Shown here piece after piece: positions 1-64,000 of a DNA stretch of 64,000 bases. The DNA lies in assembly GCA_030426955.1 (NCBI GenBank), contig JAUHXS010000002.1:1-64000 (forward strand), read 5' to 3'. A program made the translations under genes and the position numbers. Within the stretch, counting starts at the first letter, position 1. Every line of letters starts with the position of its first letter. Below the pieces are notes generated by a model. It was not told the DNA's origin and ran no database searches. It worked only from the letters and a program-made list of their open reading frames with translations. The DNA is from Bacteroidia bacterium. GTDB lineage: Bacteria; Bacteroidota; Bacteroidia; Chitinophagales; JAUHXS01.

Positions 1-111
1 GATATCAAGAAATTGTTCCCTAGAACTATTCATGCTGTAACATTGAATGGATTCATTATAAAACTAATTCTGTTCATATTTGCTGTCCAAATTTCTAAAA
101 CCATTAACTAG
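1..111 (+). CDS. C-terminal end of a truncated gene, unknown product
   Basis: Frame 1 is open from the first base of the window to a TAG at 109-111, giving 36 residues that run off the left edge. The visible tail has a basic stretch (DIKKLFPRT) and then a hydrophobic segment (IIKLILFIFAV), as at the end of a membrane-attached protein. It stops 25 bp before the ABC transporter start on the same strand, so the two may share a transcript. The family cannot be named from this fragment, and a chance open frame of this length is possible. Confidence 0.4.
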   Translation, partial: DIKKLFPRTIHAVTLNGFIIKLILFIFAVQISKTIN

Positions 112-136
112 CAACTTGAATTAAATAATAACCTGA

Positions 137-3100
137 ATGAGTGAAGAAATATTAAAAGCGTTAATGACACTGTTTGCTATCATCTCTAAACAAGATGAAG
201 GCGTGACAGAGCAGAAGCGTAATTACGTTAAAGCGTTTCTTCAGGAGCAATTGGGAGAAAGCCTTGTAAATGAATATTTGGCCCAATATGACGAGCAGGT
301 TGTAGACAAGAAAAAAGAAAAAAAAGATGGTGAGGAGAAGGTCCATAAGAATCCTAGGATTGCTGCGTTAAAGGCAAAAGATAAACAAAGAGAGTCTCGA
401 ACTTCTATGAAAGACTCTGTTAGAACACTTTCCATTTGTAAAAAAATTAATAAAACGCTTACTCAACCACAGAAAGTGGTTGTTTTGGTGAGGTTGTTTG
501 AACTAGTTAATGCAGATCGACAGTTTACACCTAATAGATTAGAGATATTGACAACTGCTTCGAGCGTTTTTAATGTTTCAAAAGAGGAATACAATAATAT
601 TAAAGACTTTATAGTTGCCGATAAAGCATCCGATCTATCTTCATCGGATGTAATGATTGTCAATAGTGGAAGTGAAGTAGTTGAGACTTGTAAGCACGTT
701 GACTCAGAAGGGCTAGATGGGGATATTATCATTCTTAAAATAACTAGCGTAGATCTATACTTTTTGCGCTATAGTGGAGAGGACAAGGTGGTGCTGAATG
801 GCAGAAATCTAAAAGGAGATAGAATATACCTTTTTGCCAATGGAAGTACTATTAGATTTTCCAAATCAAAACCAATTTACTATAGTGATGTTGTTGCGCA
901 TTATATGAGCGATTCAAATGCTACACCACTTTCTTTTGTCGCAGATGATCTTTACTTCAAGTTTCCAAATGGTAATTTGGGACTACGGAACATCAATATC
1001 GCAGAGAATACAGGGAAGTTGATTGGTTTGATGGGAGCCAGTGGAGCAGGTAAGACAACACTACTCAATGTTTTATCTGGAATAGAGACACCTAGTGATG
1101 GAGCAGTCAGGATAAATGGAATAAATATTCATCAAGAGTCTAAAAAGGTGGAGGGTGTAATTGGCTATATCCCTCAAGATGATTTGCTGATAGAAGAGCT
1201 TACCGTTTTTCAAAACCTTTACTATAATGCCAAACTTTGTTTCAAAGATTTAGGAGAGCAAGAGCTATCCGATAAGGTGATGCAAGTTCTATCTAGCTTG
1301 GGGCTCGATAAGCGTGCGCATCTGAAGGTTGGGAATCCATTGCAAAAAACTATTAGTGGTGGTCAACGAAAGCGTCTCAATATTGCGTTAGAGCTAATCA
1401 GAGAACCCTCTGTGCTTTTTGTCGATGAGCCTACATCGGGTTTGTCCTCTAGAGACTCTGAAAATGTGATGGACTTATTGAGGGAGTTGGCTCTAAAAGG
1501 GAAACTTATTTTTGTAGTGATTCATCAACCTTCTTCTGACATCTACAAGATGTTTGATAAGATTATGTTTTTAGATGAAGGCGGCTATCCAATTTATTAT
1601 GGAAATCCAGTGGAGGCTGTGATGTATTTTAAAAGAATTGATCATCAATTGAAGAGTGACGAGGGAGAATGCCCTACTTGCGGAAATGTAAATCCAGAAG
1701 TTATTTTCAATATTATAGAAGCGCAAATAGTAGATGAGTACGGTCAGCTAGTAGGCCGTAGGAAAAACTTACCTCAGGATTGGAACAAACATTACTACGA
1801 CCATTTTCAAAAAGAAACCGTAAAAGAAGTCACCGAGGCACCACCGAAGTCACTCAATATTCCATCAAAAATAAAGCAGCTTTTCGTATTCGGGACGAGA
1901 GATATTTTAGCTAAACTAGGCAATACCCAATATCTAGCTATCAATCTTCTTGAGGCACCATTACTAGCATTTACATTAGCATTCATTATTCGCTACGTTG
2001 CGGATCCAGCAAGTGGAATCTATAAGTTCTCACTTAATGAAAACATTCCAGCATATATATTTATGAGCATCATTGTTGCACTATTCATGGGGCTTACTGT
2101 GAGTGCAGAAGAAATTTTTAGAGATCGTAAGATTCTAAAACGAGAAGAGTTTTTAAATCTTAGTAAGGCGAGTTATCTCTTTTCCAAAATGGGCATCTTG
2201 TTCTTTTTATCTGCCATTCAAGCTCTAATGTTCACTGTAATTGGCAACTTAGTATTAGGCATTCAAGGTATGTATTGGAGCTATTGGTTAGTCTTATTTA
2301 CTGTCTCTTGTTTTGCAAATATGTTGGGGCTTAACATCTCCGCTAGCTTTAACTCAGCAGTCACCATTTATATTTTGATTCCAATACTGTTGATTCCTCA
2401 AATGATTTTAAGTGGAGCTATTTTTAGTTTTGATAAAATCAATCACTATATCGGGAGTCGGGATCGAGTGCCTATGATTGCAGAGTTGATGTCATCTAGA
2501 TGGGCTTTTGAGGCCTTGGCTGTAAACCAATTTAAGGGTAATGAGTTTACTAAAATATTCTATGATTTAGAACAAAAAGAAAGTGAGGCTGATTTCAAGA
2601 AGGTCTATTTCACTCCAGCTCTTCAAGCAATAGCAAGTAGAAGTACGGAAAAGGCTGGAGATAATAGTAATAAGCAACTAAAATGGGACTTGAAGCTTTT
2701 AAGAAACGAATTAAGCAGGGAGAATCAACTTCATGAAGAGTTGCAATTTGAGAGTATAGACCAGTTAACTGTTGAAAACTTTACAGCAGGAACAGGAGAG
2801 GAGTTGAAAAGCTACTTGAAGGATTTATCTGTGTTTTATAGAGATAGGTTTAATAATGCAAATGAGGAGAAGGACAAGCTTGTTACGAAATTACAATCAA
2901 CTCCAGAAAGAGTAGAAATATTTAATAGGACAAAGCAAAACTACTATAATGAGTCTCTAGAGAATTTAGTCAAAAATGTAACAACAAAAGACAGAATATT
3001 GAGAATGGGAGATAAGTTGGTACAACAGATTGATCCAATTTATAATTACCCATCTTTGCAATCAGGAGCGTTCAATTTTAGAACACATTTTTATGCACCT

Positions 3101-3307
3101 AAAAAACAATTTTTAGGCAAGTACTATGATACCTTTTATTTCAACATCATTGTAATATGGGTGATGTCTTTGTTGCTTTATCTGACGCTATACTTTGACG
3201 TGCTCAAGAAACTCTTAAACTCTTTTGGAGGTATTAAGTTTAAGAAGGCAAAGCAATCTAAGAAAGAAAAGGTCTTGCCTTCTAAAGAGAAGGTAGCATC
3301 AGAGTAA
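137..3307 (+). CDS. ABCG-like ABC transporter, fused ATPase/permease with TerB-like N-terminus
   Basis: The protein has 1056 residues. About residues 1-165 are helical and charged and resemble the TerB-like fold; a lysine-rich linker lies near 58-90. About 195-255 is a small beta-rich segment, possibly FHA-like. The nucleotide-binding domain follows: Walker A GASGAGKTT near 300, signature ISGGQRKR near 406, Walker B VLFVDEP near 426 and the H-loop histidine near 463. A CPTCG pair just after it may bind metal. The second half carries ABC2-type membrane segments, a long soluble insert (about 800-1010) and a last transmembrane helix. Nucleotide-binding domain first and membrane domain second is the ABCG/White order. 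The substrate cannot be told. The accessory domains suggest an envelope-stress or export role, which is inference. Confidence 0.85.
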   Translation: MSEEILKALMTLFAIISKQDEGVTEQKRNYVKAFLQEQLGESLVNEYLAQYDEQVVDKKKEKKDGEEKVHKNPRIAALKAKDKQRESRTSMKDSVRTLSICKKINKTLTQPQKVVVLVRLFELVNADRQFTPNRLEILTTASSVFNVSKEEYNNIKDFIVADKASDLSSSDVMIVNSGSEVVETCKHVDSEGLDGDIIILKITSVDLYFLRYSGEDKVVLNGRNLKGDRIYLFANGSTIRFSKSKPIYYSDVVAHYMSDSNATPLSFVADDLYFKFPNGNLGLRNINIAENTGKLIGLMGASGAGKTTLLNVLSGIETPSDGAVRINGINIHQESKKVEGVIGYIPQDDLLIEELTVFQNLYYNAKLCFKDLGEQELSDKVMQVLSSLGLDKRAHLKVGNPLQKTISGGQRKRLNIALELIREPSVLFVDEPTSGLSSRDSENVMDLLRELALKGKLIFVVIHQPSSDIYKMFDKIMFLDEGGYPIYYGNPVEAVMYFKRIDHQLKSDEGECPTCGNVNPEVIFNIIEAQIVDEYGQLVGRRKNLPQDWNKHYYDHFQKETVKEVTEAPPKSLNIPSKIKQLFVFGTRDILAKLGNTQYLAINLLEAPLLAFTLAFIIRYVADPASGIYKFSLNENIPAYIFMSIIVALFMGLTVSAEEIFRDRKILKREEFLNLSKASYLFSKMGILFFLSAIQALMFTVIGNLVLGIQGMYWSYWLVLFTVSCFANMLGLNISASFNSAVTIYILIPILLIPQMILSGAIFSFDKINHYIGSRDRVPMIAELMSSRWAFEALAVNQFKGNEFTKIFYDLEQKESEADFKKVYFTPALQAIASRSTEKAGDNSNKQLKWDLKLLRNELSRENQLHEELQFESIDQLTVENFTAGTGEELKSYLKDLSVFYRDRFNNANEEKDKLVTKLQSTPERVEIFNRTKQNYYNESLENLVKNVTTKDRILRMGDKLVQQIDPIYNYPSLQSGAFNFRTHFYAPKKQFLGKYYDTFYFNIIVIWVMSLLLYLTLYFDVLKKLLNSFGGIKFKKAKQSKKEKVLPSKEKVASE

Positions 3308-3395
3308 AACCGCTCTTCTTTGTGAATGTTAAAAAATGTTAACGTTGTACTTTGTTATATCTTTTTTCGTTAAATAATTAAAGGACAAAAATACC

Positions 3396-4226
3396 ATGAA
3401 ACTCATAAAGATTCAATATTTAAGTTTACTATTAGTTGTTGCATTGACTTCATGTGTTACAACAAAAAAATATGATTTGATGCAAGCTAATCTTCAAAGT
3501 GAGGTAGAAAAAAAAGAGGCAGAACTTTACTTGAGAGCTGAGCAGATAGATGACTTGAAAAAGCAAGTAGCGGATTGTAAATCCCTTAGGGACAAACAGG
3601 TGTCTCAGGTCGGCGACTTGACAGTTCTTTCTCAATCTGCTAATGAGAACGTCAAGGAGACGTTACAGCAATTAGATAAAAAAGATCAATATATAAAGGT
3701 GCTTCAAGCAGCTAAAACGAAAGCAGATTCCATTAATTTGGCGCTAGCTATTAATCTAAAAGGAGCGTTGAAGAAAGGTATTGCGGACGAGGATGTAGAG
3801 ATTAAGGTGGACAAAACTGTTGTTTTTATTAATCTTTCAGATAAGATGTTATATCAAAGTGGTAGTTCAAATTTGACACCAAGAGCAGAAGAAGTATTGG
3901 GGAAAATAGCAACTATCATCAAAGCAAAGCCTGATGTGGAAGTGATGGTAGAAGGGTATACAGATAATTTGCCAATTAGCAATGAATGTGTGCGAGACAA
4001 TTGGGATTTAAGTGTAAGAAGGTCTACTGCAGTGATTAGAGTGTTGCAGGATAAGTATAAAGTTGATCCAAATAAACTTATAGCGGCTGGTAGGGGCGAA
4101 TACAATACTTTAGCAAGTAATGATACAGAGGAAGGAAGAGCAAAAAACAGAAGGACGAGGATCATTATCTTACCGAAGATAGATCAGTTTTATGATCTCT
4201 TGAATCCTGCAAATGCAGTAAAGTAG
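3396..4226 (+). CDS. OmpA-family peptidoglycan-binding lipoprotein
   Basis: The protein has 276 residues. A lipoprotein signal ends at Cys20 (LTSC). About residues 25-115 are charged and heptad-like, probably a coiled coil. An OmpA C-terminal domain covers about 150-265, with the motifs VEGYTDNLP, NWDLSVRRS and GRGEYN...NRRTRI that surround the diaminopimelate-binding site of this family. It should be anchored in the outer membrane and grip peptidoglycan. It lies 88 bp after the ABC transporter and faces the aldehyde dehydrogenase gene. No beta-barrel is present, so it is Pal-like rather than a full OmpA porin. Confidence 0.9.
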   Translation: MKLIKIQYLSLLLVVALTSCVTTKKYDLMQANLQSEVEKKEAELYLRAEQIDDLKKQVADCKSLRDKQVSQVGDLTVLSQSANENVKETLQQLDKKDQYIKVLQAAKTKADSINLALAINLKGALKKGIADEDVEIKVDKTVVFINLSDKMLYQSGSSNLTPRAEEVLGKIATIIKAKPDVEVMVEGYTDNLPISNECVRDNWDLSVRRSTAVIRVLQDKYKVDPNKLIAAGRGEYNTLASNDTEEGRAKNRRTRIIILPKIDQFYDLLNPANAVK

Positions 4227-4279
4227 TTTGGTAAATCAGGGATGTAAAGTACGGGTTTTGAAACACAGATGACCAGATT

Positions 4280-4310
4280 CCCCTCCTCCAGGAGGGGGTA
4301 GGGGTGGTAG
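4280..4310. repeat. G/C-rich palindromic intergenic repeat, copy 1
   Basis: A hairpin pairs CCCCTCCT at 4280-4287 with AGGAGGGG at 4290-4297 and is followed by the tail GTAGGGGTGGTAG. The same unit in opposite orientation lies near 8916-8955. It sits between two convergent genes and stands out sharply against the AT-rich surroundings. Confidence 0.7.
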
Positions 4311-4348
4311 AAAGGTTTTGTTATGTGTGTTATTTCTTAATGTAGACT

Positions 4349-4385
4349 AACCACTATTACGCGTTTAAAACGCGCAATAGTGGTT
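4349..4385. repeat. Perfect-arm palindrome with CGCG core, copy 1 (possible bidirectional terminator)
   Basis: AACCACTATT at 4349-4358 pairs with AATAGTGGTT at 4376-4385. Inside is one mismatch (A/C on this strand, G/U in the minus-strand RNA), then CGCGTTT/AAACGCG around a short loop. The 3' arm overlaps the first bases of the stop codon of the minus-strand aldehyde dehydrogenase. A second copy with the same core lies at 45728-45764. Position between convergent genes suits a terminator, but no long U-tract follows. Confidence 0.65.
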
Positions 4386-5748
4386 AAGTTTTCTTGATAT
4401 AAACAGTCTTTGTATTTACAAACTCCAATATACCTTCTCTAGAAAGCTCTCTTCCAAAACCTGATTTTTTAGTACCACCGAAAGGCAACCTAGGGTCGGA
4501 CTTAACTAATTCATTAATGAATACAGCACCATCTTCAAATTGACCAATTGCCTTTTTTATCTTTTGGATATTTTTTGTGAATATAGAAACACCTAATCCA
4601 AACGTAGATTGATTGGCTAATTCAAAAGCATGTTGCTCATCTTTAGCAACAATGAATGAGGCAACCGGACCAAAAAGTTCTTCGTCAAAAGCAGGCATTC
4701 CAGGTTTGACGTTTTCGAGAATGGTGGGAGGGAAGTAAGCTTTTTCTCTTGTACCTCCGTAGGTGATCTTTGCACCTTTGTTTACAGATTGTTTTACTTG
4801 CTCATCCAGTTCCTTAGCTAAATCTTCCCGAGCCATAACACCAAAGTTAGTCGACTGATCACTCGGATTTCCTGATCTGAAGTTATCTAGTTTTTCTTGA
4901 AATAGTTCTAGGAACTGATCATAAACAGATTCTTCGATGATAAACCTTTTCGCAGCAATACAACTTTGACCCGTATTTTGAAATCTAGCTCTAATTGCAG
5001 TTTTTACAGCCCATTCAATATCTGCATCTTTTAAAACGATAAAAGCATTGTTACCACCAAGCTCTAAAACAGATTTTTTAATTTGTTGTCCTGCGATAGA
5101 AGCGACCGATGCTCCGGCCTTTTCGCTTCCCGTTAATGATATGGCTTTGACTAGATCATTTTCAATAACGCTTTTAACTTGCTTTGATGAAATGATCAAA
5201 GTTTGGAAAACATTCTCCGGATAACCTGCTTTTTGAAAAACTTCTTCAATGTGGAGTGCACATCTGCTAACATTAGAGGCATGTTTAAGTAACGCTGTAT
5301 TCCCAGCGGTAACTGTTGGTACAGCAAAACGAAAAACCTGCCAAAAAGGATAGTTCCAAGGCATTACAGCTAATACGGTTCCCAAAGGGTCATAGCTGAT
5401 AAAACTTTCTGAAGCATCTGTTTCAATAATCTCATCGGCTAAAAACTCTTCAGCATTTTTGGCATAAAAATCACATACCCAAGCACACTTTTCGATTTCA
5501 GCAATGGACTCACTAATGGGTTTGCCCATTTCTAACGTAATTGTCTTTGCATAGGTCTCGATGTTTTCCAGCAAAATATCGCCAACCTTTTTTAATAGTT
5601 TTGCCCTTTTGGAAATGCTGACCTTTTTCCAAGATTGAAAAGCAATATCTGCTGCTTTTACTTTTTTCGAAACCTCATTTGCTGTTAAAGGTTTAAACTC
5701 CTCAAGCACTGAATTGTCATAAGGGTTGAGGCTTGTTATGTTATTCAT
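4384..5748 (-). CDS. NAD(P)-dependent aldehyde dehydrogenase, succinate-semialdehyde type
   Basis: The protein has 454 residues, typical for short aldehyde dehydrogenases. The conserved features are a PWNYPFWQ cofactor motif near 125-135, the general-base glutamate in LELGG near 225, the catalytic cysteine in GQSCIA near 263, and a C-terminal PFGGTKKSGFGRE motif. It oxidises an aldehyde to a carboxylic acid with NAD+ or NADP+. The sequence is most like the short succinate-semialdehyde dehydrogenases (GabD/Sad-like), but no GABA transaminase gene is near, so the substrate stays open. It is monocistronic and divergent from yidD. Confidence 0.88.
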   Translation of the reverse strand: MNNITSLNPYDNSVLEEFKPLTANEVSKKVKAADIAFQSWKKVSISKRAKLLKKVGDILLENIETYAKTITLEMGKPISESIAEIEKCAWVCDFYAKNAEEFLADEIIETDASESFISYDPLGTVLAVMPWNYPFWQVFRFAVPTVTAGNTALLKHASNVSRCALHIEEVFQKAGYPENVFQTLIISSKQVKSVIENDLVKAISLTGSEKAGASVASIAGQQIKKSVLELGGNNAFIVLKDADIEWAVKTAIRARFQNTGQSCIAAKRFIIEESVYDQFLELFQEKLDNFRSGNPSDQSTNFGVMAREDLAKELDEQVKQSVNKGAKITYGGTREKAYFPPTILENVKPGMPAFDEELFGPVASFIVAKDEQHAFELANQSTFGLGVSIFTKNIQKIKKAIGQFEDGAVFINELVKSDPRLPFGGTKKSGFGRELSREGILEFVNTKTVYIKKT

Positions 5749-5809
5749 GATGATACATCTTTATTATATGTGAAGGTATTAAACTATTTTCTTTTTAGTT
5801 TTATGTAAT

Positions 5810-6037
5810 ATGTTAAAGAAAATATTCATTTTCCCAATCAAACTTTATCAGTGGGTTATTTCGCCGATCTTACCTCAAAGTTGTCGGTATACGCCAACAT
5901 GTTCTGAGTACGCAATAGAGGCTATAAAAACATGGGGGATTGGAAAAGGATCAATATTGTCAGTAAAGAGAATTGGAAAATGTCATCCCTGGGGCGGCCA
6001 TGGATATGATCCGGTACCTGAGAAGGTAGAGAAGTGA
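5810..6037 (+). CDS. yidD: Membrane protein insertion efficiency factor YidD
   Basis: The protein has 75 residues, the usual size. It shows the YidD signature: a short amphipathic N-terminus, the [12 protein letters not shown] cysteine motif, and [18 protein letters not shown] near the end. It helps YidC-dependent insertion of inner-membrane proteins. In many bacteria yidD follows rnpA; here rpmH-rnpA are about 34 kb away. Its TGA abuts the stop codon of the convergent response regulator with no base between. Confidence 0.95.
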
Positions 6038-6793
6038 CTATAGGTTAAGCTTTGTCTTTATTGAATCTTTGTATGCATCTCCCGATACAAATTCACTTGA
6101 TGAACCCATTTTGAAAAGCAGTCTGCCCTTAAAGTATTTCCTGATTTCCTGAATATGGTCTGTATTAATAATAACACTTCTATTGATTCTCAAAAAATTA
6201 TCTGGTAGATCGTCTTCAAGTTGGTTCAGTGTTTGAGATAAAATAAACTCTTTTTCTTGTGCATTGGATAGAAAAACATACTTGTCTTTTGCTTCAAAGA
6301 AAAGTGTATCATCTAGTTTGATAAGATATATCCGATCTCCAACTTTTGCGGATATCGAGTTGATGGCTTTTTTCGTTTCTAGTTTATCATTTAAAAGCTC
6401 AATAACTTTTTCGTCAATATTACTGGGCTTAGAAAAAGAAACGAGCTTGTCAATTGCCATCTTGAGCTTTTCCTCCTCAATAGGTTTTAAAAGATAGGCT
6501 ATTGAATTTTGCTCAAAAGCCTTAATGGCAAAGTTGTCATAAGCAGTAGTAAATATAATATAAGGTTTGTGTTGTGTTGCTTTTAGCAATTCAAAACCAT
6601 CTTTACCTGGCATTTGAATATCTAAAAAGATTAGATCCGGCTTTAGGTTGTCAATTAGCTCTGTACCAGAAATTCCATTATCAGCTTCTCCAATCACTTC
6701 GATTATCTCTGAAAAAGGAGTTAGCAATCGAAGTAGTCTCTTTCTGGCTGCACCTTCATCTTCAACTATGACGGTTGAATATTTCCGATTCAT
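6038..6793 (-). CDS. LytTR-family response regulator
   Basis: The protein has 251 residues. The receiver domain covers about 5-120, with the acidic pair at the N-terminus (VEDEGAARKR), phosphoacceptor Asp58 in LIFLDIQMPGKDG, and the TTAYDNFAIKAF and LLKPI segments. A LytTR DNA-binding domain follows in about 145-250 (RIYLIKLDDTLFFEA, FLRINRSVIINTDHI). It should be phosphorylated by the histidine kinase encoded just upstream, whose coding end overlaps this start by 32 bp. Targets are unknown. Confidence 0.93.
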   Translation of the reverse strand: MNRKYSTVIVEDEGAARKRLLRLLTPFSEIIEVIGEADNGISGTELIDNLKPDLIFLDIQMPGKDGFELLKATQHKPYIIFTTAYDNFAIKAFEQNSIAYLLKPIEEEKLKMAIDKLVSFSKPSNIDEKVIELLNDKLETKKAINSISAKVGDRIYLIKLDDTLFFEAKDKYVFLSNAQEKEFILSQTLNQLEDDLPDNFLRINRSVIINTDHIQEIRKYFKGRLLFKMGSSSEFVSGDAYKDSIKTKLNL

Positions 6794-7940
6794 TTTTAAT
6801 TGGATTGGTGATTTCTATAACTATTTTTTTGGGGTCATTATTGAAAAATAAACTGTGTTGATCGGGAAACATTAATTCTAGCTTCTCATAGGTGCTCTGG
6901 ATACCATAGCCCATTTCAATGTTATCAGGGAAGCTTTCTCCTGAGTCCCCCACCCAAATTATTAGTTTGCCATTTTCAAGCTTAGTTCCGAGTTTTATCT
7001 CATATGTTGATGTTGGGTCAGAAAACCCGTGTTTGATAGAATTTTCTACTAGAGGTTGTAGTAAAAACTTCGGAATAAATAGAGATTCAGTTTCGGTAGC
7101 AACATCAAATAATACGGACAGTTTGTCCTCAAAGCGAATCTTTTCTATAGATAAATATGTTGTGACGATCTCTATTTCTTCTTTGATAGTGGTGTAATGT
7201 TTGTTTTCATAGTTTAAGCTAAACCTGAAAAATTTAGATAGTTGGATAGTCATCCGCTCTGCTGTATCTGGGCTATCGTGAATTAAACTGGCAATGGTAT
7301 TTAGTGAATTGTAAAGAAAGTGAGGGTTTACCTTGGATTGTAAGTGTTCTAATTCCGCTTTTGTTTTGGACCTTTCCAGGTTAATGATTTTTAACTCTTG
7401 TTCCTTTAGCGCTAAGTTTTGGGTAACCTTTTTTAATTCAAAAATAAATATGCCCATTCCCATAGTACCTCCTATTATGGAGTTAAATCCCAAATAGTAA
7501 AAGTGATCCGGCAAAACAAACATATTAATCTGAATAGTGAAGTAAATGAAAAGCATCGCCAATTCACTACTTAGAATGACGCTTATAAACATAATAATTG
7601 CCCCAGAGAAAGTAGTACCAAGCTTAGTGTATTTCTTTTTTAACCATGGTAAGATGAATTGAAAAACATTAGCCACAAAGAGTGATACAATCATAGAGAA
7701 AGAGATTGTTATGTAACCCATATAAAAACTAAGGTTGCCAGTAGGGTAGAATATAAAAGCTATCAACATAATAGCACAGGTAAAAGCGATAATACCCACC
7801 TTGATATTTATAGTAAGCCATTCGTTTTTAATAATCCTATCAAGCTTCAAACGGTTTGTTATTAAAGTGTAAGCTAAATAGCTTAATAGGCCGATTCCGA
7901 TTATCGCAGAAATTATAAGTAGGTAAGAGCTTCCTTCCAT
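6762..7940 (-). CDS. LytS/YehU-type sensor histidine kinase
   Basis: The protein has 392 residues. Several hydrophobic segments fill about 1-165, then a short coiled coil (KKVTQNLALKEQELK), then the His_kinase domain with phosphoacceptor histidine in NPHFLYNSLN near 210 and an HATPase region with LLQPLVENSIKHG near 295 and GYGIQSTYEKL near 350. There is no large periplasmic sensor, so it may sense something in or at the membrane. It is the first gene of a two-gene operon with the LytTR regulator. Confidence 0.92.
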   Translation of the reverse strand: MEGSSYLLIISAIIGIGLLSYLAYTLITNRLKLDRIIKNEWLTINIKVGIIAFTCAIMLIAFIFYPTGNLSFYMGYITISFSMIVSLFVANVFQFILPWLKKKYTKLGTTFSGAIIMFISVILSSELAMLFIYFTIQINMFVLPDHFYYLGFNSIIGGTMGMGIFIFELKKVTQNLALKEQELKIINLERSKTKAELEHLQSKVNPHFLYNSLNTIASLIHDSPDTAERMTIQLSKFFRFSLNYENKHYTTIKEEIEIVTTYLSIEKIRFEDKLSVLFDVATETESLFIPKFLLQPLVENSIKHGFSDPTSTYEIKLGTKLENGKLIIWVGDSGESFPDNIEMGYGIQSTYEKLELMFPDQHSLFFNNDPKKIVIEITNPIKNESEIFNRHS

Positions 7941-7987
7941 TGGTACTAATTTATTAATTTAATATGAGTCCAGAATAAGAAATCACT

Positions 7988-8134
7988 CGTCATGCCTGTC
8001 CGCCGTAAACTATGGAAGGCGGGCCAGAAAAATAAGCCATAACTTAAAGTTGACTTATTTTATCAGGCATCAGACAAAACAAACGTACTGAGATTCCAGA
8101 TATTCCGCCTGAAAAGCGGAATTCTGGAATGACG
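7988..8134. repeat. Multi-stem structured intergenic element with CGTCAT/ATGACG ends
   Basis: The element starts with CGTCAT (7988) and ends with ATGACG (8129-8134). ATGCCTG at 7992-7998 pairs with CAGGCAT at 8064-8070 and encloses a CCGCC/GGCGG hairpin (8000-8022) and an AATAAG/CTTATT hairpin near 8031-8060. A strong separate hairpin follows: ATTCCAGA then ATTCCGC (8093-8108) pairing with GCGGAAT then TCTGGAAT (8116-8130), with a 7-base loop. The layout is like a MITE-type or REP-type Bacteroidota repeat between convergently ending or unrelated units. No coding frame is seen. Confidence 0.65.
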
Positions 8135-8139
8135 TTTTA

Positions 8140-8745
8140 TTAAAAGTTTCTGCTGGTTAAAACAAATGCTACGGGATTTGATCCAAACGATTCAAATTTG
8201 ATCAATCCTCCATCAATATATTCCATTGTATAACTAGAGCTATTAGAGTAATACTCCTTGATGACAGTACAATTGAAGTTTCCCGCTGGAGCATTAACTT
8301 CTAAATCTAAAGCAACGACTTCTCTGAAGGTTGTATCTGATCCATTAACATAATGGAAAACACTTCCAAGTTCTGGCTCCATTGGTGTAACAAGCTTTTT
8401 AGTATTAGCATCAGTCCATTCATAAACACCATAATCATCCACCTCCATTGTGAGAGTATCTTTCATACCAAAAGAAATAAGATTAGAGACAACCGCATAC
8501 TTCCCATCCGCTATCTCATCCACAACAGATATTTCAAATCCATCATTGATAGTTTGTATACCACTGCCAAAGTTGCCTGTGAAATCGTAAATAGCTTTCT
8601 GTCCTACATAAATTGTTGAGTCGGTAGTCTCCACCTTTTTTTCTTTTTTCTTTTCAACAGGATCTATAGGTTGCAAAGGCTCTTCTTTTTTACAGCTGAT
8701 AAATACAATAGAGAAACAAATTGAGCATAATAATACTTTTTTCAT
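8140..8745 (-). CDS. Lipoprotein of unknown function
   Basis: The protein has 201 residues. A lipoprotein signal ends at Cys18 (FISCKKEE), followed by a proline- and lysine-rich linker to about residue 45. The rest is predicted beta-rich, with no cysteines except one near the end. I do not recognise the domain. The KKEE after the cysteine is common among surface or outer-membrane lipoproteins in this phylum. It is monocistronic, with a structured repeat just after its stop codon. Confidence 0.75.
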   Translation of the reverse strand: MKKVLLCSICFSIVFISCKKEEPLQPIDPVEKKKEKKVETTDSTIYVGQKAIYDFTGNFGSGIQTINDGFEISVVDEIADGKYAVVSNLISFGMKDTLTMEVDDYGVYEWTDANTKKLVTPMEPELGSVFHYVNGSDTTFREVVALDLEVNAPAGNFNCTVIKEYYSNSSSYTMEYIDGGLIKFESFGSNPVAFVLTSRNF

Positions 8746-9115
8746 GATTGTTATTTTTGATTAATGATAGAGCAAATAAAGGGGGATGATGCCTGATTAG
8801 CAATGTATATCAGATGAACGGGGATGTCAGATGGATAAACTGGGATATTTGCAGATTAAATAGTCAAATTAGCGTAAATGGGCACATTCTAGAATAATAC
8901 AAAATAGAATGATGTTACCACCCCTGACCCCTCCTGACAAGGAGGGGAGTTGTGGCCTGTTTTGTCTTTATAGCATTTTATCCAGAGATATATTATTGGT
9001 TTTTCTGCACAATGAAATTTTAAGTTAACCTATCAAAATCCTCTAATAAACACTGCAATGATTAAAGAGTTTACTTAACATTAAAAATTCATCATTTTAA
9101 ACTTTATTTTAGAGT
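8746..9115. other. Gene-free stretch between divergent genes
   Basis: These 370 bp hold the upstream regions of the minus-strand lipoprotein gene and the plus-strand amidohydrolase gene. The only structured item I see is the G/C-rich palindromic repeat around 8916-8955. No reading frame, tRNA or clear TAnnTTTG promoter could be supported. Confidence 0.6.
8916..8955. repeat. G/C-rich palindromic intergenic repeat, copy 2
   Basis: CCCCTCC at 8928-8934 pairs with GGAGGGG at 8941-8947, within outer CCAC...GTGG arms. The flank TACCACCCCT is the reverse complement of the tail of the copy at 4280-4310, so the two copies are in opposite orientation. Confidence 0.7.
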
Positions 9116-10126
9116 ATGTTAAAAATAGATATGCACACACACATCATGCCAGAGAAAATGCCAAAATGGGCAGATAAGTTCGGTTATGATGGGTTTATAC
9201 ATTTGGAGCCAAGCCGTCCCGGGTATGCGAATATGATGCAAGGGACCAAATTTTTTAGAGAGATCAATGAAAACTGCTGGGAGCCAGAAGTAAGGATAAA
9301 AGAATATGAGCAGTTTGATACGCAAGTTCAAGTGATATGCACCATTCCTGTCTTATTCGCTTACTTTGCCAAGCCTGAGGATGGCTTAGAAACATCTAGA
9401 TTTTTGAATGATCACATTGCAGAAATTGTCAACAAACATCCGAAAAACTATATTGCCTTAGGTACAATTCCCATGCAAGCGCCTGATTTAGCAGTGCAGG
9501 AGCTGGAGCGTTGTAAAAATGAACTAGGGATAGTGGGTGTTCAAATCGGCTCAAACGTTGACAATAAGAACTTAAATGAACCAGAATTTTATCCTATTTA
9601 TGAAGCATGTGAAAGGTTGGGGTTAGCGATTATGGTGCATCCATGGAATATGATGGGGAAAGCGCATATGGAAAAGTATTGGTTGCCATGGTTAGTCGGT
9701 ATGCCTGGAGAGACTTCACGAGCTGTTTGCTCTATGATTTTTGGAGGCATCTTTGAAAAATTCCCGAAGTTAAGAGTCTGTTTTTCCCACGCGGGAGGCT
9801 CGTTCTTGCCAACCATAGGCAGAGTTGAGCATGGATTTAATTGTCGACCTGATTTGGTTGCAGTTGATAATAATAAAAACCCTAGAGAGTACTTAGGCAA
9901 GTTTTGGGTAGACTGTATTACCCATGATCCGCTGATGTTGGATTATGTGCTTAAAGTGCAGGGTTCAAAGAGAGTTTGTTTAGGTACAGATTATCCTTTT
10001 CCTTTAGGTGATCTTGAAATTGGTAAGTTCATTACTGAGATGGGATTAGAGGAGTCCGTTGTGGAGGATATCTTTTGTAATTCTATTTTGGAATGGTTGG
10101 ATATTGATAAGGAGCGATTTCTTTAA
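9116..10126 (+). CDS. Amidohydrolase 2 family, aminocarboxymuconate-semialdehyde decarboxylase-like
   Basis: The protein has 336 residues, the length of typical ACMSD enzymes. Metal-site motifs are HTHIMP at the N-terminus, the histidine in VHPWNM near 178, CFSHAGG near 225 and the aspartate in GTDYPFPLG near 293. ACMSD decarboxylates 2-amino-3-carboxymuconate-6-semialdehyde, diverting tryptophan breakdown from quinolinate and NAD synthesis. No kynurenine-pathway gene is in the window, so the assignment rests on sequence alone. Related decarboxylases (gamma-resorcylate type) are the main alternative. Confidence 0.85.
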   Translation: MLKIDMHTHIMPEKMPKWADKFGYDGFIHLEPSRPGYANMMQGTKFFREINENCWEPEVRIKEYEQFDTQVQVICTIPVLFAYFAKPEDGLETSRFLNDHIAEIVNKHPKNYIALGTIPMQAPDLAVQELERCKNELGIVGVQIGSNVDNKNLNEPEFYPIYEACERLGLAIMVHPWNMMGKAHMEKYWLPWLVGMPGETSRAVCSMIFGGIFEKFPKLRVCFSHAGGSFLPTIGRVEHGFNCRPDLVAVDNNKNPREYLGKFWVDCITHDPLMLDYVLKVQGSKRVCLGTDYPFPLGDLEIGKFITEMGLEESVVEDIFCNSILEWLDIDKERFL

Positions 10127-10186
10127 TAAAGAAGGCAAGGGTCACAAGTGAGTAGTGATTGGTTTTAAATAGAAGTTTGTTACTGT

Positions 10187-10417
10187 ATGAACCTAATTAA
10201 CGATTGGCGTATTGTCGTTTTATTATGCTTGACCTTAGGCTTAGCACCATTTGTTCCCGAACCACACATTTGGGGTAAGCTGAAGTGGATTGTGGGAGGA
10301 GCAAAAGGCATGCAACCAATTGATTGGTGGGATACTATTCAGCATGGGTTGCCTTTTATACTTTTGCTAAGGCTATTAATATTAAAGGCTATGAAAGGTT
10401 ATAATATGCGTCATTAA
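10187..10417 (+). CDS. Small conserved membrane protein
   Basis: The protein has 76 residues with two hydrophobic segments (about 8-23 and 53-66) around a central loop PEPHIWGKLKWIVGGAKGMQPIDWWD. I recognise this layout as a small conserved Bacteroidota membrane protein sometimes labelled RND transporter, a label not supported by anything here. It follows the ACMSD-like gene by 60 bp on the same strand, so it may be cotranscribed. Function unknown. Confidence 0.7.
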   Translation: MNLINDWRIVVLLCLTLGLAPFVPEPHIWGKLKWIVGGAKGMQPIDWWDTIQHGLPFILLLRLLILKAMKGYNMRH

Positions 10418-10421
10418 AAAC

Positions 10422-10440
10422 TCATAATTATAAATTATGA
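10422..10440. repeat. AT-rich palindrome containing AATTATAAATT
   Basis: TCATAATT and AATTATGA are perfect arms around ATA. The hairpin fills the gap between two convergent genes and includes the 11-mer AATTATAAATT, which also occurs twice in the P3 arm of the SAM riboswitch (17480-17490 and 17494-17504). Confidence 0.5.
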
Positions 10441-10441
10441 A

Positions 10442-13400
10442 CTACCTAACCAAGGCAACCACGCCCTTCAGCTCAACAACTGTATCCTCCTGATTGACTG
10501 CTTCTATAGCATAGGTATAAACACCGTTTTCTTGAAGTTCCCCATTATAAGTTCCATCCCAAGTATCATCGAGATCATTAGCCTCAAAAACAACCTGTCC
10601 CCATCTATTATAAATTCTTAAGTGATTTAAATCTTTATATCCTTGTTCAATTAACCCTAATAAGTCATTTGTGCCATCACTGTTAGGCGTAAATATAGAT
10701 GGAAATGCAAGATGCTCTGTATAGACTTCTACAATGACGGTATCCTGTTTTATGCATCCTTCTGGACTAGTAATAGTTACATAATATGTAGTTGTGCTAT
10801 CTGGACTAGCATCTGTGCTACTGCAACTTGTACAGCTTAAGCCATTGCTAGGTGTCCAGCTATAAATATTTTCTGTCGATGGTGGAGATATGTTTAGTAA
10901 GGCTGTTTTCCCCTTTAATATTGTTGTATCGCAACAAACATCTCCATCCACGTTATAAACAGACACACTAAATTCCACAGTATCTGTGCAGCCTTGAGCA
11001 TAACCAATGATCTGATAAGTAATATCTCCATCGGGAAAACTCATGACAACAGATGAATCGGTTCGGTCTAAAAACGTACTAGGAGACCAGGCAAATGAGT
11101 CTGTTCCGCTAGCGGTTAATGCTACCGTGTCTGGAAAGCAAAGTCCAGTATCTCCTGAAGCAGATATAATCAACTCATCAACGACTGTAATGTTTAGATA
11201 ACTAGTATCTGGTGGTAATTTACAAATGTCTCCTTCTAGTGTATCTGCCATGATGACAGTAACTAAGAAACTACCGGAAGTATCATAAGTATAGGATGGC
11301 ATTATACCCTTAGCAGAATCGTTGTCTATGCCAAAATACCATGTCATGTTATATCCGCACTCGGGGGTACCTATGAAATCAGCGTCTAAGGGCTTGCAAC
11401 CCACAGTTGGGCCAGATACGGTATGGCTAGGTTCCCATCTGTTTACTAATGGATCTACCTTCATTTTAAACGTTATTAGTTCTGAACCAGTAGCAATACT
11501 GGTAGGATATACATCGTTGGGGTCTGTGAGTATGTCTCTAGAATAAGTGCAACCCGTTAGATATAGTGTCCTATCTTTTTTGTTAAACCGACTAATTCCA
11601 CCATCTGTATGCTCGTTTAACCCATTGAATATTTCATTATGGCCTCCACCAAGGTAGGTCGCATAATCTAACCCACGTGCGTTATTTGATAAAACACAGA
11701 CGTAGAATTGACTTGCAGCGACGCTACTCTTTATTGTATCATAAGCATCATCTGTGTATGGCAGCCCTGCTGAAAAACTACTTATGTAGTTCCAACTGGC
11801 AGTATAAATTCTAGAGCAAGAGTCTATCATGAATGCCATTGGAATGGAGCTGTTGTTTCCGATTCGGGTGCTAAAGAATGAGTGGCTTAAAGAGTCATTT
11901 AATTTTTCTATGAACATTGTTCCTTGGTTCATAAAGTATCTACAGTTGCTCACTGGGTAGTTTCCCCCCGAGCTGTATCCTAAAACGTAAAGTGTAGAAT
12001 CGGCATCGAAATCAGTAAAATAAGCAATCTCAAAACTATTAGTGCCTAGCAAAGTGCCATGTATAACCTGCTGCCCGTCTTGAGTGATTTTTAAGACATA
12101 AGCATCTGCACTATTTGCTGATAATGTTGTTTTATATGCATAGTTAGGCACATGGTTAAAGTCCGCGCTCTTAGTCATACCAGTAATATATAATAGAGAA
12201 TCTGGACCAATATTTACGTGTGACGTTACATCATTATTGCTTCCTCCAATATATGTACTCCAATAAAGCGTATCAAGTTCATAGCTAATATGGAATAGAC
12301 ATCCATCAATTCCGCCACCATAGCCTTGTAGTGGGTTATTTGTTGGGAAATCAGACGATCCGGTGGTACCACTAATATAAAAACCACCACTAGGTGCTTC
12401 AATTAGTTCTTTAAAGCGTTCAGCGTAAACAGGGTGACCACTAGAGGTAGAAGTATCTTCACCATCTGCTCTACTTCCTCCAATATATGTAGAGGCTAGT
12501 AGAGTATCGCCATTTTTGCCTAAGCGAAATACAACAATATCATAGCTTCCATTGTAAGAAGTATCAAATACATTTTCGGTAGTTGGGAAATCTGGAGTGT
12601 TTACGTGACCCACTACAAATAGTGAAGAGTCTATTCTCGATACCCTCATCGCAGATGGGTATTCTCTATCTATGCTATCTCCTGAAGAGCCTGGTCTTAT
12701 TCCTCCAATAAAAGTAGCATAAATTAAGTTGCTTCCTGTCGAGTCATATTTTCCTATTGCAATGTCATTTTCCTCATTTATGCTTACTTGATAAGCTCCT
12801 GGTGTGGTCGGATAGCCTGTATTTGCATCAGCAGCACAAGCATAAATAGTTCCACCCTCTCCGTCTGTAGCACCAACTCCTTCCATTCCACTAGTAGTTC
12901 CACAGTATGTTGAAATAACCATGACTGGATCAATAATTAAAGGCAGACTACTGTTGTAAGATTGCTGCAAGTCAAAATACACCATGTTGTTTTCGATGCT
13001 ATACTGACAGATTAGTTTTGTTTGTTCATTTCCAATGGGCTGATAAACTAGGGGTATTGATTCTTCCAATTCGGTCACGGAAGTAGATATTTTCAAATTA
13101 TCACCGTGCTTTGTCAAGGCATCTAGCCCCTCATATTCTAGTGCAATGTCATTGGGATCTCCTCCAGGTAGTACAATAAAGTCATATTTAAAAGTAGCTC
13201 CAATTCGATAAACTCTAAGATCAATATTCGTATATAGATCATGATAAGTCACTTCATCAAATAGTCTCACTCTCGGGGCCCATTTGCTTTTATTTTTTCC
13301 GATGAAGTAATTGTGATAAGCAGTTTTTTTACCAGTAGTCGTCATTACTGGACTCGGATTTGAACCAATAAAGTGCATTTTGTAAGCATGAGCATCTACC

Positions 13401-13675
13401 ATACTTGGTGTGCAATTTGGATCGTGATTGCATTCCATCTGCTCTCCCCACTGAGTGGTATTATAAAATGTATAAGTAAATGTGTTTTTCTCCAAGAAAA
13501 CCTTACCTCCTGGTAGGTCTGCTGAAAATAAAACCTCGCTATTTAGCTGTCCTTTGTTTTCCTCAAAAGCCCAAGATAGGTTATTATTGTTTGTCTCTTC
13601 GATAGGCGCAGAAGCATAAAGTAATGAGCCAATCAAGCTAAAAAAAAGCGTATAAATATTGTGTTTATTCATCAT
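10442..13675 (-). CDS. Secreted SBBP-repeat/PKD protein with T9SS type B sorting domain
   Basis: I place the start at the first of two adjacent ATGs (13675), giving 1077 residues, because the signal peptide (MMNKHNIYTLFFSLIGSLLY) begins there; the frame is open upstream to 13750. After the signal comes a conserved N-terminal domain (WAFEENKGQL...), then repeated SBBP-type beta-propeller units marked by TYIGGS or TYLGGG motifs, then a PKD-like domain (WYFGIDNDSAKGIMPSYTY). The last ~90 residues are a gliding-motility-type C-terminal domain (FPSIFTPNSDGTND...RIYNRWGQVVFE...DGTYNGELQENGVYTY), the type B signal for type IX secretion. It is the third gene after the Ig-repeat protein and PorP/SprF. 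It is probably a surface or secreted protein. Confidence 0.88.
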   Translation of the reverse strand: MMNKHNIYTLFFSLIGSLLYASAPIEETNNNNLSWAFEENKGQLNSEVLFSADLPGGKVFLEKNTFTYTFYNTTQWGEQMECNHDPNCTPSMVDAHAYKMHFIGSNPSPVMTTTGKKTAYHNYFIGKNKSKWAPRVRLFDEVTYHDLYTNIDLRVYRIGATFKYDFIVLPGGDPNDIALEYEGLDALTKHGDNLKISTSVTELEESIPLVYQPIGNEQTKLICQYSIENNMVYFDLQQSYNSSLPLIIDPVMVISTYCGTTSGMEGVGATDGEGGTIYACAADANTGYPTTPGAYQVSINEENDIAIGKYDSTGSNLIYATFIGGIRPGSSGDSIDREYPSAMRVSRIDSSLFVVGHVNTPDFPTTENVFDTSYNGSYDIVVFRLGKNGDTLLASTYIGGSRADGEDTSTSSGHPVYAERFKELIEAPSGGFYISGTTGSSDFPTNNPLQGYGGGIDGCLFHISYELDTLYWSTYIGGSNNDVTSHVNIGPDSLLYITGMTKSADFNHVPNYAYKTTLSANSADAYVLKITQDGQQVIHGTLLGTNSFEIAYFTDFDADSTLYVLGYSSGGNYPVSNCRYFMNQGTMFIEKLNDSLSHSFFSTRIGNNSSIPMAFMIDSCSRIYTASWNYISSFSAGLPYTDDAYDTIKSSVAASQFYVCVLSNNARGLDYATYLGGGHNEIFNGLNEHTDGGISRFNKKDRTLYLTGCTYSRDILTDPNDVYPTSIATGSELITFKMKVDPLVNRWEPSHTVSGPTVGCKPLDADFIGTPECGYNMTWYFGIDNDSAKGIMPSYTYDTSGSFLVTVIMADTLEGDICKLPPDTSYLNITVVDELIISASGDTGLCFPDTVALTASGTDSFAWSPSTFLDRTDSSVVMSFPDGDITYQIIGYAQGCTDTVEFSVSVYNVDGDVCCDTTILKGKTALLNISPPSTENIYSWTPSNGLSCTSCSSTDASPDSTTTYYVTITSPEGCIKQDTVIVEVYTEHLAFPSIFTPNSDGTNDLLGLIEQGYKDLNHLRIYNRWGQVVFEANDLDDTWDGTYNGELQENGVYTYAIEAVNQEDTVVELKGVVALVR

Positions 13676-13861
13676 AATAGTTCTAAGCATACAGAATCTC
13701 TCAAGCTTTAAAATACCAAATTTCTTTTCTTTTTTTAGATAAAAAAACATCTAAAATAATATTTTTAACAGAGCACCGAGGATGAGACTAAATTGCAATA
13801 TTTTTATTTTCAACCACTTAGAATACAGTCTTGTTATATTGCTTTAACATTTCAAATAGAA

Positions 13862-14836
13862 TCAAAAACGCATCCCGTAAAAGATCTCCATACTACCATT
13901 ATTGTTCATTCCGAGATAACCTAAGTTCCTGCTATATCCAAATCCTAATTGTGTTCCGTAATGTAAAAAGTGAAAACCTGTTGTAACCGTAATGCTTTTG
14001 ACCGAGCTGTAAGTAGCTGATGCCCAGAAACGTCTATATAGGACAAACTTTATACTACCATCATAAATCATAGAATACAATGGGTCTCGGCTGATATAAA
14101 CCATAGGCATGATATAAGAATAAGACCGATAAAACCTTAGTTTGCACCCAACTAGCCCAGTATGTTTCAGTTTTAGCAAGTTAGAAGGTTTGAATTTACT
14201 AATGTAACTACTCTGCCTTAAAGGGTTGAATAGGGAATAGCCAAAGAAAAACTTCGGTGCATAGAAAAAAGCCCCTGCATTAAAATCATAAAGAGCTGTT
14301 TTCCCAGTTTGAATAAATGAATTGAAAGTTGGATCTGTCTGATTAATGACTGAAAGCTCATCTATCTTATAGTTTTGAAAAGAAAACTCTCCTGCAACAC
14401 CTAACGACATAATCATTTGATCATAAAAAGGGATGTGAATGGCATACATCAGTTGACCTTCATAGCTGGACATTGGTCCAAACTTCTCTGCTGCCAATGT
14501 TCCACCAACAAAATGTTTGATGTCTAAATATTGTTTAATAAACGGATCGACTTTACTTTCTCTCAGCTTTGTCGGCGTGAAGCTAATTCCCTCATTGAGA
14601 TCATGAAATCCTGTAATATAGAATGATCTGGGACTGCCCTGATGTCCAATCCAAAGCTTTCTAAATGCAAAGCTTAAATTCATTTCGGTATTATAACCTA
14701 CCGTTGCAGGGTTTACTAATACAGGATTATTGATATAACTATTGAATGATTGAAGGTTGAGCATTTGAGCATTACTCAGCTCTGAGAAGCCAAACAAGAC
14801 GGCCAATCCTGATAATATATGCTTTCTCAATCTCAT
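13862..14836 (-). CDS. PorP/SprF family type IX secretion membrane protein
   Basis: The protein has 324 residues with an N-terminal signal (LSGLAVLFGFSELSNAQ). The family marks are LNLQSFNSYINNPVLVNPATVGYNTEMNL near the start and repeated amphipathic beta strands ending GMRF, as in an outer-membrane barrel. PorP/SprF proteins bind type IX cargo with type B C-terminal domains and hold them at the cell surface. Its ATG overlaps by one base the stop codon of the type B protein upstream, so the pair is translationally coupled and this is its likely dedicated partner. Confidence 0.92.
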   Translation of the reverse strand: MRLRKHILSGLAVLFGFSELSNAQMLNLQSFNSYINNPVLVNPATVGYNTEMNLSFAFRKLWIGHQGSPRSFYITGFHDLNEGISFTPTKLRESKVDPFIKQYLDIKHFVGGTLAAEKFGPMSSYEGQLMYAIHIPFYDQMIMSLGVAGEFSFQNYKIDELSVINQTDPTFNSFIQTGKTALYDFNAGAFFYAPKFFFGYSLFNPLRQSSYISKFKPSNLLKLKHTGLVGCKLRFYRSYSYIMPMVYISRDPLYSMIYDGSIKFVLYRRFWASATYSSVKSITVTTGFHFLHYGTQLGFGYSRNLGYLGMNNNGSMEIFYGMRF

Positions 14837-16278
14837 TATTTGATCAAACTTATTGTCCCTTCTAAAATTTCAATATTAGATACATTTAAATCTAATACAT
14901 AATAGTACACGTCCATTGGCAGTCTAGCGCCATTGAAAGTTCCCGCCCAAGAGTTATTATAATCAGTAGTGGTATACATGAGTTGTCCTTGATTGTTGTA
15001 TATTTCTAATCTGTTGCCAGAATATCTGTCAATACCTCTTATCTCCCAAGTATCGTTTGCTCCATCTCCGTTTGGTGTGAAAGCTGTGGGTATTTCTATT
15101 TCTAAAACAATAATGGTAAACATTTCTTCAGCATCACATATACCAAAGTTAGATGCTTCTAAAGTGTAAGTCCTTGTAGTAAGTGGGGAGAAAGTTGGGC
15201 TTAAAGTTTCAGGGTTATCTATTCCCGTAGTTGGAGTCCAGTTATAGATCGTAGCGCTAGAAACGGTGGGGCTTATTTGGATTTCCTCTCCAGCATATAT
15301 TTCGAATGGACCAGCTGGTGTGATTACTGGTGTTTCTAGTACTAGGATTGAAACAATATTAGAGGTATCATAAGGAGTACAAGTGCCAGTAACAATACAC
15401 CTGTATCTGTAATTATTATAACCTGTAGTTGGAGCAGTAATAGATAGTGTAGTACTAGCTACACCACTGTACTCAGCTCCATTGATAAGATCAGTAAAAC
15501 CTCCTCCCAGATCGGCCTGCCATTGGTAGGAAATATTGGTTCCTGTAGCATTGATAGTCAGAGAAGTGTTATCGCCTATGCAGATGCTATCACCTACTGG
15601 TTGCAATGTTATGACAGGAGGTTCTAAGATGTTTATTGTCGTTAATATAGATGTGTCGGAAGGGTTGCAAGCACCAGATACAATACAGCGAAAAACATAG
15701 CCACCCATGGATGATGCAACGCTATTAATTTGAAGTGTAGCTGAATCGACATCGTTATAGTTTCCGCCGTTAATCAGATCGACGAAACCATTGCCATCAT
15801 CTAACTGCCATTGATATTGGAGGTTTGAGCCTGTTGCAATTAATGTAATGCTTGAGTCTTGATCTTTACAAATATCAATGCCAGATGGAGGTTGGGTGGT
15901 GATTTGTGGAGGTGTCAATACAAATAATGTAACAGTATCTGTTGTATCATTCGGAGGAGCGGCAGAACCAGTTACAATACAACGATATTGATATCCGTTC
16001 ATAATAGAAGTCAGATTAGATATGCAAAACATAGCACTATCTACATCATTATAAATCCCTCCATTTACAAGATCAACAAAACCTCCTCCTTGGTTCTCCT
16101 GCCATTGATATTCCAAGTCAGCCCCAGTAGCTATTAAGCTAAAACATACAGCAGAGTCTGTGCATGCTGAAATATTTGTTGGCTGAGTTGTAATGTTTGG
16201 TGGCTGGGCAAAAGCTACATTAAGTATGCAATATAAAGAAAGTAGTAAAATAGACTTTAGCCATCTTTTTGAAACCAT
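14836..16278 (-). CDS. Ig-like repeat surface protein with T9SS type B sorting domain
   Basis: The protein has 480 residues and an N-terminal signal (KSILLLSLYCILNVAFAQ). Three tandem Ig-like repeats of about 96 residues follow (about 26-315), each with PxITxQP, YQWQ, GFVDLINGGxYNDVDS and YRCIVxG motifs and two cysteines. A shorter PKD-like unit comes next (YNWTPTTGIDNPET), and the final ~90 residues form a type B sorting domain (IPTAFTPNGDGANDTWEI...LEIYNNQGQLMY). It should be exported by type IX secretion and displayed on the surface, perhaps as an adhesin. It is the first gene of the run with PorP/SprF. Confidence 0.9.
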   Translation of the reverse strand: MVSKRWLKSILLLSLYCILNVAFAQPPNITTQPTNISACTDSAVCFSLIATGADLEYQWQENQGGGFVDLVNGGIYNDVDSAMFCISNLTSIMNGYQYRCIVTGSAAPPNDTTDTVTLFVLTPPQITTQPPSGIDICKDQDSSITLIATGSNLQYQWQLDDGNGFVDLINGGNYNDVDSATLQINSVASSMGGYVFRCIVSGACNPSDTSILTTINILEPPVITLQPVGDSICIGDNTSLTINATGTNISYQWQADLGGGFTDLINGAEYSGVASTTLSITAPTTGYNNYRYRCIVTGTCTPYDTSNIVSILVLETPVITPAGPFEIYAGEEIQISPTVSSATIYNWTPTTGIDNPETLSPTFSPLTTRTYTLEASNFGICDAEEMFTIIVLEIEIPTAFTPNGDGANDTWEIRGIDRYSGNRLEIYNNQGQLMYTTTDYNNSWAGTFNGARLPMDVYYYVLDLNVSNIEILEGTISLIK

Positions 16279-16310
16279 TATCTAAATATAAAAAATACTC
16301 ATCACTACAT

Positions 16311-16360
16311 CCTAGTCTCTAACCCTAAATCCTAACCCCTAAATCCTCTTACCTCTTACC
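16311..16360. repeat. CCTAGTCTCTAA-type intergenic repeat, copy 1
   Basis: A C/T-rich strand with irregular units of CCTAA, CCTCTTACC and similar begins with CCTAGTCTCTAA at 16311. The same 12-mer heads a related C/T-rich tract at 22483. It lies between metF and the Ig-repeat gene. Confidence 0.5.
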
Positions 16361-17313
16361 TAAATAATATTACTTACAACTTCTTTAATGGTCTTTGCAT
16401 CCCACATAATATAGTAATGCAAACATGGAACACCAAAGTCTAACAGCTCTTTAGATTGCTGAGTTAACCATTCAATTCCGACTTGTCGTGTAGATGTATC
16501 ATCTTTACATTTGTCAATCTCGTTGGCTAAGTCGTTGGGTAGGTCTACATGAAATACACTTGGCAAAATGTTAACTTGGCTTTTCTTCGTAATAGGCTTT
16601 AACCCAGGGATGATGGGGACATTGATATCCATGTCACGACAAGTCTTAACGAAGTCAAAATACTTTTGATTATCAAAAAACATTTGTGTCACAATATAAT
16701 CTGCTCCTGCATCTACTTTTTGTTTCAAATATTTTAAGTCCGATTGCATGTTAGGTGCTGCAAAATGTTTTTCAGGATATCCTGCTACTCCAGTACAAAA
16801 ATTAGTACTAACAGCATTTTCTAGTTCCTCTTCTAGATAAATGCCTTCGTTCATGTTTTTGACCTGTTTTAATAAGTCAATAGCATACTCATGACCACCA
16901 TCCTCAGCCGAGAAAGAAGATTCATGTTTAGCAGCATCTCCACGTATGGTCAGTACATTATCAACCCCTAAGAAGTTAAGGTCGATCAGTGCATCTTCCG
17001 TTTCTGACTTGGTAAATCCACCACAAGTTAAGTGAGGTACTGCATCTACCTTGTATTTATTCATAATTGCAGCGCAAATACTTACTGTACCTGGACGTTT
17101 TTTAGTAGAAACTTTCTCAAAATAGCCACCCGAACGCTTTTTATAAATGTACTCTTCTCGATGATAAGTTACATCAACAAAAGGAGGGTTGAATTCCATT
17201 AGTGGATCTAGCACATTAAATATGCCCTGTATTCCCTTTCCTCTTAGAGGGGGAAGTATTTCAAAACTAATGGTCGTAGACTTTGCGTTGGCTAAATGCT
17301 CTGTTATTTTCAT
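16360..17313 (-). CDS. metF: Methylenetetrahydrofolate reductase
   Basis: With the ATG at 17313 the protein has 317 residues and starts MKITEHLANAKSTTISFEILPP; the frame extends seven codons further up, but this start matches the family. The flavin-dependent TIM-barrel features include the N-terminal FEILPP glutamate, HLTCGG near 120, DNVLTIRGD near 140 and QMFFDNQKYFDF. It reduces 5,10-methylenetetrahydrofolate to 5-methyltetrahydrofolate, the methyl donor of MetH. It is divergent from the riboswitch-controlled metH genes and shares their intergenic region. Confidence 0.96.
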   Translation of the reverse strand: MKITEHLANAKSTTISFEILPPLRGKGIQGIFNVLDPLMEFNPPFVDVTYHREEYIYKKRSGGYFEKVSTKKRPGTVSICAAIMNKYKVDAVPHLTCGGFTKSETEDALIDLNFLGVDNVLTIRGDAAKHESSFSAEDGGHEYAIDLLKQVKNMNEGIYLEEELENAVSTNFCTGVAGYPEKHFAAPNMQSDLKYLKQKVDAGADYIVTQMFFDNQKYFDFVKTCRDMDINVPIIPGLKPITKKSQVNILPSVFHVDLPNDLANEIDKCKDDTSTRQVGIEWLTQQSKELLDFGVPCLHYYIMWDAKTIKEVVSNII

Positions 17314-17373
17314 CAAGGACCGATTTGAATGCAAAGAAAGTAATTTTTGAGCAATCTTTTGAATTAGCGATTG

Positions 17374-17404
17374 TTGTATGTGAGTTTTTTAATTGTTACC
17401 TTTG
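17374..17404 (+). promoter_or_regulatory. Bacteroidota-type promoter of the metH transcript
   Basis: TTG at 17374 (within TTGTTG) is 20 bp before TACCTTTG at 17397-17404, matching the -33/-7 pattern TTTG...TAnnTTTG of this phylum. Transcription would start about 17409, some 15 bases before the riboswitch P1 stem. Confidence 0.55.
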
Positions 17405-17423
17405 ATACAGTTCTTTATCATAA

Positions 17424-17567
17424 TACTTATCAAGAAAGGCGGAGGGAATGGCCCTATGAAGCCTTGGCAACCCCAATTCAATTATAAATTACTAATTATA
17501 AATTTTGAATTAGGAAGGTGCCAATTCCTATTCTATTCGATATTATTCGGAAAGATTGAGATAAGGT
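17424..17567 (+). promoter_or_regulatory. SAM-I (S-box) riboswitch of the metH genes
   Basis: The sequence has the SAM-I core in order: CTTATC at 17426-17431 (P1 5'), GGCGGAGGGA, TGGCCC, TGAAGCCTTGGCAACC, GGTGCCAATTCC, and GATAAG at 17560-17565 (P1 3'). The conserved blocks bind S-adenosylmethionine. The arm between GGCAACC and GGTGCCAATTCC is long and AT-rich, holding two copies of AATTATAAATT. Downstream, ATAAGGTTA (17561-17569) can pair instead with TAACTTAT (17593-17600), which would compete with P1. A 73-codon open frame across this region is not a gene. Confidence 0.93.
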
Positions 17568-17650
17568 TAAAAGATGCTTCGGCTCCACTTACTAACTTAT
17601 TTTCAATTTCTTGATATCAAATTATGCTAAAGGTTATTGATTTGAATATT

Positions 17651-18622
17651 ATGGATATTAGAGAAATATTAAAAGAGCGCATTTTAGTTTTAGATGGTGC
17701 TATGGGTACCATGATCCAACGTTATAATTTGCAAGAGGATGATTTTCGAGGAGATCGATTTAAGGATCATCAGTCTCCACTCAAGGGTAATAATGACTTG
17801 TTGTCTATTACTCGTCCTGATGTAATTAAAGAGATTCACGCTCAATATTTTGAAGCAGGTAGTGATATCATAGAGACCAATTCTTTTGGCAGCACTTCAA
17901 TTGCCCAAGATGATTATGATCTTGCTCATGTTGTTTATGATATGAACTATGCTTCTGCCAAAATAGCCAAAGAAGCTGCGGTTGAGTATACTCAAAAAAA
18001 TCCTAAAAAACCGAGATTCGTTGCCGGATCTATGGGACCTACTACAAAGTTGGCATCTATGTCTCCAGACGTTAATGACCCTGGATTTCGAAATGTTAGT
18101 TTTGAAGAATTGGTAGCTGCTTTCAAAGAACAAGCTAAAGGATTAATTGAAGGGGGAGCAGATTTGCTTTTGGTGGAGACAATTACTGATACACTTAATG
18201 CAAAAGCTGCTTTATTTGCAATAGATGAAATTCAAGAGGAGCTAAACACAAATCTTCCTGTAATGATTTCAGGCACTATTACAGATGCCAGTGGTCGGAC
18301 TTTATCAGGTCAAACAACAGAGGCATTTATTGTATCTGTTGAACATTCTAATCCCTTAACAATCGGCTTGAACTGTGCTTTAGGGGCATCCGCGCTGAGA
18401 CCATACCTGCAAGTAATTAAAAATAAATCGAATGCTTTTGTCAGTGCACACCCTAATGCAGGGTTGCCCAACGAAATGGGTGAATATGATGAAACACCTG
18501 AGCAAATGGCTGCGCAAATAAAAGTTTTTTTAGACGAAGGGCTTGTGAATATTGTGGGAGGTTGTTGCGGAACAACTCCAGAGCATGTTCGTGCGATTGC
18601 TGAATTGGTTAATAGTCAATAG
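17651..18622 (+). CDS. metH: Methionine synthase, homocysteine-binding half
   Basis: With the ATG at 17651 the protein has 323 residues and starts [21 protein letters not shown], as MetH does; a start at 17624 would add nine residues. It is the zinc-dependent homocysteine methyltransferase barrel: LDGAMGTM near the start, ETNSFG near 70, and the zinc ligands in GLNCALG (about Cys242) and GGCCGTTP (about Cys305/Cys306). It lacks the folate, cobalamin and activation domains, which are in the gene after next. Such a split MetH is common in this phylum. It is governed by the SAM-I riboswitch. Confidence 0.93.
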
Positions 18623-18630
18623 TAAGTAGG

Positions 18631-19011
18631 CCATAGTTTATAGTTATAGAGTATGATGAAATTCGAAAAGTTAAAGGTGTGGCAAAAGTCGCTTGACTTA
18701 ACTGTTGATGTTCATGAGCTAACACGTAAATTCCCTAAAGAAGAACTATACATATTGACGAGTCAATTTAAAAGGGCTGCTGATTCGGTAAGCCTAAACA
18801 TTGTTGAAGGCTCAATGGGAGCAAGTAATAAAGAGTTTAATAGATTTTTAGGGATAGCTTTAAGATCTGGAATAGAAGTTATCGGTTGTTTATATATTGC
18901 AAAAGCAAGAAAGTTAATTGATCAAAGAGCATTTGATACTATGTATGCTAAATATGAGGAAGTAATTAAAATGATTCAAGCACTACGAAATTCTCTTAAA
19001 TAAAACTATGG
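18631..19011. repeat. Inverted repeats flanking the four-helix-bundle gene
   Basis: CCATAGTTT at 18631-18639 is repeated inverted as AAACTATGG at 19003-19011, either side of the small gene at 18653-19003. Both flanks are rich in TATAG/CTATA words (for example GACTGTCGACTATA after the gene). The pair delimits a unit of about 380 bp between the two metH genes. Confidence 0.5.
18653..19003 (+). CDS. Four-helix-bundle protein, 23S rRNA intervening-sequence (S23) family
   Basis: The protein has 116 residues with the family marks FEKLKVWQKSLDLTVDVHELT at the start, LTSQFKRAADSVSLNIVEGS in the middle and EFNRFLGIALRSGIEVIGCL. These small helical proteins were first found encoded in 23S rRNA intervening sequences and are scattered through Bacteroidota genomes; the biochemical role is not known. 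It lies between the two parts of metH, on the same strand, 30 bp after the first and 38 bp before the second, and is flanked by inverted repeats. Confidence 0.92.
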   Translation: MMKFEKLKVWQKSLDLTVDVHELTRKFPKEELYILTSQFKRAADSVSLNIVEGSMGASNKEFNRFLGIALRSGIEVIGCLYIAKARKLIDQRAFDTMYAKYEEVIKMIQALRNSLK

Positions 19012-19041
19012 ACTGTCGACTATAAAACCATTAACTAAACA

Positions 19042-21759
19042 ATGAGCTTACACCCCAACTACACCAGACCTTATCAATACAAGTGGAATAATCTACCTTA
19101 TCTGAGATTGAGCGGACTAGAACCGTTAACCGTTACGCCGGACAGCAACTTTGTAAATATTGGAGAACGAACAAATGTTGCAGGGTCTAAGAAGTTTTTA
19201 AGACTAATAAAAGAGCAAAACTTTGAAGAGGCATTAAGTGTTGCGCGAGAGCAAGTAGAAGGAGGTGCCCAAATCATCGACATCAATATGGACGATGGGT
19301 TGATTGATGGGAAAGAATCCATGGTTGCTTTCCTTAAGCTAGTTGCTTCTGAACCTGATATCGCGAGAGTTCCAATAATGATTGATTCTTCAAAGTGGGA
19401 GATCATAGAAGCAGGCTTGAAGAATGTTCAGGGGAAATGTATTGTGAACTCTATTAGTTTAAAAGAAGGAGAGGAGTTGTTTATCCAACAAGCCAAAACC
19501 ATTTTACGCTACGGAGCTGCTGTAATTGTGATGGCTTTTGATGAAACTGGACAAGCAGACAGTTATGACCGAAGAATTGAAATATGTAAACGATCTTATG
19601 ATGTTTTGGTTGATAAAGTGGGATTTCCTCCACAGGATATTATTTTTGATCCAAACATATTCCCAGTAGCTACTGGCATGGAGGAGCATCGTAAAAATGC
19701 CTTAGACTTTTTTCAAGCAACAAGATGGATCAGAGAAAATCTACCAGGAGCACATGTTAGCGGTGGGGTTAGTAACGTTTCTTTTTCTTTCAGAGGAAAT
19801 AACAAAGTAAGGGAGGCAATGCATTCCTCTTTTCTTTACCATGCAATAAAAGAGGGTATGGATATGGGTATTGTGAACCCATCTATGCTAGAAGTATATG
19901 ATGATATTCCTAAAGATCTTTTAGAGTATGTAGAAGATGTTTTGCTAGATAGACGAGATGATGCCACAGAACGATTGCTAGAGTTTGCCGAAACAGTCAA
20001 AGGAGATAGCACAAAAGAAGTAAAAACATTAGAATGGAGAAACGAACCTGTTGAAAAGAGATTAGAGCATGCATTAGTGAAGGGAATTGTTGATTTTATA
20101 GAAGAAGATACAGAAGAAGTTCGACATAAGTTTGACAAAACATTAAAAGTAATTGAAGGTCCTTTAATGGACGGTATGAATGTGGTGGGAGATTTGTTTG
20201 GAGCAGGTAAGATGTTTTTGCCTCAAGTGGTAAAGAGTGCCCGAGTAATGAAAAAGGCTGTGGCTTATTTATTGCCATTTTTAGAAGCGGAAAAAGAAGA
20301 AGGGCAAAAGAGTGCAGGTAAAATTCTGTTAGCAACGGTAAAAGGTGACGTGCATGATATAGGTAAAAATATTGTCGGAGTTGTTTTAGCTTGTAATAAC
20401 TACGAAATTATAGACCTTGGTGTCATGGTGTCCGCTGAAAAAATTCTTGCTACTGCTAAGGAGCAAGATGTTCAGGCTATTGGCTTAAGCGGATTAATAA
20501 CACCTTCTCTAGACGAAATGGTGCATGTGGCCAAGGAAATGGAACAACAAGAATTTAATATCCCACTATTAATTGGTGGTGCTACTACTTCTAAGGTGCA
20601 TACGGCGGTAAAGATAGATCAAAACTATACTAAGGGGCAAACAGTTCATGTACTAGACGCGTCTAAGTCCGTTCCTGTTGTAAGTAGTTTGTTATCGTCT
20701 GAAAAAGAGAATTTTGTCAGGACTATAAAAGACGATTATCAAAAGTTACGAGAAAATCATGCACTAAGGCAAGGTCAAAAAAATCTAATTTCAATTGAAG
20801 AGGCAAGATCCAATAGGTTCAAAATTGATTGGGGGCCTCAAGAAGTGCATAAACCTGAATTTATAGGAACGAAGCATTTTGACAATTACTCCTTAAAAGA
20901 GCTCTCAAAGTATATTGACTGGACACCATTTTTCTCAACATGGGAGTTAAAAGGGAAATACCCAGCAATATTAGAAGATGAAGTAGTAGGAGTTGAGGCC
21001 AAGAAACTTTTTAATGATGCCCAATCTTTACTTCAAAGAATAATAGATGAAAATTGGCTAGAAGCAAAAGCAGTAATTGGCATTTATCCAGCAAATGGTG
21101 TTGGGGATGATATCGAAGTATATGCTGATGATAGTCGTGAAAAGATATTAACCACTTTCCATACCTTGAGACAACAACAAAAGAAAGCGGCTAATGTGGC
21201 CAATTTTGCCTTAGCAGATTTTATTGCGCCTAAAGACTCAGGGGTTAAAGATTATATTGGAGGTTTTGTCGTAACTGCTGGCCATGGAATAAAAAAGCAT
21301 CTTGAAAAGTTTGAAGCTGACCATGATGACTATAACTCAATAATGGTTAAGGCTTTAGCTGATCGTTTAGCAGAAGCCTTTGCTGAGTTGATGCATGAGC
21401 GCGTTCGAAAAGAGTTTTGGAGTTATGCGAAGGAGGAGCAATTAGAAAACGAACAACTGATTCGTGAAAAGTATCAAGGCATTCGACCTGCGCCTGGTTA
21501 TCCAGCTTGTCCTGATCATACAGAAAAGCCGATTTTGTTTAGTTTGCTCAATGCGACAGAGCATACAGGAGTAAAATTAACAGAAAGCATGGCGATGTGG
21601 CCCGCTGCATCAGTAAGTGGATTGTATTTTGCACATCCAGAATCCAGATACTTTGGGCTCGGACAAATCAAAAAAGATCAGGTAGAAGATTATGCCAATA
21701 GAAAAGGGATGGAGGTAAAAGACGTGGAGCGTTGGTTAAGCTCTAACTTAGCATACTAG
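19042..21759 (+). CDS. metH: Methionine synthase, folate/cobalamin/activation half
   Basis: The protein has 905 residues. The pterin-binding barrel covers about 30-300 ([29 protein letters not shown]), the cobalamin cap about 330-420, the B12-binding Rossmann domain about 425-560 with the axial histidine in DVHDIGKN near 438 and [13 protein letters not shown], and the SAM-binding activation domain the C-terminal ~330 residues, ending PESRYFGLG...DYANRKGM. It transfers methyl from methyltetrahydrofolate through cobalamin to homocysteine bound by the separate first subunit. Reductive activation by a flavodoxin-like partner is expected. Confidence 0.95.
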
Positions 21760-21812
21760 CTGCTCACTTTTTACGTTCTAGTCATATAGCCTCTTTAGGT
21801 TACCTTATTTAC

Positions 21813-21820
21813 TATCTTTG
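21813..21820 (+). promoter_or_regulatory. TAnnTTTG -7 element, six bases before the start codon
   Basis: TATCTTTG matches the Bacteroidota -7 box. It ends six bases before the GTG at 21827, so a transcript from it would have almost no leader. The -33 box is not convincing. Confidence 0.35.
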
Positions 21821-21826
21821 TAGTTC

Positions 21827-22429
21827 GTGAAAAGGCTGATACTTCTTTGCTTGTTAATTAAACTAATGTATAGCTTGTCTGCTCAATCAGAAGGTCCGTT
21901 ATTTCATATAGGACTTGGTGGAACCTATAACGCTGATATTTCACAATTTGCCCCTCATCTCAGAATTGACGTGCCTATATTTCAAGATTTTGAATTTTCT
22001 TTACAGGGTAACTATTTCTTAGGGGCGAACAGTACACCAATTGATTATAAATTTCACGAGTACTACATCGACGCAAACTTCAATATGTATTTTTACGAAT
22101 ACAATACGGGAAATACTTATTTCGACATTTATGCATTGGCAGGGTACTCCTATGAACATTGGTTTAATAGTCGGAATCAAGATGCATTTGGAAATTTTTA
22201 TTTGGTTGGTCCGCAATCCTATCATGGATTTAACCTGGGAGTTGGAGCAAGAAATTACACCAATGATTATGTAAGTTTCTTTTCAGATGTTCGATACTAT
22301 ACCAATTTTAGAGAGATTGCGTTAGCAGCAGGAATTGAATTTACGTTTTATGGAGGTGGAAATAGAGGTCCAGCAATCAAGCAGAAAAAGCCTAAAAAAT
22401 ATAACTACTGGGATTGTCCAGATTGGTGA
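21827..22429 (+). CDS. Outer-membrane beta-barrel protein, unknown
   Basis: The protein has 200 residues and starts with GTG; the signal peptide (KRLILLCLLIKLMYSLSAQ) directly after it fixes the start. The mature part has alternating hydrophobic and aromatic strands (HIGLGGTYNADISQ, FEFSLQGNYFLG, FFSDVRYYTNF, LAAGIEFTFYGGG), as in an eight-stranded barrel, with a short basic tail (KQKKPKKYNYW) and a final cysteine. It is not a known porin. It lies 67 bp after metH. Confidence 0.75.
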   Translation: MKRLILLCLLIKLMYSLSAQSEGPLFHIGLGGTYNADISQFAPHLRIDVPIFQDFEFSLQGNYFLGANSTPIDYKFHEYYIDANFNMYFYEYNTGNTYFDIYALAGYSYEHWFNSRNQDAFGNFYLVGPQSYHGFNLGVGARNYTNDYVSFFSDVRYYTNFREIALAAGIEFTFYGGGNRGPAIKQKKPKKYNYWDCPDW

Positions 22430-22482
22430 TGATTTCAGTATAAAGTTGTAGTATCGAAGTTGAAAAAATCATCTTGAACATC

Positions 22483-22514
22483 CCTAGTCTCTAATTCCTC
22501 ACTCCTCGTACCTA
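22483..22514. repeat. CCTAGTCTCTAA-type intergenic repeat, copy 2
   Basis: It begins with the same 12-mer CCTAGTCTCTAA as the tract at 16311 and continues C/T-rich (TTCCTCACTCCTCGTACCT). It sits between two same-strand genes. Confidence 0.5.
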
Positions 22515-22594
22515 TGTTCAAAGCTTCAACATCTTTAGTGTCGATAACTCATGTATGTATAATCACTACATTCGCTTAATTTTGCATAACATAA

Positions 22595-24058
22595 ATGTCT
22601 GCAACACTTGTTTTAAGCTTATTAGTTGGCTATTTTTTACTGTTAGTAGCAATTTCATGGGTAACAGGAAAAAAATCTGACAACCAATCCTTCTTTTTAG
22701 GAAATAATCAATCGCCATGGTATGTAGTGGCTTTTGGTATGATTGGAGTGTCGCTCTCTGGAGTAACATTTGTATCTATTCCTGGATGGGTCAATAGTAG
22801 TCAGTTTGCTTACTTACAAATGGCAATGGGCTATGTTGTTGGATACCTCGTAATTGCTTACATTTTAATGCCTATTTACTACAAACTTAAACTAACTTCC
22901 ATCTATGAATACCTAAGAACTAGGTTTGGTTTTTTTAGCCATAAAACAGGAGCCTTCTTTTTTCTATTGTCTAGAACGATAGGCGCAGCATTTAGGCTAT
23001 ATTTAGTCGTTATAGTAATGCAAGAATTTGTTTTTGATGAATTAGGCATACCTGTTTGGGTGACGACCATTATATCTATTCTCCTAATTTGGCTTTATAC
23101 ATTTAAAAGTGGTATTAAGACTGTGATTTGGACAGATACACTGCAAACTTTTTTTATGTTATTAGCAGTAGGTCTAACGATTAAAATAATTCTAACGGAA
23201 CTGGATTATAGTTTTTTAGATGCCTTGGTAGCCATTAGGGAAAGCAATTATTCTCAATTGTTTTTCTTTAAAGATTTTAATTCGCCGACGCACTTTGTAA
23301 AATATTTTTTAGGAGGAGCTTTCATTGCCATCGCTATGACTGGTTTAGATCAGGACCTAATGCAAAAAAACTTAAGTTGTCGGAATATTCGGGATGCACA
23401 AAAGAATATGAACTGGTTCAGTATTGTATTGTTTTTTGTAAACGCACTATTCCTTTGCTTAGGTGCATTGCTGTATATATATACTAATAAAAATGGTATA
23501 GCCATACCAGAAAGAACAGATTTGCTTTATCCAACAATTGCAAAAAATCACTTAGGTGTGGCTGCAGGCTCTGTGTTTTTTATTGGTTTAATTGCCGCTG
23601 CATACTCAAGTGCAGACTCTGCCTTGACGGCTCTGACGACCTCTTTTTGTGTGGACTTTTTAGGTTACGCAGATCAGCCAGAAAAGCTAAAACCTCAAAA
23701 AAGGTACCTCGTTCACCTTTCATTTTCTACGATCTTATTTCTGTTAGTGCTTTTGTTTAATGTAATCAATGAGCAAAGCGTAATAGTTGCTTTATTTAAG
23801 GCTGTATCTTATACGTACGGTCCTCTACTAGGTTTGTATAGTTTTGGCATATTTACCAAAAGAAAGGTAAAAGATAAGTTAGTACCAATTATTACATTTC
23901 TATCACCAGTAATTTGCCTTATCCTTAATGAAAATTCAAAAACATGGTTTGAGGGCTATCAATTTGGATTTGAATTACTGATTTTAAATGGTTTGATTAC
24001 CTTTATGGGCTTACTTTTAATATCAAGAAATAAAAAAGAAGAGGAAAGTTATGAGTGA
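22595..24058 (+). CDS. Sodium:solute symporter family protein
   Basis: The protein has 487 residues with about 13 hydrophobic segments. Family marks are GNNQSPWYVVAFGMIGVSLSGVTFVSIPG near 35-65, TDTLQTFFML near 180, AMTGLDQDLMQKNLSC near 250 and AAAYSSADSALTALTTSF near 345. SSF members bring in sugars, amino acids, vitamins or other solutes with Na+. The substrate cannot be read from sequence. TAATTTTG at 22577-22584 resembles a -7 box. Its end overlaps the next gene by 8 bp. Confidence 0.9.
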   Translation: MSATLVLSLLVGYFLLLVAISWVTGKKSDNQSFFLGNNQSPWYVVAFGMIGVSLSGVTFVSIPGWVNSSQFAYLQMAMGYVVGYLVIAYILMPIYYKLKLTSIYEYLRTRFGFFSHKTGAFFFLLSRTIGAAFRLYLVVIVMQEFVFDELGIPVWVTTIISILLIWLYTFKSGIKTVIWTDTLQTFFMLLAVGLTIKIILTELDYSFLDALVAIRESNYSQLFFFKDFNSPTHFVKYFLGGAFIAIAMTGLDQDLMQKNLSCRNIRDAQKNMNWFSIVLFFVNALFLCLGALLYIYTNKNGIAIPERTDLLYPTIAKNHLGVAAGSVFFIGLIAAAYSSADSALTALTTSFCVDFLGYADQPEKLKPQKRYLVHLSFSTILFLLVLLFNVINEQSVIVALFKAVSYTYGPLLGLYSFGIFTKRKVKDKLVPIITFLSPVICLILNENSKTWFEGYQFGFELLILNGLITFMGLLLISRNKKEEESYE

Positions 24059-24752
24059 AAATAAAAAAGGAACTGAAAGACATAGACCTTGGACTGAGAT
24101 GCAAGCAAGATCATCATGGCAGATTTTTAAGATTATGTCAGAGTTTGTAGAAGGATACGATAAGCTAGCCGAAATAGGCCCATGTGTATCTATTTTTGGA
24201 TCGGCTAGGACAAAGCCTGACAATCCCTTCTACAAACAAGGAGTAGATATAGCTTCAAAATTAAGTGAAGCAGGATATGGTGTTATTAGTGGGGGCGGTC
24301 CAGGAATTATGGAAGCTGCTAATAAAGGTGCTAAAGAAGCAGAAGGGAAATCTGTTGGGCTGTGTATTGATTTACCTTTTGAGCAGACCGCTAATGAGTA
24401 TATAGATAAAGATAAACTATTCGACTTTCGATACTTTTTTGTTCGAAAAGTAATGTTTATGAAATATGCACAAGGCTTTGTTGTAATGCCGGGTGGCTTT
24501 GGAACATTGGATGAACTATTTGAAGCATTAACGTTAATTCAGACAGAAAAAATTCACAAATTTCCTATTGTATTGGTGGGTACGTCGTACTGGGAAGGTC
24601 TATGGGAGTGGGTAAAGGAAACTATGTTAGCTAAAGAAGCGAACATTAGTCCAGAAGACTTAGATTTAGTGCTGATTACAGACAGTACAGAAGAAACCGT
24701 CAAACATATTGACGATTTCTACCAAAAATTTAATCTGAGTCCTAACTTTTAA
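24051..24752 (+). CDS. LOG family protein (TIGR00730-like)
   Basis: The protein has 233 residues. The Rossmann-like LOG fold is shown by VSIFGSARTKPDNPFY near 50, GYGVISGGGPGIMEAANKGA near 80 and PGGFGTLDELFEAL near 150. Characterised members are cytokinin-activating phosphoribohydrolases that release a base from a nucleoside monophosphate; older labels call them lysine decarboxylases, which is not supported. It overlaps the symporter by 8 bp and should be cotranscribed, which hints, without proof, at a nucleotide-linked substrate for that transporter. Confidence 0.9.
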   Translation: MSENKKGTERHRPWTEMQARSSWQIFKIMSEFVEGYDKLAEIGPCVSIFGSARTKPDNPFYKQGVDIASKLSEAGYGVISGGGPGIMEAANKGAKEAEGKSVGLCIDLPFEQTANEYIDKDKLFDFRYFFVRKVMFMKYAQGFVVMPGGFGTLDELFEALTLIQTEKIHKFPIVLVGTSYWEGLWEWVKETMLAKEANISPEDLDLVLITDSTEETVKHIDDFYQKFNLSPNF

Positions 24753-24779
24753 GCTAGGAATAAAATATTAGCAACAATA

Positions 24780-26585
24780 ATGCTAAAGAAGTTTTTAATC
24801 ATTCTTGCTATTGGTTCTTCGCTGTATATTTTTTGCCATAAACTCTTCGCTACTCTAAATCCCAATGCCCATCCTAGTAAGCTCAAGGAAGCATCAAGTA
24901 TTCCAGCTCAAAAGGTGGCGAAAAGCAAAATATCACCAGATCAAATTGATTTTGCTTCACCTTTAGATCTTGATATTTTATTGGCAGGGACATTTGGTGA
25001 GCCTAGGATGAATCACTTTCATGCCGGAATGGATATCAAAACCAATAGTGAAAGTGGCCATATTGTAAGAGCCGTTGAAGATGGATACGTTTCAAGAATA
25101 AAAGTGTCTCATACTGGCTATGGAAATGCACTTTATATAAGCCATTATAATGGTTATATGAGTGTGTATGCTCACTTAGAGAAATATGCAGATGCTATTC
25201 AAGGGTATGTAAAAGAAGAGCAATACAAAAGAGAAAGTTTTAACATTGAGCTTTTTCCAGATGCATTGAAGTTTAAGGTAAAAAAAGGAGATACTATTGG
25301 AATTTCAGGAAACTCTGGTTCAAGCAGTGGTCCACATTTGCATTTTGAGATTAGAGATTTAGCTACACAAGAGACACTGGATCCTCAAATGTTTAATTTT
25401 AAATTACATGATGATGTTCCGCCCATCATTTCAGCAATTAAGATTTATACTCAGAACAGCAAAACTTATATCAATGATAAATTTGCTTCTCAGGATTTTG
25501 CAGTAGTTAAGTCTCCCGGAGATTCAATTTACACACTTGGCAATTTGACTCCAACCATTCATGGGAAGGTAGGGTTCTCAATTAACACTTATGATATGAT
25601 GAATAATAGTCCTAATCATAATGGTGTTTATGATATTCAGCTCTATGTGGATAATGAATTGAAATACGAATATCTGATGGATCGGTTTAGCTTTGCTAAG
25701 ACAAGGTATGTACATGCCCATATTGACTATGAAAAAAGAGTGAAAAATAAAAGGAATTATCATCGAATGTTTAAGCTACCCGGGAATAAATTAACTAATT
25801 ACAAGTTCGTTCATAATGGAGGTATTGTTGCTTTTGAAGATGATTCAATCCATGTAGTTAAGTTCGTTGTCAAAGATTCTAAGGGCAATACTTCTATATT
25901 GCAGTTCAATGCAAAATCTTCTAGTGAGGTAAAAGGGAATCTGGACTTGTACGTTAATAACCCACTATTTTACCTGAAGAAAAATGAATTTGAAAATGAT
26001 GATATTAAAATCGATTTCCCTAAAAATTCTTTCTATCATGATATTGATTTTACCTATAATCAAGCAAAGGCAGATAAACCTGAAATGTTATCACCTATTC
26101 ATATTTTGCATGAAGTAGGAGAGCCAGTGCATAACCGTTTTACAATTTCAATAAAACCAGACTCTACAAAGGGCATTGATAGGTCTAAGCTACTAATTGC
26201 TTATTACGATTATGATGATGATTTAATTGCCCAAGGCGGAACATGGGAAGGTGGTTTTGTTACTGCTAGATCAAGAGAGTTTGGGAAGTATTTTGTTACA
26301 ATAGATACGGTCGCTCCAACTATTAGTTTGATCAATATTGAAAATGAGAAGTCAATGACGGAAGAGGCATTTATTAAGGTGAAAGCAAAAGATGATTTGT
26401 CAGGAATATCTGGCTATCGCAGTGAAATTGATGGGAATTGGATTTTGATGGAATACGATGCAAAAAATCATATGTTTACTTATAATTTTGATGAGAGGGT
26501 TTCAGAAGGAAAACATATGTTTAAATTTGAAGTGACGGATGATCGGCAAAATACTACGACAATTAATATACCATTTACTAAATAA
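24780..26585 (+). CDS. M23-family metallopeptidase, periplasmic or surface
   Basis: The protein has 601 residues with an N-terminal hydrophobic segment (FLIILAIGSSLYIFCHKLF). The LytM-type zinc peptidase lies in about 60-210: HFHAGMD (His81, Asp85) and the HLHFEIRD pair near 186. A long beta-rich C-terminal part follows, with an Ig-like segment near 515-600 (DTVAPTISLINIENEKSMT). M23 enzymes cut peptide cross-bridges of peptidoglycan. The large extra region suggests positioning or surface binding. It follows the LOG gene by 27 bp. Confidence 0.9.
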   Translation: MLKKFLIILAIGSSLYIFCHKLFATLNPNAHPSKLKEASSIPAQKVAKSKISPDQIDFASPLDLDILLAGTFGEPRMNHFHAGMDIKTNSESGHIVRAVEDGYVSRIKVSHTGYGNALYISHYNGYMSVYAHLEKYADAIQGYVKEEQYKRESFNIELFPDALKFKVKKGDTIGISGNSGSSSGPHLHFEIRDLATQETLDPQMFNFKLHDDVPPIISAIKIYTQNSKTYINDKFASQDFAVVKSPGDSIYTLGNLTPTIHGKVGFSINTYDMMNNSPNHNGVYDIQLYVDNELKYEYLMDRFSFAKTRYVHAHIDYEKRVKNKRNYHRMFKLPGNKLTNYKFVHNGGIVAFEDDSIHVVKFVVKDSKGNTSILQFNAKSSSEVKGNLDLYVNNPLFYLKKNEFENDDIKIDFPKNSFYHDIDFTYNQAKADKPEMLSPIHILHEVGEPVHNRFTISIKPDSTKGIDRSKLLIAYYDYDDDLIAQGGTWEGGFVTARSREFGKYFVTIDTVAPTISLINIENEKSMTEEAFIKVKAKDDLSGISGYRSEIDGNWILMEYDAKNHMFTYNFDERVSEGKHMFKFEVTDDRQNTTTINIPFTK

Positions 26586-26592
26586 TAAAATT

Positions 26593-27054
26593 ATGACAGG
26601 CTTAAAAGAGGGGGATAAAGCACCAAATTTTGAAGGTATTAACCAAGATGGCAAGACGGTATCACTAGATCAATTTAAAGGTAAGAAGTTAGTTTTGTAT
26701 TTCTATCCAAAGGATGATACACCAGGCTGTACTGCAGAGTCGTGTAACTTGAGAGATAATTATAAAGCACTTCAAGATAAAGGTTTTGAAATTATAGGAG
26801 TAAGCATTGATGATGAACAATCTCATCAAAAGTTTGTCAATAAATATGACTTACCTTTTGATTTGGTAGCAGATGTCGATAAGAAAATTGTAAATGCTTA
26901 TCAGGTTTGGGGAGAGAAAAAATTTATGGGTAGGGTTTATGATGGTATTCATCGTGTCACTTTTGTTATTGATGAACAAGGTGTAATAGAAAAAGTCTTT
27001 ACTAAAGTGAAAACGAAAGAGCACACCGAGCAAATATTGGAAGCAATGGGATGA
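26593..27054 (+). CDS. bcp: Thioredoxin-dependent thiol peroxidase (Bcp/PrxQ)
   Basis: I use the ATG at 26593 (153 residues, MTGLKEGDKAPNFEG); an earlier in-frame start would overlap the peptidase and add residues not seen in the family. The peroxidatic and resolving cysteines are in DDTPGCTAESC, five residues apart, with the conserved arginine in YDGIHRVTFVID. It reduces hydroperoxides using thioredoxin, which fits trxB encoded nearby at 28819. It lies seven bases after the M23 gene. Confidence 0.95.
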   Translation: MTGLKEGDKAPNFEGINQDGKTVSLDQFKGKKLVLYFYPKDDTPGCTAESCNLRDNYKALQDKGFEIIGVSIDDEQSHQKFVNKYDLPFDLVADVDKKIVNAYQVWGEKKFMGRVYDGIHRVTFVIDEQGVIEKVFTKVKTKEHTEQILEAMG

Positions 27055-27077
27055 TTTCTGTTCAACATACTTAATTG

Positions 27078-27158
27078 GTCATGTCGAGGTACGAGACATC
27101 TATCTTTTATATAACTAGTGTAAATCAAAGGTGAATATCTTACTCTATTCGATATGAC
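27078..27158. repeat. Inverted pair of GTCAT-TCGA-type repeat units
   Basis: GTCATGTCGAGG...GAGACATCT on the plus strand (27078-27101) faces a related unit on the minus strand (read from 27158: GTCATATCGAATAGAG...AGATATTC). A looser relative starts at 41159 (GTCATTTTGAACGAAGTG). It fills the gap between convergent bcp and nnr. Confidence 0.5.
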
Positions 27159-27185
27159 ACGATAAATCAAAAACCTAACCCTTTT

Positions 27186-28697
27186 TCATACTGACTTTTC
27201 TAAGCGATAAAAAGCCTTACATAAGTTCTCAATTATATCCCCAGCAATTAATGATTCCTCGCTTTTGCCTTGAATCGCGATATCGCCCGCTAAGCCGTGT
27301 AGATAAACACCTAGCAAACAGCATTTCCTAGAAGAATATCCTTGTGCTAATAATCCAATTAATATGCCAGTCAACACATCTCCACTACCTCCGCTAGCCA
27401 TACCTGGGTTGCCCGTATTATTAAAGTAAACCTTGCCATCAGGACAAGCAATTGCCGTATGTGCACCTTTTAGAATAACAAAAAAAGAATGTTCTTTTGC
27501 AAGGGATATTTGCTTCTTTAACCTTTTCTCATCACTTTTTGTTTTTCCTGCTAATCGTTCAAATTCTTTTGGATGTGGAGTTAGAATGCTATTTCTAGGA
27601 ACATAGTTTAGTAGCTTTTTATTTTTTGAGATAATATTCAAAGCGTCCGCATCAATTACAATAGGTATTGTGAGACTTTTAAGAGTTGATTCTACAAACT
27701 TTGCTGTTTCTTTTTTTGTTCCGATACCCGGACCAATACCGATCGCTTTATAATTTTCTAATTTAATGGATGTACTCAAAAAGTCTCTTTGAGGTTCAGT
27801 AATTACCATCGCCTCGGGAATAGAAATTTGCATGATATTGTATCCACATTCTGGCACATAAGCAGTTACGAGTCCTACTCCGGATCGCAAGCAAGCTTTG
27901 GTGGCTAAAGTAGCTGCTCCCATTTTACCCTTGCTGCCAGCAATGATCAGTGCATGACCATAAGTGCCTTTATGGGAAAACTTTAATCGCTTTTTGTAGA
28001 ATGAGGCTACTAATTCTTCCGTTATCAAATGATAACTTGTTTTTTGCTCGGCAATGAAACTTCGATCTAAGCCAATCGGAATTATATGCCATTCGCCAGC
28101 TAATTTGTCATACATAGGAAGTAAAAAAGCCAGCTTAGGAAGCTCAAGCGAAAGCGTATAATCAGCTTGTATGACATTTTCATGCTTGTTTTTTGAATTG
28201 TCAGAACAATACATGCCCGAAGGAATATCAATAGATATAACTTTGGCATTGCTGCTGTTAATGTGTTGAATGGTTTGTAATGCAATTCCTTCCGCAGGAC
28301 GACTCAATCCGGAGCCTAATATAGCATCAATAACAATTTTGTTATGATCGATGGTAGGTAATTCATTCTTGTGATTAATAACTTTTATTTGTTTGACTTT
28401 CTCAAGACGTTTTTTATTAGTAAGGCAATCTGATGAATAGTTTTTTGAAAACTCAACGACAAAACATTCGACTTCGTAACTCTTTGATCTTAACATTCTA
28501 GCAATAGCAAGTCCGTCGCCACCATTGTTTCCAATTCCACAAAAAACGGAAAACTTTTGGTCAACATCAAAGCGATCAATAAGCCAATCTGTGCATCGTT
28601 CAGCAGCCCGTTCCATTAAATCGATGGATGCAATTGGCTCGTGCTTGATGGTATATTGATCGGCAGCTCTAACTTGATTGGAGTTGAGAATTTTCAT
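27186..28697 (-). CDS. nnr: Bifunctional NAD(P)H-hydrate epimerase / ADP-dependent dehydratase
   Basis: The protein has 503 residues. The N-terminal YjeF_N epimerase domain (about 1-215) has FCGIGNNGGDGLAIAR and VIDAILGSGLSR. The C-terminal ribokinase-like dehydratase (about 225-500) has HKGTYGHALIIAGSKGKMGAA, GPGIGTKKE, LTPHPKEFERL and GNPGMASGGSGDVLTG. The fused enzyme repairs damaged NADHX/NADPHX: one domain interconverts the R and S epimers and the other dehydrates the S form using ADP. It is single-copy in its neighbourhood and divergent from trxB. Confidence 0.95.
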   Translation of the reverse strand: MKILNSNQVRAADQYTIKHEPIASIDLMERAAERCTDWLIDRFDVDQKFSVFCGIGNNGGDGLAIARMLRSKSYEVECFVVEFSKNYSSDCLTNKKRLEKVKQIKVINHKNELPTIDHNKIVIDAILGSGLSRPAEGIALQTIQHINSSNAKVISIDIPSGMYCSDNSKNKHENVIQADYTLSLELPKLAFLLPMYDKLAGEWHIIPIGLDRSFIAEQKTSYHLITEELVASFYKKRLKFSHKGTYGHALIIAGSKGKMGAATLATKACLRSGVGLVTAYVPECGYNIMQISIPEAMVITEPQRDFLSTSIKLENYKAIGIGPGIGTKKETAKFVESTLKSLTIPIVIDADALNIISKNKKLLNYVPRNSILTPHPKEFERLAGKTKSDEKRLKKQISLAKEHSFFVILKGAHTAIACPDGKVYFNNTGNPGMASGGSGDVLTGILIGLLAQGYSSRKCCLLGVYLHGLAGDIAIQGKSEESLIAGDIIENLCKAFYRLEKSV

Positions 28698-28818
28698 TCA
28701 CTCAAAATAATGAATTTATAACGTTTGTGGATAGGATGTAAATAAAAAGTCAGTCTCCATATTAAATCTTTGAACGCTTATTCTATTTTTGTGGTTACTA
28801 AATAAAAAAGATAACTAG

Positions 28819-29775
28819 ATGAGCGAAGCGATCGAAAAAGTAAAATGTCTGATCATTGGATCAGGTCCAGCAGGATATACCGCTGCTATTTATGCGGCAA
28901 GAGCAAATATGAATCCTGTTTTGTACAGAGGGATGCAGCCAGGCGGACAACTAACAACTACAAATGAAGTAGAAAATTTCCCAGGATATCCAGAAGGGGT
29001 TACGGGCCCAGAAATGATGACTCAATTGGAAGCTCAAGCAAAGAGATTTGATACAGATGTAAGAGATGGATGGATAACAAAAGTAGATTTTAGTGGAGAT
29101 ATTCATAAAGTTTGGGTAAATGATAAAGACGAGATTCATGCGGAAACTGTAATTATTTCAACTGGAGCATCTGCTAAATATTTGGGCTTACCATCTGAGC
29201 AAAACTATTTAGAAAAAGGAGGAGGTGTCTCAGCTTGTGCGGTTTGTGATGGCTTCTTCTATAAAAATCAAGAGACGGTAATTGTAGGAGCTGGGGACTC
29301 AGCTTGTGAGGAAGCTCATTACTTATCTAATATATGTACCAAAGTGACCATGCTCGTACGTAGAGATGTGTTTAGGGCTTCGAAAATTATGGCAGAGAGA
29401 GTTCAAAATACACCTAATATTGAAATATTGTACAATACAGAGACAGAGGAAGTACTGGGAGAGAATGATTTGGTAACTGGTGTTAGGGTTAAAGACAACA
29501 AGACAGGTGAGACAAAAGAAATCCCATGTACGGGCTTTTTTGTAGCTATTGGACATAATCCGAATACGGAAATTTTTAAAGATTACCTTAACCTTGACGA
29601 CGCTGGTTACATTAAGTATGCACAACCTGGAACGGCTAAAACTAATGTGCCTGGAGTTTTTGTAAGCGGAGATGCTGCTGATAAAACGTATAGGCAAGCC
29701 ATTACAGCTGCTGGAACTGGATGTATGGCTGCTTTGGAAGCAGAAAGATACCTTGCTGCTAAAGGATCATACTGA
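28819..29775 (+). CDS. trxB: Thioredoxin reductase
   Basis: The protein has 318 residues. It shows the FAD motif IIGSGPAGYTAAIYAARA, QPGGQLTTTNEVENFPGYP, the redox pair CAVC in SACAVCDGFF near 135, the NADPH motif VGAGDSACEEA near 155 and the terminal GVFVSGDAADKTYRQAITAAGTGCMAA. It passes electrons from NADPH to thioredoxin, so it would feed the Bcp peroxidase nearby. TATTTTTG at 28784-28791 may be its -7 box. Confidence 0.97.
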   Translation: MSEAIEKVKCLIIGSGPAGYTAAIYAARANMNPVLYRGMQPGGQLTTTNEVENFPGYPEGVTGPEMMTQLEAQAKRFDTDVRDGWITKVDFSGDIHKVWVNDKDEIHAETVIISTGASAKYLGLPSEQNYLEKGGGVSACAVCDGFFYKNQETVIVGAGDSACEEAHYLSNICTKVTMLVRRDVFRASKIMAERVQNTPNIEILYNTETEEVLGENDLVTGVRVKDNKTGETKEIPCTGFFVAIGHNPNTEIFKDYLNLDDAGYIKYAQPGTAKTNVPGVFVSGDAADKTYRQAITAAGTGCMAALEAERYLAAKGSY

Positions 29776-29785
29776 GGGTGACATT

Positions 29786-29932
29786 CTATCCGTTGTTCTG
29801 AATAGTCTTAGCACTTGGTGCCTGAGTTCCTTGCATAGGACCCACTTCGCATTTCTTTGTAAAAGCACAAGCAGATAAAAATAAAGTTGCTAAAGTAGCA
29901 ATAGCTAGAAATTTTAGATCTTGTTTTCTCAT
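29786..29932 (-). CDS. Small lipoprotein, 48 residues
   Basis: The minus strand reads an ATG at 29932 to a TAG at 29786. The product starts MRKQDLKFLAIATLATLFLS and has a clean lipobox (LSAC, Cys22), then about 26 mostly polar residues with one more cysteine (FTKKCEVGPMQGTQAPSA...). This basic start, hydrophobic core and lipobox are hard to explain by chance. It is convergent with trxB, whose stop lies 11 bp away. Function unknown; in this phylum such very short lipoproteins are often left unannotated. Confidence 0.65.
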   Translation of the reverse strand: MRKQDLKFLAIATLATLFLSACAFTKKCEVGPMQGTQAPSAKTIQNNG

Positions 29933-30077
29933 TGACTATTGTGTTTTAATTCTAATTTAGTCTTTATACGTGTAAATCGAAAATTTGTTGTGAGAAATGT
30001 TAGGTTTTTCTTTCTTCTTGATCAGTTGTTGTAGCTACTACTTCTAGTAGTGTTGCACGTAAAGTAATTAAGACCTA

Positions 30078-30956
30078 CTACTTGCCGAATATCTCTATTC
30101 TCTTTGCTGCATAAATTTTTCCCCAGCTTTTCCCCTCGACATAAGCAATAACGTGACTGTTTTTAAAAGACACATCTTCTGGAATGTCAGATAGGTTATA
30201 TTCTCCTTCTCCATTAAGGTTATCTAAGTCTATAGTGATGGATTGTCTGGCTACATTGTTGCGAAGAATCTCCTTATGAGCATTTTCTCCTGCAGTTGGA
30301 GTCCATACTAAGCTGTCCTCAACGAGTACTATATGCAACGCTACATCGCTTAGCTCATATTGCATGGATGGATTACGTATAGAGAAACTTCCCTTTACTA
30401 ATGAATTGTCAGTTTCTTCAATGTTTAAAATAATTCCATGTGTAGGTGTATGACTAGCAACAGAGTCTTTCAATAATTCAACAGCTCCCTCAGATGAACC
30501 ACCATAGGCTAGCCTTAGACTATTAGGTGCTCCAAAAACACCTAACGGTGTCCACAGACTAGTCAGGTTAACACCATAGAGCCAAATCTTTCTTTGTGAA
30601 ATTGGAGTCACAAGGTTTTCCCACTCCTGTTGAAACTTATCATTTCCCTGTGGGTCATAATTTGCTGGTCCGTATAAATCCCAAAAGGTAATTGGCTTTA
30701 AGATGATAAAGTAATTTTCAGGTGCCTCGTACAAATCATTGTGTACATGATCTGAGATGTAACATCCGCCACAATTTACTGAAGTATAAACCTGAAATAT
30801 GCCAAATGGGCTAAAGTCATATTCTTGCTTTTTTTCTTCTTTATTGGAGTTCCCATCAGATTCATTGTTGATGGGTTCTGATAGGGGCTCTTTTTTGCAA
30901 GAACCAAGGCTGATAATTGCAATAATAATGTAGCTGATAATCGTTTTAGTAGTCAT
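30078..30956 (-). CDS. Lipoprotein with thioredoxin-like (DUF1223/Omp28-like) features
   Basis: The protein has 292 residues. A lipoprotein signal ends at Cys20 (LGSCKKEP), followed by an acidic, asparagine-rich linker to about 45. Then FQVYTSVNCGGCYISDHVHNDL gives a CxxC at the place of a thioredoxin-like active site, with FIILKPITFWDLYGP resembling the DUF1223 strand-helix pattern. The C-terminal ~120 residues are beta-rich and contain AHKEILRNNVA, a motif like that of Omp28-type proteins. The exact family is unsure. A redox role in the envelope is inference. Confidence 0.65.
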   Translation of the reverse strand: MTTKTIISYIIIAIISLGSCKKEPLSEPINNESDGNSNKEEKKQEYDFSPFGIFQVYTSVNCGGCYISDHVHNDLYEAPENYFIILKPITFWDLYGPANYDPQGNDKFQQEWENLVTPISQRKIWLYGVNLTSLWTPLGVFGAPNSLRLAYGGSSEGAVELLKDSVASHTPTHGIILNIEETDNSLVKGSFSIRNPSMQYELSDVALHIVLVEDSLVWTPTAGENAHKEILRNNVARQSITIDLDNLNGEGEYNLSDIPEDVSFKNSHVIAYVEGKSWGKIYAAKRIEIFGK

Positions 30957-31030
30957 AAGTTGTTTTCTTTTATGCTAAAATATCCTTAAAGTACTCTTTG
31001 AAGTAGCCTAATATTTTCAGAAACAAAAAG

Positions 31031-31061
31031 TTGAACTGTATTTTAAATAATCTTACTTTTG
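31031..31061 (+). promoter_or_regulatory. Bacteroidota-type promoter giving a near-leaderless transcript
   Basis: TTG at 31031 and TACTTTTG at 31054-31061 are 20 bp apart. The start codon at 31066 begins four bases after the -7 box, about where transcription should start. Confidence 0.5.
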
Positions 31062-31065
31062 ATTC

Positions 31066-32697
31066 ATGGTGAGAGCCTTTCTTATTGTAGGAGTCTTTGT
31101 TCTTTTTTGCATTCATCTAATTGCTCAAAGTACTTATCTCCCTTTAGGTACCTATGGGTATCATGTCATTGATCGACTGGAAATTAAGTCCGGTAAAATA
31201 AATTCCTACCTTTTTAGTGCTGTTAAGCCTTACTCTAGAAAAGGAATAGCTAGGTTGATAGAGTCTTCAGATGCTTCAAGCTCTAGGCAAGATCAATTTA
31301 ACACTAGGTATTTAAAGTTAGAAGGCAGAGAATTTCTATCAGTTGATGATAGCCTTGATAGCAAGAAATCTTTACTGAAATACTTATATCAAGATCCTTC
31401 TGTGCTTTATGCCGTTAATACCAAGGATTTTATGTTTAAAATCAATCCGGTGCTGTATGCTCAAGGTGGTCAGGAGCAAGAAATAGATGAGTTTAAGTAC
31501 ATTAATACAAGAGGAATTGAGTTTCGAGGGATGATCGACGAAAAGATAGGGTTTTACACTTTTGTTAGCGAAAATCAAGTTTTTTTTCCTGAATATGTAA
31601 AAGATAGAACCGAGCAAGATCAAGCAGTTCAAGGGCAGGGCTTTTACAAAACGTTCAAGGATGAGGGCGTTGATTTCTTTAATGCAAGAGGGTACATCAC
31701 TTTTCCAGTGACAAAACATGTTGGAGTGCAGTTTGGACATGATAAAAACTTCATTGGCAATGGATATCGTTCGTTGATTTTATCGGATTATGCTAACAAT
31801 TATCTCTTCTTGAAGCTCAATACAAAAGTCTGGAGGTTGAATTATCAAAATCTATATACCTCTTTAGTAGCAGATTACACAAGAGGTGTAGATACGAAGT
31901 TGCCTAACAAATATATGTCTTTGCACCACTTGAGTTTGAATGTAACTGATTGGTTAAATATTGGTGCATTTGAAAGTGTTGTTTCGGGTAGGCTAGATGC
32001 CAACTATCTCAACCCCATTATATTTTATAGGGCAGTAGAACAAGATCTTGGTAGCCCCGATAATGCTATTTTGGGAACAGATTTTAAAGTTAATTTCTTA
32101 AAGCACTTCTCTTGTTATGGACAATTTATTGTTGATGAATTTAACTTCAATAACTTTAGAGACTCAACCGGTTGGTGGGGGAATAAATACGGTTTTCAGG
32201 CTGGTTTGAAGTATATTGATGTGGCGGGAATTAGTAATTTAGACTTACAATTGGAGTATAATGTAGTAAGACCTTATACTTATACCTTTAGAGATTCTTT
32301 AGCAAATTATTCTCACTATAATCAATCTTTGGCACATCCACTTGGGGCTAATTTTGAAGAATTTATTGGGATCATTCGATATCAGCCCATTCCTAGGTTG
32401 ACTATTACGGCTAGACAGCTAGTCATGAATCAAGGAATAGATACCGCAAATACAAACTGGGGAGGTAGTGTTTTTCCGAGTTATATTACAAGGGAGAGAG
32501 AATATGATAACTACATTTTACAAGGGGTGTTTTCCAAAACTTTCTTAACAGATATTACTCTAAGTTATCAATGGAGGCATAATATTTTCCTTGACTTAAG
32601 ATATCTGTATCGAACCAATAATCTCAAGACAAACAACACTAGTTTTACCTCTTTTGCAGTTCGCATGAATATCGCTCAGTGGGATTGGGGATATTAG
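31066..32697 (+). CDS. Large outer-membrane beta-barrel protein (Wzi/RemB-like)
   Basis: The protein has 543 residues with a signal peptide (FLIVGVFVLFCIHLIAQ). The mature region shows many amphipathic strands and ends FAVRMNIAQWDWGY. Segments such as GVDFFNARGYITFPVTKHVGVQFGHDKNFIGNGYRSLILSDYANNY resemble capsule-assembly Wzi-type barrels and related proteins annotated as gliding protein RemB in flavobacteria. I cannot choose between these. It stands alone before atoE with its own promoter. Confidence 0.7.
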   Translation: MVRAFLIVGVFVLFCIHLIAQSTYLPLGTYGYHVIDRLEIKSGKINSYLFSAVKPYSRKGIARLIESSDASSSRQDQFNTRYLKLEGREFLSVDDSLDSKKSLLKYLYQDPSVLYAVNTKDFMFKINPVLYAQGGQEQEIDEFKYINTRGIEFRGMIDEKIGFYTFVSENQVFFPEYVKDRTEQDQAVQGQGFYKTFKDEGVDFFNARGYITFPVTKHVGVQFGHDKNFIGNGYRSLILSDYANNYLFLKLNTKVWRLNYQNLYTSLVADYTRGVDTKLPNKYMSLHHLSLNVTDWLNIGAFESVVSGRLDANYLNPIIFYRAVEQDLGSPDNAILGTDFKVNFLKHFSCYGQFIVDEFNFNNFRDSTGWWGNKYGFQAGLKYIDVAGISNLDLQLEYNVVRPYTYTFRDSLANYSHYNQSLAHPLGANFEEFIGIIRYQPIPRLTITARQLVMNQGIDTANTNWGGSVFPSYITREREYDNYILQGVFSKTFLTDITLSYQWRHNIFLDLRYLYRTNNLKTNNTSFTSFAVRMNIAQWDWGY

Positions 32698-32721
32698 TGA
32701 GATATTTGTAGCTTTATAAGC

Positions 32722-34080
32722 ATGCCTAACTTAGCTGATAGCTATATCAATATTGCCAGAAGACTTCTTCCATCACCATTCACCATAGCCATTATCCTTA
32801 CCGCATTAGTTCTCGTATTGGCCATGTTGTTTGGCACGCAAGAGGTTACATTGCAGGGTTCTGTCGATTCATGGAAAAATGGTTTATGGAATCCCTCGCT
32901 GCTAGTTTTTGCTATTCAAATGATGTTGATGTTAGTATTGGGCTATGTCTTAGCATTAAGTAAGCCAGTAAATAAGTTGGTTGCTAAAGTTACTGGTCTT
33001 TGTAATACGAATGCAAGAGCAGTTGGTTTAGTCTGTTTCTTTACTTTGCTAGTCAGTTTTATCAATTGGGGGCTAGGCTTGATCTTTGGAGCCATATTAA
33101 CAAGAAAAGTAGGAGAATATGGCAAACAAAATAATATTAGCATTAATTATCCTTTAGTTGGAGCGGCAGGATATTCAGGGCTAATGGTTTGGCACGGAGG
33201 ACTATCCGGTTCTGCACCAATAAAAGTGAGCGAAGCTGGGCATTTTATGGAGAATCAAATTGGTCAAATATTGCTTTCAGAAACTGTTTTCTCTAATATG
33301 AATATTGTTGTATCGTTACTTTTACTTATTGTTATTCCAACTTTCATGATTTTTTTGGCTAAAAAGACATCTCGAAGTGAGTTGCCTGAAGAAATTACCT
33401 CAGAATCAGATGTTGCCAATAAATTGACAGAAAATTTAATAGGAGCAGAAAAGATAGACCATTCAAAGTGGTTTGCTTATGCATTTGGCAGTATTTTACT
33501 ACTGGTATGCTTAAATGACATATACTCATCTTTGGTTAGTGGCGAGAGAATATTATCGTTTTTAAATCCCAATTTTATTAATCTGTCATTATTAGCATTA
33601 GCCATCTTATTTCAAGGAAGCATAAATGATTTTTTGAAGTCACTTGACAAGTCTATAATAAGTGCGTCGGGGATATTAATACAATTTCCGTTGTATTTTG
33701 GTATCATGGGCATTATGAATTATTCTGGTTTGGTGAATGTTTGCTCAGATTTTTTTATGAGCATATCCAATAACTTTACGTATCCTATTTTTACGTTCAT
33801 CAGTGCAGGAATAGTTAATGTTTTTGTGCCAAGTGGAGGTGGACAATGGGCCGTTCAAGGACCAATTATTGTTGAAGCAGCTAAACAATTGGGAGTTGAT
33901 ATATCGAAGTGTATCATGGCGTTGGCGTATGGAGATCAATTGACTAATATGCTACAACCTTTTTGGGCGCTACCATTATTAGGTATAACAGGGTTAAAAG
34001 CAAAAGATATTTTACCCTATTCATTGGCAATAATGTTGGTCGGTGGCGTTATATTTATTATTGGCTTAGTATTATTTTGA
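32722..34080 (+). CDS. atoE: Short-chain fatty acid transporter, AtoE family
   Basis: The protein has 452 residues with about 11 membrane segments. Family marks are PSPFTIAIILTALV near 20, the WGLGLIFGAILTRKVG segment near 115, GLMVWHGGLSGSAPIKV near 155 and FVPSGGGQWAVQGPIIVEAA near 370. AtoE-type proteins take up short-chain fatty acids such as acetoacetate or butyrate. It is followed after one base by a small membrane protein gene and then lpxB. Confidence 0.9.
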   Translation: MPNLADSYINIARRLLPSPFTIAIILTALVLVLAMLFGTQEVTLQGSVDSWKNGLWNPSLLVFAIQMMLMLVLGYVLALSKPVNKLVAKVTGLCNTNARAVGLVCFFTLLVSFINWGLGLIFGAILTRKVGEYGKQNNISINYPLVGAAGYSGLMVWHGGLSGSAPIKVSEAGHFMENQIGQILLSETVFSNMNIVVSLLLLIVIPTFMIFLAKKTSRSELPEEITSESDVANKLTENLIGAEKIDHSKWFAYAFGSILLLVCLNDIYSSLVSGERILSFLNPNFINLSLLALAILFQGSINDFLKSLDKSIISASGILIQFPLYFGIMGIMNYSGLVNVCSDFFMSISNNFTYPIFTFISAGIVNVFVPSGGGQWAVQGPIIVEAAKQLGVDISKCIMALAYGDQLTNMLQPFWALPLLGITGLKAKDILPYSLAIMLVGGVIFIIGLVLF

Positions 34081-34081
34081 T

Positions 34082-34381
34082 ATGGGTAAACGATACTTAA
34101 TACACGATTCTATCTACTTAGGTGCGTTGGTTGGTGCAATCCTTCCCGCTTTAGGGTCTGCTATTTATCGAATGTTGGAATTTACAGACTACTCTTGGGA
34201 GCAATATTATACCTATATATTCAATACCGAAATATTTGCGAGGTTAATTAGCCTATGTGTTATTACAAACTTAGTTTCTATGTATGGATTTCATTACATC
34301 AAGTATGATAAAGCAATAAGAGGAGTGATTTTTATCACACTGCTATATGCTGTTGTTTCCGTAATCTTACTTTTTGCTTAA
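34082..34381 (+). CDS. Small membrane protein of unknown function
   Basis: The protein has 99 residues and three likely membrane segments (about 10-30, 50-70 and 80-98). No catalytic motif is seen. It starts one base after atoE stops, and its TAA overlaps the lpxB ATG, so it belongs to a coupled atoE-orf-lpxB-spoIID unit. I do not recognise a family. Confidence 0.75.
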   Translation: MGKRYLIHDSIYLGALVGAILPALGSAIYRMLEFTDYSWEQYYTYIFNTEIFARLISLCVITNLVSMYGFHYIKYDKAIRGVIFITLLYAVVSVILLFA

Positions 34382-35460
34382 TGCGTTATTATATTATTTC
34401 AGGAGAAGCTTCTGGTGATTTGCATGGTGCCAACTTGGTAAAGCAACTTAAAATAGAAGATCCTAACGCTGACTTTCGTGGATGGGGAGGAGATTTAATG
34501 CGAAAAGAAGGTCTAGAGCTTGTCAAGCATTACAAAGAACTAGCCTTTATGGGCTTTGTTGAGGTCTTGATGAACATCTTTACGATTCTAAAAAACCTTA
34601 AATTCTGTAAAGAGGATATTTTAAAGTACCAGCCTGATGTTGTTATCCTTATTGATTATCCTGGGTTCAATCTTAAAGTGGCCGAATTTGCAAAAAAGAA
34701 TAATATAAAAGTTATTTACTACATATCTCCGCAAGTATGGGCATGGAAAGCGTCAAGAGTAAAAAAGATCAAAGCTTACGTCGATAAAATGTTGGTGATA
34801 TTGCCCTTTGAAAAGGAGTTTTACCAAAAGTACAATTATGAAGTCGACTTTGTAGGGCACCCTTTGTTGGATGCAATAAGTGAGAGTGAAAAAAGAGAAG
34901 AAAAAACGATTGCCCTTATACCTGGAAGTCGTAAACAAGAGATCAAAACAATGTTGCCCATTATGTTGGAAGCAACATCAAAGTTTGATGGATACAGACA
35001 AGTTATAGCGGGAGTTAATTCGATAGACAAAAGTTTTTATCAAGATTTTATTGAAGATTCGAATGCTCAGATTGAATATAATGCAATGCATAATGTTTTA
35101 AGAAAAGCATCTATTGCAGTAGTGACTTCAGGTACTGCCACATTGGAAACAGCATTATTTAACGTTCCACAAGTTGTCTGTTATAAAGGAAGTTTTTTAT
35201 CGTACCATATAGGCAAGCATTTAGTTAAGGTGAAATATATTTCATTAGTCAACTTAATTATGGATCAGGAAGTTGTAAAAGAATTGATACAAAATGATCT
35301 TTCCGTAAATAATTTAAGACAAGAAGCCGAAATTTTGCTAAAAAATGCTTTTGAAAAGGAAAAGATGTATCGGGCTTACGAAGCGCTTCAAACAAAACTT
35401 GGAGGTAAGGGTGCTTCGGAAAGAGCTGCAAAAGTAATTGTAGATTATTTGAATGAATAG
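34381..35460 (+). CDS. lpxB: Lipid-A-disaccharide synthase
   Basis: The protein has 359 residues. Family marks are YIISGEASGDLHGANLV at the start, PDVVILIDYPGFNLKVA near 95, YYISPQVWAWK near 115, GHPLLD near 158, IALIPGSRKQEIK near 175 and VTSGTATLETALFNVPQVVCYK near 245. It condenses UDP-2,3-diacylglucosamine with lipid X to form the lipid A disaccharide at the inner membrane. Its presence shows a diderm cell with lipid A. It overlaps the next gene by 8 bp. Confidence 0.96.
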   Translation: MRYYIISGEASGDLHGANLVKQLKIEDPNADFRGWGGDLMRKEGLELVKHYKELAFMGFVEVLMNIFTILKNLKFCKEDILKYQPDVVILIDYPGFNLKVAEFAKKNNIKVIYYISPQVWAWKASRVKKIKAYVDKMLVILPFEKEFYQKYNYEVDFVGHPLLDAISESEKREEKTIALIPGSRKQEIKTMLPIMLEATSKFDGYRQVIAGVNSIDKSFYQDFIEDSNAQIEYNAMHNVLRKASIAVVTSGTATLETALFNVPQVVCYKGSFLSYHIGKHLVKVKYISLVNLIMDQEVVKELIQNDLSVNNLRQEAEILLKNAFEKEKMYRAYEALQTKLGGKGASERAAKVIVDYLNE

Positions 35461-36595
35461 ATGGATAGGGCTTTTTTGCATCAACTTAGTGATCACCATT
35501 AATGGCTTTTCGCAACATCGCCTTTATATCGGAATATTAAGAAGCCAGAAAATAACAGAACTTAAAGTAGCAGTTGACTCGGGCTCTGCATCTGTCAATG
35601 CATTTGGTGTTGAGGTATTTCGGTTAACGAAAGAAAAGCCTGTTAAACTCAGCTTTAAAAAAAGATACATCAAGGCAATTATTGACGATGTTATATCTGC
35701 TGACAACTTCATCATCAAGACAGATAGTAGCCAGTATCTATCATTGCTAATTAACAGCGAAATTTATCAATACAAGGGCGATTTGTTAGTAGAATATGAC
35801 TCCATCGACAAAACTTTTATTCTAACCAATATTGTTGATATTAATGATTACCTAGGCTCAGTCATGTTAGGGGAAATCGGAGGATTAGATGGAGAGGAAT
35901 TTTTAAAGGCAATGGCTGTAGTGAGTAGGACATATGCGTTAAAAAATACCTACAAGCATAAAAATGATCAGTTTGACTTGTGTGATGGGGTTCATTGTCA
36001 AGTTTACAAGGGTGATTTATTTATTCCAAATGCGATTATTCAAGCCATTGAAGAAACAGGAAACGAAGTCATTATTGATCGGGATAGCAACTTAATTGAC
36101 GCAGTATTTTATGCTAATAGTGGTGGTATTACTTCTGATGTGGAGTATGTTTGGAATGTAGAAGCTTCTTACTTGAAATCCAAAGTAGATTCTTTTTCCC
36201 AAAATGGAAGGGGCTATGCGTGGGAATATAAAATCCTAAAAAAGGATTGGTTGGATTATCTATCAAAAAAAGTTAGAGATACAGTTAGTGGATATTATTG
36301 CGAGACAAATTTTGATCGAAGGAAAAACTATTATTGCAATGAAATTCCAATTTCATTAGTAGATATAAGGTATGATCTTCGTTTAAGGTCTACTTTGTTT
36401 ATTGTTGAAGAAAATGTAGATACTGTTAATGGGGATTATTTGATTTTTTATGGGAGAGGATATGGACACGGGGTTGGTTTTAGTCAAGAAGGTGGATATG
36501 AAATGGGTAAGCAGGGTTATAATTATGTAGATATCATAAAATACTATTACACAAGTGTTAAAGTCTTAGACTACTTTCTGTTACAGGACTATTAA
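35453..36595 (+). CDS. SpoIID/LytB-domain protein
   Basis: The protein has 380 residues with an N-terminal signal (GLFCINLVITINGFS). The SpoIID domain is marked by INDYLGSVMLGEIGG near 130, AMAVVSRTYALKN near 160, CDGVHCQVYKG near 180, VFYANSGGITSDVEYVW near 220 and the end motif GRGYGHGVGFSQEGGYEMG near 340. In spore formers SpoIID is a lytic transglycosylase acting on denuded glycan; in non-sporulating diderms it is presumably a wall enzyme. It is the last gene of the lpxB unit. Confidence 0.9.
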   Translation: MNRWIGLFCINLVITINGFSQHRLYIGILRSQKITELKVAVDSGSASVNAFGVEVFRLTKEKPVKLSFKKRYIKAIIDDVISADNFIIKTDSSQYLSLLINSEIYQYKGDLLVEYDSIDKTFILTNIVDINDYLGSVMLGEIGGLDGEEFLKAMAVVSRTYALKNTYKHKNDQFDLCDGVHCQVYKGDLFIPNAIIQAIEETGNEVIIDRDSNLIDAVFYANSGGITSDVEYVWNVEASYLKSKVDSFSQNGRGYAWEYKILKKDWLDYLSKKVRDTVSGYYCETNFDRRKNYYCNEIPISLVDIRYDLRLRSTLFIVEENVDTVNGDYLIFYGRGYGHGVGFSQEGGYEMGKQGYNYVDIIKYYYTSVKVLDYFLLQDY

Positions 36596-36625
36596 ACTCA
36601 ATCTAATATTGCATTAAACAAGGCA

Positions 36626-37537
36626 TTAATAGTATAATGGTCTAAATCGAATACCATTAACAGAATTGTATTCCAAGGCAGGAAAAGGAAATTTTAAAAG
36701 ATTTACAGATCGAAGTAAAAAGCGTATCCATTTTTTATTGGATGATATTCGTGAAAAGTCAATATCAAAAGATAATAGGTATTGTCTATACCGATCTAAA
36801 TGTGGGAATGGTTTTCCTCTGTAATAGGTTGGGTTTTCGAATTCGTAAATCATGCCATTGGCACTATACCCAAATGCGACATTAAGCCACTTAGGAATTT
36901 TGTCACTCCTTGAAATCTTATTTAGGTTGGCTGACAACCAATAAGTATGTGCATTGTAGTCGAGGAAAAAGCTTTCAATGTGATTCTCTCCCAAAGCGCT
37001 GTGCAAGTTTCTAAATTCACTAGGTGCGTAAGAAAACTTCATAAGCACAATTTGTTCATTAAATAAAGCCTCTTGTGTCATAAACAGTCCTGCCCCCAAT
37101 GTATTTGCAATCATATCATACCAAGAAAACCCCCAATCCTCATACAAGCCGTCAAATATCTCAATTGGTGTTTGGAAAATTAATCCAATAGGTCCTCCGT
37201 ATAAAAGCGCTTTTTTCTTATTTACGCCAGCACTTCGTAAAGCATAGTATGCCGTATAACTTTCTCTATAAGCGCCGTAAGCGTGCCCTGCCTTGTCAAT
37301 TTGCAGATAACCTTCTGAGTCATCGTAAAAGTGAAATGAAACACGTTCCTGATCTTTGTACCAAATAAAACTTAGAAAAGAGAGTCCGGCAACATAGGAA
37401 CCTGTTTCAATTGCAATGACAGTTGCAAGCTTCTTTTTGTTAAGTGTATCCGGATATAGCTCCGCAAATTGAGGCTGTCCAAAGATGCTAGTAGAAAAAA
37501 GAACTACATAAATGAATGCTGCAAACCGAAAAAACAT
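36626..37537 (-). CDS. DUF2279 family envelope protein
   Basis: The protein has 303 residues with an N-terminal signal (FRFAAFIYVVLFSTSIFGQ). The conserved part is about 30-165: FLSFIWYKDQERVSFHFYDDSEGYLQIDKAGHAYGAY and LLYGGPIGLIFQTPIEIFDGLYEDWGFSWYDMIANTLGAG, a layout I recognise as DUF2279. The remainder looks strand-rich. The role is unknown. Its ATG overlaps the serS stop codon by one base. Confidence 0.8.
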   Translation of the reverse strand: MFFRFAAFIYVVLFSTSIFGQPQFAELYPDTLNKKKLATVIAIETGSYVAGLSFLSFIWYKDQERVSFHFYDDSEGYLQIDKAGHAYGAYRESYTAYYALRSAGVNKKKALLYGGPIGLIFQTPIEIFDGLYEDWGFSWYDMIANTLGAGLFMTQEALFNEQIVLMKFSYAPSEFRNLHSALGENHIESFFLDYNAHTYWLSANLNKISRSDKIPKWLNVAFGYSANGMIYEFENPTYYRGKPFPHLDRYRQYLLSFDIDFSRISSNKKWIRFLLRSVNLLKFPFPALEYNSVNGIRFRPLYY

Positions 37538-38808
37538 TATTTTATTAGATCAGCCCCCATGTAAGATTGCAGTTTTGAAGGAACCTTAATTCCATCTTTG
37601 GTTTGATTATTTTCTAAAAGAGCTGCAACTATCCTTGGAAGTGCCAATGCACTGCCATTCAGAGTATGTGCCAAATGCTTTTTGTTGTTTGCATCTTTAA
37701 ACCTAAGTTTGAGTCTATTCGCTTGATAGTTTCCGAAATTGGAAACAGAGCTGACTTCTAGCCACTTTTCCTGAGCAGCTGAATATACTTCAAAATCATA
37801 CGTAAGTGCAGAAGTAAAGCTCATATCACCGCCACATAGCTTTACAATTCTAAATGGTAATTCGAGATCTTCCAATAGGCTTTTTACATGGTTAACCATT
37901 TCCTCAAGCACATCATAAGACTTGTCGAGGTGGGTAACTTGAACAATTTCAACCTTATCAAATTGATGCAGTCTGTTTAATCCTCTTACATCCTTTCCAT
38001 AAGAACCTGCCTCTCTTCTGAAGCAAGGCGTATAGCCACAATATTGTAAAGGGAGTTCATCTTCTTTTAAAATTACATCTCTGAATATGTTTGTGATGGG
38101 AACTTCAGCGGTTGGAATTAAGTATAAGTTGTCTTCAGTAATGTGATACATTTGTCCCTCCTTATCCGGTAACTGGCCCGTTCCAAATCCGGAATCTTCA
38201 TTAACCAAAAGAGGTGCTTGTACCTCTGTATAACCTGCTTCGCTTGCTTTGTCTAAGAAAAAAGATATCAAGGCTCTTTGTAGTTTTGCTCCCTGACCTT
38301 TGTAAACAGGAAAACCTGCTCCTGCTATCTTATTGCCTAATTCAAAATCAATAAGATCATAATCCTTGGCTAGTTCCCAGTGAGGTTTTTTTAAGTCTTT
38401 TAAAGAAGGTAAGTTGCCATGCTCAGAGATAACAGTGTTATCCTCAGCCGATTTCCCATTTAGTACTTCTGGAGAAGGGATATTGGGAACAGTAGTTAAA
38501 AGTGTTTGCACCTCTTGTTCCAGCCGGGTCATTTGATCACTTAATGCTTTATTGCTTTCTTTTAAGTCGGCAGACTGTTGTTGCAGTTTTTGTGCTTCTT
38601 CTGTTTTTCTTTGACTAAAAAGAATACCTACTTCTTTAGAAACTTTATTTACAGTTGCTAATTGCTCATCCAGTTTTTGTTGAACAGCCTTTCTCTCATC
38701 GTCTTTTGCCAAAATCTCATCTATAACTTGAGATGCGTCAAAGTTCTTAATTGCTAACTGTTTGATCACATTTTCTTTTTCGCTTCTTAATAAACTAAGT
38801 TGGAGCAT
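37537..38808 (-). CDS. serS: Seryl-tRNA synthetase
   Basis: The protein has 423 residues, normal for bacterial SerRS. The N-terminal ~110 residues form the antiparallel coiled-coil arm that contacts the tRNA-Ser long variable arm. The class II core follows: motif 2 with TPCFRREAGSYGKDVRGLNRLHQFDKVE near 260 and motif 3 with NGSALALPRIVAALLENNQ near 385. It charges tRNA-Ser and tRNA-Sec with serine. It is translationally coupled to the DUF2279 gene downstream. Confidence 0.97.
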   Translation of the reverse strand: MLQLSLLRSEKENVIKQLAIKNFDASQVIDEILAKDDERKAVQQKLDEQLATVNKVSKEVGILFSQRKTEEAQKLQQQSADLKESNKALSDQMTRLEQEVQTLLTTVPNIPSPEVLNGKSAEDNTVISEHGNLPSLKDLKKPHWELAKDYDLIDFELGNKIAGAGFPVYKGQGAKLQRALISFFLDKASEAGYTEVQAPLLVNEDSGFGTGQLPDKEGQMYHITEDNLYLIPTAEVPITNIFRDVILKEDELPLQYCGYTPCFRREAGSYGKDVRGLNRLHQFDKVEIVQVTHLDKSYDVLEEMVNHVKSLLEDLELPFRIVKLCGGDMSFTSALTYDFEVYSAAQEKWLEVSSVSNFGNYQANRLKLRFKDANNKKHLAHTLNGSALALPRIVAALLENNQTKDGIKVPSKLQSYMGADLIK

Positions 38809-39029
38809 AGCTAACTTTATTGTATTTGAGCTTCAAAATTAACGCTAATTGAAGAATAAATAGTGATAGAGAAAAAATTTATTCAATAAATTTGATAAAT
38901 CAAGAGGAATTATTTAAAATTGTGGTCTAATCATTCAGTATTCTTCCTAAGATTACTTTTTAATTTTATTTTCAAACACATCGAGAGATAATTTTATATT
39001 TTATTTCAACCTAAACTAAATCAATTTTA

Positions 39030-40445
39030 ATGTACGATATTATTCAGTTGAATGACATGGCTGAGCCGAAATTACAAGATTTGGCAGGCAAGTTAGAGAT
39101 CAAAGACTTTGACAAACTGGAAAAACAAGATTTAATTTATCAAATTTTAGATAGACAAGCGGTTACGGCACCTGACAAACCTAAAGCTAAATCTGAAGAT
39201 GATAAGCCAGCTCCTAAAAAAAGAACATCAAGCAAGGATGATGATAAAAAGGCTAGTTCTGAACCTAGCGAAAAGAAGGCTACTGAGAAAAAAGAAGAAA
39301 AACCTAAAGCTCCTGCTTACGATGTAGAGCTAGAAGGAGCTATAGCGAGTGATGGCGTTTTAGAAATGATGCCGGATGGATACGGCTTTTTAAGGTCTTC
39401 AGATTATAATTATTTATCATCTCCCGATGATGTTTATGTATCACCGTCTCAAATCAAGTTATTTGGTCTTAAGACAGGAGATACTGTTCTGGGAACGGTA
39501 AGACCTCCAAAAGAAGGTGAAAAGTATTTTGCATTATTAAAGGTTGATCAGATAAATGGTAAATCTCCAGAGGCAGTAAGAGATAGAGTACCATTCGATT
39601 ATCTGACACCATTATTTCCGAATGAGAAGTTTAACTTGATAGGAGAGAGTAATAACTACTCCACTAGGGTGATTGATTTATTTACTCCTATTGGAAAGGG
39701 GCAAAGAGGTCTAATTGTTGCACAACCTAAAACGGGTAAAACCAACTTATTAAAAGAAGTTGCAAATTCTATTGCTAAAAATCATCCCGAGGCATACTTG
39801 ATTATCCTATTGATTGATGAGCGTCCTGAGGAGGTTACAGATATGCAAAGAAGTGTAAACGCAGAAGTAGTTGCTTCAACTTTTGACGAACCCGCGGATA
39901 GACATGTAAAAGTATCCAACATTGTTTTACAAAAAGCAAAACGATTAGTAGAGTGTGGTCACGATGTTGTCATTCTCTTGGATTCAATTACTAGGTTGGC
40001 AAGAGCGCATAATACAGTTGCTCCATCTTCAGGTAAGGTGTTATCCGGAGGTGTGGAGGCTAATGCACTACACAAGCCAAAGCAATTCTTAGGAGCTGCA
40101 AGAAAAATAGAAAATGGAGGTTCATTAACGGTATTAGCAACAGCTCTAATAGATACTGGCTCTAAAATGGATGAAGTGATCTTTGAGGAATTTAAAGGTA
40201 CTGGAAACATGGAGTTACAGTTGGATAGAAAGCTTTCTAACAAGCGTATTTTTCCTGCTGTTGATATTGTGGCTTCAAGCACAAGAAGAGATGACTTATT
40301 ACTAGATAAAGAAGTATTGAGTAAAATGTGGATTCTAAGAAATCATACTGCAGATATGACTTCAGAGGAAGCAATGCAATTCTTGTTGCAACAGATGAAG
40401 GGGACTAAGTCTAACGAGGAGTTTCTTATTTCCATGAATGGATAG
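39030..40445 (+). CDS. rho: Transcription termination factor Rho
   Basis: The protein has 471 residues. An N-terminal helical domain (1-45) is followed by a charged lysine/glutamate-rich insert (about 46-96), which is much shorter than in many relatives. The cold-shock-like RNA-binding domain lies in about 100-170 ([15 protein letters not shown]), then the ATPase with Walker A QPKTGKTN near 232, Walker [15 protein letters not shown] near 315 and Q-loop/R-loop region with [29 protein letters not shown]. It ends transcripts as an RNA-driven hexameric helicase. Confidence 0.97.
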
Positions 40446-40463
40446 AAAACATTGTCGAACTTG

Positions 40464-40493
40464 TTGTGAGTTCATAAAAAACTTATATCTTTG
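40464..40493 (+). promoter_or_regulatory. Bacteroidota-type promoter of rpmH
   Basis: TTG at 40464 (second half of TTGTTG) and TATCTTTG at 40486-40493 are separated by 19 bp, an exact fit to the TTTG-N19-TAnnTTTG pattern. The leader before the ATG at 40519 would be about 20 bases. Confidence 0.65.
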
Positions 40494-40518
40494 CAATCCT
40501 TTTAAATGATTTAACAAG

Positions 40519-40674
40519 ATGAAACGAACATTTCAGCCGTCAAGAAGAAAGAGAAAAAACAAACATGGTTTTAGAGAACGTATGGGTTCTAAAGACGGTG
40601 CACAAGTTATTGCAAGAAGAAGGGCAAAAGGAAGAAAGAAGCTTACTGTCTCTGACGAAAAAAGACTAAAGTAA
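40519..40674 (+). CDS. rpmH: Large subunit ribosomal protein bL34
   Basis: A 51-residue product, [20 protein letters not shown] and onward with [31 protein letters not shown] in two parts, is unmistakable bL34: the KRTFQPS start, the HGFRERM core and an arginine/lysine-rich body. It is part of the 50S subunit. Its stop lies 26 bp before the rnpA start, the usual gene order, and it has its own promoter. Confidence 0.97.
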
Positions 40675-40700
40675 GCGCTACTTAATTCTAACTTTCTTGA

Positions 40701-41087
40701 TTGTCTATATCATATAAGTTTACCAAAGCGGAGCGACTAAAGAGTCGTATTTTAATAGATAAAGTATTTAAAGAAGGCAAGCATCTATCGGATAAGGAGT
40801 TTCGAATAATATTCTTGAAACATAAGCTTCCTGTTGAATATCCAGCTCAAGTTTTAATATCTGTTCCTAAAAAAAAGTTTTCTAAAGCGGTAGATCGAAA
40901 TCGCATTAAACGTTTGATTAGGGAAGTGTACAGATTAAATAAACATTTGTTGTATGAAAGACTTCAACGAGTTGATCAGCAGATAGCACTTGCATTTATT
41001 TATCAAGGAAGTAAGTTGCCTGAATATCACGAGGTAGAAAATAAAATAAAAGAACTGATAAATCGTTTAATTAATAAGTTAGGCTGA
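40701..41087 (+). CDS. rnpA: Ribonuclease P protein component
   Basis: The protein has 128 residues and starts at a TTG (SISYKFTKAERLKSRILIDKVFKEG). The RNase P protein signature is KKKFSKAVDRNRIKRLIREVYR near 55-75. With the catalytic RNA it removes 5' leaders from pre-tRNAs. It follows rpmH, but yidD, which often comes next, is at 5810 instead. No other start codon lies between the rpmH stop and the family's conserved start. Confidence 0.95.
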   Translation: MSISYKFTKAERLKSRILIDKVFKEGKHLSDKEFRIIFLKHKLPVEYPAQVLISVPKKKFSKAVDRNRIKRLIREVYRLNKHLLYERLQRVDQQIALAFIYQGSKLPEYHEVENKIKELINRLINKLG

Positions 41088-41158
41088 GTTTTTTCCTTAT
41101 TTTCACTATGAAGTTGTTTGTAGTTGGATATATTTTATTAATAAAATAAGTCTTCTTG

Positions 41159-41275
41159 TCATTTTGAACGAAGTGAAAAATCTACCTTTGAATATAAAGT
41201 TAGACCTGCCTGCCAGCAGGCAGGTTTCTCCTAACGTCGAAAAGACATTAGTTTTAGGCGGATTTTACTAGGCCA
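41159..41275. repeat. Intergenic repeat cluster with perfect 9-bp palindrome
   Basis: A GTCATTTTGAACGAAGTG unit (41159) resembles the pair at 27078-27158. Further on, CCTGCCTGC at 41205-41213 and GCAGGCAGG at 41216-41224 form a perfect hairpin with two bases between. This G/C-rich island lies between rnpA and the S41 protease gene; no reading frame is present. Confidence 0.6.
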
Positions 41276-41312
41276 ACTTTTTTAAATAAGTTCTATTATA
41301 ACGTAAACTAGT

Positions 41313-42989
41313 ATGAAAAACTTTATTAAAAGTGCTAAAGCAAAGATATTAATACTTGTAGTGGTCATCATTTCATTGACTCAATTAGCATTTGTAGACC
41401 AATACTTTGAAATTTCTAAAAATCTCGATGTATTTGGAACCTTATACAAAGAACTCAATTATTATTATGTAGATGATGTTGATCCAGCAAAATTGATGCG
41501 TACAGGTATTGATGCGATGTTGAAATCTCTTGATCCATACACCACTTTTATTTCTGAATCCGAGATAGAAGACTACAAATTTCAAACTACTGGTAAATAT
41601 GGTGGAATTGGTGCATTGATAAGAAATAACGGAGAGTATGTTTTAATTGCCGAACCATATGAAGATTTTCCTGCCTATAAAGCAGGGCTTATTGCAGGAG
41701 ATATTATATTAGAAGTAGATGGTAAAACCGCAAAAGGTAAGTCAACTACTGAAGTAAGTAAAATCTTAAGAGGACAGCCAGGCAGTGAGGTTAAGCTTTT
41801 GATTAAGAGACCTCATGAAAATAAGGAAATGACAAAGACATTATTGCGAGAGGAAATAAAGGTAAAGAGTGTTCCTTATTATGGGATGATAGATGAAAAA
41901 ATAGGCTATATAACTTTGACCAGCTTTACACAGCGAGCAGGTAAATATGTGAAAGATGCATTTGTCGAACTTAAAGAAAAAAATCCAGAAATGACTGGAT
42001 TGATATTTGACTTAAGGGGAAACCCCGGAGGGCTTTTAAATGAAGCTATCAATGTATCAAATGTTTTTATAGATAAAGGACGAGAAGTTGTAAGTACTAA
42101 AGGAAAGGTAAAAGACTGGGATAAAACTTATAGGACATTAAACTCTCCTATTGATTTGACAATGCCTTTGGTGGTTTTGGTAGACAGGGGGTCTGCATCG
42201 GCTTCAGAAATTGTATCAGGTGTGATTCAAGATTTAGATAGGGGCGTTGTTCTAGGAAGGAAAACATTTGGGAAAGGATTAGTGCAAACAACTAGGGTCT
42301 TGAGTTATAATACACAGCTTAAGGTGACAACTTCTAAGTATTATGTTCCTAGCGGTCGTTGTATACAAGCAATTGATTACAGTAATCGAAATGAAGACGG
42401 TAGTGTCGGTAAAATGCCTGATTCACTAAAGACAGCTTTTAAGACAAACAATGGAAGAATTGTTTATGATGGTGGAGGTATTGATCCGGATTTAACTATT
42501 GAGCAAGAAAAGTACGCTCAAATTACAGCAAGCTTGGTAAGTAAGGAACTGATATTTGATTATGCGACCCTATATCATCATAAAAATCCAACAATAAAAC
42601 CTGCAAAGGAATTTGTCTTTTCGGAAGAGGACTACCAAGATTTTATTAAGTTCTTAGCAGACAAGGATTACGACTATAAGACAAATAGTGAAGAGTTGTT
42701 AGAAGAATTACAAGAGAGTACTAAGGAAGAAAAGTATTATGAGGCAATTAAGAAAGACTTGGAAAATCTGAAACAAGATGTAATTCATGATAAGAAAAAT
42801 GATTTAATAAAATTTAAAGATGAGATTGTGGATTTGCTAGAGCTAGAGATTGCCAGTAGGTATTATTACCAAAAGGGTCGAATTGAAACGTCATTCAGAA
42901 ATGATGAAGACATCACTAAGGCGCTTGAGATTCTTGGTGATTCTGAACAGTATGCATCATTTATACAGCCCCCGTCTGCTGGAGAATAG
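41313..42989 (+). CDS. S41-family C-terminal processing peptidase
   Basis: The protein has 558 residues with one N-terminal membrane anchor or signal (AKILILVVVIISLTQLAFV). A PDZ domain covers about 90-175 (GGIGALIRNNGEYVLIAEPYEDFPAYKAGL), followed by the S41 protease core: LRGNPGGLLNEAI near 240, the catalytic serine in DRGSASASEIVSG near 295 and the lysine in GRKTFGKGLVQT near 318. The C-terminal ~180 residues are helical. Such Ctp/Prc enzymes trim C-termini of periplasmic proteins. Order rpmH-rnpA-S41 is common in this phylum. Confidence 0.93.
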   Translation: MKNFIKSAKAKILILVVVIISLTQLAFVDQYFEISKNLDVFGTLYKELNYYYVDDVDPAKLMRTGIDAMLKSLDPYTTFISESEIEDYKFQTTGKYGGIGALIRNNGEYVLIAEPYEDFPAYKAGLIAGDIILEVDGKTAKGKSTTEVSKILRGQPGSEVKLLIKRPHENKEMTKTLLREEIKVKSVPYYGMIDEKIGYITLTSFTQRAGKYVKDAFVELKEKNPEMTGLIFDLRGNPGGLLNEAINVSNVFIDKGREVVSTKGKVKDWDKTYRTLNSPIDLTMPLVVLVDRGSASASEIVSGVIQDLDRGVVLGRKTFGKGLVQTTRVLSYNTQLKVTTSKYYVPSGRCIQAIDYSNRNEDGSVGKMPDSLKTAFKTNNGRIVYDGGGIDPDLTIEQEKYAQITASLVSKELIFDYATLYHHKNPTIKPAKEFVFSEEDYQDFIKFLADKDYDYKTNSEELLEELQESTKEEKYYEAIKKDLENLKQDVIHDKKNDLIKFKDEIVDLLELEIASRYYYQKGRIETSFRNDEDITKALEILGDSEQYASFIQPPSAGE

Positions 42990-42996
42990 TTTCTAA

Positions 42997-43689
42997 ATGT
43001 CTTTAATACTATCTATTGATACAACGACTGATGTTTGCTCTGTAGCTATTTCTGAAGAGGCTAATGTTATTGTGCTTAAAGAAGACTTGGAAGGGCGTAA
43101 TCATGGTTCTATGACAACGGTTTTAGTTGAGCAAGCCTTTAGGGAAGCAGGTATTAATAAAAATGATTTATCAGCTATTGCCGTAAGTAGTGGCCCTGGT
43201 TCATATACTGGTTTAAGAATTGGGTTTTCTGTTGCAAAAGGACTTTGCTATGCACTAGATACACCTTTGATTGTGGTGGATACGTTATTGGCGGAGGTGA
43301 TAAAGTATAAGAGTAATACTCAAAAGAGTTTCCAATATTATTGTTCTGTGATTGAAGCTAGGGAACAAGAGGTATTTGTAGGGGTTTATGATAATGAAGA
43401 TGTTTGTGTGCTAAGTCCAGCGCTTATTGATTTAAGTCAGTCAGGTTGGGCGATTGATTTGAGTAATAACTTTGCTGACATGGTGGTATTTGGTAATATT
43501 GAAAAATATAAAAATGCTTTTGCTGGTGTATCTAATTCTGTAGATTGTATTTTCTCACCTAACTCTGTTCGGTATTTAGTGCCAATAGCCAATAAGAAGA
43601 TGCAAAACAAAGATTTCGAAAATCTTGCTTATAGTAAACCTTCCTATCTAAAAGATTTTTTTGTTCATCAAGCCAAGGTATCAAAATGA
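42997..43689 (+). CDS. tsaB: tRNA threonylcarbamoyladenosine biosynthesis protein TsaB
   Basis: The protein has 230 residues. It starts LILSIDTTTDVCSVAIS and carries AVSSGPGSYTGLRIGFSVAKGLCYAL near 65-90, the TsaB signature in the ASKHA fold. TsaB binds TsaD in the complex that puts the t6A modification on tRNAs reading ANN codons. It begins seven bases after the S41 gene. Confidence 0.95.
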   Translation: MSLILSIDTTTDVCSVAISEEANVIVLKEDLEGRNHGSMTTVLVEQAFREAGINKNDLSAIAVSSGPGSYTGLRIGFSVAKGLCYALDTPLIVVDTLLAEVIKYKSNTQKSFQYYCSVIEAREQEVFVGVYDNEDVCVLSPALIDLSQSGWAIDLSNNFADMVVFGNIEKYKNAFAGVSNSVDCIFSPNSVRYLVPIANKKMQNKDFENLAYSKPSYLKDFFVHQAKVSK

Positions 43690-43763
43690 TACTGGTGTCT
43701 CGGTTTGAGATTTTTTATTTTATGTGCTCTTTCAAAATAGCCGTTAATTAAAGGTTTGATTTT

Positions 43764-43779
43764 TTGGCACGATATTTGT
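43764..43779 (+). promoter_or_regulatory. Sigma-54-like -24/-12 motif upstream of the ArsR-type gene
   Basis: TTGGCACGATATTTGT has a perfect -24 half (TTGGCACG) and a weaker -12 half (TTTGT instead of TTGC), with GG and GT 12 bp apart. It shares TTGGCAYGnnnTTTG with the htpG promoter at 47723-47738. Transcription would start near 43791, inside a dyad. Confidence 0.4.
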
Positions 43780-43789
43780 TTATGTTAGT

Positions 43790-43804
43790 TTAACATTAAG
43801 TTAA
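43790..43804. promoter_or_regulatory. Dyad, possible operator of the ArsR-type regulator
   Basis: TTAAC at 43790-43794 and GTTAA at 43800-43804 form an inverted repeat around ATTAA, 17 bases before the start codon of a winged-helix regulator. The site would overlap the predicted transcription start, as expected for autorepression. Confidence 0.35.
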
Positions 43805-43820
43805 CCTAAAACTCAAACCT

Positions 43821-44168
43821 ATGTTATTAAACGAAGAGGTTGTTGAAATTTTGTCTGAAACTATTGAATCATCAAAAAAAGCTGATTTGGATTACGATCA
43901 AGTTAGAAAAGCGGCGCTTGTATTTAGAGCAGTAAACCATAAGCTAAGACAATCAATTATTGAATTGTTAAGAAATCACAAGCAGTTAGTGGTAACCGAA
44001 ATATATGTTAAGTTGAGGTTAGAACAGTCTGTTGCATCTCAGCACTTAGCTATATTAAGGAGAGCAGGAGTTGTAAAAACCAACAGAGAGGGAAAGTACA
44101 TTTATTACTCTATCGATGAATCTAGGTTGGCACAAATTGCAACCATATCAAACGAATTGATCAAATAA
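43821..44168 (+). CDS. ArsR-family winged-helix transcriptional regulator
   Basis: The protein has 115 residues. The winged-helix domain covers about 35-110, with the recognition region LEQSVASQHLAILRRAGVVKTNREGKYIYYSID typical of ArsR. The ELCVCDL metal-binding cysteines of ArsR/SmtB are replaced here (QLVVTEIYVKL), so it is not expected to sense metal at that site. No obvious target gene is adjacent: the next gene is convergent. A dyad just upstream suggests it controls itself. Confidence 0.88.
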   Translation: MLLNEEVVEILSETIESSKKADLDYDQVRKAALVFRAVNHKLRQSIIELLRNHKQLVVTEIYVKLRLEQSVASQHLAILRRAGVVKTNREGKYIYYSIDESRLAQIATISNELIK

Positions 44169-44185
44169 AATAGAAACAATAGTTT

Positions 44186-45328
44186 TTAAAAGGTAATTGT
44201 ACAGCCTTTTAATGCTTTTTCTATGTTGTTTAGAGTCTCTTTAGAGAGCTTAGAATTATTTGATAAAACTAACTCTTTAAGATTGGTGAGTTGTCCCATT
44301 TCAGTCGGCAATTCACCTAGCTCATTTTGACTTAAAGTTAACTTTTCTAGATTCATCAATTTAGAAATGTCAGAAGGAACATTTGTTAGTTGGGTATTCC
44401 ATAAGCTTAGTTCTTCTAGCGCTTTTAAACTTGTTATCGTTGCTGGAATTGTCTTCAAAGGGTTTAGACCTAAAAAAAGTATTTTTAGATTTTTTAAGTT
44501 GCCAAACTCTGCAGGTAAACTAGCTATGTTGTTATAGCTTAAGTTTAATTCTGTCAAGCTTTGAATAGTTCCAATTGATGCTGGCAATTCCTCTATTTGG
44601 TTGTACCTAAGGTCGATCTTTTGAATTGTTGTTTCAGAAAGGTGGGTTAAAGAAGTTGCCAAATCTAGTGTGGGTATATTGCTTAATATAATAGTGTGTA
44701 AGTTCTCGAGTTGACCTATCTCTTTGGGTAAAACATAAAGCTTGTTATGATTTAATCTGAGAAAGTGGAGTGACGCTAAATCACCTATTTCTGCTGGTAA
44801 TCCTTTCAGGTCGTTAAATTGTAGATTGAGCTTTTTTAATTGAGTCAGCTTTCCAATAGCAGGGTCGATTCTATGAATATTATTATATCCCAGATCTATA
44901 CTTTGAATTGCTTGTAGTCCTCCAATTTCTTGAGGTATCTTGGCAAGGTCATTAGAAGTGAGTATTAGGTTTTTTAAGTTTGGCAACTTCCCCAAAATAC
45001 TTAAAACTTGTGCTATATCTATTTCTCTGTTATTGCCTAGATCCAAAAAAGTAAGATTAGTAAGGCTTGCAAATGACGTGGGCAGTTTTTCGATTCCAAC
45101 ATCATTTAAATGCAATTCCTGTAAGTTAGACAGCTTACCAAAATCTTCTGGTAGACCTTCTTTCAAAAATTGTCCGTCTAGTACAAGTTTGTAAACCTTG
45201 TCTCCTTTTTTCATCGCCTTATTAAGCTCGGTAAAAGGCTTTTGCTTTGCCAGTTCTATAGAGTCTAAAGGTTCAGCAATACATTGAATTAAGAGTAACG
45301 AAAATGAAAGGATTGAGATGAGCTTCAT
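44186..45328 (-). CDS. Leucine-rich-repeat protein, probable lipoprotein
   Basis: The protein has 380 residues. The N-terminal hydrophobic segment ends LLLIQC (Cys16); the glutamine before the cysteine makes the lipobox unusual. From about residue 45 to the end it is built of about thirteen 23-residue leucine-rich repeats of the type LxxLxLxxNxLxxLPxxIGxL. Such proteins bind other proteins. The LPxxIGxLxxL variant is the SDS22/bacterial type, found in many flavobacterial surface proteins. It follows the SUI1 gene by 46 bp. Confidence 0.88.
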   Translation of the reverse strand: MKLISILSFSLLLIQCIAEPLDSIELAKQKPFTELNKAMKKGDKVYKLVLDGQFLKEGLPEDFGKLSNLQELHLNDVGIEKLPTSFASLTNLTFLDLGNNREIDIAQVLSILGKLPNLKNLILTSNDLAKIPQEIGGLQAIQSIDLGYNNIHRIDPAIGKLTQLKKLNLQFNDLKGLPAEIGDLASLHFLRLNHNKLYVLPKEIGQLENLHTIILSNIPTLDLATSLTHLSETTIQKIDLRYNQIEELPASIGTIQSLTELNLSYNNIASLPAEFGNLKNLKILFLGLNPLKTIPATITSLKALEELSLWNTQLTNVPSDISKLMNLEKLTLSQNELGELPTEMGQLTNLKELVLSNNSKLSKETLNNIEKALKGCTITF

Positions 45329-45374
45329 AAGGTTATTTTGTAGCTGATATCAAAATTAACAATAGTTAGCGAAC

Positions 45375-45710
45375 TTAACCTATTAGTTTTGTATTATAAT
45401 CTTCTTTATTGAGGTAAGTGGATACTTTGTCTCTAAAATCACCTTGTATCAAAATGATACTATCCTTGGCAGACCCTCCAACACCGCATAACGTTTTAAG
45501 ATTTTTTGCTAAACTATTTAAATCATCTTTACTACCAATAAAGCCCTCTATTAGGGTGACTTTTTTGCCATTCCGCTGCTTTTTATCTAAATAGATTTTC
45601 AAATGTTGTTCACTTGGTGATAGTGTCTCTTCTTCTGCATTACCATCATATTCGTAATTATAGTCGGGATCAGTAGAGTAAACAACTCCTTTTTTATTTT
45701 TCTTGGACAT
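45375..45710 (-). CDS. SUI1/YciH-type translation initiation factor
   Basis: The protein has 111 residues. The first ~35 are polar and acidic; the SUI1 fold follows, with KQRNGKKVTLIEGFIG near 55 and LAKNLKTLCGVGGSAKDSIILIQGDFRDKV near 70-100, the eIF1-like signature. Bacterial YciH homologues act on initiation fidelity. It is preceded by a repeated palindrome and htpG on the same strand. Confidence 0.92.
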   Translation of the reverse strand: MSKKNKKGVVYSTDPDYNYEYDGNAEEETLSPSEQHLKIYLDKKQRNGKKVTLIEGFIGSKDDLNSLAKNLKTLCGVGGSAKDSIILIQGDFRDKVSTYLNKEDYNTKLIG

Positions 45711-45727
45711 GCTAAAAGTTTTAATGG

Positions 45728-45764
45728 ACTCACTATTGCGCGTTTAAAACGCGTAATAGTGAGT
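45728..45764. repeat. Perfect-arm palindrome with CGCG core, copy 2
   Basis: ACTCACTATT at 45728-45737 pairs with AATAGTGAGT at 45755-45764 around one G/T pair and CGCGTTT...AAACGCG. The CACTATT arms and CGCG core match the element at 4349-4385. It lies between htpG and the SUI1 gene on the minus strand, where it could end the htpG transcript. Confidence 0.65.
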
Positions 45765-45790
45765 TACAAGTGCATTGAATGAAATATCCG

Positions 45791-47671
45791 TTAAAGACTC
45801 TTTAAGCTCCTGCTAACAAACTCTGTTAGGTCTTTTCCCTTTAACATATTTTGAGAAAGCAATGCTAGATCAGTTGCCTGTTTGGTTAAGGACTTCTTAG
45901 CCTTTTCATCTTTTTCTTTGAGTATTTTAGATACTAAAGGGTGGTTGGTATTGACCACCAAATTATGTATTTCAGGCATGGCACCACCAAACATATTTCC
46001 TCCTACTGCACTCATATCTTGCATTCTTCTTGAAAACTCAGGCTTTACAACCGTAAAAGGTGTTTCATCTTTAGACAGATTTTCAAATATAACATTGAAC
46101 TTCTCTTTAGGAACAACCTCTTCAATAACTGGTTTTAAAGATTCCTTGTCTTTGTCTGTTAGTTTTGACTTAATCTCCTCACCCTTGTCTATCAACTTTT
46201 CAATTGAATCAGAGTCGACTCTGGCGAAAGTTACATTTTCCAACTTTTGCTCCAAATGACCAATAAAGTGACCTGTCAAAGCTGTGTCTAACACCAATAC
46301 ATCATAACCCTTGGCTTTGGCCTTTTCAATATAAGCATGCTGTTCCTCAGCATTATTGGTGTACAAGTAAACAACTTTCTTATCCTTGTTTTCCTGAATA
46401 TCTTTTACTTTGGCTTGGTATTCTTCTAGAGAGAAATACTCATTTTCTGTATTCTTTAACAAAGTAAACTTCTTTGCCCTGTCGTAAAACTTCTCTTCTG
46501 AAACCATACCATACTCCATGAAGATTTTAATATCATCCCACTTTGCTTCGAAATCTTTTCGATCTTTTTTAAATAATTCTTCCAGTTTGTCCGCAACTTT
46601 CTTCATGATGTGCCCGGAAATCTTTTTTACGTTACCGTCACTTTGCAAGTATGATCTGGAAACATTCAGCGGAATGTCTGGAGAATCAATCACACCATGA
46701 AGTAAGGTTAGAAATTCAGGAACGATTCCCTCCACAGAGTCAGTCACAAATACCTGATTGCAGTATAGTTGTATTTTGTTTTTTTGAACTTCAACCTGTT
46801 GTTTAATCTTAGGAAAGTACAATACCCCAGTTAGGTTAAACGGATAGTCGACATTTAAATGGATGTGAAATAATGGATCTTCAAATGTCATCGGATATAG
46901 CTCCCGATAAAAAGACTTGTAATCTTCATCTTTTAAGTCAGATGGCTTTTTAGTCCAAGCCGGAGTGGGATTGTTGATGATGTTATCTACTGTAAGTTTT
47001 TTCTCTTTATCCTTTTCATCCTTTATCGTTTCCTCCTTTGTTCCAAACTTGATTTTAATAGGTAAAAACTTACAATATTTATTAAGTAACTCTGTAATCT
47101 TGTAATCTTCTAAAAAGTCTTTAGCGTCATCGCTAATGTTAAGAATGATATCGGTTCCTCTTCCTTCTTTTTTGGTAGGTTCTAACGTGAATTCTGGACT
47201 TCCATCACAAGACCATTTTACAGCTTGAGTTTTCTCCTTATGTGATTGAGTAATAATGTCAACTCTATCTGCGACCATAAAAGAAGAATAAAACCCTAAC
47301 CCAAAGTGCCCAATGATAGTAGCGCCATCAGTTTTGTCTTTATACTTTTGGACAAACTCTTCAGCACCCGAGAATGCAATTTGGTTGATGTATTTATCAA
47401 CTTCTTCTTCTGTCATTCCGATACCATTATCACGAATGGTAATCGTTTTTTTCTTTTTGTCAATTAGTACTTCGACCAAAAGATCTCCCAATTCTCCTTT
47501 ATATTCTCCTAATGAAGAAAGTGCTTTTAATTTTTGACTTGCGTCTACAGCGTTTGATACTAGTTCTCTCAAGAAGATTTCTTGATCAGAATACAAGAAC
47601 TTCTTAATGATAGGAAATATATTTTCCGACTGTACATTGATTGTTCCCTTTTGAGCTGTTTTTGTTGCCAT
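45791..47671 (-). CDS. htpG: Molecular chaperone HtpG (Hsp90)
   Basis: The protein has 626 residues. The N-terminal GHKL ATPase has ELVSNAVDAS, IRDNGIGMTEEEV and GHFGLGFYSSFMVAD; the middle domain has GVLYFPK...LYCNQVFVTDSV and the arginine in NVSRSYLQSD; the C-terminal dimer domain is shorter. It is an ATP-driven chaperone that helps late folding of clients. A sigma-54-type promoter lies 52-67 bases upstream. A long charged linker (KEETIKDEKDKEKKLT) separates the first two domains. Confidence 0.97.
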   Translation of the reverse strand: MATKTAQKGTINVQSENIFPIIKKFLYSDQEIFLRELVSNAVDASQKLKALSSLGEYKGELGDLLVEVLIDKKKKTITIRDNGIGMTEEEVDKYINQIAFSGAEEFVQKYKDKTDGATIIGHFGLGFYSSFMVADRVDIITQSHKEKTQAVKWSCDGSPEFTLEPTKKEGRGTDIILNISDDAKDFLEDYKITELLNKYCKFLPIKIKFGTKEETIKDEKDKEKKLTVDNIINNPTPAWTKKPSDLKDEDYKSFYRELYPMTFEDPLFHIHLNVDYPFNLTGVLYFPKIKQQVEVQKNKIQLYCNQVFVTDSVEGIVPEFLTLLHGVIDSPDIPLNVSRSYLQSDGNVKKISGHIMKKVADKLEELFKKDRKDFEAKWDDIKIFMEYGMVSEEKFYDRAKKFTLLKNTENEYFSLEEYQAKVKDIQENKDKKVVYLYTNNAEEQHAYIEKAKAKGYDVLVLDTALTGHFIGHLEQKLENVTFARVDSDSIEKLIDKGEEIKSKLTDKDKESLKPVIEEVVPKEKFNVIFENLSKDETPFTVVKPEFSRRMQDMSAVGGNMFGGAMPEIHNLVVNTNHPLVSKILKEKDEKAKKSLTKQATDLALLSQNMLKGKDLTEFVSRSLKSL

Positions 47672-47722
47672 TTCGTCAGTTTTCTTTAATCGTGGTTAAA
47701 AAATCAATCGGATAAGTATAAG

Positions 47723-47738
47723 GCAAAAGCCATGCCAA
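47723..47738 (-). promoter_or_regulatory. Sigma-54-type promoter of htpG
   Basis: Read on the minus strand, TTGGCATGGCTTTTGC has the -24 element TTGGCA and the -12 element TTGC, with the invariant GG and GC 12 bp apart. Transcription would start around 47711, giving a 40-base leader before the htpG ATG. No TAnnTTTG box is seen in this interval. Confidence 0.6.
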
Positions 47739-47753
47739 GTCGTAAAGTATGAC
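47739..47753. promoter_or_regulatory. Dyad next to the htpG -24 box
   Basis: GTCGTA, then AAG, then TATGAC, is a near-perfect inverted repeat (one mismatch) directly upstream of the -24 element. Its distance is unusual for an enhancer site, so it may equally be a repressor or CIRCE-like control site; no CIRCE sequence is present. Confidence 0.35.
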
Positions 47754-47782
47754 ATTTTGGCAATCTTTATAAGGTCGCGAAG

Positions 47783-48925
47783 TTAGGCTTCTTGCGCCTG
47801 TTTAGTTGTACAGAGTTCCTTTAATTTTGCAACAACTGTATCTATTTCCTCTTTAGTGTTGTATTTCGAAAATGAAAAGCGTATACTTGGTCTGTTCATA
47901 TCTGCACCAATATTTCTGAGTACATGAGAACCTATATCACTTCCAGAGGTACAGGCACTTCCTCCTGACGCACAGATGCCCGAAATATCTAAATTGAAAA
48001 GCAACATTGAAGATTTATCATTTGGCGGAAATGATACGTTTAATACTGTGTATAAGCTTTCTCCACTATAATCTCCATTAAATTGAACATCTTGTATTTC
48101 TTCACTAAGCTTATTTGCCATGTAAGTTTTAAGCTCCTGTATCTTTTTACTTTCATGCTCTAGGTGCTCATATGCTAGTTCTGTTGCTCTACCCAGCCCT
48201 ACTATTCCTATTGTGTTTTCAGTACCTGCTCTCATATTTCTTTCTTGAGCTCCACCTGATATGTAACAGTTGATATTAATGTCTCCATTGACATATAAGA
48301 ATCCGATACCATTAGGACCATGAAATTTGTGTGCAGCACCTGAGATAAAATGAACATGAATATCTTGAAGATCAATAGGGTAGTGAGCAAATGTTTGAAC
48401 AGTATCTGAGTGGAAATAGGCATCATGTTCCTTACATAGTTCTCCAACCTTTTTAATGTCTAATAAGTTGCCTAGTTCGTTATTGGCATGCATTAAGGTT
48501 ACTAATGTCTTTTGAGAAGATGTGTTTAATAGTGTCTCCAAATGGTTTAAGTCGATATGTCCCTTCTCTGTAAGGTCTACGTAAGAGACTTCGACTCCTT
48601 GTTTTGCCATATCTTCCACTGAATGCAATACGCAATGGTGTTCTATTTTTGAAGATATAATGTGCTTAACGCCCAAGTCTCTTACAGAGCATTTGATAGC
48701 AGTATTATTAGATTCAGTGCCACCGGAAGTGAAAAATATTTCCGAAGGAGAAGCGTTTAGTTTATTTGCTATTGTTTTTCTGGTTTTTTCAATAGCTGTA
48801 CGCATTTCTCTTCCAACAGCATGTATGGAAGATGGATTACCGTACTTTTCCTTTAAGAAAGGAGTCATTGCTTCAAAAACCTCTTCGTCTAATTTCGTGT
48901 TGGCAGCGCTATCTAAGTATATCAT
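47783..48925 (-). CDS. Cysteine desulfurase, NifS/IscS family
   Basis: With the ATG at 48925 the protein has 380 residues and starts MIYLDSAANTK; the frame continues three codons up to a TTG. The PLP lysine is in SGAAHKFHGPNG near 200, and the active-site cysteine loop is GGSACTSGS near 322. It removes sulfur from cysteine for iron-sulfur clusters or tRNA thiolation. No IscU, SufU or other cluster gene is beside it, so the acceptor is unknown. Confidence 0.92.
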   Translation of the reverse strand: MIYLDSAANTKLDEEVFEAMTPFLKEKYGNPSSIHAVGREMRTAIEKTRKTIANKLNASPSEIFFTSGGTESNNTAIKCSVRDLGVKHIISSKIEHHCVLHSVEDMAKQGVEVSYVDLTEKGHIDLNHLETLLNTSSQKTLVTLMHANNELGNLLDIKKVGELCKEHDAYFHSDTVQTFAHYPIDLQDIHVHFISGAAHKFHGPNGIGFLYVNGDININCYISGGAQERNMRAGTENTIGIVGLGRATELAYEHLEHESKKIQELKTYMANKLSEEIQDVQFNGDYSGESLYTVLNVSFPPNDKSSMLLFNLDISGICASGGSACTSGSDIGSHVLRNIGADMNRPSIRFSFSKYNTKEEIDTVVAKLKELCTTKQAQEA

Positions 48926-48972
48926 ATCTTTCAAAAGTTGTGTTGAACAAATACAAATTTATGCAAAAATGC

Positions 48973-50367
48973 TTAAACAGGCGTATTTATGCAGTCTTTG
49001 ATGTCCTCTTTGATTTTTTTAACTAGATTCTCAGCGGCTGTTTCACTAGTACTTTCCGAATAGATTCTAATGATCGGTTCCGTATTTGACTTTCTTAGGT
49101 GTATCCAATCAGAATCAAAGTTGATTTTTAAGCCATCAACAGTATTGATATCGTGGTTTTGATACTTTTTTTCTATTTCCTCGAGTACTTTGTCAACGTC
49201 AATCTCTGGTGTCAATTCAATTTTGCTTTTAGACATATAATAGTTTGGATAAGAAGAGCGTAGTTGTGAGCACGATTTTCCAAACTTAGCTAAGTGAGAT
49301 AAGAATAAAGCGATGCCTACTAGGGCATCTCTGCCATAATGCAGTCCTGGGTATATAATACCGCCATTACCTTCTCCACCAATAACGGCATTGGTTTTTT
49401 TCATTTCCTCTACAACATTGACTTCACCAACAGCGGATGCAGAATAGGTGCCTCCTGCTTTTTCTGTTACGTCTTTGAGTGCTCTGGTTGAGGAGAGGTT
49501 GGAAACAGTATGCCCTTTTGAGAACTGTAAAATATAATCAGCGATCGCAACTAAAGTGTATTCCTCACCAAACATACTGCCATCCTCACATACTAAAGCT
49601 AATCTATCTACATCTGGATCAACTACAATTCCTAGGTCGGCATTTTGATTTTTAACTTCATTTGAAATGGTAGTAAGGTGCTCCGGCAATGGTTCTGGGT
49701 TGTGAGGAAATCTACCGTTTGGCGCACAGAATAATTCCACTACATCTTTTACTCCAAGTTTTTTTAATAGCAATGGTACTGCAATTCCTCCAGTAGAGTT
49801 AACACAATCAATAACTACTTTGAAATCTCGCTTTTTAATCGCCTTTACATCTACCTCTCTTAGTTTAAGGATTTTATCGATATGCAGGTTAAGTTGATTT
49901 TTGTCTTTGATGAAATCTCCAAGATGATCTACATCAACAAATGCAAAAGATTTTTGTTCAACTAATTCCAATACTTCTTTGCCATCTTGTCCTGAAATGA
50001 ATTCTCCTTTTTCATTAAAAAGTTTCAATGCATTCCATTGTTTGGGATTATGGCTAGCAGTTAAAATAATACCACCAATAGCATCAAGTTCAGTGACGGC
50101 CATTTCAACGGTGGGAGTGGTGGATAGCCCTAAGTCGATTACAGACAAGCCAACACTTTGCAAGGTTCCACTCACCAAATTTCTTACCATGTCTCCAGAG
50201 ATTCTAGCATCTCTTCCCAACACTACTTTATTGTTCTCTGAATTCCTTCTTTTAAGCCATGTCCCAAAGGCAGCGGTACATTCTACAATGTCAATTGGGG
50301 TAAGTCCTTCTCCAACATTACCACCTATTGTGCCTCTGATTCCCGAAATTGATTTAATTAAAGTCAT
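48973..50367 (-). CDS. glmM: Phosphoglucosamine mutase, GlmM-type phosphohexomutase
   Basis: The protein has 464 residues. The family motifs are the phosphoserine in TASHNPKQWNALK near 102, the metal site DPDVDRLALV near 245, the sugar-binding GEGNGGIIYPGLHYGRDA near 330 and the phosphate-binding RKSNTEPIIRIYSES near 435. GlmM turns glucosamine-6-phosphate into the 1-phosphate for UDP-GlcNAc, the precursor of peptidoglycan and lipid A. The single-gene assignment to GlmM rather than another phosphomutase is likely, not certain. Confidence 0.88.
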   Translation of the reverse strand: MTLIKSISGIRGTIGGNVGEGLTPIDIVECTAAFGTWLKRRNSENNKVVLGRDARISGDMVRNLVSGTLQSVGLSVIDLGLSTTPTVEMAVTELDAIGGIILTASHNPKQWNALKLFNEKGEFISGQDGKEVLELVEQKSFAFVDVDHLGDFIKDKNQLNLHIDKILKLREVDVKAIKKRDFKVVIDCVNSTGGIAVPLLLKKLGVKDVVELFCAPNGRFPHNPEPLPEHLTTISNEVKNQNADLGIVVDPDVDRLALVCEDGSMFGEEYTLVAIADYILQFSKGHTVSNLSSTRALKDVTEKAGGTYSASAVGEVNVVEEMKKTNAVIGGEGNGGIIYPGLHYGRDALVGIALFLSHLAKFGKSCSQLRSSYPNYYMSKSKIELTPEIDVDKVLEEIEKKYQNHDINTVDGLKINFDSDWIHLRKSNTEPIIRIYSESTSETAAENLVKKIKEDIKDCINTPV

Positions 50368-50394
50368 TTTACAAATTGATTATTATTTAGGATA

Positions 50395-50655
50395 TTAGTT
50401 TAGAGGAGCTATCTCTTTGAATGATTCGTAATGCTCTCCTATTTCCCAGTTTTCTTTTAATTCATCTTGATGCAAGCTTGCCCATTCTATTACTAGGCCT
50501 AGTGCCCTAGGAGAAAGTTGACCAGAAATTAACTTTATATCATTAATGCCTATTATGGCCTCTTCTCCTGCATATTTTGCATGAAAATGTGGTGGGGCAT
50601 GATCTTCGTAATACATATAAATAGCAATACCAAAAAAAGTACTAATTAATGGCAT
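50395..50655 (-). CDS. DUF4160 family protein
   Basis: The protein has 86 residues and the DUF4160 layout: STFFGIAIYMYYEDHAPPHFHAKYAGEEAIIGI and then SPRALGLVIEWASLHQDELKENWE. It begins directly where the DUF2442 gene ends, with no base between, so both are made together. Pairs of these two families are common and have been suspected to be toxin-antitoxin-like or regulatory; the function is unproven. Confidence 0.88.
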   Translation of the reverse strand: MPLISTFFGIAIYMYYEDHAPPHFHAKYAGEEAIIGINDIKLISGQLSPRALGLVIEWASLHQDELKENWEIGEHYESFKEIAPLN

Positions 50656-50922
50656 TTACGATGCTTTACTAAAGAAATATGCTTCAGGATTAATATCTTT
50701 AACCTTATAATAGAGACTGTCTGGACAAATATCAAGGTCATTTGACCATGCAAGAACTCCATTATCTATGTAAGCATCTTCAAACTTTATATCACTGTTC
50801 CAAGCTTTAAAAACACCTTTACCCTTTAGATGTGATAAATCAACTACTCCCTGAGTCCCATCATCGAAGTGCAAGTCTATTTTATATCCTTTAAGAAACT
50901 TTATTGATTTAAGCTTATGCAT
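50656..50922 (-). CDS. DUF2442 family protein
   Basis: The protein has 88 residues. DUF2442 marks are LKGYKIDLHFDDGTQGVVDLSHLKGKGVFKAW and GVLAWSNDLDICPDSLYYKV. It comes first in the pair with DUF4160 and lies 42 bp after argS. Both are smaller and more accessory in character than the housekeeping genes around them. Confidence 0.9.
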   Translation of the reverse strand: MHKLKSIKFLKGYKIDLHFDDGTQGVVDLSHLKGKGVFKAWNSDIKFEDAYIDNGVLAWSNDLDICPDSLYYKVKDINPEAYFFSKAS

Positions 50923-50964
50923 ACTGATCTAAAATACAAAGTTTTTAGTCTAACGTCAAGATGT

Positions 50965-52743
50965 TTACATTCTTTGTGGAACTTCAATGCCTAAGAGCTT
51001 CATTCCAGTTTGAATAACATGCCCTGTAAAAATAGATAATTCTACTCTAAATTGACCGGGTGCATCATCTTTGAATATTGGAGATTCCGTATAAAACTTA
51101 TTATATGTTTTGGCCAATTCATAAACATAGTTGCTTATAATAGCAGGGCTATATTCTCCAGTAGCTTGCTTAATAATATCGGGATATTTATAAATGACTT
51201 TAATAAGATCTCGTTCCGAATCATTTAGGGCAGGAGTATCTTGTTTTAATTTTTCTGTTTCACTTCTTCTCTTTATGGCCTGAATTCTAGCATAGGTATA
51301 CTGTATGAATGGGCCTGTGTTGCCTTGAAAGTCTATTGATTCTTCTGGGTTGAAAAGCAATCTCTTCTTAGGGTCTACCTTTAATAGAAAAAACTTTAGT
51401 GCCCCGTCTCCAATGGTCTTATATAACGTATTGGCTTCTTCTTTAGAAAATTCATCAATCTTCCCAAGCTGCTCTGTGTGTTGTTGGGCGGTATCGTGCA
51501 TTTCCCGGAAAAGATCATCAGCATCTACAACTGTTCCTTCTCTGGATTTCATTTTACCGGAAGGCAGATCAACCATACCGTAAGATAGGTGATAACATTC
51601 TTTTGCCCATTGGTAACCGAGCTTGCTAAGAATTAGAAATAAGACTTTAAAGTGATATTCTTGCTCACTACCTACCACATAAATCTGCTTGGTCAATTCA
51701 GGAAAATCTTTGAATCTTAGTATTGCAGTACCAATGTCCTGAGTCATGTAAACTGACGTGCCGTCAGATCGTAAAAGTATCTTCTCATCCAAACCTTCCT
51801 CGGTCAAGTCAACCCATACTGAGCCATCGTCTTTTTTATAAAATATACCTTCATCTAAACCACGCAATACCTCATCTTTTCCTAGTAGATAAGTCTCAGA
51901 TTCATAATATAACTTGTCAAAATCGACACCCATGGTTTTATAAGTAACATCAAAACCATCGTAAACCCACTGGTTCATTTTTTGCCATAATTGATTCACC
52001 TCAGGATCTTTTTGTTCCCATTTTCGTAGCATCTCTTTTGCTTCAAGCATTATAGGTGCTTCTTGCTCGGCTTGTTCCTTTGTTTTTCCCTTTTCAATTA
52101 GTTCTTCAATCTCAGTTTTGTAGTGCTTATCAAATTCGACATAGTATTTACCTACTAATTTGTCTCCTTTTAGTCCTGATGTTTCTGGAGTTTCGTCATT
52201 ACCAAACTTTTGCCATGCGAGCATGGACTTACAGATATGGATACCCCTGTCATTAATGATTTGAACTTTCTTTACTATATTTCCAGCAGCCTCTAAGATA
52301 TTTGCAGTAGCAAAGCCTAATAAGTTATTTCGAATATGTCCCAAATGTAATGGTTTATTGGTATTCGGAGACGAATACTCAATCATCACAGTCTTATCGG
52401 TTGAAGGTAATTTCCCAAAATCTTGATTGGTTTGGTTGCCCTTAAGAAAGTCAATCCAATATTGATCGTTTATGGAAAGATTCAAAAAGCCTTTAACCAC
52501 GTTAAAGTCATCAATTAAGTCAACTTGCTCTTTTAGCTCGTTTCCAATCCGATCAGCTGTTTCTTCAGGTGATTGTTTTGAATGCCTTGTGAACTGAAAA
52601 CAGGTAATCGTAATATCACCGTCAAATTCCTTTCTCGTTTCTTGCAATGTGACTTCCCTGGACGTTATAGATGCATTAAATAATTTCTGAACAGCGCTAA
52701 CAGTTTCTTTTTCGATAATCTGCTCTATTGACATTGAACTCAT
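50965..52743 (-). CDS. argS: Arginyl-tRNA synthetase
   Basis: The protein has 592 residues. The class I HIGH motif is in SSPNTNKPLHLGHIRNN near 135. The second signature is MKSREGTVVDADDLF near 400, a KMSKS variant as in many ArgRS. The DALR anticodon domain fills about 475-592 and ends VPQRM. It charges tRNA-Arg. Its ATG overlaps the arginase TGA by four bases, so the two arginine genes are translationally coupled. Confidence 0.97.
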   Translation of the reverse strand: MSSMSIEQIIEKETVSAVQKLFNASITSREVTLQETRKEFDGDITITCFQFTRHSKQSPEETADRIGNELKEQVDLIDDFNVVKGFLNLSINDQYWIDFLKGNQTNQDFGKLPSTDKTVMIEYSSPNTNKPLHLGHIRNNLLGFATANILEAAGNIVKKVQIINDRGIHICKSMLAWQKFGNDETPETSGLKGDKLVGKYYVEFDKHYKTEIEELIEKGKTKEQAEQEAPIMLEAKEMLRKWEQKDPEVNQLWQKMNQWVYDGFDVTYKTMGVDFDKLYYESETYLLGKDEVLRGLDEGIFYKKDDGSVWVDLTEEGLDEKILLRSDGTSVYMTQDIGTAILRFKDFPELTKQIYVVGSEQEYHFKVLFLILSKLGYQWAKECYHLSYGMVDLPSGKMKSREGTVVDADDLFREMHDTAQQHTEQLGKIDEFSKEEANTLYKTIGDGALKFFLLKVDPKKRLLFNPEESIDFQGNTGPFIQYTYARIQAIKRRSETEKLKQDTPALNDSERDLIKVIYKYPDIIKQATGEYSPAIISNYVYELAKTYNKFYTESPIFKDDAPGQFRVELSIFTGHVIQTGMKLLGIEVPQRM

Positions 52744-53681
52744 CTTTTTTCTATTTCTTTCACAACACTTTCTAGTATTCTTAACCCTATTTCTGCTGTT
52801 TTATTGCAATCATCTAGAAGCGGGTTGATTTCAGTAATTTCAAAAGAATTAACCTTTGGAGATTGTAATAGCGTTATGATAATATTTGTTGCTTCGTCTT
52901 CGTCAAAACCATTTTCTACGGGTGTACCAGTTCCCTGTACCCATTTTTTATCTAAACTATCGATATCGAAAGAAATATGGACAATATCGCACTCCTTTAA
53001 CTTTAAATCAATTTGCTTTTTTACTTCACCTATTGAATACTTTCGACATTGATCAACAGTAAATACACTAATGTCATTTTCTTTTATAATTTCTTCTTCA
53101 GGTTTTTCTAAATTTCTTAACCCAATGAAAACAATGTCCTCGGCTTTTATTTTAGGTGATATATTATTTGAATTTTTTAGATGATCCCATAACTCAAGAA
53201 CTTTCTTATCGGGACTATTTCTTGCCATTTCTTTATTATCAATTGCGCTTGCTATTGCCAAGGGCATACCGTGCATGTTGCCAGAGGGTGTTGTATATGG
53301 AGAGTGGAAGTCTGCATGAGCATCAATCCAAATAACGCCAATTCGTTTGTCAATGTTTGCGGCTTTAATTCCTGCCAATGTCCCGGCGCCATTACTGTGG
53401 TCACCGGTCAATATAATGTTAAAAGCTTTATTGTATTGTTTACTGATTGTGTTGGATAAGCTTTCTTGAGTTTTAATGATATGCTCAATATGCTTTGCAA
53501 ATTTATATTGCCACCCACCTAACAATGCATCATTTTTTGAGTCAATGTTGATTATTGGATATTTTTTAAAAATATCACTTTTATTGACAGAAGCTATCTT
53601 GAGAGCAGCAATTCCTAAGCTGCTACCTCTAGTCCCTGCGCCTAATTCTGAATCAATAGAAATAAATTGAATCTGTGACAT
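52740..53681 (-). CDS. Arginase family protein
   Basis: With the ATG at 53681 the protein has 313 residues (MSQIQFISIDSELGAG); a TTG-led extension to 53705 is less likely. The manganese ligands are in GDHSNGAGT, IWIDAHADFHSPYTTPSGNMHGMPLA and SFDIDSLDKKW. Arginases split arginine into ornithine and urea. The tandem DAHADFH and SFDIDSLD motifs favour arginase; agmatinase or formimidoylglutamase are alternatives. It precedes argS and is divergent from an arginine-decarboxylase-like gene. Confidence 0.85.
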   Translation of the reverse strand: MSQIQFISIDSELGAGTRGSSLGIAALKIASVNKSDIFKKYPIINIDSKNDALLGGWQYKFAKHIEHIIKTQESLSNTISKQYNKAFNIILTGDHSNGAGTLAGIKAANIDKRIGVIWIDAHADFHSPYTTPSGNMHGMPLAIASAIDNKEMARNSPDKKVLELWDHLKNSNNISPKIKAEDIVFIGLRNLEKPEEEIIKENDISVFTVDQCRKYSIGEVKKQIDLKLKECDIVHISFDIDSLDKKWVQGTGTPVENGFDEDEATNIIITLLQSPKVNSFEITEINPLLDDCNKTAEIGLRILESVVKEIEKR

Positions 53682-53762
53682 AAATAATCTATGATAACAA
53701 TACAAGTTGTCAAATCAAAGTTATTATTTTTGAACAGCTTTGACAATATAAATTAAGAGATA

Positions 53763-55154
53763 GTGGATAACAGGTATATTGATCTTATTGAACAAACTTT
53801 TGATTTTCCCCAGAGAGGGTTTGAAGTGTATGACAATCATTTATACTTCAATAAATTAAATCTATATGATATAGTTGCTAAGCAAGGGTCTCCACTCAGG
53901 CTTACTTATTTACCAAGAATAAGTGAACAGATCCAAAAGGCAAAACTGTTATTTGGTAATGCAATGAAAAAGCTGAACTATGATGCTAGCTATAAATACT
54001 GTTATTGTACTAAAAGCTCCCACTTTGCTCATGTTTTAGATGAGGTGTTAAAAAATGAAGTTCATATTGAAACCTCATCTGCATATGATTTAGATCTTAT
54101 AAATAAGTTGCTTTCAAGACAAAAGGTTAATAAAGAGCTGTTTGTTCTGTCAAATGGGTATAAAACTATTGATTATTTAGAAAAACTGTCAAATCTCATT
54201 AATAGTGGTTTCAAGAATGTTATTCCCATTTTGGATAATAAGAAAGAGCTTGATGCATATGAAACCCTAGTTAACGGAACGTGTCATATAGGTATTCGAA
54301 TTGCTACGGATGAAGAGCCCAATCATGAGTTTTATACGTCTAGATTGGGAATTAGATATAAGGATATTATAGGGTTTTACAAATCCAAGATTGCTACAAA
54401 TTCGAAATTTAAACTTAAAATGCTTCATTTTTTTATTAATACAGGTATTAAGGATACTGCATATTATTGGAATGAATTGAACAAAGCGATTAAAATCTAT
54501 TGTGAGTTGAAAAAGATAAACCCTGCACTCAATTCTTTAAATATTGGGGGAGGGTTTCCCATTCCATATTCGTTGGGTTTTGAATATAACTATGAGTATA
54601 TGGTAGAAGAAATTTTGAACAAGATAAAGGAAACATGCGATGAAGAAAATGTCTCTTTGCCAGATATATTTACTGAATTTGGAAATTTTACGGTAGGAGA
54701 GAGCAGTGCAATGATTTATTCTGTATTAGATGAAAAACAACAAAATGATACGGAGCGTTGGTACATGATTAACAGCTCTTTTATAACTACCTTGCCTGAT
54801 GTATGGGGTATTGATCAACGATTTATTATGTTGCCACTTAATCATTGGGATAAAGAATACCAAAAAGTGAATATTGGTGGATTGACCTGTGATAGTTTAG
54901 ATTATTATAATGCTGAGGCTCATTTAAATCAAGTTTTTTTACCTAAATTAGATGATAAGGAGCCTTTGTACATTGGCTTCTTTAACATCGGTGCTTACCA
55001 GGAGGCGGTGAGTGGATATGGTGGTATAAAACATTGTCTGATACCTTCTCCAAAGCATATCATTATTGATAAAGATGAAAAAGGTAGTATCTTGATTAAT
55101 GAATTTTCTCCTAAACAGTCGGCGGATAGTATGTTGGAAGTTTTAGGGTATTAA
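53763..55154 (+). CDS. Arginine decarboxylase-like PLP enzyme (fold type III)
   Basis: The protein has 463 residues and starts with GTG. The PLP lysine is in YKYCYCTKSSHF near 83, with HIETSSAYDLDLI near 103, the glycine loop NIGGGFP near 260 and EFGNFTVGESSAMIYSV near 300. These are marks of the alanine-racemase-like barrel decarboxylases (SpeA/LysA group). The flavobacterial arginine decarboxylase assignment fits its place beside arginase; it would make agmatine. It is shorter than E. coli SpeA. TATTTTTG at 53725-53732 may be its -7 box. Confidence 0.82.
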   Translation: MDNRYIDLIEQTFDFPQRGFEVYDNHLYFNKLNLYDIVAKQGSPLRLTYLPRISEQIQKAKLLFGNAMKKLNYDASYKYCYCTKSSHFAHVLDEVLKNEVHIETSSAYDLDLINKLLSRQKVNKELFVLSNGYKTIDYLEKLSNLINSGFKNVIPILDNKKELDAYETLVNGTCHIGIRIATDEEPNHEFYTSRLGIRYKDIIGFYKSKIATNSKFKLKMLHFFINTGIKDTAYYWNELNKAIKIYCELKKINPALNSLNIGGGFPIPYSLGFEYNYEYMVEEILNKIKETCDEENVSLPDIFTEFGNFTVGESSAMIYSVLDEKQQNDTERWYMINSSFITTLPDVWGIDQRFIMLPLNHWDKEYQKVNIGGLTCDSLDYYNAEAHLNQVFLPKLDDKEPLYIGFFNIGAYQEAVSGYGGIKHCLIPSPKHIIIDKDEKGSILINEFSPKQSADSMLEVLGY

Positions 55155-55164
55155 ATAGTATGTA

Positions 55165-57588
55165 TTGAAAGATTTATTGAAAAAACTAAAACCCCACTTA
55201 ATTGCAGTAGGCATTTTTGTCGCAGTAGCTTTTATATATTTTCATCCCGTTTTAGAAGGTAAGAAGCTTTTGCAAAATGATATTATTCAATACAAAGGAA
55301 TGGCAAAAGAGCTAAATGACTATCGTGATAAAACAGGAGAAGAAGCATTATGGACAAATAATATGTTTGGTGGAATGCCAGGTTTCATGATTTCTACTAA
55401 GTATAAAGGAGATTTGATACGAGACTACGTATATTATCCACTAGTCTCCTTACCCCAAACTGTAAACATATTTTTCATTTTGATGTTAGGTATGTACATA
55501 TTGCTTATAACCTTTAGAGTTAACCCAATAATTGCTGTTGTAGGAAGTATCTCTTATGCCTTTACAACTTATTTTATAGGTTCAATTGAGGCTGGGCATA
55601 CATCTAAGCTTGTAGCATTGGCCTTTTTACCTATGGTATTAGCGGGCCTCAAGTTAATATTTGATGGAAAGTATATGATTGGAACTACATTTACGGCTCT
55701 CGCTTCAGCTCTAGAAGTGACGGCAAACCATATCCAAGTAACTTATTATTTATTAATTATTATTGTTTTTTATGTAGGCTTTCAAGTATATGAGGGAGTT
55801 AAAAGCGGAAAAACTAGGTACTTAATGAAACCGTTAACTTTTGCTTTGATAGCTGCTCTTCTTGCTGGATTAGCCAACTTGGGGCACTTGTGGACTTCGT
55901 ATGATTTTGCTAAGTATACAATGCGAGGAGGCAAATCCGAGCTTAAAAGCGATACAGATAAGAAGTCGTCGGGCTTAAACAAAGATTATGCTATGCGCTG
56001 GAGCCAAGGCAAAGCAGAAACACTGACATTTATGGTACCTGGATTATATGGAGGTTCCTCGAGTGAACATCTTGATAAAGCGTCTTATTTGTACGAAGAG
56101 ATGGTAAAAAGAGGTGTTTCTAAAAATCAAGCTAAAGGTTTTGTTGCAAGAGTTCCCTTATATTGGGGGGATAAACCTTTTACTTCAAGTCCACATTATC
56201 TTGGAGCAGTAGTTTGTTTATTAATAATCTTAGGGTTTTATGTGACTAAAGGCTATCTGAAATGGTGGCTAATTTCTGTAAGTACTTTAGGTTTTATGTT
56301 AGCATGGGGGCGTCATTGGGAATGGTTTACAGATGTTTTCTTCTATTATGTTCCGATGTATAATAAGTTTAGAGCTCCAGAAATAACACTAATTATACCA
56401 ACTGTATGTCTCATAGTACTTGCATTTATTGGTTTGAATACTTTTTTTAACGATAATGATTTGGACAAACAGAAAATAATAAAGAATACGATCTATACAT
56501 TTCTTAGTATTATTGGGGTAATCGTGTTAGTTATTTTTTCATCAGATTTCGTTGCTAGAGGTGATGCACAGTTTGGGCAAAATAAATGGTTGGCAGAGTT
56601 AATGGTAGAACAAAGGAGAAAAATTGCCTTTCAGGATACCTTCAAGTCAATGGCTTTTGCTGGAATAGCGATAGGGTTGTTATATGGCTATATTAAAGGG
56701 AAAATAAAGAAACAATATACGATAATACTAATAGGACTGTTGATAATAATAGACTTATTCATAGTAGATAAGAAATACCTAAATGCTGAAAATTTTGTCA
56801 AACCTAAGAATTATGAAAATGTTTTTATTCCAAGTGAAGTTGACTTACAAATTCTGCAAGATAATGATCCCCATTACCGGGTTTTTAACCTAACAACAAA
56901 TACATTTAATGATGCAATGACGTCATATCATCATAAATCAGTAGGGGGGTATAATGCTGCAAAGTTAGTTAGGTATCAGGATATGATTGATTATCATCTG
57001 AGTAAAAACAATTTGAAGGTCTTAAATATGTTAAATACGAAATATTTAGTAGTTCCTTCTAAAAAGGATAAAAAGCCTATTGTTAGACAAAATACTGATG
57101 CACTTGGTAATGCTTGGTTTGTAAAGGATATTTATTGGGCTAGTGATGCTAATGAAGAGATTGAGTACTTAAACCAGTTCGACCCCAAGCAAACTGTCGT
57201 CATTGACAAAAGGTATGAGCATGAGTTAAATGAAGAAATATCGGAATATAGTGCCAATGGTAGTATTAATCTCACTGAGTATAAACCTAATCATTTAACG
57301 TATGATTATAAATCAAGTGAACAACAGTTTGCTGTTTTTTCAGAGGTGTTTTATAAGGGTAATGAAGACTGGAAAGCTTATATTGATGGAACTTATGTTC
57401 CACATATGAGGGTCAATTACATTCTTCGTGGTATGCAATTACCTTCTGGTAATCACCAAGTTGAGTTTAAATTTGAGCCAGTCACTTATCATGTAGGAGG
57501 CACTATATCTATGGTTGGGTCTATTCTGATATTCTTATTGATGGGCAGTAGTATTTTTATAGCTATTAAAAAAGAAACGACTAATTAA
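55165..57588 (+). CDS. YfhO-family membrane protein
   Basis: The protein has 807 residues and starts with TTG. About twelve hydrophobic segments lie in the first 560 residues; the beginning LIAVGIFVAVAFIYFHPVL, the FGGMPGF motif near 70 and the long loop near 255-345 fit YfhO-type proteins. The last ~250 residues are a soluble part ending in a membrane helix. Family members are linked to glycosylation of lipoteichoic acid in Gram-positives; here a GT-C-like transfer of a lipid-linked sugar is likely. It precedes a glycosyltransferase gene. Confidence 0.82.
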   Translation: MKDLLKKLKPHLIAVGIFVAVAFIYFHPVLEGKKLLQNDIIQYKGMAKELNDYRDKTGEEALWTNNMFGGMPGFMISTKYKGDLIRDYVYYPLVSLPQTVNIFFILMLGMYILLITFRVNPIIAVVGSISYAFTTYFIGSIEAGHTSKLVALAFLPMVLAGLKLIFDGKYMIGTTFTALASALEVTANHIQVTYYLLIIIVFYVGFQVYEGVKSGKTRYLMKPLTFALIAALLAGLANLGHLWTSYDFAKYTMRGGKSELKSDTDKKSSGLNKDYAMRWSQGKAETLTFMVPGLYGGSSSEHLDKASYLYEEMVKRGVSKNQAKGFVARVPLYWGDKPFTSSPHYLGAVVCLLIILGFYVTKGYLKWWLISVSTLGFMLAWGRHWEWFTDVFFYYVPMYNKFRAPEITLIIPTVCLIVLAFIGLNTFFNDNDLDKQKIIKNTIYTFLSIIGVIVLVIFSSDFVARGDAQFGQNKWLAELMVEQRRKIAFQDTFKSMAFAGIAIGLLYGYIKGKIKKQYTIILIGLLIIIDLFIVDKKYLNAENFVKPKNYENVFIPSEVDLQILQDNDPHYRVFNLTTNTFNDAMTSYHHKSVGGYNAAKLVRYQDMIDYHLSKNNLKVLNMLNTKYLVVPSKKDKKPIVRQNTDALGNAWFVKDIYWASDANEEIEYLNQFDPKQTVVIDKRYEHELNEEISEYSANGSINLTEYKPNHLTYDYKSSEQQFAVFSEVFYKGNEDWKAYIDGTYVPHMRVNYILRGMQLPSGNHQVEFKFEPVTYHVGGTISMVGSILIFLLMGSSIFIAIKKETTN

Positions 57589-57616
57589 TCATTGTATTAG
57601 TTTTTGAGCCAAAATT

Positions 57617-58921
57617 TTGAAAAAAGTACTTATTATGACATATTACTGGCCACCCGCGGGTGGTTCAGGAGTTCAACGGTGGTTGAAGTTTGCTAAATAT
57701 TTGTGTGAATTTGGTTGGGATCCCATTATAATTACTCCAGAAAATGGCAGTTACCCATATTATGATCATACCTTATTAGAAGATATTCCTGAAGGTCTTA
57801 GAGTAATTAAAACTAAAACCAGAGACCCTTTTAGGATATATAATTTATTGCAAGGGAAAAAAGGCAAGGCTACTCCAGTGGGGATGATTGGAATACAAAA
57901 CTCAAAATCTATCTTTAAAAAGCTAGCAGCTTACATAAGAGCTAATTTTTTTATACCTGATGCCAGAGTTGGATGGAATAAGTATGCACTAAAAGCTGCA
58001 AAAGAAGTATTGAAAACTGAAGATGTTAACGTAGTTGTTACCACGGGACCTCCACATAGTACGCACCTAGTAGGATTAGAGTTGAAAAAGAAGCTTAATG
58101 TAAAATGGCTTGCAGACTTTAGAGACCCATGGACGAATATTTATTATAATAAATACTTGCCAAGGGCAAAAAATACTATAAGAATAGATCAATTATTAGA
58201 AAAAGAGGTTATATCGAATGCTAATGCAGTAACTGTCGTAAGTCCTCAATTCAAAGAAGCACTTCTTTGTGAAGAGAAGCAATTAGAAGTACTTCCAAAT
58301 GGATTTGATGAAGATGATATTAATATGGAGAAATATATAGGTAAGCAGAGTAAGAGTAAGTTTGTTATTTCTTATGTTGGTAATATGATGCCTAATCAAG
58401 ACGTGCCAATCTTGTGGAAAGTTATTAGCGAGCTTGCTGAAAAGGTTAAAGATTTTCGGAATTTTTTTTTATTAAAACTTACAGGAAATATTGATCCAAG
58501 TATATTAAAAAGCATAGAAGATGCTGGTATAATGGATATGGTAGAAATTTCAGGATTCGTGCCTCATAATGAAGCTGTTTTGTTAATGAAGAATGCATCA
58601 TTGTTATTATTCGTTGTTCCTGACAATGAGCACAATAAGCTTATTGTCACAGGTAAGATATTTGAATACTTGGCAAGCCGAACGCCAATCGTCTCTATTG
58701 GACCAGTTGAGGGAGAGGCTGCAAATATTTTAAAAGATTGTAGGCGAGATGAAATGATTAATTATTATGACAAAGAGCTTTTGGAAAGTATAATATTTAA
58801 CTATTGGGATCTATGGATAAAGAATAAGGCCGTTCATAAGCACGAAAATAAAAATTTGAAAAAATACACTAGGAAAGATTTGACCATCAGGTTGGTAGAA
58901 GTTTTAGACAATCTTACCTAA
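57617..58921 (+). CDS. Glycosyltransferase, family 4-like
   Basis: The protein has 434 residues and starts with TTG (KKVLIMTYYWPPAGGSGVQRW). The GT-B fold is shown by the N-terminal WPPAGGSG loop, LADFRDPWTNIYY near 170, VVSPQFKEAL near 210, the VLPNGFDEDD switch near 230 and FEYLASRTPIVSIGPVEGEA near 345. It would transfer a sugar from a nucleotide donor to a lipid-linked or surface glycan. It is convergent with the amidotransferase operon. Confidence 0.9.
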   Translation: MKKVLIMTYYWPPAGGSGVQRWLKFAKYLCEFGWDPIIITPENGSYPYYDHTLLEDIPEGLRVIKTKTRDPFRIYNLLQGKKGKATPVGMIGIQNSKSIFKKLAAYIRANFFIPDARVGWNKYALKAAKEVLKTEDVNVVVTTGPPHSTHLVGLELKKKLNVKWLADFRDPWTNIYYNKYLPRAKNTIRIDQLLEKEVISNANAVTVVSPQFKEALLCEEKQLEVLPNGFDEDDINMEKYIGKQSKSKFVISYVGNMMPNQDVPILWKVISELAEKVKDFRNFFLLKLTGNIDPSILKSIEDAGIMDMVEISGFVPHNEAVLLMKNASLLLFVVPDNEHNKLIVTGKIFEYLASRTPIVSIGPVEGEAANILKDCRRDEMINYYDKELLESIIFNYWDLWIKNKAVHKHENKNLKKYTRKDLTIRLVEVLDNLT

Positions 58922-58956
58922 CTTTTCGGTTGATAGAAAATCAAAATATGAATTGG

Positions 58957-60090
58957 TTAAAATAGCTTTTTATATAGTTTTAGCAATGGGTTGGTAGGAG
59001 ATATAAGTTTCTTTCTGAGTTTTGATTCTAGGGTTGTATCATAATCAAAATGAGATTTGACTGGAGACTTCATAATGGCTTCAAATTCTTCTTTTGTCAA
59101 GTCTAGTTTTTTAATTACGTATTCATAATCATCCTTCATGAGTTGCTCGTCATAAACTGGTAGCTTCAGCTTTTCTATTGCCTTTTCTCTTGTCATTAAC
59201 CCTGAACATATTTCAGTAGAGTAATGAGCTCGTCTTTTATCTACATTAAACTTTTGGGGGAGAATGTACCCTTGATAGAATCTAGTGAAAATTGATTCGT
59301 AGTGCTTTCCTCCATAGTCTTCCCACCTTAGCTCATTAATAATAATTCTTTTAGCTTCATCTTTGTCATAATCTATATAGTTAAGCATTGGAAAAGATTT
59401 GATTTGTTTTTTATATTCTTTATAGCTTTCTCTTGCTATCGTGGGAAAAGTCTTGATTTCATGGGAGCCAAACCTCTTATTGATACTAATGATGTTTTTT
59501 AAGTCGTCTTTATTGAATGTCCAACTTTTGGGCAATATTTTTTCTGTAGCAAGGTTATTCCCTGTAAGTATGTATTGGACATTGTGTTCTTTGGCTACTT
59601 TATAAGTAATAGCATTTATTGAATAGTCTGTAAGCAGTTCAATGTCGATCACTGATGCTTTTAGAAAGGCTAGTTGCAAACTCTTAAACTCTTCCCAGTC
59701 TATTACATGGGTATATAAGTCAAGTTCAAGATTGCGGACTATTTTTTGGATATTTTTTGTTGCTAGTTTAGAGTTCCAGCCATTGTCTAAATGAACAATT
59801 AAGGGTTTTAGACCAAATTCTTTAACAGCAATATAGCATAGGTAGCTACTATCTACTCCGCCACTTAATCCTATTATGCAGTCATACTCACTCCCTTCTC
59901 CATCTTTTTTTATCTGTGAGATTATTTCATTCTTTGCAACTGTCTTGTTCTTTGTAGAATATTTTTTGCCATTTGCAACTAAGTCATACTCTTTACAATG
60001 ATTACAGACACCTTTGCTATCAAACTTGATTTGCGTATCGCTTGTATCCATCACGCATCTTGTGCATATTTTGTATGTTCTTCTACCCAT
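58957..60090 (-). CDS. N-acetyl sugar amidotransferase (WbpG-like)
   Basis: The protein has 377 residues. Cys9/Cys12 and Cys29/Cys32 form a likely zinc knuckle, and SGGVDSS at 76-82 is the ATP-pyrophosphatase loop. These are marks of enzymes that turn an acetamido group of a nucleotide sugar into an acetamidino group, as in P. aeruginosa O-antigen (WbpG) and in pseudaminic or legionaminic acid variants. Ammonia comes from the HisH/HisF-like pair just upstream. It closes the operon; its product implies an amidine-bearing sugar in the surface glycan. Confidence 0.88.
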   Translation of the reverse strand: MGRRTYKICTRCVMDTSDTQIKFDSKGVCNHCKEYDLVANGKKYSTKNKTVAKNEIISQIKKDGEGSEYDCIIGLSGGVDSSYLCYIAVKEFGLKPLIVHLDNGWNSKLATKNIQKIVRNLELDLYTHVIDWEEFKSLQLAFLKASVIDIELLTDYSINAITYKVAKEHNVQYILTGNNLATEKILPKSWTFNKDDLKNIISINKRFGSHEIKTFPTIARESYKEYKKQIKSFPMLNYIDYDKDEAKRIIINELRWEDYGGKHYESIFTRFYQGYILPQKFNVDKRRAHYSTEICSGLMTREKAIEKLKLPVYDEQLMKDDYEYVIKKLDLTKEEFEAIMKSPVKSHFDYDTTLESKLRKKLISPTNPLLKLYKKLF

Positions 60091-60096
60091 TCTTTT

Positions 60097-60864
60097 TTAT
60101 AAAAGGTCAAATATTTCTTCTATCTCTTCTTGGTCAGGATAATTAATCAATACAGCTCTCTTTGAACCTATAAATACAAAAATTGATCCTGCTGCAACTG
60201 CCGATGAATTAGTCTGATCAATGAGCTCTTTAAAGTCCTCCAACTTCCCCGCGCCACCACATGCAATTACTGGTATATTAACTGCTTCTGCGACACTCTT
60301 GACCAGTTCAATATCATATCCTGTTTGACATCCATCACGGTCTATTGAGTTAATTAATATTTCTCCTGCGCCTAAACCTTCAAGCTCTTTTGCTAAAACT
60401 GTCGGTTCCTTATTCCTATTAATAGTTCCGCTATGGGTATAAACATCATAGTTCCCATTTTTGTTCTTTTTTGCATCTATCGAACATATTACAGATTGAC
60501 TCCCAAATATTTTTGCAATTTCTGTAATTAATTTAGGATGTTCGATGCTTGATGAATTTAAAACGACTTTTTCTGCCCCAGCATTTATAATTTCTCGTAC
60601 TTGTTCAATAGTTTTAATTCCTCCACCAACTGCAAATGGCATAAAAGCTTCATCTCCAATTTTCTTTATAACGTCTAAAGGAGGGGGCCTGTTTTCATTA
60701 GTTGCGGTAATGTCTAAAAAAACCAATTCATCTGCCTTTGCATCATTGAATATTTTAACAGCATTAATTGGGTCTCCTACATATGTGGGGTCTTTAAACT
60801 GAATTGTTTTAACCAATCCCTTATCTTTTAATAGTAAACATGGTATTATTCTTGGTCGGTACAT
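60097..60864 (-). CDS. HisF-like protein of the amidotransferase complex
   Basis: The protein has 255 residues and aligns position for position with HisF: RIIPCLLLKDKGLVK at the start, FAVGGGIKT near 78, ICSIDAKK (Asp130) and INSIDRDGCQTGYD near 175. In true HisF the segment is PCLDV with catalytic Asp11; here residue 11 is leucine. Loss of one of the two catalytic aspartates suggests it no longer makes imidazole glycerol phosphate but passes ammonia to the amidotransferase. It lies six bases from both neighbours in the operon. Confidence 0.9.
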   Translation of the reverse strand: MYRPRIIPCLLLKDKGLVKTIQFKDPTYVGDPINAVKIFNDAKADELVFLDITATNENRPPPLDVIKKIGDEAFMPFAVGGGIKTIEQVREIINAGAEKVVLNSSSIEHPKLITEIAKIFGSQSVICSIDAKKNKNGNYDVYTHSGTINRNKEPTVLAKELEGLGAGEILINSIDRDGCQTGYDIELVKSVAEAVNIPVIACGGAGKLEDFKELIDQTNSSAVAAGSIFVFIGSKRAVLINYPDQEEIEEIFDLL

Positions 60865-60870
60865 TGAGGT

Positions 60871-61482
60871 TTAATAATCTAAAAAAAAGTTTAATAATCG
60901 GAGTCCTTGATCATGGCTCTTTTCTGGATGAAATTGCATGCCAAAAATATTCTTTTTTTGAAAGGCAGACACAAAGGTATTATCACCGTAAGTTGTGGTA
61001 GAAGCTATAATCGAGTTTTCCTCTGTTTTTACATAATAAGAGTGTACGAAATACAGAAAGTCTTTTTCTGATAAGGTATCAAAAATAGGGCTTTGATTAT
61101 TTACCGTAATCCTATTCCACCCAATATGCGGAATTGTATACTTTTTATTATGAAATTGGAACTTATATGTTGAAGCATTTATCCAACTTAAACCATCTAC
61201 ATCTCCCTCTTCGCTGTGTATTGTCATTAGTTGCATGCCAAGGCAAATACCTAAGATTGGGGTTTCCTGTTTAATAACCTTATTGTTAAGAGTCTCAATT
61301 AAGTTTAGTTCTTTTAGACTTTCTATTCCCTTTTTAAAATGACCGACACCTGGTAAAACAATTTTATCAGCTTCTAATATAGCTTCTTGATCAGAAGTAA
61401 TAATTACATTTACACCAAGTCGTTCCAATGCTTTCTGAACGGATCTTAGGTTTCCCATACCATAGTCTACTATAGCAACCAT
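60871..61482 (-). CDS. HisH-like glutamine amidotransferase subunit
   Basis: The protein has 203 residues. The class I glutaminase triad is Cys80 in GICLGMQ, His185 and Glu187 in QFHPEKS, with the oxyanion region PGVGHFKKG near 45. It would release ammonia from glutamine for the HisF-like partner and then for the N-acetyl sugar amidotransferase. It is six bases from hisF-like and four from the flippase gene, so all are one transcript. Confidence 0.92.
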   Translation of the reverse strand: MVAIVDYGMGNLRSVQKALERLGVNVIITSDQEAILEADKIVLPGVGHFKKGIESLKELNLIETLNNKVIKQETPILGICLGMQLMTIHSEEGDVDGLSWINASTYKFQFHNKKYTIPHIGWNRITVNNQSPIFDTLSEKDFLYFVHSYYVKTEENSIIASTTTYGDNTFVSAFQKKNIFGMQFHPEKSHDQGLRLLNFFLDY

Positions 61483-61486
61483 GATC

Positions 61487-62965
61487 TCAATATATTATTC
61501 TTTTAATTAAACTGTTAACGTCTTCCGAGATTTTAAAGAAATAAACTAAAGATATATATAGTATTCCAACCAATATAGACTTATATACAATATTCACGAT
61601 CGGGAATTCAAAGTTGGGTAAAATGAGTGATAAGAAAAATATTGGTATTGCAATAAGTAGTAATTGTAATGTTTTAAATGTCATTGGATGTAAACCAAGT
61701 TTTTGCTTGATAACCCAGTATCTCATAAAATTAACTATTAGAATTGATATGAATGAAGCAATCGCTGCACCAGAAATGCCCCATGTTGGAATGAATAGGT
61801 AGTTGGTAATCACCGACAAAGATGCTAAAAACAAACCAAAAATAAGATGGTATTTGTAATATTTAGATGTTATCAGAATTTCTGCATTTGCGCCCATAAG
61901 GGTATCAATAAGCTTGCTAAGCCCTATAAATAAAACGACATACTTTCCTGCTTTGTATATGTGCCCATTCGGAATCATGTTAAACAGATCATCTATGTTT
62001 ATCCAAATTAAAGTAAAGAATAAAAAGCCCGTTATTGATGGAGTGATTGAAGTTTTTTGATAAATCTCTTTTATTTTATTGATTTGATTTTGTTGCCAAT
62101 GTTTAGCAATTACTGGATAAGAAATGAGATTAATCGCCTTTCTAGGTATTTCTATAACAGTTCCTATATATGCTGCTATTACATAAATTCCAGTTGTCTT
62201 CAGCCCCAGTATAGATGATACCATCCAAGTGTCAATTTTAATTATTATAGTACTTGAAATAGCTCCAAGTGCTAGAAATAGAGAAAACTTAATCGATTCT
62301 GGTAATAGGGGGTTGTTGTAAATTGAAGAAAATGAAGCAACTAACTTTAGTTCTGTGCTTAAACGATATGTGTATACAATCAAAATTATTAGTGAAGCTA
62401 AGTAAATACACAGATAAATAGATATGAATTTATCTAAGCTATATTTCTGCCAAAAATAGGTAGTAATTAGAATAACTATACCTACTCTAATGAATACATC
62501 TGATAAGAATTTGGGTATTGTAATCCGAAAATAAGATTTCGAAATGGCAGTAAAAATGTCTTGTAAGATAAATATTAGAATAAATGCATATAAGTAATTT
62601 TTATATTCAAATAGAAGACTTGATTTTTCTTTAAATGAGGATAATATTAAATCATTAAACTGGTATAGCAAAAGTGCTGTAATGGAGAAAACCATTAGGC
62701 TTGCGTAAATACATAAAGATAAAAATTCAGTTAATCCTTTCTTATCTGATGAAAAATACGAAAAGTATTTTGTAATTGAGCCTGGAATACCTAAAAGAGC
62801 AATAGTTGAGATTAAAATAGAGATATCAATTAGTAGCCTAATTAGTCCAATTTCTTCAGGTGCTAGCATTGCAGGATAGACAGCTAAAACATTAACGGCC
62901 CCTAAGGCAATTCCCAAATATGAAATTAATGTGGACTTTACTCCTTGTCTTTGTATGACCCCCAA
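61487..62965 (-). CDS. Polysaccharide flippase, MATE/Wzx-like
   Basis: The protein has 492 residues with about 13-14 membrane segments and the PST/Wzx pattern: GVKSTLISYLGIALGAVNVLAVYPAMLAPEEIGLIRLLID at the start, LGIPGSITKYF near 58 and YVIAAYIGTVIEIPRKAINLISYPVIAKHWQ near 280. It should move an undecaprenyl-linked oligosaccharide to the periplasmic face. It sits in the same operon as the sugar amidotransferase genes, so that modified sugar is likely in its cargo. Confidence 0.9.
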   Translation of the reverse strand: MGVIQRQGVKSTLISYLGIALGAVNVLAVYPAMLAPEEIGLIRLLIDISILISTIALLGIPGSITKYFSYFSSDKKGLTEFLSLCIYASLMVFSITALLLYQFNDLILSSFKEKSSLLFEYKNYLYAFILIFILQDIFTAISKSYFRITIPKFLSDVFIRVGIVILITTYFWQKYSLDKFISIYLCIYLASLIILIVYTYRLSTELKLVASFSSIYNNPLLPESIKFSLFLALGAISSTIIIKIDTWMVSSILGLKTTGIYVIAAYIGTVIEIPRKAINLISYPVIAKHWQQNQINKIKEIYQKTSITPSITGFLFFTLIWINIDDLFNMIPNGHIYKAGKYVVLFIGLSKLIDTLMGANAEILITSKYYKYHLIFGLFLASLSVITNYLFIPTWGISGAAIASFISILIVNFMRYWVIKQKLGLHPMTFKTLQLLLIAIPIFFLSLILPNFEFPIVNIVYKSILVGILYISLVYFFKISEDVNSLIKRIIY

Positions 62966-62986
62966 AATATTAAAAGTATTTGAAGC

Positions 62987-63742
62987 TTAGTATAGATGAT
63001 TTCGAGAGATCAGTTTTGTAAAGAAGTTATTTATATTCCTAATGTACGAGTGTTGAGTATCATAGATACTTGTATGCGATCTAAATATAAGTCTTTGGGA
63101 TTTGTCATCTTCTAAGTTTCCGCCACAATGAAAAATATCGCTATCAAAAATTACCATGGTTCCTCGTGTTCCTTCTATTGGAATTACATCTTTTTGACCT
63201 ATTGCAAGGTCAGGGTAATCTATTTCTATTCTATTCTTTACAGAAGCATACTTTTTTGTTTTATGCCAAGCCTCTTTTCGCAATTTGTTTCCTAGTGAGT
63301 GAGAGCCAGGGATACAGCTAAAGGCACCATTGTTTTTATATACATCAGTAATGTAAAACATGAACTTAATGGTTCGGTCTCGATCAAAATGTAAATAACC
63401 ATTTCTTTCTGGAGTGTCTGTTTTTTTATATTCATAAGTAATGTAAGCACCATCGACCTTGCTCCTTTGATTATTAGTATATTGGCTAATAATATTATTG
63501 ACCCAGTGGTTATCGAATAAGTTATATAATTCTTTATATGTTTTTAAAAGAGATAACCTGTTTATCTGAACAGCTTCCCCGAATAAATAACTATTTTGCT
63601 TAAAATTTTTTAAAACTTCTCTAGCTTCTTTTTCAATCTTGGATACATTGGTTATGTAGTTGGGTAACACAGCAATTCCCTTCTCTCTTAATAATAAAAG
63701 TATCCCCTCTATATCATTCTTATCTGAAAACAGGTCACTCAT
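62987..63742 (-). CDS. Phytanoyl-CoA dioxygenase (PhyH) family protein
   Basis: The protein has 251 residues. A 2-oxoglutarate/Fe(II) oxygenase site is visible: His118-x-Asp120 in YLHFDRD, distal His205 in DIFHCGGN and an arginine at about 217 or 221 for 2-oxoglutarate; NGAFSCIPGSH near 138 is the PhyH segment. It would hydroxylate a carbon on a small molecule, lipid or sugar. Its place before the flippase suggests tailoring of the surface glycan or its lipid, which is inference. It overlaps the preceding gene by 8 bp. Confidence 0.82.
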   Translation of the reverse strand: MSDLFSDKNDIEGILLLLREKGIAVLPNYITNVSKIEKEAREVLKNFKQNSYLFGEAVQINRLSLLKTYKELYNLFDNHWVNNIISQYTNNQRSKVDGAYITYEYKKTDTPERNGYLHFDRDRTIKFMFYITDVYKNNGAFSCIPGSHSLGNKLRKEAWHKTKKYASVKNRIEIDYPDLAIGQKDVIPIEGTRGTMVIFDSDIFHCGGNLEDDKSQRLIFRSHTSIYDTQHSYIRNINNFFTKLISRNHLY

Positions 63743-64000
63743 TTTTAATATTTAATATGGGTCTATGAAAGAAAATTTTTACGATATCTACTTTAAGGAC
63801 TTTAAATAAAGATAAAAATAAAAAGCTTATACCCTTATAAAGAGCCCATCTGATTGAGCTGTTTTTTTTTGATAAGACAAGAGAATGATATTCAATATTA
63901 TCTTCAAAAAAATTACGCATTAATGGCAGTTCTCTTTTTTTATATCCATTTTGTAAAAATAACGAGACTACATCATCCAATATTGTTTTAGAAATAATTG
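63735..64000 (-). CDS. C-terminal part of a gene cut by the window edge
   Basis: The minus-strand frame is open from the right edge (64000) to a stop at 63735, so at least 87 residues of a longer protein are seen; a TTG at 63980 is only an internal codon or a poor start. The visible part includes SSIRWALYKGISFLFLSLFKVL, a membrane-associated segment, and a basic tail. It is upstream of PhyH in the polysaccharide operon. A glycosyltransferase end is plausible, but the family cannot be told. Confidence 0.55.
   Translation of the reverse strand, partial: IISKTILDDVVSLFLQNGYKKRELPLMRNFFEDNIEYHSLVLSKKNSSIRWALYKGISFLFLSLFKVLKVDIVKIFFHRPILNIKNE

Follow-up and report, generated by a model that had tools for sequence, protein, structure and literature searches.

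The window analysed here, a stretch of 64,000 nucleotides from a Bacteroidia genome, carries a small S23/IVP gene between the two halves of a split metH gene, with a SAM riboswitch on the 5′ side. The sequence-only reading had described this arrangement, and profile searches bore it out. The S23 ORF scored 118.8 bits against PF05635 (cut-off 33.8) and 114.4 bits against TIGR02436, "four helix bundle protein" (cut-off 24); with a match above the curated cut-off, the gene is a member of the PF05635 family. The two halves cover consecutive parts of the metH model, metH-N the first 330 positions and metH-C positions 324-1181. The riboswitch is the window's sole match in an Rfam search. The features of the locus are as follows.

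17424-17567, plus strand: SAM riboswitch (Rfam RF00162, 75.1 bits; fold z −3.13), 5′ of metH-N
17624-18622, plus strand: metH-N, homocysteine S-methyltransferase half (PF02574, 340 bits; start possibly at 17651)
18604-18652, plus strand: 5′ heptamer array, overlapping the end of metH-N and abutting the S23 start codon
18653-19003, plus strand: S23/IVP four-helix-bundle gene, 116 aa (PF05635, TIGR02436)
19004-19038, minus strand: 3′ heptamer array (the 5′ unit in reverse complement), with 3 bp between its end and the start codon of metH-C
19042-21759, plus strand: metH-C, 905 aa, with pterin-binding, B12-binding and activation domains (PF00809, PF02607, PF02310, PF02965)

The S23 gene is flanked on both sides by arrays of degenerate heptamers, which are reverse complements of each other. 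Inverted repeats and TATAG-rich words had been pointed out on both sides of the gene. The 9-bp inverted repeat is exact (CCATAGTTT at 18631-18639, AAACTATGG at 19003-19011) and lies innermost in longer, imperfect arms at 18605-18638 (TTGGTTAATAGTCAATAGTAAGTAGGCCATAGTT) and 19004-19038 (TTAGTTAATGGTTTTATAGTCGACAGTCCATAGTT, as reverse complement). Taken alone, the inverted repeat of this locus is not significant: the best alignment of the two arms was equalled by 46 of 200 shuffled pairs, so that comparison with relatives, of which more than 200 were used, is needed, and the RNA duplex of the arms stands at just the 22nd percentile for the arms of 139 S23 genes. The TATAG words are real and correspond to units of the arrays. 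Read in sevens, the 5′ array is ATTGGTT, AATAGTC, AATAGTA, AGTAGGC, CATAGTT, TATAGTT, ATAGAGT; its identity at lag 7 is 0.66 over the 42 nt from 18604 to 18645, a value reached by none of 5000 shuffles. The 3′ array, which includes TATAGTC, GACAGTC and CATAGTT when read on the minus strand, is short and weak (0.45 at lag 7).

The last codons of the window's metH-N fall within the 5′ array, and its product lacks a C-terminal tail of ~12 residues (KNYKPR...) present in nearly all relatives; in one relative (genome G080), the right array encodes the start of metH-C. Thus, insertion removed a little of both halves. The split of metH itself is older than, or independent of, the S23 insertion, since insertion-free split metH genes are common.

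Heptamers are also seen elsewhere in the window. A solo array lies between two genes at 16305-16346 (CTAACCC, TAAATCC, TAACCCC, TAAATCC) with no S23 gene. In the SAM riboswitch, the P3 loop is far longer than in the family model and carries an extra hairpin at 17475-17516, a self-complementary lag-7 array (AATTCAA, TTATAAA, TTACTAA, TTATAAA, TTTTGAA).

Period-7 arrays beside S23 genes

S23 genes were found in 122 of 150 genomes of the window's order. Lag analysis of 61 loci (the window and 60 others of up to ~17 kb) gave an identity at lag 7 of 0.445 upstream and 0.443 downstream of the S23 gene, with further peaks at 14, 21 and 28, as compared to 0.26-0.32 at other lags and to 0.301/0.307 at lag 7 beside other genes of the same loci. 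The same excess appeared in 66 further Bacteroidota loci (0.380/0.374), as well as in 23 loci of other phyla (0.432/0.373). The Bacteroidota loci and 14 of the 23 came from scanning a single genome per species with six closer S23 proteins, 20 diverse ones being too little conserved; the other nine were cyanobacterial plasmid loci. The unit sequence varies widely between elements (TTAGTGG, ATGTTGG, TTGGCAG, TCCGGGG, TGAGCTA), with AACTCGG in Geobacter, AGTATTG in Ignavibacteriae, TGGTTTC in Clostridia, AAAAGCT in Pseudanabaena and AGTAGGG in Nostoc. A lack of shared inverted repeats beside other S23 genes had been named as refuting the cassette reading. The flanks do not refute it: what they have in common is an inverted array of period 7, whose unit differs in each element. 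Judging from the loci sampled, this end design is common to the S23 genes of many bacterial phyla. We found no description of inverted heptamer arrays around operon S23 genes in the literature searched. An Rfam search of the 14 non-Bacteroidota scan loci for a 23S insertion gave no match, and no close relatives were found among IMG/VR viral contigs. Some S23 genes (L016, L023, L033, L035) have end units of 6 nt (GAGAAT, GATTGG), in some cases directly after tRNA genes; in a quick tree these four and two other S23 genes make up a single clade of six.

Arrays were present on both sides of 61 of 140 S23 genes, and in 57 of the 61 the arms were inverted. The two arms of an element resemble each other (similarity 0.71) more than they do the arms of other elements (0.42), the median rank of an arm's own partner being 1.7%.

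The elements sit in operons. Within the order, 57 of 62 S23 genes were co-directional with both neighbours, as opposed to 258 of 509 control genes (Fisher p 6e-11), and the median gaps beside them were 55 and 50 bp. Insertions against the direction of the operon occur in cyanobacterial plasmid loci, so the sense bias is not universal. On these plasmids, S23 genes (L364-L372) are found inside cas6-cas4 and cas10-cmr3 operons, or else between nrd genes, and perfect heptamer arrays accompany several of them.

Empty sites, relocation and a second gene in the same gap

Gene and flanks had been read as a small mobile or once-mobile cassette, with the proposal that metH loci with an empty site be sought. 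Such loci exist: many metH junctions in the order have their halves 0-30 bp apart, and most relatives have no S23 gene in metH. Within a single genus (g19) the gap is either empty (4 bp, G118) or occupied by an ORF-less hairpin (G112), an S23 cassette (G069, G080, G094), a GxxExxY cassette (G087, G080) or an S23-GxxExxY chimera (G018). In a quick tree, the window's S23 protein groups with the metH-gap S23 proteins of this genus and with one from another site (L118). Filled and empty gaps measured 434 and 6 bp at metH (L164/L187), 486 and 28 bp at fadB-fadA (flanks 86-87% identical), 464 and 7 bp in Algoriphagus, and 449 and 20 bp at carA-carB. The difference is the whole cassette of ~430-490 bp; at sites other than metH the pairs differ by 426-486 bp, lying between a stop and a start codon. 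No clear target-site duplication was seen in three filled/empty alignments, whose flanks are moderately similar.

Among S23 protein pairs 60-65% identical, 14 of 17 were at different sites, while 11 of the 12 pairs more than 80% identical shared the same site. By this comparison such cassettes do move, but rarely or in the distant past, the most similar pairs nearly all sharing a site; no transposition event was observed. The empty metH gaps, the other filled/empty pairs and the presence of related S23 genes in different operons support the view that 18604-19038 is a mobile or once-mobile cassette, probably an operon-embedded relative of the intervening sequences of 23S rRNA. In their ends the elements differ from a conventional insertion sequence or MITE: there are no transposase-recognised terminal inverted repeats of conserved sequence, and only period and inversion are common to the elements, the unit being different in each.

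These data also bear on an alternative in which S23 is an ordinary operon gene regulating methionine synthesis and the heptamers represent intergenic DNA generally prone to slippage. Control intergenic DNA does show a slight lag-7 excess (0.301-0.307) and solo arrays exist, but period 7 is much more pronounced beside S23 genes in every phylum sampled, and the arms are pairwise matched and inverted. S23 genes moreover lie beside unrelated operons, and the metH genes of most relatives do without one. We give this explanation very little weight, since the existence of empty sites and the variety of operons that host S23 largely refute it.

The metH gap that receives S23 cassettes is also occupied by a different small gene, GxxExxY (PF13366). 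GxxExxY genes are found in other operon gaps as well, with inverted ends made of short units (L196-L225; L139, L153, L172, L181, L194). The end repeats have the core CACAAAG, CGCAGAG or ACGGAT at an irregular spacing of about 9-11 nt; the flanks show no period 7, and a weak excess at lags 9, 10, 20 and 22. That GxxExxY occupies the same gap with other repeats indicates that the type of repeat goes with the protein. The chimeric metH-gap cassette (L169; G018:C13:798700-801200) consists of S23 and TAGTC-type heptamers in its 5′ half and, in its 3′ half, of the terminal part of a GxxExxY gene together with that gene's own end repeats.

Heptamer unit, S23 protein and the level of action

Similarity between units tracks similarity between S23 proteins (Mantel r 0.18; 0 of 500 permutations), a signal to which shared descent may contribute. 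As protein identity rises, unit similarity on the same strand increases from 0.40 to 0.81, while that on opposite strands remains flat. In addition, S23 pairs at different sites retain similar units (0.66 versus 0.44, p 0.0003, n = 10). Since the unit tracks the protein, it is plausible that S23 acts on the ends of its own cassette. The step of 7 nt stays constant over phyla as the unit sequence changes, which points to the S23 protein as the likely determinant of the step.

The AlphaFold model of the window's S23 protein is a four-helix bundle (four helices, pLDDT 95.6). Its best match in the PDB is 2gsc (TM 0.96), with 2rld also among the closest; both structures contain five chains, and the title of a reference cited in PMC3936711 speaks of five four-helix bundles. 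The protein has no catalytic domain. This feature would suit a passive cassette, one whose arrays are recognised by host recombination, replication slippage or some other enzyme, with S23 as a passenger or a domesticated accessory. The same could be said of the ORF-less arrays, one of them in the SAM riboswitch loop, and of the heptamers of cyanobacterial trnL introns (PMC3488679). However, such a process would be blind to the protein, and the unit and the protein co-vary; nor would it be expected to give the GxxExxY family a different spacing. We consider a passive cassette unlikely.

The sequence-only reading had left room for action on RNA folded from the ends. In its full form this alternative holds that selection acts on pairing of the arrays in the polycistronic mRNA, so that S23 loops out and RNase III removes it as in the 23S intervening sequences, the DNA symmetry being a by-product. 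The arms of the same element do pair better as RNA, at a mean of −31.1 kcal/mol as against −19.6 kcal/mol for mismatched arms, which follows from their inversion; in the window's transcript the two arms form a closing stem, the energy lying below the shuffled mean (z −1.77). The strong sense bias in operons and the cleavage of 23S intervening sequences by RNase III in their terminal stem (PMC4990558) are likewise in line with it. Mismatches, however, run contrary to selection for pairing in the sense RNA: inside the arrays, to which the count was confined as whole-flank stem alignments are confounded by the A-rich sequence beside the gene, G.U-type mismatches (86) are not in excess over the A.C type (102). 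The mismatch test therefore lends no support to action on folded RNA, for which the RNase III excision of 23S intervening sequences provides a precedent (PMC4990558). Some cyanobacterial insertions are antisense, and pairing alone does not need a fixed period of 7. Finally, the arrays are C-poor and G-rich when read inwards from both sides (C 8%, G 26%), which is the symmetry of two DNA ends and not that of a transcript. The lack of a G.U excess, together with this symmetry, leads us to favour a DNA-level role for the array ends, from which RNA processing might follow; an element selected primarily as RNA seems improbable.

Proposed element and its relation to known systems

We think that the data as a whole are best explained, with a probability of about 0.72, by a mobile or once-mobile S23 cassette with mirror-image arrays whose heptamers the S23 protein would read. 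Sequence comparison has established the foundations of this proposal: the architecture, its generality, the empty sites, the joint relocation of gene and array, and the co-variation of unit and protein. The cassette (18604-19038) would consist of the left heptamer array, the S23 gene and the mirror-image right array, and would insert into short gaps between operon genes, in the window's order mainly in sense orientation, as an operon-dwelling relative of the S23-encoding intervening sequences inside 23S rRNA. S23, whose solved relatives are five-bundle assemblies, would recognise the heptamers at both ends, and the fixed step of 7 nt would reflect its repeated subunits. Such recognition could pair the two ends for movement or maintenance, with a host or partner enzyme presumably carrying out the DNA chemistry. 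Transcription of the operon would run through an inserted cassette, whose ends, able to form hairpins, might allow the flanking cistrons to tolerate it; RNase III could trim the cassette mRNA as it does the 23S elements. In a broader and more tentative formulation, one we would not yet bet on, S23 proteins are heptamer readers that define small mobile elements throughout bacteria, each recognising its own unit in elements lacking a recognisable transposase; the 23S intervening sequences would then be one niche of these elements and GxxExxY cassettes a parallel class.

Thousands of S23/IVP genes carry the annotation "four helix bundle protein", and where the intervening sequences of 23S rRNA come from and what they do have been standing questions since about 1990 (PMC4990558). 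An end structure defined by inverted arrays of fixed 7-nt step, with a private, co-varying unit, makes S23 binding and the spread of the element testable. It may also provide a common frame for the heptamers reported in Coxiella, possibly those of cyanobacteria, and the S23 genes of cas operons.

Several known systems share parts of this design. Avd of the diversity-generating retroelements (4dwl, 8ub7) has the fold of the S23 model (TM 0.77-0.80) but only 7-9% identity to the window's protein, which matches PF05635; the likeness is one of fold only, and neither a reverse transcriptase nor the repeats of such a retroelement were identified here. The GxxExxY/PDDEXK_3 cassettes occupy the same operon gaps and have inverted short-unit ends, but their protein belongs to a nuclease superfamily and their units are spaced ~9-11 nt apart. 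The P6b hairpin of the cyanobacterial trnL intron is built of degenerate 7-nt pairing units in variable copy number, with no S23 gene inside (PMC3488679); the heptamer hairpin of the SAM riboswitch P3 loop resembles it, and the trnL heptamers may have a link to S23. In CRISPR cas loci, 18 genes named 23S_rRNA_IVP have been treated as cas-associated (PMC3936711). They belong to the same family and lie between operon genes, as do the cyanobacterial cas6-cas4 and cas10-cmr3 examples found here, and they appear to be one instance of a general intercistronic insertion.

The intervening sequences of 23S rRNA in Coxiella burnetii, Leptospira and Xanthomonas share with the window's cassette the Pfam S23 ORF and complementary ends, as well as comparable length, patchy distribution and, in Coxiella, heptamers 5′ of the ORF (PMC4990558). 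In that organism, tandem GACAGAT heptamers in strain-variable number directly precede the S23 ORF, inside a 28-bp terminal stem, in elements totalling 428-444 nt (PMC4990558). The analysed loci included no 23S intervening sequence as a positive control, and the Coxiella heptamers are taken from that report. Complementary ends enclosing an S23 ORF, a trait of intervening sequences, are present in the window (arms 18605-18638 and 19004-19038). The cassette is nevertheless not a 23S intervening sequence proper: those lie in helix 9, 25 or 45 of 23S rRNA (PMC4990558), whereas cassettes of the window's type lie between the protein genes of operons, here metH-N and metH-C, and, unlike the 23S elements, have matched inverted heptamer arrays on both sides. 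Heptamers were already known from the Coxiella intervening sequence (PMC4990558); the inverted heptamer array as the end of an S23 cassette appears to be new, judging from the literature searched.
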